DNA of 39,418 nucleotides, taken from positions 1 to 39,418 of IMG/VR virus record IMGVR_UViG_3300037502_001156; one strand, given 5' to 3'. The translations under genes were made by a program, and so were the position numbers. Position 1 is the first letter of the stretch. Each line of letters begins with the position of its first letter. The stretch comes from a virus. Below are positions 1 to 39,418 of this stretch, piece by piece. The notes beneath the pieces are model-generated. The model was not told the DNA's origin. It did no database searches and saw only the letters and a program-made list of their open reading frames with translations.

Positions 1-1
1 T

Positions 2-556
2 AATGGAGGTGAGTTACACGTTCCTATTGTTGATTTACTTAAAGAATATCCAAATCTAAGTAATTACGAAGTATACAGTTTTTTACGCAACCCTTTGAGA
101 CGTTTTGAAAGTTGCGTTCTGTATATGAAACAAAATAGTTACTACTCGTCTGTTTTTGGTACGTTTTTAAGAACTTTTAAAATTAACAGAACTATTGAAG
201 ATATCTCATACGATGAGATTGTTGATTTGTTTTTAAATTTAAAGTGTTGGATTAATACGCCTTTAGAAAATGAATTTATTTTTTACGGTAAAAAGGGAGA
301 ACAAACTTTTAAACTTCTTTTTTCACCACAAGCTTTATGGGTAGATCATCCAAAAGTAACCGCATTAGATTTTGACAATTTTGAATGCGAGTTGAGACAT
401 GTAACGGGAGATAGAGATACGCCGATTGTTCCACATAACGTATCTACAGTTTTTGGCAAAAGTGTTATTACAAACAAAGTTAAAGATTTCGTAAGACAAG
501 AATACGCAGACGATTACAACTTTGCTAAAAAAGTTTTTGGTAAGGAGTATTTATAA
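2..556 (+). CDS. Sulfotransferase-family-2-like protein, C-terminal part (5' end outside window)
   Basis: The frame is open from base 2, so the start codon lies left of the window. The visible 184 residues contain FLRNPLRRFES, which matches the phosphosulfate-binding 'RNPxxRxxS' motif of the Sulfotransfer_2 family. Near the end come HNVS and a C-terminal stretch with DYNFAKKVFG, comparable to the 'DfelF' ending of these enzymes. Family members move sulfate from PAPS to a sugar or other acceptor; the acceptor here is unknown. The gene is clearly more AT-rich than the genes after it, which suggests separate acquisition. It lies directly before tail-fibre genes, so it may modify a virion or host glycan (inference). 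The PAPS 5'-phosphosulfate loop would be in the missing N-terminus, so the call rests on one good motif. Confidence 0.55.
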   Translation, partial: NGGELHVPIVDLLKEYPNLSNYEVYSFLRNPLRRFESCVLYMKQNSYYSSVFGTFLRTFKINRTIEDISYDEIVDLFLNLKCWINTPLENEFIFYGKKGEQTFKLLFSPQALWVDHPKVTALDFDNFECELRHVTGDRDTPIVPHNVSTVFGKSVITNKVKDFVRQEYADDYNFAKKVFGKEYL

Positions 557-562
557 AACATC

Positions 563-1417
563 ATGCTTGGCTTTGCTCCATTTGCAGCTAATCCCTTCGC
601 AGCAGTCATTGCTGGGGATCAGATTGTCGATGTCACTGGGGTAGAAGCCACCGGTCAGCTTGGTACTGTCCTTGTTGCGGCTGGTGCTATTGCATTCCCG
701 AACGGCGTTGAGGCAACCGGAGAAACCGGCACTGTCTTTGTTGTCACCGATCAGGTTCTTGCTGTTACCGGAGTCCAAGCCAACGGTCAGCTTGGCGATG
801 TCACTGTAGACAATTCTCTAGATGTCCCCGTTACAGGTGTTGAAGGTACGGGTGAGACTGGTGATGAAATTGTCGTTGCCAACGCAGTCATTATTGAAGA
901 CGGCGTTGAAGGCACTGGACAGGTTGGCACTGTCATTGCGTTTGCAAACTTTATTGCTATCGTCACTGGGGTTGAAGCTACTGGCCAGATTGGTACGGTA
1001 GTCGTTGCTGCTGAAAGTATTACTCTCGTCACCGGAGTTGAGGGTACAGGCGAGACTGGCACGGTTCTGGTTGCTGCCAACGCAGATGTCTTCGCTGTTG
1101 GTGTTGAGGCGACTGGGCAGACGGGAACTGTCTTTGTTACTGGCGATGCCGCATTCGAAGTCACCGGGGTCGAGGCTACCGGACAGCTTGGCACGGTTAC
1201 TACTGAATCTGCTTACGTCGTCACCGGAGTCTCGGCTACCGGACAAGTTGGCACTGTCACTACAAGCGTAAGCATTACCGTCCTAGTTACGGGCGTTTCT
1301 GCGACAGGGGCGGTCGGACAAGTCACTGTTTGGGGTAAGATTATCCCTGTCCCGACCGGGCCGTGGACACCGATCAACACTGGGGATACGGACATTTGGA
1401 CGCCAATCGCGGCGTGA
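563..1417 (+). CDS. Gly/Val/Thr-rich tandem repeat protein, probable tail or fibre component
   Basis: The 284-residue protein is almost entirely a repeat. I count about 11 copies of a 20-24 residue unit centred on TGVEATGQxGTV, each followed by a short hydrophobic, variable segment. It ends in a Trp/Pro-rich tail (GPWTPI then DIWTPI). The alternation of Gly turns with beta-prone Val/Thr runs suggests a repetitive beta-solenoid or fibre (inference). An AAGGAG site lies about 15 bases before the ATG, and the S74 tail fibre follows 10 bases after the stop. Position between receptor-binding genes suggests a virion surface role. I cannot name the family. The long ORFs on the opposite strand here follow from codon bias in the repeat. 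Confidence 0.75.
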   Translation: MLGFAPFAANPFAAVIAGDQIVDVTGVEATGQLGTVLVAAGAIAFPNGVEATGETGTVFVVTDQVLAVTGVQANGQLGDVTVDNSLDVPVTGVEGTGETGDEIVVANAVIIEDGVEGTGQVGTVIAFANFIAIVTGVEATGQIGTVVVAAESITLVTGVEGTGETGTVLVAANADVFAVGVEATGQTGTVFVTGDAAFEVTGVEATGQLGTVTTESAYVVTGVSATGQVGTVTTSVSITVLVTGVSATGAVGQVTVWGKIIPVPTGPWTPINTGDTDIWTPIAA

Positions 1418-1427
1418 GGCTTAAATA

Positions 1428-2888
1428 ATGGCAACTTCATACTCACCTAATTTGGCCTTGACGCTTCAGGGCACAGGCGATAACCCCGGTACGTGGGGCG
1501 ATATCACTAACACCAATCTGGGCACCCTGATTGAACAGGCGATCTCTGGGTATGTCACTCAGGCTGTTGCCACGGGAACCGATACCACCATCACTATCCC
1601 GAACGGTTCAACTGGCGTGGCCCGCAACATGTACATCGAACTGACGGGTACAGGCGGCACCAATACCAATCTCATTGTTCCGTCCAACAAGAAACTCTAT
1701 TTCATCTACAACAACACTTCGTCCGGCCAAGTCACCGTCAAGGTCTCGGGTCAAACGGGTGTGTCTGTTGCTAATGGAGAAAAAGTAATTCTTGTTTCCA
1801 ACGGCACCGATATTGTTACCGCCGCTGGATCTAATTTGATCGGTGAAACCACTGCTTCTTTAACAGCGTATGGCGTCAACGCAGGCGACAGCGTTACCTC
1901 TGGCACTAATAACGTGATGGTTGGCTACAACGCCGGAACTGCAGTAACGAGTGGTGTTTATAACACTCTTATTGGAGATAATGCAGGCGCTGCAATAACA
2001 ACTAACATTGCTAATACCATTGTCGGGTATGACGCAGGTAGTCAATACACCAGAAGCACCAATAATTATTTTGGCGCAGTTTCTGGCAGAAACATGAATT
2101 CTACCTACAACTGTGGGTTTGGGTATCTTGCGGTTAGAGGAGATGGGGCTGGGGCAACAGGGAGTGACAACTGCGGATTCGGCCATGAAACTTTAGTTCC
2201 TTTAACTACTGGTCAAAGAAACGCAGTAGTTGGAAATTTTGCTGGCGGAAGCATTACTAGCGGCAGTAATAATACCCTTGTCGGGCATCAAGCAGGTTAC
2301 GCAACCAACGCATTAACAACCGGATCAAACAATACAATTATTGGTTATAACGCTGCTTCTGGTTTGGCTTCAGCATCAAGCAGAATTGTTATCGGACAAG
2401 GTGTCAGTGGCACTGCAAACGACCGTATTACTGTAGGCAGCGGCGGCAACATTGCCGAACTTGACCTTGATGGCTCAGACACCTCATGGGCTGCATCGTC
2501 TGACGGTCGCCTGAAAGAAAATGTCCAGACCAGCAACATTGGGCTGGATTTAATCGCAAGCCTGCGCCCAGTTAGTTATCAGTGGAAGAAGTGCAAGGAC
2601 ATTGATCCTGATGTGCCGGGGTATATCCCCGAGTACAACCCTGACGGAACCATTAATCCTGATAGCGAGAAGCGCATCCACGGCGACGGCGATAGCGTTT
2701 ACTTCGGGTTCATTGCTCAAGAAGCTCGGGATGCCATTGTTGCCAACGATGCCGAGATCGTTCGCATGGTCAAAGAGCAGGAAAACTCTATCCTGACGGT
2801 GGCTCCCGGTGCATTGATTCCGGCGTTGGTCAAAGCCATCCAAGATCTCAAAGCCGAGTTTGATGAATACAAGAGGACTCACCCATGA
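1428..2888 (+). CDS. Tail fibre with C-terminal S74 intramolecular chaperone
   Basis: This 486-residue protein has an N-terminal section typical of fibres of aquatic phages (SPNLALTLQGTGDNPGTWG). The central part repeats NTxxGxxAGxxxT-like units resembling the trimeric head repeats of adhesins. The C-terminal peptidase S74 domain begins near residue 356 with SSDGRLKEN. Ser358-Asp359 and Lys363 match the SDxRLK signature around which the chaperone self-cleaves after trimerisation. A final helical segment (ALVKAIQDLKAEFDEYK) would form the coiled coil usual for S74 domains. The expected role is a trimeric host-receptor-binding fibre whose last ~130 residues are removed autocatalytically. The stop overlaps the holin start (ATGA). 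The central region is more AT-rich than the ends, in keeping with swapping of receptor-binding parts. Confidence 0.88.
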   Translation: MATSYSPNLALTLQGTGDNPGTWGDITNTNLGTLIEQAISGYVTQAVATGTDTTITIPNGSTGVARNMYIELTGTGGTNTNLIVPSNKKLYFIYNNTSSGQVTVKVSGQTGVSVANGEKVILVSNGTDIVTAAGSNLIGETTASLTAYGVNAGDSVTSGTNNVMVGYNAGTAVTSGVYNTLIGDNAGAAITTNIANTIVGYDAGSQYTRSTNNYFGAVSGRNMNSTYNCGFGYLAVRGDGAGATGSDNCGFGHETLVPLTTGQRNAVVGNFAGGSITSGSNNTLVGHQAGYATNALTTGSNNTIIGYNAASGLASASSRIVIGQGVSGTANDRITVGSGGNIAELDLDGSDTSWAASSDGRLKENVQTSNIGLDLIASLRPVSYQWKKCKDIDPDVPGYIPEYNPDGTINPDSEKRIHGDGDSVYFGFIAQEARDAIVANDAEIVRMVKEQENSILTVAPGALIPALVKAIQDLKAEFDEYKRTHP

Positions 2889-3370
2889 TGACAATGATCA
2901 GCACCTTCTTGTCCTTCCTTGCAGGTGGACTGCCCAAAATCTTGTCGATCTTCCAAGACCGGCAGGATAAGAAGCATGAGTTGGCTCTCGTCGCTGCTCA
3001 GAAGGAACGCGAGTTGGCGTTGGCCGAGCGCGGCTTCATTGCTCAGGCACGGGTCGAAGAGATTAAGTTGGAACAGATCCAAACGCAGACTGCTGCCGAA
3101 GAGCGTCAGGCGTTGTACGAACATGACATGAAAATTGGTGAGGGTGCGTCCCAGTGGATGATTAACCTTCGTGCCAGCGTTCGTCCGGTCGTGACTTATA
3201 TCTTCGTGCTGGAGTTAGTCATCATCAACATCGCTGGTATGTGGTATGCGTGGAACCAAGGCGTACCGTTTTCGATTGCGCTGGAAAACGTGTTCTCTGA
3301 GGACGAGATGCTGATTCTGTCCTCAATTATCGCCTTTTGGTTCGGGACGCAGGCTTTTGGTAAAAAATGA
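2885..3370 (+). CDS. Holin-like membrane protein (GTA/3TM holin type)
   Basis: The 161-residue protein has a short hydrophobic N-terminus (about 1-23), a charged helical region rich in Glu, Gln and Arg (about 25-85), then two strong membrane segments: VRPVVTYIFVLELVIINIAG (about 98-120) and LILSSIIAFWFGTQAF (about 141-157). The ending FWFGTQAFGKK matches the FWFGsR-type ending of the 'holin of 3 TMs' family known from gene transfer agents and phages. Such holins form the inner-membrane lesion that releases endolysin. The lysozyme two genes downstream has no export signal, which supports this role. ATG ATG at the start allows initiation at 2885 or 2888. Confidence 0.75.
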   Translation: MMTMISTFLSFLAGGLPKILSIFQDRQDKKHELALVAAQKERELALAERGFIAQARVEEIKLEQIQTQTAAEERQALYEHDMKIGEGASQWMINLRASVRPVVTYIFVLELVIINIAGMWYAWNQGVPFSIALENVFSEDEMLILSSIIAFWFGTQAFGKK

Positions 3371-3546
3371 ATTCGCAAATAAAAGAAGAAATACTTGAAA
3401 AACGATTAAATATTTGCAAAGACTGTGCAAATAATAAATTGGGGGTTTGCACAAAATGTGGCTGCGTAATTAAATTAAAAGCGTGGTTTTTGGGAGAACA
3501 GTGTCCGATTGGCTTATGGAATTTTAATTTAAAAACTGAAGAATGA
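3367..3546 (+). CDS. Small six-cysteine zinc-ribbon-like protein in the lysis cassette
   Basis: This 59-residue gene starts at an ATGA overlap with the holin stop and ends at an ATGA overlap with the lysozyme start, so it is translationally linked on both sides. Cysteines at residues 17, 20, 28, 31, 33 and 46 form CxxC, CxxCGC and CPIGLW, a pattern I associate with small metal-binding proteins of T4-like and cyanophages. The DNA is distinctly AT-rich compared with its neighbours. Its function is unknown; the place between holin and endolysin could suggest a lysis regulator, but a structural role is equally possible. Tight overlaps and the ordered Cys pattern make it a convincing gene despite its size. 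Confidence 0.75.
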   Translation: MNSQIKEEILEKRLNICKDCANNKLGVCTKCGCVIKLKAWFLGEQCPIGLWNFNLKTEE

Positions 3547-4031
3547 AAGTCAGCCCTGCCACTATCCAAATGATCAAGCACCACGAAGGGGTGAGGACTA
3601 AACCTTACCGCTGTCCGGCGCTGCTTTGGACGGTGGGCGTGGGCCATGTGATTGATCCTTCACACGCGGCGGTGAAGTATGAGGAGCGCAAGAATCTACC
3701 GATACCCGAAGGCTGGGATCGCGTCCTTACGATGGGAGAGGTGGATACTATTCTTGCTCAAGACCTTGGCCGGTTTGAGCGTGGTGTTCTTCGACTTTGC
3801 CCTGCTGTTTCTGGCCGTCAGGGAATCTTCGATGCTCTCGTATCTTTTTCGTTTAATGTCGGGTTAGGTAATCTCCAAAGATCTTCTCTGCGGATGAAGA
3901 CCAACCGGGGCGAACTGGAAGACGCAGCAGATGAGTTCCTGAAATGGACCAAGGCAGGGGGTCGTGTGCTGCCGGGTCTGGTCAAGCGCCGCAACGATGA
4001 ACGTGCGTTGTACTTGTCGGGGATTAGATAA
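3543..4031 (+). CDS. Endolysin, T4-type lysozyme (GH24 muramidase)
   Basis: The 162-residue protein matches single-domain phage lysozymes of glycoside hydrolase family 24, which cut the MurNAc-GlcNAc bond of peptidoglycan. The catalytic pattern E-8x-D/C-5x-T is present as Glu15 (HHEG), Cys24 and Thr30, followed by VGVGHV. The Cys variant at the second position occurs in several phage endolysins. The later segment FDALVSFSFNVGLGNLQ and LPGLVKRRNDERALYL at the C-terminus are also typical. There is no signal peptide or SAR anchor, so release should depend on the holin. The start overlaps the preceding stop (ATGA); the stop overlaps the next ATG by one base. Confidence 0.92.
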   Translation: MKVSPATIQMIKHHEGVRTKPYRCPALLWTVGVGHVIDPSHAAVKYEERKNLPIPEGWDRVLTMGEVDTILAQDLGRFERGVLRLCPAVSGRQGIFDALVSFSFNVGLGNLQRSSLRMKTNRGELEDAADEFLKWTKAGGRVLPGLVKRRNDERALYLSGIR

Positions 4032-6364
4032 TGGCTCTGCAAAAACTTGAATTCCGCCCCGGCGTCAACCGCGAAGGTACTAACTATGCCAACGAGGGCG
4101 GTTATTACTCTAGCGACAAAGTTCGTTTCCGTTCTGGCTATGCCGAAAAAATTGGCGGTTGGACTAACGTATCTGACACGGGTGATACCTACGAGGGCGT
4201 AGCCCGTTACCTTTGGAACTACGTAACGACTGACGGGTTGAACCTGATGTTCGTCGGTACCAACCAAAAGGTCTACATGGAATTGGGTGGTGACTACAAC
4301 GACATCACTCCTATTAGCACATCAGAAAGCCTCGTACTTAATCCGTTCACGACAGAGGCAAATACCCGCAATATCTTCGTAAAGACAAGCACCGTCGGAT
4401 TATCACTTGGCACTTACGTATCTTTTTCGGGCGCTACAACTCTGACAGTTGGCGGTCAGCCGCTAGATTTGAACGGTCCTCATGAGATCATCTCTTTGCC
4501 AAGTGCGGGTCTGTTCACTATCTTTGCTCCGTCCATCAACGTCTCAGCAGTGACGGGCGGTGGTTCTCACGTAATTAGTACGTTCGATATCAATGCTGGT
4601 AACGCTGTCTACACGAGCCAAGTGGGTTGGGGCGGTCCTCCGTGGGGTGCTGGCGGTTGGGGTTCGTCTACGCCGGAGGGCGTGCCGCTCCGCATTTGGT
4701 CTGCGTTTAATTTCGGTAACGACGTTATTTTTGCCGAGCGTAGCGGTGATATTTTTTACTGGACACGTGATACGTCTACGTGGGCTAGAGCCATCACGCT
4801 TGCAAGCAAAGCTAATTCAATCGTCAAATTTACTACGTTCAGTACAGCCGGTTCTGGTGCGACTACGCTCACTGTCTCTGATGCAACTGGTATCAACACA
4901 GGCTCTGTTGTATCGGGCACAGGCATTCCGACCGGTGCGTATGTTCTTGAGAGTTGGGCGGGTGGGTTAACTGTCCCTATCTCCGCTGCAACTACTTCGG
5001 CTGTATCTGGAACTCTTTCATTTAGTTACGCAGGTCGTCACGTTCCGGCTGAGACTAATTTGATCATTGACTCGGCTATCAACGACTTCACGATTGCGAT
5101 GGGCGCAACGCCCTACGACCCAACTGACTTCACAACGGACTTTGATCCGCTTCTGGTGCGCTGGTCAGATTCAGACAATCCGTGGGAGTGGGTGCCAGAA
5201 GTCACCAATCAGTCTGGTGAGCAGCGCCTCTCGCATGGTTCGTACATCGTGGCTGCGGACAATTCGCGCCAAGAGTTGCTGGTCTGGACGGACACGGCGA
5301 TCTACTCCATGCAGTACCTCGGACCTCCGTTTGTCTGGGGTTTTAATCTGCTGGATCAAGACATCTCCATCATTTCGCAGAACGCGCTGCGTACCGTCAA
5401 CAACGTCACGTACTGGATGGGGCAAGATAAGTTCTATGCTTACACCGGTCGCGTTGAGACACTGCCTTGCACACTTCGTAAGTTTGTATTTAACAATCTA
5501 AATCAATCCCAAGCGGCGCAGGTCACGTGCGGGCACAACGAAGCCTTCAGTGAAATCTGGTGGTTCTATCCGTCTGCCAACAGCACAGTGAACGACAGTT
5601 ACGTTATCTATAACTACCTTGAGCGCGTTTGGTACTACGGCACACTGAACCGGTCGGCATGGGCAGAACACAGCAATCGTAGTTACCCGCTGCTCGCATT
5701 TGGCGCTCAGCTGTCGTATCTCGACAGAGCTATTAACGCTACAGAAACCACGATTACTTTGATCAACGGCGCGTCTTACCCAAATTCAGGCACCGTGCAG
5801 ATTGGCTCAGAACAGATCTCGTACAGCGGCAAAAGCACTGCTAACCCGAACGAGTTGCCGAACTGCATCCGTGGCGTTAATCAGACTACCGCTGCCAGCC
5901 ATGTCATTAACTCAGACGTAACGCTGACGGCTCCGAACCAAGTCTTGCTTCATGAGTTCGGTCTTGATGATGAGTCAACAGGTACGGCGCAGCCGATTGA
6001 AGCCTTTATTGAATCCTCTGACTTCGATATCGGTGAAGGCCATAACTTTGCTTATGTCTGGCGTATCTTGCCTGACTTGAGTTTTGCTGGTGCTACGGCA
6101 GGTACGAACCAGAGTTCAAACCCAAACCCGCCAGAAGTTATTCTGACTATCAAAGCGAAGCAGAATTCCGGCTCTGCGTATAACTCATCCAGTAGTCCGT
6201 ACGTGACGGCGACGATTCCGGTTGCGGCTGAGCAATTTAACGGACAGGTCTATACGCGCATCAGAGGTAGGCAAGTGGCCTTTCGTGTGGCTTCCACCAA
6301 GCTAGGTGAGACATGGCAGGTGGGCGCGATGCGTATTGATATTAGACCAGACGGACGACGCTGA
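4031..6364 (+). CDS. Large virion protein, possible head-tail stabilisation or tail-tube protein
   Basis: The 777-residue protein begins MALQKLEFRPGVNREG and contains blocks I recall from podovirus-like aquatic phages: DKVRFRSGYAEKIGGW near the N-terminus, WGGPPWGAGGWG mid-way, then LLVWTDTAIYSMQYLGPP and VTYWMGQDKFYAYTG. Regularly spaced beta-strands with Trp and Gly suggest a beta-propeller-like fold, as in P22 gp10-type stabilisation proteins or T7 gp12-type tubes (inference, not shown). A compact inserted stretch around residues 270-340 rich in Ser/Thr/Gly looks like an Ig-like or spacer domain. It opens a run of six virion genes with almost no spacing. No cysteine-rich or enzymatic motif was seen. 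Confidence 0.7.
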   Translation: MALQKLEFRPGVNREGTNYANEGGYYSSDKVRFRSGYAEKIGGWTNVSDTGDTYEGVARYLWNYVTTDGLNLMFVGTNQKVYMELGGDYNDITPISTSESLVLNPFTTEANTRNIFVKTSTVGLSLGTYVSFSGATTLTVGGQPLDLNGPHEIISLPSAGLFTIFAPSINVSAVTGGGSHVISTFDINAGNAVYTSQVGWGGPPWGAGGWGSSTPEGVPLRIWSAFNFGNDVIFAERSGDIFYWTRDTSTWARAITLASKANSIVKFTTFSTAGSGATTLTVSDATGINTGSVVSGTGIPTGAYVLESWAGGLTVPISAATTSAVSGTLSFSYAGRHVPAETNLIIDSAINDFTIAMGATPYDPTDFTTDFDPLLVRWSDSDNPWEWVPEVTNQSGEQRLSHGSYIVAADNSRQELLVWTDTAIYSMQYLGPPFVWGFNLLDQDISIISQNALRTVNNVTYWMGQDKFYAYTGRVETLPCTLRKFVFNNLNQSQAAQVTCGHNEAFSEIWWFYPSANSTVNDSYVIYNYLERVWYYGTLNRSAWAEHSNRSYPLLAFGAQLSYLDRAINATETTITLINGASYPNSGTVQIGSEQISYSGKSTANPNELPNCIRGVNQTTAASHVINSDVTLTAPNQVLLHEFGLDDESTGTAQPIEAFIESSDFDIGEGHNFAYVWRILPDLSFAGATAGTNQSSNPNPPEVILTIKAKQNSGSAYNSSSSPYVTATIPVAAEQFNGQVYTRIRGRQVAFRVASTKLGETWQVGAMRIDIRPDGRR

Positions 6365-6963
6365 TGGCAAACCCGCGTGGCGTAGTTCCTCCGAGTCTTC
6401 CTGTTGCACCGAACGAGTACGAGCGACGGTATCAAGATCAGTTGTCGAGTGTGCTTCGACTCTTTTTTACTAGCCTGACTGCTAAGGTCAACTCACCATC
6501 ACCGCACGCTTCGTATTTCGACACAACGACGCAATCAAATCCAGTTGCCGATGCGGTCAATCTTTTCACGTACAACTCTGTCATCTCAGAGTTTAAGGTT
6601 GCCCGTGGCGTACCTACGTCGAAAGTATTTGTGAACGAGACTGGGGTTTATAACTTTCAGTTCTCGGCGCAGTTGGACAAGACTGGCGGTAGCGCCAGCG
6701 CCGTTTATATATGGCCTCGGATTAACGGAGTAAATCTCCCAGATTCGGCTACCAAGATCGTCATCGATGGCCCGAACAGCGAGATCGTGGCTGCTTGGAA
6801 CTTCGTTCTTGTGCTGGAAGCAAACGACTACTTTGAGTTGGCTTGGCAATCGGATGACACGGATGTAGTCATTCCTTACGTAGCGGCGAGCGGTAATATC
6901 CCGGCCATTCCGTCCATCATCTTGACAGTCGCGTGGGTATCGAACTACGAGGCTAACCAGTGA
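6364..6963 (+). CDS. Small virion protein with predicted jelly-roll (C1q/TNF-like) domain
   Basis: Of 199 residues, about 1-60 form a helical or extended anchor (EYERRYQDQLSSVLRLFF). Residues about 85-195 alternate hydrophobic strands: GVYNFQFSAQLDKTGG, VYIWPRINGVNLP and YFELAWQSDDTDV. This pattern is typical of C1q/TNF-like beta-sandwich domains seen in phage decoration and fibre proteins. ATG overlaps the previous stop, so it is co-translated with the 777-residue protein, and the two probably act in the same structure. Which virion part it belongs to is not visible. A 34-base gap with a CCCCGTGGGG hairpin and a G-rich RBS follows before the next gene. Confidence 0.65.
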   Translation: MANPRGVVPPSLPVAPNEYERRYQDQLSSVLRLFFTSLTAKVNSPSPHASYFDTTTQSNPVADAVNLFTYNSVISEFKVARGVPTSKVFVNETGVYNFQFSAQLDKTGGSASAVYIWPRINGVNLPDSATKIVIDGPNSEIVAAWNFVLVLEANDYFELAWQSDDTDVVIPYVAASGNIPAIPSIILTVAWVSNYEANQ

Positions 6964-6997
6964 TAACATCCCCGAAACTTTTCCCCGTGGGGGGCTT

Positions 6998-9900
6998 ATG
7001 TATAACAACGACCCGAAGTACATGAATCCACAGCAGGGTTTAGCCTCCCTCGTGAACTCCCCCTATGGGGATTCGGATGTCATGCAGGTCAAGATGACCC
7101 CCCGTGAAGTTGCGGGTTTGCAACAACTTGCCATGTCATACGGTGCCAATGAGCAGGACTTGTATGACCCGGTGACGGGCCAGCCCAAGTTTTCCTTCCT
7201 GAAGAAGATCCTGCCGATGGTAGCGGGGGCCATTCTACCCGGTATTCCCGGCGTGGGGGCGTTTGCCAAGACCATTGGGTTCGGTAGTCAGGCGTTAGGT
7301 TCAGCGTTACTCGTGGGCGGCGTGACAGGTCTGATTGAAGGAGATCTGAAGAAAGGTCTGATGGCTGGTCTGGGTGCCTACAGTGGTGCCAAAATTGGTG
7401 AAGGGTTGACGGCAGCAGGAAAAGCCACGAGTCAGGTAGCTACCGCACCGCCCCCAAGTACGTTAGCCCAGCAGTTAGGGTTAAAAGAAAGCGACCTAAT
7501 TTCTCCCACTGGGTTTGATTCGACTCAAGCCCTTGGAGTAAACATTCCGGATACTTCGGGGCCACTCCCTGCGGTCTCGCCTATGCAAGCTGCAGATGTC
7601 GTACAAACAGTTACGCAGCGTCAGCCTCCCACCGGGGTCTTTGGCACAATGGGTCAAGGAGCCAGAAATCTTTTCGCCTCAGATGCGACGGGTGATGCTG
7701 CCCGCAAAGCCTTTGGTGAGACTTTCAGTAATCCGTTGGTTCGATCTGCAACCCTCATGGGCGGTTTGGCTGCAATTACGCCTGAACAAAAGCCCCTTAG
7801 CGTCCCCGGTATGGGCGAAGACATCATGTACATCCCCGGCGGCCCGAATCCGCTTTACGGGACAGGGGCCGATCAGCCCCCGCAATTACCGGGTAAGTAT
7901 TACAAAAGAACCGCCAAGGGACTTGTTCCCTATAACCCGTATCAAATGGCACCGGGATACGCACAGGGCGGCGCTATTGACATGACGCAGGAAGGCGCAC
8001 TGCCTCGGCAGGATGTCATGCCCTATCCGCAGCCGAACCAGAACTATCCGCTTTCGACCGTTGTTCGCGCCAATTATTCTCCAGCCATGCCTCGTCCTCG
8101 TGAGGTAGTGGGTGGGTATGGCCCGAAGATCGACCCATTCACGGGTGAAGAGAAGTTTGCTGAAGGTGGTGATGTCAAGGAAGATCCGAACGTTGCTGCT
8201 AACCGTGCCTACGTTGAAGAACTGAATCGGCGGGCTATGAAGCCCACCTTTACTCCGTACGGTATGCTCACTGGTGGAACTGGCGCATTGGGCGGCACTA
8301 ATGCCCCGTGGACGGGCACGAATCCGTACGGTGGCGCACTCAATACGACGACCGGTGGGCAGCAAAAAACTACGGGTGGCGGCACTGAAGATGCCTTGAT
8401 GAATCTTGCTGCGATGTATGGTATTCAGCAGGGTCTTGGCTCGTTGACGGGTAACGCCGCTTTCCAAGAGTGGCTCACTAAAATGGGTTTGAAGAAAGCC
8501 GGTACTACGACAGGTGGTACTACGACAGGTGGTACTACGACAGGTGGTACAACTACGGGTCAAACTACGGGGCAACAGACCCAAACTGGCGGCGAAACCG
8601 GCGGGCAACAGACTCAAACTGGTGGAGAAACTGGTGGCCAACAAACTACGACGGGTGGAGAAGGTCAGCCCTATTACGATCCGTTAAAAAATATTGTGGT
8701 AGCAGGGGGCACTGGGGCTGCGGCAGTTGCTGCGGCTCAAGCTTTAGCAGCTAAAATTGCTGGTACTACAAGAATGGCTACCGTTGGTATTCAACTGGTA
8801 GATGGATCAATTATTCCCGTTTCTTCTAGTGCCATTACTGGTGGCGCTGCTGGTGCGGGTGCGGCTGGTGCTGGAACGGGCGCTGCCACGACTGGTGCTA
8901 CTACAGGCGCAACAACGACTGGCGCAACCACGGGCGCAGGAACTCAAACCGGTATCGCTTCAACGCTCAAAGGCGGAGCCACCGCTGCTGGTACGGCTGC
9001 CGCAGCCGCCGCTGCGCTGATTGGTGCTCATCAGGCTTATCAGGGCATCAGCAAAGGCCGCGAAGGTCAGGCTGCTGCGGGCGGTGCGCTGGCAGGGGCT
9101 GGTGGTGCCTATCTTGCTGGTGCTAGCGGTCTTGGTGGTGCAGGTCTTACGAGCCTTGCTGGATTCGGTCCAATCGGTCTTGCTGCGGCGGCTATTGCCG
9201 CTATCGGTGCTTCGCTCGTCAATACCAAAGAATATGGTGATGTAGCCCTGCGTAACTATTGGAACGCGGTTGATGCGGGACGCGGTATCGGGCAGACCGA
9301 TCCGAACGAACTGGCGCAGGGTTTCATAAACTTCTATCGCACCAACAAGAATGAGTTTGCGGGTCAGGCCAAGTATGGCCGCACGGGTAATGAAGACTTC
9401 GTATATGACATGACGCAGGTTATCAACAATGCCGTGAAGGATGGCAAGGTTGGTAAGGATGTTGATGCTGCGACTATGTACAAAGAAGTTGTTCAGCCGT
9501 GGTTGAACACTATGGGTGAAGGTCCAAAGAACGAAGAAGCCCGCGCTATTCAAGACTTCATGATGACCGATCTCATCAATAGTTTCATGCAAGGCAAGCC
9601 GATCAGTAACGCGCAGGTCAAGGGCGACAAAAAGTTCAAGATTGTTAGCGAGAAGCCGGTCTATGCTGGTGTGCCTACAACTCAGGAACAAACTCCAGCC
9701 GCACAAGATGATGCTGTGCGTCAGGCTATTGAAGCCTACGGTATGCGAGGGGGGTTCCCGGCAGGCGTAAACCCGTACGGAGTTGAATCTACGATGCCTT
9801 TTGGGGACACGATGCGGCTTGCTAACGGCGGGTCAATCGGTGAAGACTACAACTTCGGCTTTGCCGGTGGCGGCATGTCTGAGTACAAGGCTGGTGGCAA

Positions 9901-10153
9901 ACTGCTAAACGGCCCCGGCGATGGAATGTCTGACAGCATCCCTGCCGTGATTCGCGGCAAGGGTGTACAACGTGCTGCATTGGCTGACGGCGAGTTCGTC
10001 GTTCCGGCTGATGTTGTATCGCATCTCGGCAATGGCTCTACCAAAGCGGGAGCCAAGAAACTTTACGTAATGATGGACAAGGTTCGGCAGGCACGGACGG
10101 GGAGAACTCGACAAGCCCCCGCTGTAAAAACTGACCGATTCTTGCCCGCTTAA
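6998..10153 (+). CDS. Large Gly/Ala/Thr-rich virion protein with conserved C-terminal domain
   Basis: The 1051-residue protein carries hydrophobic Gly/Ala stretches (about 65-135 and 660-750) that could insert into membrane. It has short Gly-Gly anchors such as YAQGGAID and FAEGGDVKE, and a low-complexity Thr-Gly-Gln block at about 502-554 made of 5- and 11-residue repeats. The C-terminus holds LNGPGDGMSDSIPA, then DGEFVVPADVVSHLGNGS and MMDKVRQARTG, a module I recognise from many phage structural proteins of unknown role. It could be an internal or ejected protein or a tape-measure analogue. The ATG at 6998 follows a G-rich RBS. Opposite-strand ORFs of up to 252 residues are shadows of its low-complexity codons. 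Confidence 0.7.
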   Translation: MYNNDPKYMNPQQGLASLVNSPYGDSDVMQVKMTPREVAGLQQLAMSYGANEQDLYDPVTGQPKFSFLKKILPMVAGAILPGIPGVGAFAKTIGFGSQALGSALLVGGVTGLIEGDLKKGLMAGLGAYSGAKIGEGLTAAGKATSQVATAPPPSTLAQQLGLKESDLISPTGFDSTQALGVNIPDTSGPLPAVSPMQAADVVQTVTQRQPPTGVFGTMGQGARNLFASDATGDAARKAFGETFSNPLVRSATLMGGLAAITPEQKPLSVPGMGEDIMYIPGGPNPLYGTGADQPPQLPGKYYKRTAKGLVPYNPYQMAPGYAQGGAIDMTQEGALPRQDVMPYPQPNQNYPLSTVVRANYSPAMPRPREVVGGYGPKIDPFTGEEKFAEGGDVKEDPNVAANRAYVEELNRRAMKPTFTPYGMLTGGTGALGGTNAPWTGTNPYGGALNTTTGGQQKTTGGGTEDALMNLAAMYGIQQGLGSLTGNAAFQEWLTKMGLKKAGTTTGGTTTGGTTTGGTTTGQTTGQQTQTGGETGGQQTQTGGETGGQQTTTGGEGQPYYDPLKNIVVAGGTGAAAVAAAQALAAKIAGTTRMATVGIQLVDGSIIPVSSSAITGGAAGAGAAGAGTGAATTGATTGATTTGATTGAGTQTGIASTLKGGATAAGTAAAAAAALIGAHQAYQGISKGREGQAAAGGALAGAGGAYLAGASGLGGAGLTSLAGFGPIGLAAAAIAAIGASLVNTKEYGDVALRNYWNAVDAGRGIGQTDPNELAQGFINFYRTNKNEFAGQAKYGRTGNEDFVYDMTQVINNAVKDGKVGKDVDAATMYKEVVQPWLNTMGEGPKNEEARAIQDFMMTDLINSFMQGKPISNAQVKGDKKFKIVSEKPVYAGVPTTQEQTPAAQDDAVRQAIEAYGMRGGFPAGVNPYGVESTMPFGDTMRLANGGSIGEDYNFGFAGGGMSEYKAGGKLLNGPGDGMSDSIPAVIRGKGVQRAALADGEFVVPADVVSHLGNGSTKAGAKKLYVMMDKVRQARTGRTRQAPAVKTDRFLPA
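8501..8641 (+). repeat. In-frame minisatellite inside the 1051-residue virion gene
   Basis: Three exact copies of the 15-mer ggtactacgacaggt stand at 8501-8515, 8516-8530 and 8531-8545, followed by diverged copies at 8546-8560 and 8561-8575. Then come two 33-base units at 8576-8608 and 8609-8641, encoding QTQTGGETGGQ twice with only silent differences. All unit lengths are multiples of three, so copy-number changes keep the frame. This looks like a flexible Gly/Thr linker that can expand or contract by slippage. Confidence 0.95.
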
Positions 10154-10165
10154 TCGGGAGCGATC

Positions 10166-12001
10166 ATGGCTGCATCACCACAATACATGGAACAAGTCCA
10201 ATCCAACATCCCAGCGTGGATGCAGCCTTATGCTGCACAGTTACTAGGGAGTGTTTTTGGCGGTGTAGATCCCACAACCGGCAAGTTTGTCCCCGGACTT
10301 ACTGGGCAGGGCTATCAGCCTTACATGGTTCCAAAGCGGGACGAGAAAGGCAACATCGTTAAAGATGAAAAGGGCCAGCCTGTATTTGAGGCGGGGCAGC
10401 GTGTTGCCGAATTTAGCCCATTGCAACAGCAGGCGTTCAATCGCTTGGCGGGGATGCAGACCAGCCCTGAATTGGGTCAAGCTGCGGACATTGCACGTGG
10501 AGTGGGTGCGGATGCTAGTCGGCTTTCTCAATATACCCCTGCCACTGCTCAAAATTTCTACGACTCTCCTGCATTCCGCGAGATGCAGACTCAGTTTGAA
10601 AGAGCTAGTGCTGCGCCTTCTACGCAGTTTCAGATGCAAGGGCCGCGTGATGTTACGGCTCAGCAACTTGAACGCTTTCAGATGCAGGCTCCGCAGGGAG
10701 TATCTGCGCGTGAATATGGCCAACTTGGTATGGGTCCGGCTGAGCGCGTTGGCATCGGCGCGTTGCGTCAGTATCAGATGGGTCCGGCTGAGCGCGTTGG
10801 CGCTGAGCGTTTCGGCCTTGGTGCGATGCAGGAGTACATGTCGCCCTACATGCAGGGCGTCGTTGAGTCGCAAAAGCGCGGTGCAGTTCAGGACTATATG
10901 CGGCAGTTGCCGGGTATGGGGGCCGCTGCTGCTCGTGCTGGTGCCAAGGGTGGTACTCGTGAAGCCCTGATGCAGTCCGAAGCTCGTCGCGGACTTGCTG
11001 AGCGTCTTGGTGATATCGAGTCGCAGGGTTTGCAGCAAGCATATCAGCAGGCGGCGTCTCAGTTTGGTCAAGACCGTGCTGCCATGATGCAGGCGGCTTT
11101 GGCTAATCAGCAGGCGGGACTTACCACAGGTCAGCAAAATCTGGCTGCGGCTTTGGGTGTGCAGCAGTTGGGCACTCAGTCTGGTCTTCAGGCGGCTCTG
11201 GCCAATCAGGCTGCGGGGATGCAGGTTGGTCAGCAGAATCTTGCTGCCGAACAGGCGCGTCAACAGTTCCTCAGTCAGCAGGGTTTGGAGGCACAGCGAC
11301 TCAATCAGGCCGCTGGTCTTACCACCGCGCAGCAGAATCTTGCTGCACAACTTCAGACGCAAGGTCTTAGCGCCCAGCAGGCGATGCAAGCTGCTTTGGC
11401 CAATCAAGCCGCACAGCAGGCGACGGGGCAGACGAATCTTCAAGCCCTTATCAACCAGTCGCAGTTCGGTGCGGGTCAGGGTCTGCAAGCGCAGCAGATG
11501 AATCAGGCTGCACAGCTTCAGGCTCAGCAGCAGGCTCTGGCGCAGTTGGCTCAGGCCAATCAATTCAGTCAGCAGAATGCGGCGCAACGCGCTCAGTATG
11601 GTCTGGCCGGTGCAAACCTTGCTGAGCAGTCTCGTCAGTTCGGTGCGGGCCTTGGGTTGCAGGGTCTTCAGCAGCGGTTGGCTGCGGCGGGTGCGTTGGG
11701 CGGCCTTGGTATGCAGCAGTATCAGCAGGGCATGGGCATCAGTCAGGCTCAGTTGGGCGCTGGCGGTCAGCAGCAGGCTCTCAACCAGCAGTTGATCAAT
11801 CAACAGTACCAAGACTTTATCAATCAGCAGCAATTCCCGTATAAGCAGGCCGAGTTTGCGATGGGTATTTTGCGCGGCCTTCCGGCGACGGGACAAACCT
11901 CGACGTTCTATCAGCAGCCTGCCAGTATCTTCAACCAAATCGCAGGCGCGGGCATGATGGGTATTGGCGGGCTTTTTGGCGGCATTGGCCAGACGACTTA
12001 A
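10166..12001 (+). CDS. Gln/Ala-rich repeat virion protein with 33-residue hendecad repeats
   Basis: The 611-residue protein has an N-terminal domain (about 1-140) with Tyr/Pro-rich sequence and AEFSPLQQQAFNRL. A middle section (about 150-230) repeats FQMQxPxxV and MGPAERVG motifs; a 24-base direct repeat lies at 10730-10753 and 10778-10801. From residue 309 four 33-residue units follow (11090-11485), each close to QAALANQAAGxxxGQQNLAA. A length of 33 equals three 11-residue hendecads, the periodicity of long right-handed coiled coils. More degenerate copies continue to about 550. Probably a fibrous or internal virion protein; a tape-measure-like role is possible. An antisense ORF of 564 residues is an artefact of Gln/Ala codons. 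Confidence 0.7.
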   Translation: MAASPQYMEQVQSNIPAWMQPYAAQLLGSVFGGVDPTTGKFVPGLTGQGYQPYMVPKRDEKGNIVKDEKGQPVFEAGQRVAEFSPLQQQAFNRLAGMQTSPELGQAADIARGVGADASRLSQYTPATAQNFYDSPAFREMQTQFERASAAPSTQFQMQGPRDVTAQQLERFQMQAPQGVSAREYGQLGMGPAERVGIGALRQYQMGPAERVGAERFGLGAMQEYMSPYMQGVVESQKRGAVQDYMRQLPGMGAAAARAGAKGGTREALMQSEARRGLAERLGDIESQGLQQAYQQAASQFGQDRAAMMQAALANQQAGLTTGQQNLAAALGVQQLGTQSGLQAALANQAAGMQVGQQNLAAEQARQQFLSQQGLEAQRLNQAAGLTTAQQNLAAQLQTQGLSAQQAMQAALANQAAQQATGQTNLQALINQSQFGAGQGLQAQQMNQAAQLQAQQQALAQLAQANQFSQQNAAQRAQYGLAGANLAEQSRQFGAGLGLQGLQQRLAAAGALGGLGMQQYQQGMGISQAQLGAGGQQQALNQQLINQQYQDFINQQQFPYKQAEFAMGILRGLPATGQTSTFYQQPASIFNQIAGAGMMGIGGLFGGIGQTT

Positions 12002-12013
12002 TGAGGTGATGAA

Positions 12014-13810
12014 ATGATCGGACCCGTTAGCGAAACTGGCCGTACCATGATGGCCTCACTTCAGCAGGCCATGCAAAAAGGGATGCCGCCTGATCAGGCC
12101 ATTCAGTATGTGAAAAGCATGGCTACGCAGGGCGTGGCTCCGTTGACTGATTTGTATTCGATGATGAATCAGTTTCAGCGGTTGAAGCAGCAGCAGGCTC
12201 AAGCTCCGCAAACGCCGCCGACGATTCGTGACCAGTTGAACATGGCTGCTCAACAGCAGCAGATGCAATCGCAAGGCAATATCCAGCAGATGCAGGCTCC
12301 GGCCCCGGCGGGTCAACCGATGGATCGCGGTCTCGGTGCGATTGATGCGGGCCGTATGGAATATCCGCAGTTTGCGGGTGGCGGCATGGTTGCCCTTGCG
12401 GGTGGCGGGGACGTTATTGCATTCCAAGATCGTGGCTTAGTACCTGAACCGTACGAATTTAACGATGAGTTGTCGGCGCGTGTTCCGTCATTTATGACGA
12501 GCGATATGGACATTGTGTCGTTCGTTAAGCGGCAGATGCCTAACTTTGATATGCTGACGCCAGAGCAAAAGCAAGAAGTGTTACGTCGGTTTGAACCAGC
12601 GTATAACCAAGCGCGTGCTGCGCGGTTGAAGTTGGAAAGTAGAGGTGCTGTAGAGACTGCTGCGCCAGTTGCAACCTCGGCTCCGGCACAAGCTTCTGCT
12701 GGGCAGCAACTTGATTTCCGTAATCAGAACATGGCTCTTGCCGCACCAAATCCGTTTGATTCACCCGATCAGCAGCTTGGCAATGTGTTTGAGCAGTTGG
12801 CCATTCGCCCTGCCGAATCGGCCTCGGTTGCGGATGAGCGGCGTCCTGCTGCACCGCGTCGTGAGGTGGTTGCTGCACCCAAAAAAGATCGTTACGAAGA
12901 ATTTCGTTACGAGAAGCCGGACCTTGAGGCTATCCGCAGAGAACGTGAAGAGCGACAAAAGACTCAGAAGACCGGCGCGTACAGTCAGGCTGATGCCGAT
13001 TTGGCTGCATACATCGAAGAGCAAAAGAAGCAGGGTGGTGATACCAAGGAAGCTTATCGCAACTTCTGGGTCATGACCGGTGCTTCGTTGATGGCAAACA
13101 AAAGCCCGAATTTCTTGCAGGCGTTGGGCGAGAGCGTCAAAGAAAACTACGGTGGTTTGATCAAGGATCTCAAGCAGCTTAAAGACGACACTAAAGCATA
13201 TCGTCTGGAAGAGATCCGGTTGCGTCAGGCTAGAGAGCGTGCCTTGGAGACGGGGGATGCCGCAGATCAGTCTCGATATGACTCGTTGCTACAGCGCCAT
13301 GAGAACCGTCAGTTTGACATCTTTAAGACCGAACTAGGCATCCAAGAGAAGACTTTGGATCGCGCACATAATGAGCGTCTTGCAGCACTTCGGGCTGCGG
13401 GTAACGATAGACAAGCGGATCGCTTGACTAGGTTGTGGCAGACGGCTGATGCAGAAACTGATCCGTATAAGCAGCAGAAGATGTTTGATGCGTTCCAAAA
13501 AGAGCTTGAGATTACTCGGGATATAACAGAGGCTACGACGGCAACGGGCGTGGGGGCTGGGATTCGTGCTGAAACTGCGGCACAGGAGCGACTTACTAAT
13601 CTGGCTAAAAACGATAACGAATACCGCCGTCTGCAACGTATTGCGAGTACGTCGGAAGATGCACAAGAAGTTCGTGATGCTCAAGAAAGAATGCGAATGA
13701 TAGAGCAGCGGGCGCTAGGTGGCCCGATGGGTGCAGGCCCACGAGTTGATCAAGGTTTGACGGGCGGTACCTATGATGGCCCCTATTCAGTTAGCGGCTG
13801 GGAGCGGTAG
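12014..13810 (+). CDS. Virion-associated coiled-coil protein with Gly-rich hydrophobic motif
   Basis: The 598-residue protein begins with a helical Met/Gln-rich segment (1-105), then FAGGGMVALAGGGDVIAF at about 120-138. The GGG-hydrophobic-GGG motif recalls the Gly-Gly anchors of the 1051-residue protein two genes upstream. Charged helical regions at about 290-340 and 380-520 (REREERQKTQK, LERALETGDAAD) predict coiled coils. GAYSQADADLAAY and the following MTGASLMANKSPNFLQALGE form a short conserved-looking motif. No enzyme motif is visible. Its place before the giant gene suggests a linked virion or ejection role. GATGAGGTGATGAA gives a good RBS before the ATG. Confidence 0.65.
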   Translation: MIGPVSETGRTMMASLQQAMQKGMPPDQAIQYVKSMATQGVAPLTDLYSMMNQFQRLKQQQAQAPQTPPTIRDQLNMAAQQQQMQSQGNIQQMQAPAPAGQPMDRGLGAIDAGRMEYPQFAGGGMVALAGGGDVIAFQDRGLVPEPYEFNDELSARVPSFMTSDMDIVSFVKRQMPNFDMLTPEQKQEVLRRFEPAYNQARAARLKLESRGAVETAAPVATSAPAQASAGQQLDFRNQNMALAAPNPFDSPDQQLGNVFEQLAIRPAESASVADERRPAAPRREVVAAPKKDRYEEFRYEKPDLEAIRREREERQKTQKTGAYSQADADLAAYIEEQKKQGGDTKEAYRNFWVMTGASLMANKSPNFLQALGESVKENYGGLIKDLKQLKDDTKAYRLEEIRLRQARERALETGDAADQSRYDSLLQRHENRQFDIFKTELGIQEKTLDRAHNERLAALRAAGNDRQADRLTRLWQTADAETDPYKQQKMFDAFQKELEITRDITEATTATGVGAGIRAETAAQERLTNLAKNDNEYRRLQRIASTSEDAQEVRDAQERMRMIEQRALGGPMGAGPRVDQGLTGGTYDGPYSVSGWER

Positions 13811-16800
13811 TGGCTAGAAACGTTACCGTCTATTTTGCGGACGGTTCAAGGCATCAGTATCAAGGGGTGCCTGATGATGCTACGCCGGAGCAGGTTGCTG
13901 CTCGGGCTGGCCGTGAGTTCCAAGGCAAACAGATCCGCCATATTGAGCGAGCCGCTGCACCTGAACCCGAACGTACGGTAGGCGGCTACGCCAAGGAAGC
14001 CGTCAAAGGTTTGATTCCCGGCCTTGTTGGGTTGGGTGAAACTGCCCTCACAGGTGCGGCTGCACTGCTGCCAGAAGAGGCAGAACAGGCTGTTCGTAGA
14101 CCCGTTGAAGAGTTTGCGGCTGGAGTCCGTGAAACCTTCGCTCCGGCACCGGGCTACGAAGATACCGCTGTCCGTAAGGTCAGTGAGGCTGTGGGTTCGA
14201 CTCTTCCGTTCCTCCCGTTAGGTGCATTGGGCTTGGCTGGCCGTATTGGTGCAACGGGTTTGGGTGTCTCGGCTGGTGCGGGTGAAGCTCGGCAGAGGGC
14301 AGAAGAGGCTGGGGCTACTGAGGGTGAACGTGGCGTTGCCACGGCCTTGGGTACGATTCCCGGTGCATTGGAATCCCTGCCGCCTATTCGCATTCTGCGG
14401 CGCTTTGGCTTTGGTGACGAGGCCATCAAGGAAGTGGCAGGTGTGGCTCCGGCTCTGGGTCGGATTGCCCGCGCAGGTGGTGAAGAAGCCCTGCAAGAAG
14501 CCAGCAGCCAAGTCCTTCAGAACCTCATTGCCAAGGGCGTGTATGCGCCTGATGAAGCCGTGTTTGGTGGTGTAGGTGAAGCCGCTGCCTTGGGTGGCGG
14601 AGCCGGTGCGGTGGTCAGTGCCATTGCTGAACTGGCTTTGGGACGCAGACTGCGTGGCCCAGAAGGTGAGCCTACAACTGAAGAAGCTCTGCCTGAAGAA
14701 GAGTTGCCGACTACAGAGGCTCTGGCTCCCAAGCCGGGTCGTGAGGCACGGCCTTCACCTGTCAAAGCCAAGACTCTTGAAGAACTGGCTGGACTGATTC
14801 CTGCTGCACCCAAGGCAAAGGAAGAGGAAGTTGCTGCTCCGCCGCGTGAGCCGATGGTGTTTGAGCGCACCAAAGAACCGACTCCGGAAGCGTTGCAAGA
14901 AGCGGCTGCGTTTGTCGAGAAGTTTCCGGCAGGTTCCAAAGGTTTTGACGTTTTCAAGGCACGGTCGATTGCTAAGAAGTTGGGGTATGAAAGCATCCCG
15001 GCGAAAGGTGTGGGTCGGATTGATCTTGAACCGTTGCTGCGCGGTGCAGTGGCCCCTGCGGCAGTTGAGCCTGCTCCTGCTATGGCTCCGCCCGTTGAAG
15101 CGGGTGAAGAAATTACTGTGCCGGAAGCGGCGCAACTTGCGCCGATTGAAACCGTCACTCCCCCTATAGAGGTGCCCAGTGAACCGACAAGAGCAGGTGC
15201 TATCGAAACTGTCGCTGGAGCAGGTGCAAGAGGCGCTGAACTGCCTGTATCACGAGTTAGCCCCGCAGGACCAGAAGTTACAACTGCTCCCCCCGCAGGA
15301 TTGGAGCGTCCTAGCGGTGCTCCTGAACGAGTTGATGTTGGAGAAGCGGTACGTGGCCGTGCATTAGAAGCACCGAAACGTAAAAGCCAAGGTATTGTTG
15401 ATGAGGAATCACCCGAAGCTATAGAGTCTTTGCGTCGGGCTGAAGCCGATGAGTCTATTCCTGTAACCCAATCCGACGACATCATTACGCCAGAATGGAC
15501 TGAAGCGCCGAATGGGTTTGGGTACCGTCAATATAAAGTTGCTGATCGTGATACTGGTCAGATTAGCACGGTGCAAGAAGTTCGTGCGCCGATTGATCCG
15601 GCTTCAAAAATAGAACCGGCTGTTATCCGTCGTGGATTAGGTTATGACGGCAGACCGTTTGGCGAAATAGAAGCCACCGGCACGCTTGATGAAGTGATGA
15701 GCGGTAAATCGTTCAAGGACTTCAACAAGTATTTTGCCGCTAAAGAAGCCGCGCCCACGCGCATTTTCGAAAACATCGAAACTCTGAACCGCGATATACC
15801 AGACCTGTCAGAACAGGCTCGGGATCAGGCACCGTCTTTGCGTCGTGAGTTGGGTAAGGCTAAGAAGGACTATGACGCGGGCAAGATCACTGGCGATGTG
15901 TTTGCTGAAACCGCTGGCGATCTTTTGCTGAAGACTCAGAAGCAGCGTGTTGTACGACCTCGTGTACGCGGGGCTGAATATATCCGTGAGCGATTGCTGA
16001 ATGCCAAGCGCAACGGTGCATTGACTGCTGAAGCTGCCGATCTTGCAGAGTGGTTTGTTCGGCAGAATCCGTTGCTTGTTGATGACTTAGGTATTTCAAT
16101 ACGGCAGCAGCCTGAAGCCATGAAAGGCACGGCTGGCTTTTATAACCCCGTTAGCCGTATCTCTACGATTTTTAGTGGTGTTGGTGACACACAAACTCCG
16201 GTTCACGAAATTCTGCACCATACCGAACAGTTGATGCCCGTTAACATCCGGGCCAACATTCTCAAGGCATACACGAAGCAACTAATAAAAGCGACAAAGA
16301 ACGCAAAAACAGATGCTGAAAAAACGTTTTTTAAAGCTATTGAAAACTACCAATACTTTAACGAAAGCGATTTTTATACCGCCAAAGTAAGTGCTAAAAA
16401 TGAGTACAACAAAGCACTGAGTTTAATTAAGCAAGGTAAGGTACCTAAATCTTACTATCAATACGCCAATCCGTCTGAGTTCTGGGCAGTCAATGGCTCA
16501 CGTATTGTGCAGGGGCGATACGAGTTATCGCCGGGTGTGGTGGGTCAGATCCGTAAGTGGCTACGTGAGTTTATCCAGAAGGCTAAGGATGTCTTTGGGC
16601 TGAAGTCAGATGCAGCCATTATCCGTGCATTGGATAGCCTCGCTAAAGCAGACGGTAAGTACCAGACCGAACAACTCTTAGCAGAAGCTCCGGCTTACCG
16701 GCAGATTGAAGCGCCGAAGGCAGCGAAGCCCAAGAAGGCTAAGCCTGAAAAGCCGAAAAAATCTGTTCTGGAAGTAACTAAAGAAGCCACCGATAGCATG

Positions 16801-19800
16801 GTGGAACCGGGCATAGTTCGTAAGGTCATCAATAATTTGGTTAATCCTCAGATTAGCTATGAGACCGTCGTTAAGAATTTCCAGAACGTTTCTCGTAAGA
16901 TTAAGAAGATTCAGCAGGATCTTCGAACCACTGGCCGTTTGATTTATGTTGGCGATGAGAAGAACAACATTGATGATCAGATCAGTGCTGCTGCCAACCG
17001 TGGTTCCTATATTGTTGCTACGGAAGTCGAGCCTGTAACTAAACGCCTGCGCGAATCTATCGCAACTTACGCCAATGCGATTAAGACCGACGTTAAGAAT
17101 GCACTAGATAAAGTTAGTAGTTATCGCGTTGCATTACACGAAGCAGAGCGTCGTGAAACAAAGTACCTTCGTAACGTCCCACTTAACAACGTTACCAAGA
17201 TAAATATTCTGCCGGGTGAACCCGCAATGACGCCTGCCGATGCTCGTGTTGCATTGGAAGAGCGCCGTAGTCTGGCTGAGAATGACCAGCAGGCAGAGGC
17301 CATTCAGGATGTGATCCGGTACTTGGTTGCTAACTATGCTGACCCGCGTGGCTATAGCCCGGTCAAGGCCAAGTTAGAAAAGGCAGGCAAGCCGACACCG
17401 GAAGAAATGACAACGGACTTCTATGACGACATTTACAACGTTATTGGTCCTGAATACACGCAAGAATCGTTGGAAGAAACACGGCAGGAGTACGAGAACC
17501 TTGCTCCTGAAGAGAAGGCATTGGTTGATCAGATCTTCAGTGATCTGGATGCCGTGCATGAACTCAACAAGAACTTGAACCGCCGTGCTAATTACTGGAC
17601 CGACAAGGTAGATCGCGTCGTCAAGTCGTATGGCTGGAAACATTACGTTCCGTTCAAGGGAAGCCCTAAAGCAGACAAGACGCTCGACACGGACACTGAG
17701 TACCTGAGCGGCGAACTTTCTGAGGCTCCGGAATCATTCGAAGGTCGTCGAAGCAACTTTGATAATCCCATTTTGCAAACTATTGCGGAGTCTTACTTTG
17801 CAGCCAGCCGTGCGGGGCGCGGTACAGACGTAACTCAAACGATTAAGAACTTAATCAAACTGGGCGTGATCAAGACCAAGATCAAGAAACCCAAGGTCTT
17901 CACGTTTGAACAACGCAATGCTCCAGACTTCGACTACAACGAAGTGCGTGGGCGAGATAAGGTACTGCACTACAACGAAGACGGTTCGGTAGAAGTCTTT
18001 ACGATTGAGAATCCGGAGATTCTTGAGGCTATCAAGACTCCGTATCGTGAGATGAATTGGGCGGTCAAGGCGGGCAATGCTTTGACGAGCGGCCTTGGGC
18101 AGTTGCATACGCGCTTCAACCCAGCGTTCCCGCCGATGGACTTCATCCGTAATAGCCTTACCAATGCGGGCTTGATCAGCGCCCGTGAAGGTGGCAAGCA
18201 GGCTCGGGAATACCTGACTGCTGTGGCAGCCAACGTAGCACGCAACGGTCTGTGGAAGTCCGGCAAGTTGTCCAAACTCCTAACAGAGAATCGCACGGAA
18301 GAATTAGCGCAGTTGTCAAAGGAAAGTCCGTTCTATCGTGATGCCTTGGAGATGATGAAGTACGGTGGCCGTACGATGTATCGGATGTCGTTCAACTTGA
18401 GCGACACGATGGATGAATTGAAGAAGCAGGTTGGCCCCAAGAAAATCATCAAAGATCCAAGCATGTTCATGAGTCTAGTTGATGCGTACAACGATGCGTT
18501 TGAATTGACGAGCCGCGTCGGTGCCTACACTGTGCGTAAGCAGCAGAATATCGCTGAAGCCAAGAAGCAGGGCTTGAATGTCAATGATCGCAAGGTCATG
18601 GAAGACATCAACAAGGAAGCCGCCGCCTTCGCTCTTAGCCTGATGGACTTCCGCAAGATCGGTAAGTACGGCAAAGAGATGAGCGCGTGGTTCATGTTCA
18701 TCCGTCCGGCTGCTACGGGTGCCGTGGATGCGATTGATGCTCTGCGACCGGGGTTTTTCTTGAAACCTGAGCAGGCGGTTGAGAAAGCCTACGCTCGGCT
18801 TGAGCCTGAAATTGCAGAGTTGTTTGAGACGCAGGGTTTGGCTCAAGAGATTGAGCGAATAAAAGGCAACAAGCGTCCGGACAAAAAGAAGATCGCTGCG
18901 CTTGAGCAAGAGATTGCTAATCGTGAAAAAGCATTCAACGAGTTTGAAACTCGGCAGTTGACTCGTGCTAAGAACGCTCGTAACACAGCGATGTTTACGA
19001 TTGCAGCGGGTGCGGCTCTATACAGTATGGCTGCGGCAATTGCTGGTGATGACGACGAGGGGCGTAACCGAGTCACGACGGATGATATGTCCCGATGGAC
19101 GCGCTACCTGCGCCTGCCTGTGATTGGTGACGACGGGTTCTTCCAGATCCCGTGGGGCTTTGGCGTTAGCGCGTTGATGTCAGCCGGTGCTCAAACAGCG
19201 GCGCTGGCAAGAGGTGCCTCGTCCTTCAAGGACTACGCGGGCAACATGGTTGAGATTGGTATGGATTCGTTCCTGCCTATCCCGGCATCACGCATCAATC
19301 CGTTTGAGAACTTCGGCGCGTGGCTAATCGACAGCGCCACGCCATCTGCGGCTCGACCCTTGGTCGAGTTTGTGTTGAACGTCGATGCGATGGGCAACCC
19401 CATCTATAACTCTCGCACGGGTAAGTACGCTGACGCCTTCTCTGGCAGCACCCGTCCGTCTGAACTGCATCGGCAGATTACTCAAACTATCTTCAACGCT
19501 ACGAACGGCGAAGTCAGTATCTCCCCAGACACAGTTGCATTTTTCTTGAACAACTACGCTGATGCGCCGAACCATATAGCGGACAACAGTTACAACATGT
19601 TCCTGACTGCAACAGGCGACAAGGAGTTTGACGCCAAGAAGGACACGATGGTTCTGCGTAGCTTCATCGGACGTAACTCGAACTACGATGCCCGCAAGTT
19701 TGCTGAGGCAGAAAAAGGCATCAAGAAATTGTCGCAGCAATTGAAGACTTTCGAGGATATCGGTACGCCGGAACAAGTCCTGCGGTTCTATCGCAGCAAT

Positions 19801-20004
19801 CCGAACGCCGACATTCTCGTGGACATCTACAACAAGGGTGTCAACGGCGAACTTCGTAAGTTACAAAGTGAGCGAAAGCAGATCATGCTGGATCGGACTC
19901 TGACTCCGAAGCAGCGTGACCGTTACGTTGAAGACATCCGCATCCAAGAAAACTACATCAAGAAGCTGCTTGTCGAAGACTTCGAGGCTTACAAGGGTAG
20001 CTAA
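13810..20004 (+). CDS. Giant polyvalent virion protein with zincin-type metalloprotease motif
   Basis: The GTG start overlaps the preceding TAG by one base; the product has 2064 residues. Visible parts: a small N-terminal domain (1-45, VTVYFADGSRHQYQGVPDD); Gly/Ala hydrophobic segments near 60-100 and 130-160; a Pro/Glu-rich linker (about 290-520). A zinc-protease-like domain follows with HEILH at 799-803 and a possible third ligand Glu890 in NPSEFWA. Coiled coils come after it. A region near 1420-1640 with NPAFPPMDFIRNSL resembles the LPD38 domain of large polyvalent phage proteins. A hydrophobic helix lies near 1722-1740, followed by RYLRLPVIGDDGFFQIPWGFG. Such proteins are thought to be packaged and ejected with DNA. 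DNA for residues 820-890 is unusually AT-rich. The LPD38 label is from memory. Confidence 0.75.
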   Translation: MARNVTVYFADGSRHQYQGVPDDATPEQVAARAGREFQGKQIRHIERAAAPEPERTVGGYAKEAVKGLIPGLVGLGETALTGAAALLPEEAEQAVRRPVEEFAAGVRETFAPAPGYEDTAVRKVSEAVGSTLPFLPLGALGLAGRIGATGLGVSAGAGEARQRAEEAGATEGERGVATALGTIPGALESLPPIRILRRFGFGDEAIKEVAGVAPALGRIARAGGEEALQEASSQVLQNLIAKGVYAPDEAVFGGVGEAAALGGGAGAVVSAIAELALGRRLRGPEGEPTTEEALPEEELPTTEALAPKPGREARPSPVKAKTLEELAGLIPAAPKAKEEEVAAPPREPMVFERTKEPTPEALQEAAAFVEKFPAGSKGFDVFKARSIAKKLGYESIPAKGVGRIDLEPLLRGAVAPAAVEPAPAMAPPVEAGEEITVPEAAQLAPIETVTPPIEVPSEPTRAGAIETVAGAGARGAELPVSRVSPAGPEVTTAPPAGLERPSGAPERVDVGEAVRGRALEAPKRKSQGIVDEESPEAIESLRRAEADESIPVTQSDDIITPEWTEAPNGFGYRQYKVADRDTGQISTVQEVRAPIDPASKIEPAVIRRGLGYDGRPFGEIEATGTLDEVMSGKSFKDFNKYFAAKEAAPTRIFENIETLNRDIPDLSEQARDQAPSLRRELGKAKKDYDAGKITGDVFAETAGDLLLKTQKQRVVRPRVRGAEYIRERLLNAKRNGALTAEAADLAEWFVRQNPLLVDDLGISIRQQPEAMKGTAGFYNPVSRISTIFSGVGDTQTPVHEILHHTEQLMPVNIRANILKAYTKQLIKATKNAKTDAEKTFFKAIENYQYFNESDFYTAKVSAKNEYNKALSLIKQGKVPKSYYQYANPSEFWAVNGSRIVQGRYELSPGVVGQIRKWLREFIQKAKDVFGLKSDAAIIRALDSLAKADGKYQTEQLLAEAPAYRQIEAPKAAKPKKAKPEKPKKSVLEVTKEATDSMVEPGIVRKVINNLVNPQISYETVVKNFQNVSRKIKKIQQDLRTTGRLIYVGDEKNNIDDQISAAANRGSYIVATEVEPVTKRLRESIATYANAIKTDVKNALDKVSSYRVALHEAERRETKYLRNVPLNNVTKINILPGEPAMTPADARVALEERRSLAENDQQAEAIQDVIRYLVANYADPRGYSPVKAKLEKAGKPTPEEMTTDFYDDIYNVIGPEYTQESLEETRQEYENLAPEEKALVDQIFSDLDAVHELNKNLNRRANYWTDKVDRVVKSYGWKHYVPFKGSPKADKTLDTDTEYLSGELSEAPESFEGRRSNFDNPILQTIAESYFAASRAGRGTDVTQTIKNLIKLGVIKTKIKKPKVFTFEQRNAPDFDYNEVRGRDKVLHYNEDGSVEVFTIENPEILEAIKTPYREMNWAVKAGNALTSGLGQLHTRFNPAFPPMDFIRNSLTNAGLISAREGGKQAREYLTAVAANVARNGLWKSGKLSKLLTENRTEELAQLSKESPFYRDALEMMKYGGRTMYRMSFNLSDTMDELKKQVGPKKIIKDPSMFMSLVDAYNDAFELTSRVGAYTVRKQQNIAEAKKQGLNVNDRKVMEDINKEAAAFALSLMDFRKIGKYGKEMSAWFMFIRPAATGAVDAIDALRPGFFLKPEQAVEKAYARLEPEIAELFETQGLAQEIERIKGNKRPDKKKIAALEQEIANREKAFNEFETRQLTRAKNARNTAMFTIAAGAALYSMAAAIAGDDDEGRNRVTTDDMSRWTRYLRLPVIGDDGFFQIPWGFGVSALMSAGAQTAALARGASSFKDYAGNMVEIGMDSFLPIPASRINPFENFGAWLIDSATPSAARPLVEFVLNVDAMGNPIYNSRTGKYADAFSGSTRPSELHRQITQTIFNATNGEVSISPDTVAFFLNNYADAPNHIADNSYNMFLTATGDKEFDAKKDTMVLRSFIGRNSNYDARKFAEAEKGIKKLSQQLKTFEDIGTPEQVLRFYRSNPNADILVDIYNKGVNGELRKLQSERKQIMLDRTLTPKQRDRYVEDIRIQENYIKKLLVEDFEAYKGS

Positions 20005-20216
20005 CGCACCCGCCAACACCTCACGCCAAGGATGCCGTTCTTCGTTGTAACGTAAGACTTCACCTTGACCTTGGCTATCTTCGACCGCGTGTCAATAATG
20101 TAGATCAACTCTTTCGGTTGCGTTGTCGGGATAAAGAAACTATCTCCCACGAACATCGCGTCGAATGGTAGATACCATTCCGGCTCAATCATCCGAAGAC
20201 TTGTCGAGGTAGTCAT
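20001..20216 (-). CDS. Small conserved phage protein (71 aa), function unknown
   Basis: The protein has the pattern FVGDSFFIPT ... AKVKVKSYVT ... GVRCWRV, which I recall from short phage proteins that open with 'vGDSFFIP' and end in 'RVWRV'; no function is known to me. Its ATG at 20216 lies inside the end of the primase gene (32-base overlap) behind GGAAGG. An internal Met9 is another possible start. The stop codon TAG overlaps the TAA of the giant plus-strand gene, so this is the last leftward gene. The size and basic C-terminus would fit a small nucleic-acid-binding protein, but nothing proves that. Confidence 0.65.
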   Translation of the reverse strand: MTTSTSLRMIEPEWYLPFDAMFVGDSFFIPTTQPKELIYIIDTRSKIAKVKVKSYVTTKNGILGVRCWRVR

Positions 20217-23010
20217 CCGGCAAACCTTCCGTGTTGAATACGTAGCAGGACACCGCCGCTTGGTGCGTGCCCGCCTTCCATCCAGTCGTCAGACGCTGCC
20301 GTTTGATCTCTTTCAAGATGCCGTGCTTCATCCATGCTTTCTCGGCAGCGGTACTGCTGATCTGCAATCCGGGGCTAGCAAGGTACTTCTGGAACTCCGT
20401 CTTGCTGATGTACTGCACGCTATTGTGGACCTCAATACGCCCCACAACCGCATTGCGAGGTTCGTTGATGATCTGACTCTCGTTAAAGATCAGGAACCCC
20501 GTATGGTATTTGTTAAAGAAGTCCGCAATCAATGACTTGTAGTCCATGTCGTTGAGGTTGAAGACCTGCTTCTTCATTTCGTTCATTGTCTTCATGACAA
20601 CGCGATAGATCCGGTTCAGATCCAACTGCACGATGCCTGCTTCCACGGCCAACTCGCCACCGGCAAAGCAGCACGAGATCATGTTCTCGTAGAACCGGTA
20701 GGCAGGGTTTCTGCCGTAGTCGTCACGGAACCGCTCGGCCCAGTTCTCAATCATGGCGCGGATCTGGGTCTCGCCCTTGCTGAAGATGTGCTTGATCAGG
20801 ATCGGACCAGCGTGGCCATAGTTAAACCGCAGCGGGTCTACGATACGCTTACTCAAGCCGGGGTCGTCGATGAATGCCTGCGGCATCTCCAGTCGGAACT
20901 CAATCGTACGAGCGATCTCACCGTCCGGGCTTTTCTTCACCTGCTTGAGCTTGTCGTACAGGGACTGGTTGGTAGTCATGATGGCAATGAGTGCCGCGCC
21001 CATCTCAATCTCACGTTCAGCGTTGACCGACGACTGCATACGAGCCTTGGCACGACCTTGCGAGATGCGATGGATCAAACGAGACAGCACTTCGTTGTCG
21101 ATGTTCGACACCTCGTCCAACCCGAACAATAGGTTCTTGATGGCCAGATACCGTCCAGTCAGGGCGTTGTCCGTGGCAGAGCCATCTGCCAAGCTGATGT
21201 AGTAAGGATCACAAAACACACTGAGTCCGGCGTACATAGATCCCGTCTTACCAATACCGGTCTCAGGACTCATGTAGCTGATCACGCCACCTGCCGTCGA
21301 GGTCATACGCATCAACGGCGAACCGAACCCGGCCAGCAAACCCAGCGCGTGTAGTTCAAGGCTTGGTGTGTTGAAAGCATTGGCCGACTCTTGCCACCGT
21401 TCAAACGTGCCTGTCGGCCTGAACAGTTTGGATACGTTCTTGACCAGCGGCGATGTTGCTGCCGGTCGTTCCTCGCCCGTTGCTAGAATTTCTACGGCAC
21501 CTGTCACGAAGGCATCAAAAGTTTCAGTCCATCCCATTTGCATACGAATAATCTCTGCGGCTTTGACGTTTTGTAAAAACTCGTTCCACTTTCTCAAGTA
21601 TTCCGAAACGTACTTGGTCAGTTCCGGAGGGAAGTTGATACTGTTAGAGGCCAATAGTTCCTTCATCTTGTCGAAGGCATAGGCATACTTCATCGGAAAC
21701 AAGAACTCTTTGGTGGGGTCTTTAGGCATGATGTGCCTAACCAACATAGTCTCGCCGTCAGTCGGGCTGAACATACGCTTCACAGCAAAGAAGTCGTTGC
21801 CGATAATCTGAAAGGGGCGCGGCTGTTCTACGTTTCCTTCTTCGTCAACTTCGGGTTTGGGTTTGTACCAAACTCCTCCATTGGCTCCTCGTACATAGGG
21901 CGCGAGCGCAATAGGAAATAACGGAACTTCTTCGGGATTCGCAGCGATCCGAACTGCGTCCTCTTCACTAATCGTTTCGGTTGACGGGGCTTCTTTAAGT
22001 CGCTTTCCAATTTGGATGGGTCCAGACTTACCGAGTCGTCCTTTGAGGGGGCATCCTTGGCATCGCTCTGGGGCGAGTTGTTCGAACTTGTCGCATCCGT
22101 ATGCCCATTCTGCGCTGAGTGTTGCATTGGCTTTGGCCTCCGTAGCCTCGGGGGTGTAGCCGGGATGCTTGTTGGACATCGCATGGATTGCCTCTGCACC
22201 GTCGATGCAGCGGATAGCTACGGATAACCCGGCTCGCCATAGCGGCTCTTCAACCGTAGCTTGATCCATTACGATGTGTTTAATCTGAGCGCAGCCCTGA
22301 TCGGTCAGGCTCTTCACTACGATGTCACTAAAGACATACTCAAAATTGTCTGGCTTCGGCGGCAGATCCGGTTCGATAGAAGCCAAGATCTCTTCGACCG
22401 TGGGCGGAATGACGCCCAAAAAGTCTTGGATCTGGTGAAAACTGTACTGCCTAAAGTCTTCGTCCAGCAGCTTGACCGGGCGAGGTTCGTCCGTCTTGTA
22501 GTTGAAAGTATCTGGGCAGCGAAGTACACGGGCCGCATCCGCAGTCACGGCCATGTCAATCTTCATGTACTCGACACAGAACTTTTTGAATTTGTCTGCG
22601 TACTTCTTCCACTCTGCGATAGGCACATCGCTATCGAGCAGCCAATACGCATGGACACCACCGCCTGAATCTACACGGATAGGCGGGGCGAACTTCGTGA
22701 CAGTGATGAATTCATCTAACGCAGCAAGAGCTTCTTCTTTGCTGCCATACTTCTTTGGATTCTCTGGATCTACGTCAAGATCAACAAAGAACGACCGTGA
22801 GAACGCCGCATTGTCAGCCTTGCGGCTGTAACTGTTGAACGAACTTAACGCAACAAATACGTTCCACTCTTGTTCCTTCAGGTTTTCAATTGTAGTGACT
22901 AAATCTTCGAGCGTTTCGGCAAACCGGTTCGACGCCTTTCCGTCCTTAATGCCGGTGACACAGTAAACGCCCTGCGATGGCAATGCTTTCTCGTAAAATT
23001 GTCTTAACAT
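20185..23010 (-). CDS. Primase-helicase (AEP-type primase fused to superfamily 3-like/DUF927-type ATPase)
   Basis: The ~941-residue protein has an N-terminal archaeo-eukaryotic-type primase: FFVDLDVDP near 76 gives the DxD metal site, and SGGGVHAYW near 118 the catalytic His. CDKFEQ...CQGCPLKG near 310-320 looks like a zinc-binding segment. The C-terminal motor has Walker A ETGIGKTGS near 585, Walker B LLFGLDEV near 630 and a sensor-like IMTTNQ. The layout resembles phage and plasmid primases with DUF927-like helicases. It should prime and unwind DNA at the phage fork. I place the start at ATG 23010 rather than the in-frame TTG six bases upstream. An intrinsic terminator stands just upstream, so the gene may need its own promoter or readthrough. 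Confidence 0.85.
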   Translation of the reverse strand: MLRQFYEKALPSQGVYCVTGIKDGKASNRFAETLEDLVTTIENLKEQEWNVFVALSSFNSYSRKADNAAFSRSFFVDLDVDPENPKKYGSKEEALAALDEFITVTKFAPPIRVDSGGGVHAYWLLDSDVPIAEWKKYADKFKKFCVEYMKIDMAVTADAARVLRCPDTFNYKTDEPRPVKLLDEDFRQYSFHQIQDFLGVIPPTVEEILASIEPDLPPKPDNFEYVFSDIVVKSLTDQGCAQIKHIVMDQATVEEPLWRAGLSVAIRCIDGAEAIHAMSNKHPGYTPEATEAKANATLSAEWAYGCDKFEQLAPERCQGCPLKGRLGKSGPIQIGKRLKEAPSTETISEEDAVRIAANPEEVPLFPIALAPYVRGANGGVWYKPKPEVDEEGNVEQPRPFQIIGNDFFAVKRMFSPTDGETMLVRHIMPKDPTKEFLFPMKYAYAFDKMKELLASNSINFPPELTKYVSEYLRKWNEFLQNVKAAEIIRMQMGWTETFDAFVTGAVEILATGEERPAATSPLVKNVSKLFRPTGTFERWQESANAFNTPSLELHALGLLAGFGSPLMRMTSTAGGVISYMSPETGIGKTGSMYAGLSVFCDPYYISLADGSATDNALTGRYLAIKNLLFGLDEVSNIDNEVLSRLIHRISQGRAKARMQSSVNAEREIEMGAALIAIMTTNQSLYDKLKQVKKSPDGEIARTIEFRLEMPQAFIDDPGLSKRIVDPLRFNYGHAGPILIKHIFSKGETQIRAMIENWAERFRDDYGRNPAYRFYENMISCCFAGGELAVEAGIVQLDLNRIYRVVMKTMNEMKKQVFNLNDMDYKSLIADFFNKYHTGFLIFNESQIINEPRNAVVGRIEVHNSVQYISKTEFQKYLASPGLQISSTAAEKAWMKHGILKEIKRQRLTTGWKAGTHQAAVSCYVFNTEGLPDDYLDKSSDD

Positions 23011-23027
23011 TTTCAACTCGCAGAGAC

Positions 23028-23056
23028 AAAAAAGGCGGGGGCACTAGTCCCCCGCC
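23028..23056 (-). terminator. Intrinsic terminator between the HTH gene and the primase-helicase
   Basis: Perfect 8-bp stem GGCGGGGG (23034-23041) with CCCCCGCC (23049-23056), 7-base loop, followed on the minus strand by six T residues (complement of 23028-23033). It lies 17 bases after the HTH gene stop and 17 before the primase ATG. It should stop or attenuate leftward transcription before the primase. Confidence 0.85.
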
Positions 23057-23072
23057 AACCACAACGGTCAAA

Positions 23073-23384
23073 TCAAATCTTCACCCCTATCATGGATTCG
23101 ATGTACATCTTGGCATCGAAGATAGTGTGGGCAGGAAGATAGCCAGCCTTCATGTCTTGCTTCACAAGATCCATGAAAACTTCAACCGTCTTGCGTTTGT
23201 TCTCACGAATGCCGCAGCCTCGGAACCAGTTGTACACACTGATGCGTGAGGTCTCCAAAGCCTTAGCAACGTAAGCCGCAGGCAGATTCGCCTCTACACA
23301 CAGCCTGCCAAGCTGCACACCAAGCCGTGTGCCGTCTGCTTTGGCCAAGTTAAGTAGAAATTTTTCACTGTATGGGCGAGCCAT
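23073..23384 (-). CDS. Helix-turn-helix DNA-binding protein (103 aa)
   Basis: Residues about 32-58 (LPAAYVAKALETSRISVYNW) form a clear HTH: a short helix, a turn and a recognition helix like those of XRE/Cro-type regulators. The rest is helical, with a basic centre (RENKRKTVEVF). It may regulate phage transcription or help recruit replication proteins, as it sits between primase-helicase and the zinc-binding replication-cluster gene. The start is an ATG behind a weak GAGAG. A strong terminator follows the stop, so this is the last gene of its transcript. The regulatory target is not visible. Confidence 0.7.
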   Translation of the reverse strand: MARPYSEKFLLNLAKADGTRLGVQLGRLCVEANLPAAYVAKALETSRISVYNWFRGCGIRENKRKTVEVFMDLVKQDMKAGYLPAHTIFDAKMYIESMIGVKI

Positions 23385-23391
23385 ATCACTC

Positions 23392-24228
23392 TCACTTCTT
23401 AGTCCATTCCTTCAAGACATCCGCCACATCACCCGCCGGAGCAGACTTCTTGGCTTTAGACACAACCACTGGTTCCGCAGCCGGGGCAGGAGCAGCCGGA
23501 GCATCTCCCTCATCCTGCTGATACACCGTGAGTTTGATTGCGGATTCAGCAGTAGGCTTCTTCGCCTGTACTGCCAGCGTATCAATAATGTCGGGGGCCA
23601 CACCGGATACAGGCGAGAACAGAACGCGAGGTGCAGTAGCCTTGGTATCGAACTGCATCTTGGTTACAACGCGACTGGCCGAGATGTTGTGGTTTGCCAG
23701 CATCTTGACGTAGGAACGGAACGGCCAACGACCATTCTCCTCATCACCAAATGCAGACGTAGCCGGAAGAACCAACTGCATGATGTCGCCACCCGGATCG
23801 TTCGGAAGCACAACTGCTGTACGCCATGACAGACGGCACGCTGCGCCTATACCTGACTGACCCGAACCCTTCACAGAGAACTGACACTTGTCGCAGGCCG
23901 AGGCTTGCGGGTTCTTCACTTCCGGATCAGGTACCTTGGAGTCTGATGACCAACATACCGGGCTGACCTTCTCGCCTTCCTTGAATGCGCCCGTGTAATA
24001 CGTGCGGCTCGGCGTGTGCGACATCTTCACGAAGATCACGTTCATGTGGCGATCTTCGATAGAGCCAATCTCTTTACCGCCTGCCATCTTGCGGAACACA
24101 CCGCCCTTGATGGAGATGCGCTTGCTGCCACCAACTCCACCACCAGCAATGGCTTTTGTGTCTTCGTCTAGTCCATAGCTTACTTCAGCAAGCTGGTTCT
24201 GGATATTTGCAATAATATCGTTACTCAT
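23392..24228 (-). CDS. Zinc-binding replication-cluster protein, possible ssDNA-binding protein
   Basis: The 278-residue protein has a cysteine cluster ACDKCQFS ... ACRLSWR at about 111-133 that could bind zinc. Beta-rich flanks include NVIFVKMSH, RTAVVLPNDPGGDIMQLVLPA and SRVVTKMQFDT. The C-terminus is an Ala/Pro-rich flexible tail ending DVLKEWTKK. Beta-barrel-like core plus flexible tail would suit an OB-fold ssDNA-binding protein, which the replication module otherwise lacks; this is inference. The tail lacks the acidic tip usual in bacterial SSB. GAGGAG precedes the ATG. The next gene upstream ends 11 bases away. Confidence 0.55.
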   Translation of the reverse strand: MSNDIIANIQNQLAEVSYGLDEDTKAIAGGGVGGSKRISIKGGVFRKMAGGKEIGSIEDRHMNVIFVKMSHTPSRTYYTGAFKEGEKVSPVCWSSDSKVPDPEVKNPQASACDKCQFSVKGSGQSGIGAACRLSWRTAVVLPNDPGGDIMQLVLPATSAFGDEENGRWPFRSYVKMLANHNISASRVVTKMQFDTKATAPRVLFSPVSGVAPDIIDTLAVQAKKPTAESAIKLTVYQQDEGDAPAAPAPAAEPVVVSKAKKSAPAGDVADVLKEWTKK

Positions 24229-24239
24229 CTTTCGACTCC

Positions 24240-24641
24240 TCAGTTACTGGCCTTACGAATAGTGATGCCATATTCGCGCATCACGCTAACACCGGGCGGC
24301 AGACCATCGGCTTCGTGTTCGGCCATGAACTGCTTGAAGTTGCCCTGATGAATTCTTTTCTCCAGAAGTTCTAACGCTTCGTTGTCGAAGATAAACTGCC
24401 TGAAGTTTTCCCAATCTTGGCAGAAGAATCGCTCGTTCAACTTACGCATGACTGTGCCATGCGAGGTCCGGATGCTGTCTGCATTGATGTTGTTGCAGAC
24501 ATCCAGAAGCAACGCTTCAATCTTCGCCATGTCTTCTTTTAACTTGGCGTCTTTGGCTTCATACTCACGCAAAATCTTTTCGCGCTCGGTACGAATATTT
24601 AGATACGCCATCACCGCTTCTTCCGTATTGATGTTACTCAT
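24240..24641 (-). CDS. Conserved phage protein of unknown function (133 aa), coiled-coil N-terminus
   Basis: Residues 1-55 are charged and helical (REYEAKDAKLKEDMAKIEAL). The second half carries RTSHGTVMRK, then DWENFRQFIFDN, ALELLEKRIHQ and LPPGVSVMREYGITIRK. I recall this pattern from proteins near recombination or replication genes in many phages but know no tested function. The coiled coil plus compact domain is loosely like Gam-type nuclease inhibitors, which would be a guess. I chose ATG 24641 over an in-frame GTG one codon upstream. It overlaps the SNF2 helicase stop by 8 bases, so the two are probably co-translated. Confidence 0.65.
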   Translation of the reverse strand: MSNINTEEAVMAYLNIRTEREKILREYEAKDAKLKEDMAKIEALLLDVCNNINADSIRTSHGTVMRKLNERFFCQDWENFRQFIFDNEALELLEKRIHQGNFKQFMAEHEADGLPPGVSVMREYGITIRKASN

Positions 24642-26226
24642 CACTATCCTCCAACTCTTGTTTGTACAGGTCTACTAATTTTTGATGACTATCGACTTTG
24701 CCTTGCAGCATTCGATACATCTTCCTCTCGACTTCACTACCTTGCAGATGTACTACCGTCATGTTGTTCTTCTGACCAACACGATCAATACGAGCAATAC
24801 ATTGCAAATACGTTTCCACACTCATTACCGGGGACCAAAAGACAACGGTATCTGCGGCAGTCAAAGTAATGCCGTGCGATGCAGACTGAGGCTGCACTAC
24901 CAGTACGCGAGGGTCTTTTTGTTTCTGGAATCGCTCAATAGTTTCAAAGCGATTGCGTGCGGACACTGAACCTTGAATAACTTCACTACTAATTCCTTGA
25001 CTGTTGAGGTACTTGGTAACTACTTCGATAGTGTGTAGGAACCCGACAAATACTACAACTTTGTTTAACGTTTCGTCTAGTACCTCTTTCAAGGCAGCAA
25101 GGCGAGGGGCGACATCGAATTCAATGGTCTGCCCCTGATCGGTATACACAGCACCGCCTGATATTTGCAGGAGTTTATTTAGCGATGCGGCGGCATTGAC
25201 CGCGCTAATCTGTTCGCCCGCTGCTTCGATCAATAGCTGCGTCTTGAGGTGCTTGTAAAACTTGGCAACTTGTGGCGTCAAAGGTACATCGCGTGTCTGA
25301 TAGACAACAGGAGGCAGATCCAGACATTCCTTCTTGGTGTATCGAATCGCTGGCTGTAATGCCTCGTGTACCCGTCGCTCTGAATTAAGCCTCGGCTTCC
25401 ATGTGAACCGGCTGATTTGGTACATCACCATGTCTTTCCACGCACCGGTATAACGTGGCACACGCATAGGTGACACCAACCGAGCTAGACCAAACGCATC
25501 CACCGGGGACTGCGCTGCTGGCGTACCCGTCATCATCCAGAGCCGCGTGCTGGGTTTAAGTAATTTAGCCAGCGTCTTCCAGCGCCGTGTCGTTGCGCTC
25601 TTGTAGGCATTGGCCTCGTCCACAATGATGAGATCGAAGCCTCCGCTAGACAAATCTTCAAAGACGGTGTGAACACCATCAAAATTAATAATTACAAACT
25701 CATACTCACCAGCAATAATTTTCTTACGCTTGCTCTGTGAACCGTGAGCAATGCCGCAAGTCCGGTGCATCGCGGTCTTGAAGATGTCTGCTTGCCACGC
25801 CGATTGCATGATGGAGAGCGGGCAGATCACGAGCACCCGATTAATGAGACCAAGATGCATCAAGTAATCAGCCGCCCAGATCGCGGCGCTCGTCTTACCC
25901 GTGCCTGCCTCGTTGAAACAGAATGCTCGCTGCCGCAACGACAGGAACGAAGCTGTATCCTTCTGGTGTTCAAACGGCGTGAAGATTCCCGGCCATGCGT
26001 AATCTCGCATAATCGGTGACGGCACATTCGGCAGAAGCGAATTCGGTGCCAGCGTATCAACGTGAGACGCCAAGGCCGCAGCCTCGGGATAGTCCCAGTA
26101 CACCAATACTTCCTTCGTTACCTGATCACTACGCAATTCTTTGCTCTTTGAAATGCTCATCAATACCGTGTTCGCCAACGGAACCGGCAGATTAATTTGC
26201 AAAGCTTTGTTATCTACAACTAGCAT
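24634..26226 (-). CDS. SNF2-type superfamily 2 DNA helicase/translocase
   Basis: Motifs in order over ~530 residues: EAGTGKTSAA near 110 (Walker A), IIVDEANAY near 202 (motif II with DEAN instead of DEAH), TGTPAAQSP near 235 (motif III), and ARIDRVGQKN near 478 (motif VI). The order and the 'DRVGQ' ending are typical of SNF2/Rad54-like ATPases, which translocate on duplex DNA. In phages such proteins sit with replication genes and may clear proteins from DNA or remodel forks. The start is ATG 26226, supported by GAGGAAA ten bases upstream, rather than TTG 26238. A possible terminator hairpin and a 174-base intergenic stretch lie upstream. Confidence 0.85.
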   Translation of the reverse strand: MLVVDNKALQINLPVPLANTVLMSISKSKELRSDQVTKEVLVYWDYPEAAALASHVDTLAPNSLLPNVPSPIMRDYAWPGIFTPFEHQKDTASFLSLRQRAFCFNEAGTGKTSAAIWAADYLMHLGLINRVLVICPLSIMQSAWQADIFKTAMHRTCGIAHGSQSKRKKIIAGEYEFVIINFDGVHTVFEDLSSGGFDLIIVDEANAYKSATTRRWKTLAKLLKPSTRLWMMTGTPAAQSPVDAFGLARLVSPMRVPRYTGAWKDMVMYQISRFTWKPRLNSERRVHEALQPAIRYTKKECLDLPPVVYQTRDVPLTPQVAKFYKHLKTQLLIEAAGEQISAVNAAASLNKLLQISGGAVYTDQGQTIEFDVAPRLAALKEVLDETLNKVVVFVGFLHTIEVVTKYLNSQGISSEVIQGSVSARNRFETIERFQKQKDPRVLVVQPQSASHGITLTAADTVVFWSPVMSVETYLQCIARIDRVGQKNNMTVVHLQGSEVERKMYRMLQGKVDSHQKLVDLYKQELEDSDE

Positions 26227-26236
26227 GACTTTCCTC

Positions 26237-26257
26237 AATAAAACCCCTTACGGGGGT
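26237..26257 (-). terminator. Probable weak intrinsic terminator before the SNF2 helicase
   Basis: On the minus strand ACCCC-CGTAA-GGGGT forms a 5-bp stem (26253-26257 with 26243-26247) followed by TTTTATT. The stem is short, so it may attenuate rather than stop transcripts from the nuclease-polymerase operon. The helicase RBS follows immediately. Confidence 0.5.
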
Positions 26258-26400
26258 CAGTCGGCTTAGGCACAACCCGGAAAAAGCGAAGCTTTAAAAG
26301 CTGTCCTAAGCAGGCATGGTTAGCGCCGGGTGTCTAGCGCGAGGGGAAAAAGTGGGGGGAACCCCTCCTTCCTGCACACTCATGCCTTGTGCGGAAACCA
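26258..26400 (-). other. Intergenic region with several inverted repeats, possible structured RNA
   Basis: No coding frame is convincing. GCTTAGG (26264-26270) pairs with CCTAAGC (26305-26311). ACCCGG (26275-26280) pairs with CCGGGT (26326-26331). Because these interleave, both forming together would make a pseudoknot. GCACA (26374-26378) pairs with TGTGC (26388-26392), and GAGGGG with CCCCTC near 26341-26367. This is the longest gap in the replication block and could hold a promoter or cis-acting RNA. Confidence 0.35.
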
Positions 26401-27060
26401 TCATCGTTCCTTATAAAATTCACAAGTCTTTACCGGACACCAACCACACAACGGCGTGGGTCGGGCTGGCCACTTATCTGCAACGAACGAATACTCCAAC
26501 CGTTTCAACTCCGGCTCAAAGACTGTCCACAACGTCGGCACAGAATCCCGTTCGTACTCTTCAGACACAAACGAATTGTGCGCGACAAACAACAACCCAC
26601 CCTTGATGTAATCCACATCGGAGAAGTGAGCAAAAGTCATCAGTGCCATAAGCTTCAACTGTTTGGGATCGGGGTACCTGTTGCTACCTGTCTTGTAGTC
26701 AATGATGTACGCCTGATTGTCGTCAACCACCAACAAGTCCACGATGCCGCGAACCCAATAGTCACTGCTATCAAAGTCACACGGCGTCTTCTCAATACTC
26801 AACGCCATCTTGTGTTCAGGATAGTGCTGACCCGGTGTAGCGCGTAGCACATCAAGCATCGGCTGAAATCGTTGATAGTTTTTGGCTAGTGGTGTCCCAT
26901 CACGAACATAATCTTCTAGCGCCTTGTGTACCTCGGTGCCGTATAGCATCTGCTCCGTGACTTTCTTCACAAAGTTCTGCTTGACCTTGACCTCGTGATA
27001 CTGCTTGGGGCAGTTGATGAAGTCCTTGAGACTACTGAATGACCATTTAACAGTCGCCAT
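26401..27060 (-). CDS. PD-(D/E)XK nuclease of Cas4/RecB type with probable iron-sulfur cluster
   Basis: The 219-residue protein has one N-terminal Cys at 17 (NCPKQYHEV) and three at about 205, 208 and 213 (CGWCPVKTC). This is the 1+3 layout of Fe-S cluster Cas4/AddB-like nucleases. The core has GTEVHKALEDY, RGIVDLLVVD, YIIDYKTGS and QLKLMAL, matching the H...D...DxK...Q pattern of RecB-family active sites. A likely role is 5'-end resection or processing in replication and recombination. The start is taken at ATG 27060 with GGTGAG just upstream; two in-frame starts lie further up. It overlaps the polymerase gene end by 14 bases, so the two are probably coupled. Confidence 0.85.
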   Translation of the reverse strand: MATVKWSFSSLKDFINCPKQYHEVKVKQNFVKKVTEQMLYGTEVHKALEDYVRDGTPLAKNYQRFQPMLDVLRATPGQHYPEHKMALSIEKTPCDFDSSDYWVRGIVDLLVVDDNQAYIIDYKTGSNRYPDPKQLKLMALMTFAHFSDVDYIKGGLLFVAHNSFVSEEYERDSVPTLWTVFEPELKRLEYSFVADKWPARPTPLCGWCPVKTCEFYKER

Positions 27061-28909
27061 ACGACTCACCATACTTGGCTTCACAGGCTACCGGCAACCC
27101 CGTCGCCCACTCCGGCGGCGTTGACATCACCGCAGTAATTGTTGCAACCGCTTGTTCCACATCGTTTTTATGAGCCACGATTACCGCAGCGTCATGCACA
27201 GTGAGAACAGGACGGTAACCCCGCTTCTGAATCTCCAGCATCTGCTCCCCCACGATGATGCGAGCCAGTGCCTGCACCACGTTCTCGACCATCGCACCGC
27301 CCCAGATGTTGACCACGCCTTTGCGCGAGGTATAGATGAAACGGTCGTTCTCCTTCCGCAGTTTGGGATAACGAATGTGCAGTCCGTTCGGCAGGCGAAT
27401 CCCTTGCTCGGTAATCCACAGGCACTTGTGTTTACCCAGCGGATATTCCTTCGTACCCTTTGGCCACGAGATCAGATGGTTCAACGCAAGGTCACACTCG
27501 TGCCATAGCGCCGGGATTTTGTCGTTGGTCTGGCGATACAGGTCCACGATGCGTTTGCACTCTGCCTCGGGCAGATCAGCACCCGGTGGCTGCGTCTTCA
27601 ATGTATGCTGAAGCTTCTTGGCACCCGTACCGTAACCCAGTCCTAGTACGCAGGTCTTACCTACGAACCGCTCTACGGGATCTTTCTTGCTGACCGGTCT
27701 TTTGTAGACCTTGCTGGCAAAGACGCTATACACATCCTGCCCGTCGGCAAACTGCTGAACTAAATCTTTTTGGCCAGCCAGCCACGCAAGGACACGCGCT
27801 TCGATCTGCGAGGAGTCGCAGTTGATAATGACATGACCCGGCGGAGCCACCACCGAATTCTTGAGTGCCTTCTTTTTCTTATCTCGTGATGGAAGGTTTT
27901 GAAAGTTGACGGCATCTGCGCCTGCCCAACGACCCGTGTGAGCGCCGTAATAACGGAGCGGGACAGGTAGCCTGCCACGATTCCTAGCACCAATATGAAT
28001 AAAGCGTTCAATGCGTGACTCCTCTATAGTTGACTTGGTGCCGAGACGAACGGCACATAACTGCTGAATAAACGGATCGTCATGCTCCGTTAGCTCAATG
28101 AAGCCCTCGTCATTCTTGGCAAGGGCGTAGGTTTCTTTCTTCGTTGTCGGACTGATCTTCATTGGCGGATCAATCCCAAACTCAGTCAGCAACGCTGCAA
28201 ACTGTGGATTACTGGCAAGCTTCTTGCGGACATCCTCCTCGGTCTCACAACCGAGTTTGCTCTTCAGCCCCGTCAGAAGCACATGCTTCTCTTCCTTGAT
28301 CTCTTCCAACCGCGTGACGAGCAACGCATCATCCACCTGCAATACAGGTTGCGTGTACATCCGCAGTGTCATGTCAATCAGATCTAATTCCGATCTGGGA
28401 AAATAATCCGATATAAGAACACTAAACAAGGCAAAAGTAAGATTAACGTCATTAATACAATAGTCGCCATAACGACGAAGATCGGCAGGAGTAAAATCCT
28501 GACGACGTTTACCCAAAGCATCCACCACCTCCGTGCCTTTTTTACCCAATGCGTATCTTTCAACAAGCGCCGCTAACGAGCCGCCAGCATCGACGCCATG
28601 TATCGCACGGGCCATGCAGAGGGTGTCGAAATACTTCGCTGGAGTGATGCCGAAGATGAAAGATAAAATCGCTCCGTCAAACTGTGTGTTGTGACAAAGC
28701 AGTGCGGACGTACTCCAGTCCACTTGATTCAACCACGCCTTGATCTCAGCGTGAGATCCGCTGAACCACTCTGTTTTATCGTCATCAATCTTCATCGCCA
28801 CGCCGATCACTTCGAAGCGTGGGTCGTTGATGTACTCTTCCGTCGTCAGCTTCGATAGGCTGAACTCTTTGGAGTAATACGTTTCAAAGTCGAGCGTGAC
28901 GAAACTCAT
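27047..28909 (-). CDS. DNA polymerase I-like (family A) with 3'-5' exonuclease
   Basis: The 620-residue phage replicative polymerase has no 5'-nuclease domain. Proofreading exonuclease: LDFETY with Asp7/Glu9 (Exo I), CHNTQFDG near 72-79 (Exo II), YCINDVN near 150 (Exo III). Polymerase: motif A CDSSQIEARVLAWL near 362, motif B FVGKTCVLGLGYGTG near 415, motif C TVHDAAVIV near 572. Motif C normally reads HDE; here Glu is replaced by Ala while the catalytic Asp stays. GGAMVENVVQALARI upstream of motif C is also typical. The ATG overlaps the preceding stop (ATGA). The nearby Cas4-like nuclease, primase-helicase and SNF2 helicase complete a phage replisome. Confidence 0.93.
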   Translation of the reverse strand: MSFVTLDFETYYSKEFSLSKLTTEEYINDPRFEVIGVAMKIDDDKTEWFSGSHAEIKAWLNQVDWSTSALLCHNTQFDGAILSFIFGITPAKYFDTLCMARAIHGVDAGGSLAALVERYALGKKGTEVVDALGKRRQDFTPADLRRYGDYCINDVNLTFALFSVLISDYFPRSELDLIDMTLRMYTQPVLQVDDALLVTRLEEIKEEKHVLLTGLKSKLGCETEEDVRKKLASNPQFAALLTEFGIDPPMKISPTTKKETYALAKNDEGFIELTEHDDPFIQQLCAVRLGTKSTIEESRIERFIHIGARNRGRLPVPLRYYGAHTGRWAGADAVNFQNLPSRDKKKKALKNSVVAPPGHVIINCDSSQIEARVLAWLAGQKDLVQQFADGQDVYSVFASKVYKRPVSKKDPVERFVGKTCVLGLGYGTGAKKLQHTLKTQPPGADLPEAECKRIVDLYRQTNDKIPALWHECDLALNHLISWPKGTKEYPLGKHKCLWITEQGIRLPNGLHIRYPKLRKENDRFIYTSRKGVVNIWGGAMVENVVQALARIIVGEQMLEIQKRGYRPVLTVHDAAVIVAHKNDVEQAVATITAVMSTPPEWATGLPVACEAKYGESYGDC

Positions 28910-29451
28910 AGATCAACACTCCATGTTTCGGTCTGCCGCTGCAACTTCGGCCACTCGACTGTCGTAACAAATGACTTGTCCTTCACAAGAACGTGATTGG
29001 TAGGCTGTGCCGTGAATCTGCCGTTGTCCAACTTGATGAAGTAAAACTCCTTGGACTGCTCTGGCTCCAGACTGAACCCATCAAGCATGGGGATCGCTGT
29101 GAACATGTATCGCCCATACCGCTCTTCCTTGTCCCGCAACTTCACGTGCATAGGCACGGCTTCAAGAAACGGATACTCAACCACGCTGAAGTGATAACCG
29201 TAGCAATCCCACGTTTGAGCGTCATCAGTCTCCCAAATATTTTCACATGTAAGCGAATGAGCCAACCGATGCAGCGGCACGTTGCGATACACCGCACCGC
29301 ACTCCAACATGACATGGCACCCCCACGTTCTGCCGGGGTGACTCACGAGACCAAACCATGCCACGCGCTCCCACTTGTCGTTGCCGAATGTGTTCGGCTG
29401 TACAAAACAATATGTATGTCGGGGCAATGGCCCCGCGCCTGAGTAAATCAT
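28906..29451 (-). CDS. Unknown conserved protein (181 aa) upstream of DNA polymerase
   Basis: No family is recognised. The protein is rich in aromatic residues, His and Cys (PRHTYCFVQPNTFG, WGCHVMLECGAVY, WDCYGYHFSVVEYPFL), suggesting a compact beta-rich fold. It starts with ATG at a 4-base overlap with the zinc-finger gene upstream and ends at a 4-base overlap with the polymerase ATG, so its translation is tied to the polymerase. A role as polymerase accessory factor is possible from position only. No signal peptide or membrane segment is visible. Confidence 0.75.
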   Translation of the reverse strand: MIYSGAGPLPRHTYCFVQPNTFGNDKWERVAWFGLVSHPGRTWGCHVMLECGAVYRNVPLHRLAHSLTCENIWETDDAQTWDCYGYHFSVVEYPFLEAVPMHVKLRDKEERYGRYMFTAIPMLDGFSLEPEQSKEFYFIKLDNGRFTAQPTNHVLVKDKSFVTTVEWPKLQRQTETWSVDL

Positions 29452-29630
29452 TTTCTACCCACCGTTTTATCTAGTACCCACCCAGTTGGCGTTTCGCTGT
29501 AACCCACCACGCGCAACGCCTCGTCATTCCTGCAAGTGCCAAACCTGTATTTGTGAAACCTGAATGACTCAGGGTTCTTGAAAGTCCTTTTGCATTCGGC
29601 GCAAGTACGCACCTTTTTTACGACGGCCAT
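29448..29630 (-). CDS. Small zinc-finger-like protein (60 aa)
   Basis: From ATG 29630 the product contains Cys10-x2-Cys13 (TCAECKRTF), His26 and Cys33, a CCHC-type spacing that could bind one zinc. The tail VGYSETPTGWVLD looks like a short beta hairpin. RBS GAGG stands about ten bases before this ATG, so I prefer it over a start 66 bases upstream. It overlaps the next upstream gene by 62 bases in another frame and the following gene by 4 bases. Likely a small nucleic-acid-binding or host-interaction protein. Confidence 0.65.
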   Translation of the reverse strand: MAVVKKVRTCAECKRTFKNPESFRFHKYRFGTCRNDEALRVVGYSETPTGWVLDKTVGRK

Positions 29631-29793
29631 TTCGTAGCCTCTCCACTTCTTTCCGCAAGTAAATGATCTCGTCTCGACACGCCCACAACACGCCACCCAC
29701 CGTCAAGAACTTCATCTCTGTCGTGGTAGAAGCATCGTTGATTTCGTTCGGGAGGGCTTGAATCAAATCCAAAATGTCATCTTCGATTTCCAC
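29569..29793 (-). CDS. Small helical protein (74 aa), function unknown
   Basis: The first 58 residues are acidic then helical (IEDDILDLIQALPNEI, DEIIYLRKEVERLRNG), consistent with a coiled coil. The last 20 residues, very basic, lie where the frame overlaps the zinc-finger gene and may be tolerated rather than selected sequence. Start is a GTG with GAGG eight bases upstream. It overlaps the previous gene by 17 bases. No family is recognised. Confidence 0.5.
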   Translation of the reverse strand: MEIEDDILDLIQALPNEINDASTTTEMKFLTVGGVLWACRDEIIYLRKEVERLRNGRRKKGAYLRRMQKDFQEP

Positions 29794-29980
29794 GCAGCGC
29801 CTCTAGTTCGTTTTTTAATGTTGTGATCTCAAGTGCCAACACGTTGGCCTCAAGTGCGAGACCCGCTTGACGGATACTGGCTAAGGCTTCGCTGACTTTG
29901 GTTTGTTGAGAGTACCGCCACGGCATTCGTTCCATCTCGTCGCGCCACGCTCCCGGCGGGGACTGATCGTCTACGCTCAT
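29777..29980 (-). CDS. Small helical protein (67 aa), function unknown
   Basis: Met start at 29980 with GGAG seven bases upstream. The C-terminal half is an alternating hydrophobic helix (ASIRQAGLALEANVLALEIT), which predicts a coiled coil; the N-terminal half is Trp/Pro-containing. Its first 131 bases lie under the end of the HTH-like ORF 29850-30182 in another frame. At least part of one of the two frames is therefore probably not selected as protein. No family is recognised. Confidence 0.5.
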   Translation of the reverse strand: MSVDDQSPPGAWRDEMERMPWRYSQQTKVSEALASIRQAGLALEANVLALEITTLKNELEALRGNRR

Positions 29981-30182
29981 GTTCCATCTCCTCCAGTATT
30001 CGTATGTCGTATTGTTTTATTCCACGATACAACGCGGAGCGTACAGTAGATCCTGCAATGCCCCACTCGGCAGCAAGATCCTTGTACTGTTTGGTCTTCA
30101 TCAATCGACCGGCAAGTTCCTGCTGTTCGAGCAGAATCTTGTATTGCTCATAACTCAACAACGGACCTTTCATTTTCCGCAT
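29850..30182 (-). CDS. Small HTH-like protein (up to 110 aa) with doubtful C-terminus
   Basis: Residues about 28-60 (KTKQYKDLAAEWGIAGST then VRSALYRGI) resemble a helix-turn-helix of the kind used by small phage regulators or HNH-associated DNA readers. After the overlap with the next gene begins (about residue 68), the sequence turns into a Ser/Arg-rich string with no evident structure. It may be an unselected extension. The start could be Met1 (30182) or Met4 (30173). It overlaps the upstream gene by 13 bases. The N-terminal part looks real. Confidence 0.5.
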   Translation of the reverse strand: MRKMKGPLLSYEQYKILLEQQELAGRLMKTKQYKDLAAEWGIAGSTVRSALYRGIKQYDIRILEEMEHERRRSVPAGSVARRDGTNAVAVLSTNQSQRSLSQYPSSGSRT

Positions 30183-30436
30183 TCCTTTCTCGTCTGTTCA
30201 CGCACGAGCGTCAGTAATTTACAGATCACATGGCTCTCGCTCTTCTGACCGCTTGCCTTGTGTATCTGGTCAAACTGGTTAGCGAGATTCTCAATCATGT
30301 CCCAGTCGATGTATTCCAGTTGCAAGTTATCGCCAATCGTCGCCCAGACTTTTTCCTGCGGCGGGATAGGCACCATGTCCTCGGGCTTTACGTCGAGATA
30401 GGAAACGTCATCGTCATTAATCTCGGGATAGTGCAT
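30170..30436 (-). CDS. Small acidic protein (88 aa), function unknown
   Basis: The N-terminus is acidic and Pro-rich (EINDDDVSYLDVKPEDM). The remainder is helical (DWDMIENLANQFDQIHK, ICKLLTLVREQTRKE). The ATG lies 20 bases inside the end of the glycosyltransferase gene, indicating coupled translation. High negative charge and small size would fit a host-protein inhibitor, but there is no family match that I can see. Confidence 0.6.
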   Translation of the reverse strand: MHYPEINDDDVSYLDVKPEDMVPIPPQEKVWATIGDNLQLEYIDWDMIENLANQFDQIHKASGQKSESHVICKLLTLVREQTRKECGK

Positions 30437-31598
30437 ACGCTTTCAACTCCTCTATGATTTGTTGCACTTGTTCATCCCACGGGGCCACCATGTTGGTGCG
30501 TGGGTATAGTCGAACACTCGGGTAGAATAAACTGTGTCGTCCGTTCTTGTGATTCCAATACCACAATTTGTTGGCATCCAGTACGTACGTCGGTATACCC
30601 ATCGCCCCCGCCAGATGCACATTCGCATTGGATACAGACACTACCGTATCGCACAACGACATGATCGCAGCCACGCCTTCTAAGTCAAAGAAGTTATTGA
30701 CCGTGGTCTGGTGAATGATCTTGCCAGTCTCACTCTCAAACGGTTCGATGTCGTAGTCCGGCTTGCCGTATTGCAGATTGACAATCTTGATGTTTGGGAT
30801 GTCCCACAGACCAAGCAAGTTCTTCAGTTCAATACTCTTGTGCTTGGCAATGCTCGGTGCGGTACTCGCCCAAGAAAGTCCTACAACAAACTCACCCGGC
30901 TTGGTCTGTAGTTCTTGCTTGATCTGTTCAATACGGTTCTGATCAGGCTGAATGTACTTGGTGGCCCGATAAGCATCGATCTGCGAGGCACGTTTAATAA
31001 AGTGTCCACCGATGCTGCCGACTGCGATCTGTGAATCGTACTCGGAGTTCTGCACCTTGGTGCTGTGCGGGATAAATTTGATGTTCGGGTTTGCACGTTT
31101 GAAAAGATTTAACAGACGTATGTCGATCATCACCGTGACTTTATCTACGTGCTGCTTCAACGCCGACAGCAAACTTCCGTACAACAACTGATCACCGATG
31201 CCTTGCTCGCACCAGACAAGCACAGACTTATAGCCCTTGCCTATCTCCCATGACGGGAGTCGAGTCTTGAGTTTAGGTGAATTGAACGATGAACTATTCC
31301 ACCGCTCGTCATACAACTTCCACCCATGCTCGAAGTTGCCCAACTGCAACTCCATCAGACCCATCGTCCACTTGGCATCTGCGCTGTTGGGGTCAAGAGT
31401 AAATGCCTCATTGAAATCTGCACGAGCCTGATCCCAACGGTGCATCTCCCAATTAACTCTCCCACGTTGTACGTATGACGCGACAAGTATGGGTCGCAGG
31501 TCAATGATCGTATTGAGGTTCGGCAGCGCGTCGTCAAACTTATCGTTCTCCATGCACGACAGCGCGTCTTTGAACATCTCTTGTAATGATCTACTCAT
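30417..31598 (-). CDS. TPR-containing GT-B glycosyltransferase-like protein
   Basis: Residues about 1-105 form two to three tetratricopeptide repeats (ALPNLNTIIDLRPILVASY, ARADFNEAFTLDPNSADAKW). From about 125 comes a heptosyltransferase/GT9-like fold: VLVWCEQGIGDQLLYGSLL is the N-terminal 'EQGxGD' motif, VVGLSWAST opens the second Rossmann half, and LCDTVVSVSNANVHLAGAMG is the donor-site loop. Such TPR-GT proteins occur in bacteria and some phages and transfer sugars to protein, glycan or modified DNA; the substrate is not evident. AGGAG precedes the ATG. It is the only clear carbohydrate enzyme in the early region, sitting among short unknown genes like a cargo (moron) gene. Confidence 0.8.
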   Translation of the reverse strand: MSRSLQEMFKDALSCMENDKFDDALPNLNTIIDLRPILVASYVQRGRVNWEMHRWDQARADFNEAFTLDPNSADAKWTMGLMELQLGNFEHGWKLYDERWNSSSFNSPKLKTRLPSWEIGKGYKSVLVWCEQGIGDQLLYGSLLSALKQHVDKVTVMIDIRLLNLFKRANPNIKFIPHSTKVQNSEYDSQIAVGSIGGHFIKRASQIDAYRATKYIQPDQNRIEQIKQELQTKPGEFVVGLSWASTAPSIAKHKSIELKNLLGLWDIPNIKIVNLQYGKPDYDIEPFESETGKIIHQTTVNNFFDLEGVAAIMSLCDTVVSVSNANVHLAGAMGIPTYVLDANKLWYWNHKNGRHSLFYPSVRLYPRTNMVAPWDEQVQQIIEELKAYALSRD

Positions 31599-31608
31599 GT
31601 TTGCTCCT

Positions 31609-31725
31609 TCACCATATCTCTACCCCTCCTCGCTTTGCCTTCCACTCTGGTGGCGGCACGTGCGCCCACTCACGAAGTACGTCGGTTCTGCGTTTCTTCC
31701 ACCAGTCAATGAACCAACGGATCAT
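31609..31725 (-). CDS. Tiny Trp-rich basic protein (38 aa)
   Basis: ATG 31725 overlaps the stop of the upstream gene (ATGA). The frame runs exactly to a stop ten bases before the glycosyltransferase ATG, filling an otherwise empty gap. The product begins MIRWFIDWWKKRR and ends GGVEIW: six Trp residues in 38 and a cluster of Lys/Arg. An amphipathic, membrane-active or peptide-inhibitor role is possible. Tight packing is the main support, and expression remains to be shown. Confidence 0.45.
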   Translation of the reverse strand: MIRWFIDWWKKRRTDVLREWAHVPPPEWKAKRGGVEIW

Positions 31726-32219
31726 ACGTTCGCTCTCACTTCTTTCTCCGGCTTGCCTTGGTACTTAACTTCTACTTTGGCTACCGCGTCCCAAACCTCG
31801 GACAACTCAATCAGGGTGTCGTACTTGCGACGGCACGCTCGAAGCTCAATGAGTGCAGTCTGAATCAGATTCAACCGCAACGCCTCATCGCTCATCACAT
31901 CGTTGATATGCCGATAGCCGGGAAAGCCAGAGCCAGCCTTGCGATCTTCAATCAGCGAGACCAACGCACGCACCGGAGGCTTCTGATCATCGACCGGCTT
32001 CAACACAAACAGGCGAATGATCCTGCTCGCATACGAAAGCCTCGCCTGCTCCGCCGCATGACTGTCATCCCATAGCCCTTGCTTATCAAAGTCCTCCCAT
32101 AATGCCGAGTCCGTGTTGGCTCGGGCAAAGGCCACGATCTGTTCCTGTTTAAGAAGCCCCCCGTGTACTACACGGAGGGCGTCCAGTTCCTGATTTACAC
32201 GCTCACGCAGCGACGACAT
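31722..32219 (-). CDS. Conserved phage protein (165 aa), function unknown
   Basis: From ATG 32219 (GAGG six bases upstream) the protein begins MSSLRERVNQELDAL and continues GGLLKQEQIVAFAR, GLWDDSHAAEQARLSYASR and IIRLFVLKP. The pattern 'L...viafAr......WDD..Aa...r...ar.lIr' is one I recall from many phage and prophage proteins near recombination genes, with no known role. Helical content is high. It overlaps the upstream gene by 17 bases; these two are often found together, in my recollection. Confidence 0.65.
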   Translation of the reverse strand: MSSLRERVNQELDALRVVHGGLLKQEQIVAFARANTDSALWEDFDKQGLWDDSHAAEQARLSYASRIIRLFVLKPVDDQKPPVRALVSLIEDRKAGSGFPGYRHINDVMSDEALRLNLIQTALIELRACRRKYDTLIELSEVWDAVAKVEVKYQGKPEKEVRANV

Positions 32220-32862
32220 CGACCACCTCGCCTTGAATGTCAAACAAACCCCAGCCCATGCCCGCACTATTCTTAGAGTCCGGGCGACCTTCACCGATAC
32301 CTACCTGCTGACCGACTCGCATCATCAAGTTGATGATGTCGTTGTGGCTGAACATATCGCCGTCGTATCGCACACGCACGGTCATCTTCCAGTTCTTCCA
32401 CATCGGACGCACGCGGATATCGACCGAACCGTTGTCGTTGCGAGCATACGTCGTGTGACGTTGCGGCTCACCAAAGATCCGAATCAACGGCGTCTCATCA
32501 TCCACATCGTAACCATCGGCCAACACAAACGCAGCAAGCTTTGCGTGCGTCATCTTGTACCCGACCGTACGACAGGCCGAGATCATCGCGTTTCTGAATG
32601 CACCCGCTGGCACACCGGACCAACCTTCGTGGGTCAAGTGCATTGCACCCGAATACACTTCATCAAAGTTCTTCGGCTCACGCTTTTTCTTGCCGGTCGC
32701 ACGAGACCCTTCCTTCTGCGTGGCAATGATCTGCTCACGCGCTTTGCGACTGAACTTGTTAATCACAAGCGGAGCCGCGCCCACAATGTTGATCTCTGCA
32801 ATCCGAAACTTCGGAGCCGGGATCTCAACCTTTTCAACTTTCGCATTTTCCTTCGTAGCCAT
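32203..32862 (-). CDS. Conserved phage protein (219 aa) with Gly-rich C-terminal loop
   Basis: ATG 32862 is preceded by GAGG. A Lys-rich N-terminus (about 1-20) leads to a mixed alpha/beta core with GVPAGAFRNAMISACR, FGEPQRHTTYAR, then VGQQVGIGEGRPDS and MGWGLFDI. The 'GIGExRP...GxGxF' ending resembles Gly-rich loops in RAMP-like and some ssDNA-binding folds; this is a visual similarity only. The neighbouring 165-residue protein is coupled by overlap. Its start lies just downstream of the pentamer array, making it the first gene transcribed after that array. Confidence 0.65.
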   Translation of the reverse strand: MATKENAKVEKVEIPAPKFRIAEINIVGAAPLVINKFSRKAREQIIATQKEGSRATGKKKREPKNFDEVYSGAMHLTHEGWSGVPAGAFRNAMISACRTVGYKMTHAKLAAFVLADGYDVDDETPLIRIFGEPQRHTTYARNDNGSVDIRVRPMWKNWKMTVRVRYDGDMFSHNDIINLMMRVGQQVGIGEGRPDSKNSAGMGWGLFDIQGEVVDVVAA

Positions 32863-32884
32863 TTTCAATTACCTCTGTTGTTAC

Positions 32885-32911
32885 TAAACACACTTCAATA
32901 AACACACTTCA
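32885..32911. repeat. 13-bp tandem direct repeat before the 219-residue gene
   Basis: TAAACACACTTCA occurs at 32885-32897 and again at 32899-32911, one base apart. In the leftward sense it reads TGAAGTGTGTTTA twice, 23-48 bases upstream of the gene's ATG. Two identical sites spaced 14 bases apart could be an operator or a duplicated promoter element. Confidence 0.6.
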
Positions 32912-32920
32912 CTCAACCAA

Positions 32921-32938
32921 GCCCGAACGATTCCGGGC
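32921..32938. other. Hairpin between the pentamer array and the direct repeats
   Basis: GCCCG (32921-32925) pairs with CGGGC (32934-32938), with extra AA/TT pairing inside. No T-run follows on either strand, so it is not a typical terminator. It marks the boundary of the pentamer array on its downstream side for leftward transcription. Confidence 0.4.
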
Positions 32939-33455
32939 CTTTCCAAACCGTGCCACACCTAGCGTTGCCTGCGTTGCGATGCTGAACCAAACCTCGGTCC
33001 GCCCAACCTTTCGCTGCCATGCCTGCGATGCCATGCCTCTCCAAACCAAGCCGCACCGTGCGCTGCCTGCGATGCCTTACCACGCCGTGCCTCGCCGGAC
33101 GCTACCCGACCGCGACCCGCCTGACCAAGCCTGCCGTATCTCACCGTGCGTTGCCCTATCACACCTGTCCATGCCTTGCCTGCGATGCCTCACCAAGCCT
33201 ATCCGCGCCGCACGCCGACTTGCCTCGCCTGCGATTCCTTACCATGCCTTGCTCAACCGGACCTTGCCAGACGAGTCCACGCCTTACCCGGCGGAGCCTG
33301 ACCGCGCCTGCGATGCCTCACCACACCTGACCAGACCGCACCCAACTCATCCACGCCTGCGATGCCCAACCACACCGGGACATACCCCGCGTAGCCGCGC
33401 CGCGACGGGCCTTGCCTGCGATACCGGACCTAGCCAATCCCTACTTAACCACGCC
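32931..33455. repeat. Pentamer-periodic array: about 100 NNCCN units reset by GCGA tetramers
   Basis: This non-coding region is written in five-base steps in which bases 3-4 are usually CC on the plus strand. At intervals a four-base GCGA shifts the register by one: GCGA at 32976, 33025, 33069, 33182, 33231, 33310, 33359 and 33418, with a variant GCCG at 33133. Between resets lie 9, 8, 12, 9, 9, 15, 9 and 11 pentamers. Resets are flanked by GCCT and most often TGCC, giving a core CCTGCGATGCC. Five is not a multiple of three, so the ORF of 209 codons crossing it is spurious. On the leftward sense strand it reads GG every five bases with GGCATCGCAGG cores. Function unknown. Confidence 0.9.
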
Positions 33456-33462
33456 TGCCTTG

Positions 33463-33840
33463 TTACGCTCGCTTCCTCGCAGCGATCTCACGCTGCAAAT
33501 ACCACAGAGCTTTTTCCAGATCCTCAATCGGATCACCCTTCTTGCCCGCACGGGATACGTACTTCACTACGTTGCCCAAACGGTAATTCAAATCTTTGGC
33601 TTCGATGAAGTCGATGGTCTCAACGCCACCCGTCTTGTAATGCGGGGGATGATTAACAAGATCGGTAGCAGCCAGTAATTTCATGGCCGCATCTTTGTAT
33701 TGGGGTTGGATAAATAATTTCGTCGGCTTGCTCTCAATCTCATCCATCGCCTGCTTCACTTCCTTCACAGCCTTCACGCGGTCAACCCCCAACTCAACAT
33801 CCCGAATCGCTTTCATCAATCTTGATTTCGACTTACTCAT
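33463..33840 (-). CDS. DUF3310 protein, T7 gp1.7-like nucleotide kinase family
   Basis: The second half of this 125-residue protein has VNHPPHYKTGGVETIDFIEA followed by NVVKYVSRAGKKG and LEKALWYLQREI, the full DUF3310 signature. In T7 the gp1.7 protein with this domain phosphorylates dGMP and dTMP, so a role in nucleotide supply is likely. The N-terminal 60 residues are helical and lysine-rich and not part of the domain. It overlaps the VRR-NUC gene by 8 bases. The pentamer array starts just after its stop. Confidence 0.88.
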   Translation of the reverse strand: MSKSKSRLMKAIRDVELGVDRVKAVKEVKQAMDEIESKPTKLFIQPQYKDAAMKLLAATDLVNHPPHYKTGGVETIDFIEAKDLNYRLGNVVKYVSRAGKKGDPIEDLEKALWYLQREIAARKRA

Positions 33841-34117
33841 AACCCAATAACTCCTTTAAATCGTCCACGTTGTGTTCATCAATCACCAACGCCAACCCGC
33901 CCGCTTGTCTGATCCTTTCGAGTGCGTGTTCTTGTAGAGCCGTTGGCCTGTTCTTCCCTGCCTTGCACTCAATCCCCACAAACCTTCCGCGATAGCAAAT
34001 CAAAAAGTCCGGCGTCCCACTCAACCCGTACCCACCCGTCGCAGGCATCGCGTAGTACGCACCCATCTCGGTCAAGTATTTCTTGACCTTCACTTTGACC
34101 TTTGCTTCTGGCGTCAC
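33833..34117 (-). CDS. VRR-NUC domain nuclease
   Basis: The 94-residue stand-alone nuclease has the PD-(D/E)XK core: GGYGLSGTPDF with Asp37, IECKAG with Glu50 and Lys52, then TALQEHALERIRQAGG. This matches phage VRR-NUC proteins, relatives of FAN1 and Holliday-junction-type nucleases. It may trim replication or recombination intermediates or act on host DNA. It begins with GTG at a 4-base overlap (GTGA) with the zinc-ribbon gene upstream. Length is normal for the single-domain phage form. Confidence 0.9.
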   Translation of the reverse strand: MTPEAKVKVKVKKYLTEMGAYYAMPATGGYGLSGTPDFLICYRGRFVGIECKAGKNRPTALQEHALERIRQAGGLALVIDEHNVDDLKELLGYE

Positions 34118-34287
34118 TCAACTTCCTCATCTTCCCATTCTTCAAAATCTTCGCGTTCGCACTCGGGACATACGTCGCCCTCAAAGAGCGTGACCCATCG
34201 GGATCCAATCCCGTAATCAATAACTTCCTCATCCTTTATGTATTTCGGTTCTTCAAACTTGTAATCGCAATAATTACACCGGTACAC
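34114..34287 (-). CDS. Small acidic zinc-ribbon protein (57 aa)
   Basis: GTG 34287 has a near-perfect GGGAGG RBS seven bases upstream. The product has Cys4-x2-Cys7 (RCNYC) and Cys40-x2-Cys43 (VCPEC), a two-knuckle zinc ribbon, and then a strongly acidic tail (EDFEEWEDEEVE). It overlaps the upstream gene by 14 bases and the VRR-NUC start by 4. Zinc ribbon plus acidic tail suggests a protein or nucleic-acid adaptor; DNA mimicry by the tail is possible but speculative. Confidence 0.75.
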   Translation of the reverse strand: MYRCNYCDYKFEEPKYIKDEEVIDYGIGSRWVTLFEGDVCPECEREDFEEWEDEEVE

Positions 34288-34468
34288 CAAACACCTCCCG
34301 CTCGCACGGCTCTAACTGATCCTCGTAAGCCCAATGCCCGTTGTCGAGGTCGTACACCGGCTGCTCATTCTTGTCGCCCGTGCCGATAATCTTTGCAGGC
34401 TTCGGCGCATGACTGCCCCAACCACCGCGCCACATCACAGTCTCACCCACTTCAAATTTATAGTTCAC
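34274..34468 (-). CDS. Small SH3-like beta protein (64 aa)
   Basis: I start it at GTG 34468, placed right after the conserved GGTGCGAGC motif and a G-rich RBS, rather than 54 bases upstream. The sequence YKFEVGETVMWRGGWG, PAKIIGTGDKNEQPVY and GHWAYEDQLEP alternates strands in the manner of short SH3-like or KOW-type barrels. Thirteen bases separate it from the previous gene. Function unknown. Confidence 0.65.
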   Translation of the reverse strand: MNYKFEVGETVMWRGGWGSHAPKPAKIIGTGDKNEQPVYDLDNGHWAYEDQLEPCEREVFGVPV

Positions 34469-34481
34469 GCTCGCACCCCCC

Positions 34482-34679
34482 TTAAAACGGCACCCACTCG
34501 CGGGGTTGCTTCGGTTCGTCAAGCGGCAGTTCTAATTGCTTCGTCACCTGTCGCGGACGACACCACCACTCGCGTAGCTCGTAAAGCTCGCGCTCGTAGT
34601 CGAATATCTGCTGCTGAATCCACCCGTCGTCATCATCAATGGGTATCCACCAATCGTTTTGTATCTCTTGCATTTTCAC
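34482..34679 (-). CDS. Small acidic Trp-rich protein (65 aa)
   Basis: GTG 34679 follows AAGGGTGCGAAC, a one-base variant of the shared leader motif; ATG two codons later is an alternative. The product is acidic and aromatic (NDWWIPIDDDDGWIQ), then helical (YERELYELREWW), ending with a Pro-rich tail. No family is recognised. Composition suggests a small binding protein, perhaps a host-target inhibitor. Confidence 0.6.
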   Translation of the reverse strand: MKMQEIQNDWWIPIDDDDGWIQQQIFDYERELYELREWWCRPRQVTKQLELPLDEPKQPREWVPF

Positions 34680-34694
34680 GTTCGCACCCTTCCG

Positions 34695-34931
34695 TTAATG
34701 TGGTTTCAATTCGCTTACTACGTTACCGAACGCGGCACGTTCCATTACGTCAAGCCGCCCTTCAATCATTTCCATCACCGCTAGCACATCTTCCTGCGGC
34801 ATCGTACGCGCAAGGCTCATCGCAAACTTTGACGCCAGTAGCATCTTTTCCTGCGACGGCGCAGTAATGGCGAGCGTCAACGCAAGTTCCAATGCCTCGC
34901 GTGGAGTCTCGGGGATGTTGTTCTTTCTCAT
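34695..34931 (-). CDS. Small helical protein (78 aa), function unknown
   Basis: ATG 34931 sits immediately after AAAAAGGGTGCGAGC. The product is almost all helix: REALELALTLAITAPSQE, MLLASKFAMSLARTM, DVLAVMEMIEGRLDVME. It has no charged patch that suggests DNA binding and no membrane helix. It overlaps the upstream gene by 4 bases (ATGA). No family is recognised. Confidence 0.65.
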   Translation of the reverse strand: MRKNNIPETPREALELALTLAITAPSQEKMLLASKFAMSLARTMPQEDVLAVMEMIEGRLDVMERAAFGNVVSELKPH

Positions 34932-35179
34932 GCTCGCACCCTTTTTAGTAGAAATATCGGCGTATGCTCGCCCACATACGCACCCACCACGTTAAATTCC
35001 ATCCACTCCTCGGCTTCCTCGCGGTTCATTTTTTCCTTATCTATCAAAATCTCTACGCACTTCTCGTAGTCATACACCGCAAGACGCTTGTCAAACTGTA
35101 TGCCGATGCCTATCAACGCATCCTCAAATCCATCGGCGTACAAAGTATCGTCCATGTCATCGGTCCAAAGTTTGCTCAT
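34928..35179 (-). CDS. Conserved small phage protein (83 aa)
   Basis: Start ATG 35179, with GGAG just upstream; a GTG 51 bases earlier would give an unlikely N-terminus. The segment EEAEEWMEFNVVGAYVGEH followed by TPIFL is a motif I recall from many phages, including T4-like ones, without known function. The N-terminus is acidic (DDMDDTLYADGFEDAL). It ends KRVRA, the last codons coinciding with the GGTGCGAGC leader motif of the next gene, so the motif is constrained in both roles. Confidence 0.7.
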   Translation of the reverse strand: MSKLWTDDMDDTLYADGFEDALIGIGIQFDKRLAVYDYEKCVEILIDKEKMNREEAEEWMEFNVVGAYVGEHTPIFLLKRVRA

Positions 35180-35360
35180 ATCTCCACTCGGCCTCGGCTT
35201 GCAACTCAATAGCTGCATCCCCGCTCGCACCCTCGGCTTCCATCGCAGCGAGCACTTCGTTTATTGCCTCAACCGACAGCCCCAACGACTCGGCAATCTC
35301 GGCTTCCTTCATGCCGTCCATGAAATACATTTCAAAAATTTCAAGGTCAGTCTGGTTCAT
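35157..35360 (-). CDS. Small sigma-70 region-4-like HTH protein (67 aa)
   Basis: Residues 5-42 read LEIFEMYFMDGMKEAEIA then ESLGLSVEAINEVLAAM, which matches the helix-turn-helix of sigma region 4 or LuxR-type proteins. The tail is acidic. GGGAG precedes ATG 35360, which overlaps the upstream stop by 4 bases. It could bind -35 elements or the host RNA polymerase; this is inference from the fold. The motif GGTGCGAGC lies inside its coding sequence at 35223-35231. Confidence 0.6.
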   Translation of the reverse strand: MNQTDLEIFEMYFMDGMKEAEIAESLGLSVEAINEVLAAMEAEGASGDAAIELQAEAEWRYEQTLDR

Positions 35361-35824
35361 ATTTGCTCTCCCTTTACTCGCTTTATTAACTCACGCGCTT
35401 CCGCTGCTCTTTGGCATAACGGATGTGATGCGGTGTATTCGTCAAAGACGTAATCTGACAGTTCAACCAGACAGGCCAGAAGTTCCGGCGCAGCCGCTAT
35501 CAGACGCGCATTTGCAGCCACAATCTCGGGCGACCACTCGTCATCCAGAAAACATACTGGCGCGATATAAGATGGATGCGCGGGGTCTACTTGTGCGCTA
35601 ATCGTTTTGCCGTCGTTGATCCACGGTGCGGGGGTATGTTGCCGATTTTTGCTTCTTGCGGCCTCCACTTCATCGGTGCGGTACTCCAGCCGATTATCGG
35701 GCGCCTCCCATTCGCTCGCATCGTCCTCAATAATGACCTTGTTGCCGTACTCCTCGACGACATAGCCCCAAATGTCCTGCTCGCGCACTTTGACGTAAGT
35801 ACCAACGGGATAAGGAATAGTCAT
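35357..35824 (-). CDS. Two-part protein: SH3-like N-terminus and 'ANARLIAAAPELL' phage domain
   Basis: Residues 1-55 (YPVGTYVKVREQDIWGYV) look like a small barrel. After a linker, HTPAPWIND starts a second module that includes PEIVAANARLIAAAPELLAC, a widespread small-phage-protein motif of unknown role, often seen as a stand-alone gene. Here the two appear joined, which may be a fusion of neighbouring genes. ATG overlaps the 59-residue gene upstream (ATGA). C-terminal helix is charged. Confidence 0.7.
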   Translation of the reverse strand: MTIPYPVGTYVKVREQDIWGYVVEEYGNKVIIEDDASEWEAPDNRLEYRTDEVEAARSKNRQHTPAPWINDGKTISAQVDPAHPSYIAPVCFLDDEWSPEIVAANARLIAAAPELLACLVELSDYVFDEYTASHPLCQRAAEARELIKRVKGEQI

Positions 35825-36000
35825 GCTGCATCCTCGTTGTATGGCTCGACGATATCCGCGAACGCCTCGGTCAACTCCTCGATGGTCAGCAAGTGTGCCT
35901 CCCAGTCATGGGCATAGAGGTCGCCTCGTTTAAATGCTTGATATGCACCGATGAGGTCTGCTTGAGCGCATCGTATAGCGTCGATCTGTTTTGTGTTCAT
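35821..36000 (-). CDS. Small protein (59 aa), function unknown
   Basis: The ATG at 36000 overlaps the stop of the upstream gene and its own stop overlaps the next ATG, so it fills the space between two genes without gaps. The sequence is helical and acidic at the end: IDAIRCAQADLIGAYQAF, LLTIEELTEAFADIVEPY. No family is recognised. Its chain position and exact overlaps on both sides support it. Confidence 0.7.
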   Translation of the reverse strand: MNTKQIDAIRCAQADLIGAYQAFKRGDLYAHDWEAHLLTIEELTEAFADIVEPYNEDAA

Positions 36001-36215
36001 GCGGCCTCCAAAACACTAATGTCAACTAATGTCCGATATGGATTATCAGAACGGATAAATTCTTTCTGCGCCTCCCGCAATGCGGCATCCATCAATCCAA
36101 TTGCTTTCTCGCCTTCGATGGTCAGCACACAATTCAGACGTTCGAGGACATGAACCTCTTCGCCATAAGTGTTGTAGGAACTCATCTCCCCAACGTAAAA
36201 CTTTACGGTGTTCAT
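35997..36215 (-). CDS. Small alpha/beta protein (72 aa), function unknown
   Basis: ATG 36215 follows GGAGG. The product begins VKFYVGEMSSYNTYGEEV, continues RLNCVLTIEGEKAIGLM and ends in a helix and TLVDISVLEAA. It looks like a compact fold of strands plus two helices. Four-base overlaps join it to both neighbours. No known family is recognised. Confidence 0.65.
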   Translation of the reverse strand: MNTVKFYVGEMSSYNTYGEEVHVLERLNCVLTIEGEKAIGLMDAALREAQKEFIRSDNPYRTLVDISVLEAA

Positions 36216-36379
36216 GCGGCTTCCTCCTGCACTTCTTCAAAATCAAATACCGTTACGTCTCTGTCTTGGACGCATTCGGCTAAATAGTCCAACAACTTAC
36301 TCCATGCTTCTTCTTCGGTATCCGCTTTGATAACGTCGTTGAACTTAACTCGGAATTGCTTGCTAGGTTCGTTGTTCAC
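36212..36379 (-). CDS. Small acidic protein (55 aa), function unknown
   Basis: I start at GTG 36379, directly after AAAGAGGTGCGAGC, giving a GTGA overlap with the upstream stop; an earlier in-frame GTG lacks an RBS. The sequence FRVKFNDVIKADTEEEAW and DYLAECVQDRDVTVFDFEEV suggests a small alpha/beta fold. The end is acidic (EEVQEEAA). No family is recognised. Confidence 0.65.
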   Translation of the reverse strand: MNNEPSKQFRVKFNDVIKADTEEEAWSKLLDYLAECVQDRDVTVFDFEEVQEEAA

Positions 36380-36648
36380 GCTCGCACCTCTTTTGTATTG
36401 ACCCACGTATCCTCGTTGCGGATATAGTGAATATGCTCGTTCTCCTCATCGTCCCATCCGTCATATTCACCGTCGGGTAGCGTGGAGAGTTCCTCTGCAA
36501 GCTCCGCGTCCGTCATGTTGTCGTAACCGGGAAACCCGGAAGTCAAGTACGTATCAATCAAACTCGAATCGCCGCGTTGAGCGTACGCATCAAGAATCTG
36601 GTTCCGCGTATCCGCAACCAATAAACCTATAACGTGACTCCGCTTCAT
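36376..36648 (-). CDS. First gene of the small-gene operon (90 aa), function unknown
   Basis: ATG 36648 has GAGG six bases upstream and is the first start after the promoter at 36699-36727. The N-terminus is basic and helical (MKRSHVIGLLVADTRNQI). The centre has SGFPGYDNMTDAELAEELST, and the tail is acidic and aromatic (EYDGWDDEENEHIHYI). As first gene of a strong early transcript, it may be highly expressed. It ends EVRA within the GGTGCGAGC motif. No family is recognised. Confidence 0.7.
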   Translation of the reverse strand: MKRSHVIGLLVADTRNQILDAYAQRGDSSLIDTYLTSGFPGYDNMTDAELAEELSTLPDGEYDGWDDEENEHIHYIRNEDTWVNTKEVRA

Positions 36649-36698
36649 TTCACACCTCACTTTTCCGTAGTTAGTTAAACAATCTTTACAATGACTCG

Positions 36699-36727
36699 AC
36701 AGTACCGGCCCGCTCGCACGCTGTCAA
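36699..36727 (-). promoter_or_regulatory. Sigma70-type promoter for the small-gene operon
   Basis: A perfect -35 box TTGACA (complement of 36722-36727) and a -10-like TACTGT (complement of 36699-36704) are separated by exactly 17 bases. A GTGCGAGC copy of the repeated motif sits inside the spacer (36712-36719), where a bound protein would block RNA polymerase. The expected start is near 36692, about 45 bases before the first gene's ATG. AT-rich tandem repeats stand just upstream, as an UP-element would. Confidence 0.75.
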
Positions 36728-36739
36728 CCCCCTAATCGC

Positions 36740-36801
36740 GCTCGCACCAAACTTTTTTTAAACCCCGCTCGCACCAAACTTTTTTAAACCCCGCTCGCAC
36801 C
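36740..36801 (-). repeat. Tandem 26-27 bp repeats with GGTGCGAGC and A-tracts upstream of the promoter
   Basis: Unit 1 (36740-36766, 27 bp) and unit 2 (36767-36792, 26 bp) differ by one T in a T-run; a third start of the unit begins at 36793. Each carries the GGTGCGAGC motif and an A-tract in the leftward sense. Spacing of 26-28 bp between successive motifs, including the one in the promoter spacer, is about 2.5 helical turns. Confidence 0.85.
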
Positions 36802-36867
36802 GGGAAAAATAGGGGCCGGACGCTGCAAACCCGGCAAAAAACAAGCCCGGAGCGGCGACGCGGGGCC

Positions 36868-36894
36868 AAAAGGGGGGCGGCATAGGCCCGCCCC
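36868..36894 (-). terminator. Intrinsic terminator copy 1
   Basis: Stem GGGGCGG (36874-36880) with CCGCCCC (36888-36894), loop of seven, followed by four T residues on the minus strand (complement of 36868-36871). It lies 22 bases after the stop of the 48-residue gene. It is identical over 27 bases to the hairpin at 37083-37109. Confidence 0.75.
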
Positions 36895-36916
36895 GCCCCA
36901 ACCCCAACCGCCCCGC

Positions 36917-37063
36917 CTACATAGCCGGACGGCGTTCGATGCTACTAAACCGCGCCCCAAGAGATTTCCGAAACCGTCGCGCCTCTTGCATGGTGTCGAA
37001 GCGGCAACGGTCCAAAAATTCCCCGATTGCGGGGTCATGGTTCCAGAAAAATACGATATACAC
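36917..37063 (-). CDS. Small basic protein (48 aa) between two identical terminators
   Basis: GTG 37063 is preceded by AAGAGGTGCGCC, close to the shared leader motif. The product begins VYIVFFWNHDPAIGEF (read with initiator Met), and continues RCRFDTMQEARRFRKSLG to RRPAM. The first strand plus basic helix looks like a small alpha/beta or nucleic-acid-binding fold. The longer overlapping ORF (36784-37215) is low-complexity and is rejected. Flanking by two terminators suggests an independent or readthrough-controlled gene. Confidence 0.6.
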   Translation of the reverse strand: MYIVFFWNHDPAIGEFLDRCRFDTMQEARRFRKSLGARFSSIERRPAM

Positions 37064-37081
37064 GGCGCACCTCTTGAAGAT

Positions 37082-37109
37082 AAAAAGGGGGGCGGCATAG
37101 GCCCGCCCC
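37082..37109 (-). terminator. Intrinsic terminator copy 2
   Basis: Stem GGGGCGG (37089-37095) with CCGCCCC (37103-37109), then five T residues on the minus strand (complement of 37082-37086). It follows the 164-residue gene by 20 bases. The plus-strand reading has no T-run, so it works leftward only. It is only 19 bases before the GTG of the 48-residue gene. Confidence 0.8.
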
Positions 37110-37129
37110 CAAACCTCACCGGAAAAACC

Positions 37130-37624
37130 CTAGCCCCGTAGGGCCTCAAATATGTATCCGCTATCGTCCGCCGGGGGCCATTCGTGGCGGGCGGCAAAGA
37201 TTGAAACCCCCGCATCCCGGCAAAGGTTCACTCGCTCCGATAACGTGAGGCGTCGCCATTGGTCGTCCGCCTCTTTCCATTCAAGGTCCGAAAAATGGTC
37301 ATCATCTAGCACCGGGTATGCTTCCAACCGGCGCAAAATGTTTTCGGCGGTTTTCAATTTCGCGGCGGCGCTTTCATGGATTGCTATCCATTCAACCCAA
37401 CCAACCGCCCAATGTCGCTCGCGGACAATTTGCACCGTGTCCGATTCGCCCCCGAGCCACGTTAGCCCGCATTCGAAATTGGACCGCGTGAGCGCGTCGC
37501 TGTCCCGGTGCTGTCCGAGAAAAACGAACCAATCCGGCCAATTCGCTCCGGCGTAATGGTCCGGGCGCTTCCAACGGTTAAGCAATTCCAATTCCAAAAT
37601 CTCTTTTTTGATTTCGGTTTGCAT
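37130..37624 (-). CDS. Unknown protein (164 aa), Trp-rich
   Basis: The protein starts MQTEIKKEILELELLNRW and has PDHYAGANWPDWFVFLGQ, RDSDALTRSNFEC, RHWAVGWVEWIAIHES and a helical second half (AAKLKTAENILRRLEAYPVL). I recall a similar arrangement in uncharacterised phage and plasmid proteins. Trp and His content is high, with no clear catalytic motif. Its first codons (ATGCAAACCGAAA) resemble those of two other genes nearby. It is the last gene before terminator copy 2. Confidence 0.7.
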   Translation of the reverse strand: MQTEIKKEILELELLNRWKRPDHYAGANWPDWFVFLGQHRDSDALTRSNFECGLTWLGGESDTVQIVRERHWAVGWVEWIAIHESAAAKLKTAENILRRLEAYPVLDDDHFSDLEWKEADDQWRRLTLSERVNLCRDAGVSIFAARHEWPPADDSGYIFEALRG

Positions 37625-37636
37625 GGTCTAGCCCTC

Positions 37637-38461
37637 TTAATTGAACCAACGCGACGCTATGCCGCGCCCGAATTCGCGCCGAAAGTAACGGCGGAGCCAA
37701 TCCCCGCCGGATATGGCATGGGACAACCCCGCCGCCCGGTATCGTTCGACAATCATGGTTTCCCCGTAACGTGGCGGGGGCGTGGCGAATGCGGTTTGGG
37801 CTTCCCGCTGCAATTGTTCCCGTGTCACCTTTGCGGCCATCTCCGCCATGATCGAATTGTCGTAGGTTTTAGTTGCTTCGACCCATTCGCCCCGCTCATT
37901 CTTCCATTCGACCGCGTACACCGGTCCGGGCATAGCGTTATCCCTTACCCAATCCCACAAAACGGAAGCGCAAAAACGCGCCACGGCGGGCCGGTATTCA
38001 ACCGGGAAATATTGGTTGGTGGTGTAGTCTATTTGGATTTCCTGCGGCGACCCTAGCGCGGGCCGCGCTCCGCATTTCGGACACCATGCCGTAGCCTCCC
38101 CGGATAGGTTAGCGGTCTCGGAGAATTTGACCGGCGCGGCGTATTTGTGGCCGCAAGCGCATTCCCAACGGCGCACAACCTTTATATCTAACCGTCCGCC
38201 GCTATGCCGTGCAATATCCATCAAATCGCGCCCCGTTATGCTCGGAAACAATTCGATTTGCCGCAGTAAGATTTGCGCCTCTTTTAAATCCTTCGTGATT
38301 CCCCGCATTTCGGCGCGATAGGCTACGGGGTCGCCATAATTCGCGTAATCAAGGCCCGGACGTTGCCGAGCAAATCGCCGGAGTGCGGCGAGAATGTCAG
38401 CCTTTAGGGTGTCGGGCTGAATGCCGCTAGCGTGAGCGGCGAGACTTGTTTCGATTTGCAT
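37637..38461 (-). CDS. Conserved mobile-element protein (274 aa) with zinc-ribbon insert
   Basis: From ATG 38461 the protein has RRFARQRPGLDYANYGD then YRAEMRGITKDLKEAQ, followed much later by NQYFPVEYRPAVARFCAS, LWDWVRDNAMPG and SGGDWLRRYFRREFGRGIAS. This framework matches a family of uncharacterised proteins in phages, plasmids and other mobile elements. Between its halves, around residues 98-130, sits a CxCGHKY ... CPKCGAR zinc ribbon, which I do not associate with most members. Function unknown; the basic C-terminus and ribbon suggest nucleic-acid contact. An in-frame start 78 bases upstream lacks an RBS and is rejected. Confidence 0.75.
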   Translation of the reverse strand: MQIETSLAAHASGIQPDTLKADILAALRRFARQRPGLDYANYGDPVAYRAEMRGITKDLKEAQILLRQIELFPSITGRDLMDIARHSGGRLDIKVVRRWECACGHKYAAPVKFSETANLSGEATAWCPKCGARPALGSPQEIQIDYTTNQYFPVEYRPAVARFCASVLWDWVRDNAMPGPVYAVEWKNERGEWVEATKTYDNSIMAEMAAKVTREQLQREAQTAFATPPPRYGETMIVERYRAAGLSHAISGGDWLRRYFRREFGRGIASRWFN

Positions 38462-38484
38462 GATGCTTTTTCCTTTGGTGAGAT

Positions 38485-38664
38485 TTAACGGGTAACAGGG
38501 GGTTGGGTTGGCTTGCGATATGCAACCGTGAAATGGCACGTTGGCTCATCATCCCGAAACACTCGGAGCCAATCCGTCGCCCGGTCCGGGTCAACGGCGC
38601 GTAAATGTTGCCAATATCCGGTGATGGGGTTGAAGCGGTACAGACTCGGGTTTTTCTTTTTCAT
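38485..38664 (-). CDS. Small basic protein (59 aa), function unknown
   Basis: ATG 38664 has AAGGGGG upstream and overlaps the preceding stop (ATGA). The product MKKKNPSLYRFNPITGYW continues with DPDRATDWLRVFRDDEP and CHFTVAYRKPTQ. A basic start, then mixed strands and one helix; no family is recognised. Twenty-three bases separate its stop from the next gene. Confidence 0.65.
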   Translation of the reverse strand: MKKKNPSLYRFNPITGYWQHLRAVDPDRATDWLRVFRDDEPTCHFTVAYRKPTQPPVTR

Positions 38665-38846
38665 TTCGCCCCCTTCAAGTCTGCATAACATTTTGCAACC
38701 GCTTCATCTATTGAGCGTCCTTTGAATACGTCGCGCTCCCGGTCGTTTTCAATGTCATAGGGGGCTTGCGCTATCCACCAACCCGCCCCGATTGGGGTCA
38801 ATGCGATTCTCTCCCCTTCAATAATCCATGCGGTTTCGGTTTGCAT
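38661..38846 (-). CDS. Small alpha/beta protein (61 aa), function unknown
   Basis: Two starts are close: ATG 38852 forms an ATGA overlap with the upstream stop, while ATG 38846 has better spacing from GGGGGA and gives MQTETAWIIEGERIAL, like its neighbours. I choose 38846. The protein reads TPIGAGWWIAQAPYDIEN, then GRSIDEAVAKCYADL: a beta-hairpin plus helix, reminiscent of small HicB-like folds. That likeness is weak, and no HicA-like partner is evident. Confidence 0.6.
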   Translation of the reverse strand: MQTETAWIIEGERIALTPIGAGWWIAQAPYDIENDRERDVFKGRSIDEAVAKCYADLKGAK

Positions 38847-38848
38847 GA

Positions 38849-39070
38849 TCATTTCCCCCACGTGGTGACAGCGCAAAGGGCGCGGTTTGATTCCGTCATA
38901 TATCCCCACAATCCGAGCCGCCCGATAGCCTGTTCGATTTGCTCTTGCGATTTGGTGCTAGCGGCACGGTGTAGCGCGGCGAGCATCCGGGCGGACATGG
39001 CGGGATTGATGGGGGCGAATTTCTCCGCCTTGCTGATTTCGATTATTTCGTAGCGTTTCAAGGTTGGCAT
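38849..39070 (-). CDS. Small helical protein (73 aa), function unknown
   Basis: ATG 39070. The protein has TLKRYEIIEISKAEKF, PAMSARMLAALHRAASTKS and QEQIEQAIGRLGLWGYM. It is mainly helical with a balanced charge. Overlaps the next gene region by a few bases at its stop. No family is recognised. Confidence 0.6.
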   Translation of the reverse strand: MPTLKRYEIIEISKAEKFAPINPAMSARMLAALHRAASTKSQEQIEQAIGRLGLWGYMTESNRALCAVTTWGK

Positions 39071-39085
39071 GATGAATGCTCCGGG

Positions 39086-39319
39086 TTAAATGCTCAAAAT
39101 GACAATAATCATCGGGGCGAGAATGCCCGCCACGATCACAACATTCGCGGCTCGCTCGATTAAACGGTGCCGCGCTTCACGTTCCCGGTTTGCTTGCCGT
39201 ATAGCGGCTTCAGTAGCCAAGCGCATACGAACATCCGGGGCGGCGTCCATAGCAAAGTATTTCGAGAAAAATAACTCGGCGGCTAAAACGGTTACGCGGT
39301 CAGAATATTTGGTGAACAT
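39086..39319 (-). CDS. Small membrane protein (77 aa) with C-terminal TM helix
   Basis: From ATG 39319, preceded by GGAG, the protein has VTVLAAELFFSKYFAMD, a basic helix (AIRQANREREARHRLIE) and then a hydrophobic C-terminal stretch NVVIVAGILAPMIIVILSI. This makes it tail-anchored with the basic part likely in the cytoplasm. Early phage membrane proteins of this type can act in superinfection exclusion or host membrane takeover; that is inference. The in-frame region upstream of this Met overlaps the partial gene and is rejected. Confidence 0.65.
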   Translation of the reverse strand: MFTKYSDRVTVLAAELFFSKYFAMDAAPDVRMRLATEAAIRQANREREARHRLIERAANVVIVAGILAPMIIVILSI

Positions 39320-39348
39320 TTTTGCTTTCTCCGGGTTGGTTTCGTTGG

Positions 39349-39418
39349 TCACATCAATTCGAGAATGGCGCGGGCGTCCGTGCAATCTGAAACTACGTCC
39401 CCGCCGTTGCCGTAGACA
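39349..39418 (-). CDS. C-terminal end of a phage protein (start outside window)
   Basis: The frame is open to the right edge and stops at 39349. The visible end includes VYGNGGDVVSDCTDARAILE, a motif I recall as the end of small phage proteins ('VYGNGGDVISDyT...LE'). Only about 22 residues are visible; the role is unknown. It is the most upstream leftward gene seen and sits 29 bases before the tail-anchored protein gene. Confidence 0.55.
   Translation of the reverse strand, partial: VYGNGGDVVSDCTDARAILELM

What the first reader, a model, noticed from the sequence alone, without database searches (positions are those of the whole stretch)
32931..33455. Half-kilobase array of GC-rich pentamers with a one-base register reset
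The whole intergenic region follows a rule: pentamers NNCCN repeated 8-15 times (usually 9), then a tetramer GCGA that shifts the phase, then pentamers again. Distances between reset cores are 49, 44, 113 (64+49, with a GCCG variant), 49, 79, 49 and 59, all of form 5n-1 per reset. The pentamer letters vary while CC and the reset are kept, so selection or a copying mechanism acts on the period, not on one word. Two pentamers span roughly one helical turn. On the leftward sense strand GG recurs every five bases with three-base gaps, the pattern of two-tetrad G-quadruplexes, so the transcript or displaced strand could fold. Alternative roles: replication origin, binding track for a multimeric protein, packaging or entry site, or a noncoding RNA.
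Basis: partly seen in the sequence, partly recalled or inferred. Interest (0 to 1): 0.87.

Follow-up and report, generated by a model that had tools for sequence, protein, structure and literature searches.

The report
Phage guide-RNA array targeting rival integrases
The odd half-kilobase of five-letter repeats is a string of about ten guide RNAs of a recently described phage-encoded, CRISPR-like system called VIPR, and one of them spells, two letters per codon, the signature motif of integrase genes of other phages, which suggests that this phage switches off its rivals.

Summary
In detail: 32933-33459 is a pentamer array with one-base phase resets (lag-5 z=8.5, lag-49 z=11.2). Read on the transcribed (-) strand the rule is (GG-Y-NN)n followed by a tetramer GGCA (here mostly CGCA), with units of 5n+4 nt. 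The array is a VIPR locus (Viral Interference Programmable Repeat; PMC13142463, 2026 preprint). The next gene (32203-32862, phrog_4652) is a Vipr RAMP homologue: its family profile finds the SUSP1 Vipr chain 36pp (E=1.4e-35), and its model matches Csm3/Cmr Cas7 folds. The gene after it (phrog_15946) is the accessory-gene candidate. In an unbiased protein-first sample, 62 of 67 distinct Vipr loci have a G-sense array. Under the published one-base-skip rule, unit 4 (33234-33308) reads, antisense, HGFRSTFRDWA. A scan of viral contigs found 118 matching stretches (about one expected), all in frame in about 405-aa ORFs reading this motif; the six checked are tyrosine integrases. The match starts at the first pentamer after the reset, so the reset marks where a guide begins. 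Resets go with phrog_15946. The preprint mentions 'staggered arrays'; their details could not be read. Known kind, new member, with a deciphered target.

The parts
32933..33459 (-). vrRNA guide array (staggered type): about 10 units of GGYNN pentamers separated by tetramer resets GGCA/CGCA
   Evidence: begins at 33459, four bases after the stop codon of the upstream gene
33234..33308 (-). Unit 4 (15 pentamers); slots 1-11 read antisense with one-base skip = HGFR[S][T]FRDWA, tyrosine-integrase box II
33421..33455 (-). Unit 1 (7 pentamers), target unknown
33362..33416 (-). Unit 2 (11 pentamers); all NN identical in near relative L366 while three GGY letters changed
   Evidence: scan for its target gave no convincing match
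33313..33357 (-). Unit 3 (9 pentamers)
33185..33229 (-). Unit 5 (9 pentamers)
33136..33180 (-). Unit 6 (9 pentamers)
33072..33131 (-). Unit 7 (12 pentamers)
33028..33067 (-). Unit 8 (8 pentamers)
32974..33023 (-). Unit 9 (10 pentamers; degenerate near its 3' end)
32935..32969 (-). Unit 10 (7 pentamers), truncated by the hairpin
32919..32938 (-). Hairpin GGCCCGGAAUCGUUCGGGCU at the 3' end of the array (-11.6 kcal/mol); in relative L366 the same hairpin is followed by TTTTTT (intrinsic-terminator form)
32203..32862 (-). vipr gene (219 aa, phrog_4652): RAMP/Cas7-like guide-RNA-binding protein
31722..32219 (-). vap-like gene (165 aa, phrog_15946), helical, no PDB match; co-occurs with resets
33463..33816 (-). 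Upstream gene (DUF3310 / phage 'nucleotide kinase' PHROG); flank, probably not part of VIPR

Best explanation
The region is the guide (vrRNA) array of a VIPR system carried by this phage. The array is transcribed leftwards with the early/replication genes. Vipr subunits (32203-32862) are expected to coat each unit, one per pentamer, holding GGY and exposing the NN pairs. The NN pairs then pair with DNA, leaving one base unpaired between pairs (normally the codon wobble base), and so repress the target gene. The tetramer reset GGCA marks the boundary between consecutive guides: the guide starts at the first pentamer after a reset. Unit 4 is aimed at the HGFRSTFRDWA motif of tyrosine integrases of other (pro)phages. 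The phrog_15946 protein is the accessory (Vap) of this subtype and probably has to do with handling the reset-delimited array. Shown here: array, Vipr family and fold, strand, association, the unit-4 match in frame, guide start at the reset. Inferred from the preprint: RNP formation and DNA binding. Inferred by me: repression of integrase as the purpose, and the role of the phrog_15946 protein.
For: Vipr family profile against PDB: SUSP1 Vipr 36pp_D E=1.4e-35; SUSP1 Vipr scored with the profile built here E=2.4e-46. AlphaFold model pLDDT 93.8, Foldseek top hits Csm3/Cmr RAMPs E 8.6e-6. Arrays found by pattern alone are flanked by phrog_4652 (24/63 upstream, 8/49 downstream) and phrog_15946 (21/63, 18/49). 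Protein-first sample: 62 of 67 distinct Vipr loci have a G-sense array within 2.5 kb, none a stronger C-sense one, 0 of 80 shuffled loci. Strand: 72 against 3 (p 4e-18). Not coding. Unit 4 pattern (18 fixed bases): 118 stretches in IMG/VR, all in frame in ORFs of median 405 aa and all reading HGFRSTFRDWA; six checked are phage integrases; 1 of the 118 is an exact 22/22 match. In relative L366 unit 4 differs at two NN slots, equal to Arg AGR->CGN and Ser->Thr of the same motif. No self-target in the window. Homologous units WIN/L366/L367: NN changes 3/86, GGY changes 15/129 (p 0.04).
Against: No experiment was done on this phage. Targets are unknown for 9 of 10 units; a scan for unit 2 found nothing convincing. 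Slots 12-15 of unit 4 do not match integrases. A global skip-rule test of several hundred guides against the small local coding set did not exceed shuffled guides. NN conservation over GGY is not significant outside the window's clade (pooled p 0.36). The window's hairpin lacks a T run.
Confidence: 0.93

Rival explanations
1. Two-tetrad G-quadruplex or R-loop forming track on the G-rich transcript or displaced strand.
For: GG every five bases on the sense strand with three-base gaps; strict G-sense orientation.
Against: Does not explain the linkage to one RAMP gene family, the reset word GGCA, kept NN letters, or the unit-4 integrase spelling. No structure selection by MFE, though MFE does not model G4s.
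Confidence: 0.02
2. A translated repeat protein (G-x-A-x-x).
For: Long stop-free frames occur on both strands (e.g. 209 aa ORF 32979-33608 +).
Against: Stops are not avoided relative to pentamer permutation (median p 0.71 G strand, 0.76 C strand); CC/GG every five bases explains the open frames.
Confidence: 0.01
3. A double-stranded DNA track (origin, packaging, partition) bound by a multimeric protein.
For: Regular period, intergenic location.
Against: 72 to 3 strand bias; the array sits on either side of, or between, vipr and vap; unit 4 decodes to a protein motif.
Confidence: 0.02
4. A VIPR array, but most units act against the host or regulate the phage itself rather than rival phages.
For: VIPR can repress any gene; nine targets are unknown.
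Against: Unit 4 matches integrases, typical of (pro)phages; no self match; the preprint finds mostly rival elements as targets (PMC13142463).
Confidence: 0.1

Closest known systems
VIPR systems (Viral Interference Programmable Repeat), Escherichia phage SUSP1 / type II, PMC13142463
   Same: Vipr RAMP of the same family (E 2.4e-46), GGY/NN pentamers, transcribed from intergenic gaps around vipr, one-base-skip spelling of targets, phage-borne, aimed at other mobile elements. The last NN before the SUSP1 tail is often AT, as before the window's resets.
   Different: SUSP1 vrRNAs each have a structured 3' tail and are separate; here units are head to tail with no tail, separated only by a tetramer reset. 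SUSP1's vap has no match to phrog_15946.
'Staggered arrays with overlapping vrRNAs' (one sentence and fig. S18 in the same preprint)
   Same: Probably the same architecture: continuous array with a phase shift between guides.
   Different: Cannot be compared in detail: the supplement is not readable here; the main text says only the other two architectures (hammerhead-interspersed, single vrRNA) were confirmed by RNA sequencing.
Class 1 CRISPR-Cas effectors (Csm3/Cmr4/Cas7)
   Same: Protein fold; works alike: RAMP subunits coat a guide with periodic unpaired bases.
   Different: Five-nt rather than six-nt period, no CRISPR repeats, no cas genes seen, guide letters interrupted by a fixed GGY.
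TRAP (trp RNA-binding attenuation protein, NAGNN repeats; from memory)
   Same: Five-nt period of triplet plus two-nt spacer in the RNA.
   Different: Unrelated protein; TRAP spacers carry no information. Considered first, dropped.

Membership tests
VIPR | Adjacent Vipr protein, a minimal RAMP with RRM core and G-loop | tested here: met
   conserved GxGxxRP...GxF motif in alignment A3
VIPR | Tandem GGY/NN pentamers with hypervariable NN in the intergenic region | tested here: met
VIPR | 9-16 repeats per vrRNA | tested here: inconclusive
   Units here have 7-15 pentamers; 647 complete units of relatives have 6-16, mode 9. RNA ends are unknown, so unit length need not equal vrRNA length
VIPR | Accessory vap gene | tested here: inconclusive
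   phrog_15946 next to vipr in 64 of 67 loci; whether it is one of vap1-6 cannot be read from the main text
VIPR | One-base-skip code, skip at wobble position, target in another mobile element | tested here: met
   Unit 4: 118 of 118 in frame, integrases. One unit of ten only; global test not significant
VIPR | Structured 3' tail on each vrRNA (described for the SUSP1 and P. fulva systems) | tested here: not met
   No tail between units. The preprint names staggered arrays as another architecture, so the tail does not appear to define all types
VIPR | vrRNA expressed and co-purified with Vipr; DNA binding | not testable with these tools
   needs experiment
CRISPR-Cas class 1 | CRISPR repeat-spacer array and cas genes | tested here: not met
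   No direct repeats of CRISPR type, no cas genes among the window proteins searched

The most novel reading that the evidence does not exclude
In this VIPR subtype the one-base reset is a punctuation mark that a dedicated accessory protein (phrog_15946) reads or makes, so that one continuous RNA holds ten guides; and the guides are written against the most conserved protein motifs of rival elements (integrase HGFRSTFRDWA, Walker A of AAA_24/AAA_5 ATPases, serine-recombinase YVRVS, DUF5906 DEALFAGDK), so that each guide hits a whole protein family because synonymous changes mostly fall on the skipped base.
Probability: 0.45. Interest if true: 0.85.

Novelty: new member of a known kind. Interest (0 to 1): 0.7.

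Why it matters
VIPR was described only in 2026 and its staggered arrays are mentioned in one sentence without, in the main text, a reading rule. This window gives one: the guide starts at the first pentamer after a GGCA reset, and a natural guide can be read letter by letter as an integrase motif. A relative carries the same guide re-spelled for another Arg codon and Ser/Thr, a hint of an arms race at codon level. The correlation of resets with the phrog_15946 protein gives a testable role for an unknown protein. It also suggests that 'GGCAN' repeat regions in phages, and repeat ORFs predicted in them, are guide arrays.

Tried and rejected
TRAP-like ring binding (dropped). Coding repeat protein. 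RNA secondary structure by MFE. Rfam: no match. BLAST for similar arrays in named phages: none, because arrays share the rule and not the letters; named phages with Vipr were found through the protein instead (Cyanophage Cy-LDV1, Mycobacterium Quico, Gordonia Ecliptus and Pipp, Pseudomonas LESphi2). Global skip-rule test on the local sequence: dominated by low-complexity chance matches, then a slight excess for skip 1 (157 hits against 103-125 for other skips), not significant against shuffled guides in coding sequence. Target scan for unit 2: 6 hits, none extends. Unit C of the relatives: best hit lies in a relative of Bacillus phages, judged chance; its DUF5906 reading remains suggestive only. 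A Mycobacterium phage Quico guide against 301 genomes: no match. Breakpoint analysis over all arrays was swamped by convergent pentamers. Motif regexes against shuffled guides were chosen after seeing the matches, so they are illustration, not a test. Many genome-contig hits in actinobacteria look like high-GC coding chance matches without Vipr.

Full report
What is in the sequence. The intergenic gap between 33463 (stop of a DUF3310 gene) and 32862 (start of the next gene) holds a pentamer array with one-base resets. The genes around it run leftwards, so the transcript carries GG-Y-NN pentamers; the reset is a tetramer GGCA (CGCA in eight of the nine resets between units). Parsed that way the window holds ten units of 7 to 15 pentamers.

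It is not unique. A pattern scan of IMG/VR with the core, one with a bare ten-pentamer pattern, and one of bacterial genomes, gave 122 distinct arrays. They share one grammar: GG, then C in 72%, two free letters, and a GGCA tetramer that resets the phase every 5n+4 bases, most often 49, 44, 54, 59 and 39. With a codon-based gene caller, intergenic arrays with genes on both sides are G-sense on both sides in 72 cases and C-sense on both sides in 3 (p 4e-18). They usually start 4 to 20 bases after a stop codon. Stops are not avoided and MFE is no lower than in pentamer permutations, so the array is neither a coding repeat nor a conventionally folded RNA.

The neighbours solve it. The genes next to arrays fall in two unknown PHROGs: phrog_4652 (24 of 63 upstream, 8 of 49 downstream) and phrog_15946 (21 of 63, 18 of 49). 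In the window these are 32203-32862 and 31722-32219. The phrog_4652 family profile finds the chain 'SUSP1 Vipr protein' (36pp_D) in the PDB at E 1.4e-35; the window protein's model (pLDDT 93.8) matches Csm3, Cmr and other Cas7 RAMPs (best E 8.6e-6). The SUSP1 gene itself, read from its genome record, scores 2.4e-46 with the profile built here. The VIPR preprint (PMC13142463) describes Vipr, vap genes and vrRNAs of 9-16 YNNGG repeats whose NN pairs recognise DNA with a one-base skip. To avoid the bias of array-based sampling, Vipr loci were then fetched by protein alone: 62 of 67 distinct loci have a G-sense array within 2.5 kb, none a stronger C-sense array, 64 have phrog_15946, and none of 80 shuffled loci gives an array.

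What the reset is. In arrays near Vipr, a high reset rate goes with phrog_15946: 84 with resets and the gene, 16 with resets without it, 3 with few resets and the gene, 31 with neither (Fisher p 2e-15; contigs are not fully independent). Near relatives of the window keep the array's ends but gain, lose and reorder whole units between resets. Two homologous units of the window and L366, one of L366 and L367 and one of the window and L367 show 3 changes at 86 NN letters and 15 at 129 GGY letters (p 0.04): the letters that look random are the ones kept. The effect is not significant in other pairs. The last NN before a reset has the lowest entropy (3.46 of 4 bits, mostly AT), and AT also stands before the tail in several SUSP1 vrRNAs, which suggests that the last pentamer plus the tetramer form the 3' end of each guide. 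This step is inference.

What it aims at. Unit 4 (33234-33308), kept in L366, was turned into a one-base-skip pattern with 18 fixed bases, leaving its two variable slots open. About one match is expected by chance (my estimate from pattern length, and from the 6 hits of a 16-base pattern). The scan gave 118 stretches. All 118 lie in frame, skip base at the wobble position, on the strand opposite to an ORF of median 405 aa, and read HGFRSTFRDWA. Six were checked and carry Arm-DNA-bind_3 and Phage_int_M domains, five of them also Phage_integrase, that is tyrosine integrases. Slots 1 to 11, counted from the reset, match; slots 12 to 15 do not. One contig matches the window's own spelling at all 22 letters. 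The two slots that differ between the window and L366 correspond to Arg AGR or CGN and to Ser or Thr at the same codons. Thus the guide begins exactly at the reset, and the same target motif is re-spelled in a relative. The window itself holds no good match to any of its units.

Other units give weaker hints in the same direction: a unit of L507 spells the Walker A box GEPGIGKS found in AAA ATPases of several phage contigs, one of L514 the Walker A of AAA_24 ATPases, one of L562 (antisense) the serine-recombinase YVRVST motif. These were picked after the fact, and a global test on the small local coding set was not significant, so they are leads.

How it most likely works. Shown: array, strand, Vipr family and fold, association, unit-4 spelling and start point. 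From the preprint: Vipr and vrRNA form an RNP, bind double-stranded DNA and repress. Inferred: a transcript of the array, perhaps ended by the hairpin at 32919-32938 (which in L366 has the T run of a terminator), is divided at the resets into guides, with help from the phrog_15946 protein, and one of them represses integrase genes of rival temperate phages.

Known or new. It is a VIPR system, published before this analysis as a preprint. The preprint mentions 'staggered arrays with overlapping vrRNAs' in one sentence, probably this architecture; its supplement could not be read, so no claim is made that the reset is undescribed. The reading rule at the reset, the link to phrog_15946 and the integrase target are not in the main text.

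Noticed in passing
L146, L160, L164, L196, L200, L171: Vipr-associated arrays with no or few minus-one resets, several with six-base (plus-one) shifts instead, mostly in loci that lack phrog_15946: perhaps a second stagger grammar with another accessory.
   Followed up: partly
L456 (BK059895), L457 (NC_028751), L458 (OP820472), L459 (MN234179): 25 Mycobacterium and 5 Gordonia phage records and Cyanophage Cy-LDV1 encode Vipr homologues annotated 'hypothetical protein'; the four records read here have reset-type arrays beside the gene. Culturable test systems.
   Followed up: partly
window 32885-32911: Perfect tandem repeat TAAACACACTTCAA (1.9 copies) between the array and the vipr start codon; similar AT-rich words stand there in relatives.
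   Followed up: no
window 36739-36801: 26-27 bp tandem repeat CGCTCGCACCAAACTTTTTTTAAACCC, 2.4 copies, in a gene-poor stretch.
   Followed up: no
window 28906-29451: Phage gene matching the PHROG for ferredoxin (phrog_3704, E 8e-22), directly upstream of the DNA polymerase gene in the leftward operon.
   Followed up: no
L369-L373, L375: In the window's wider clade the array sits downstream of the phrog_15946 gene, between the two genes, or upstream of vipr, so its position is not fixed.
   Followed up: yes
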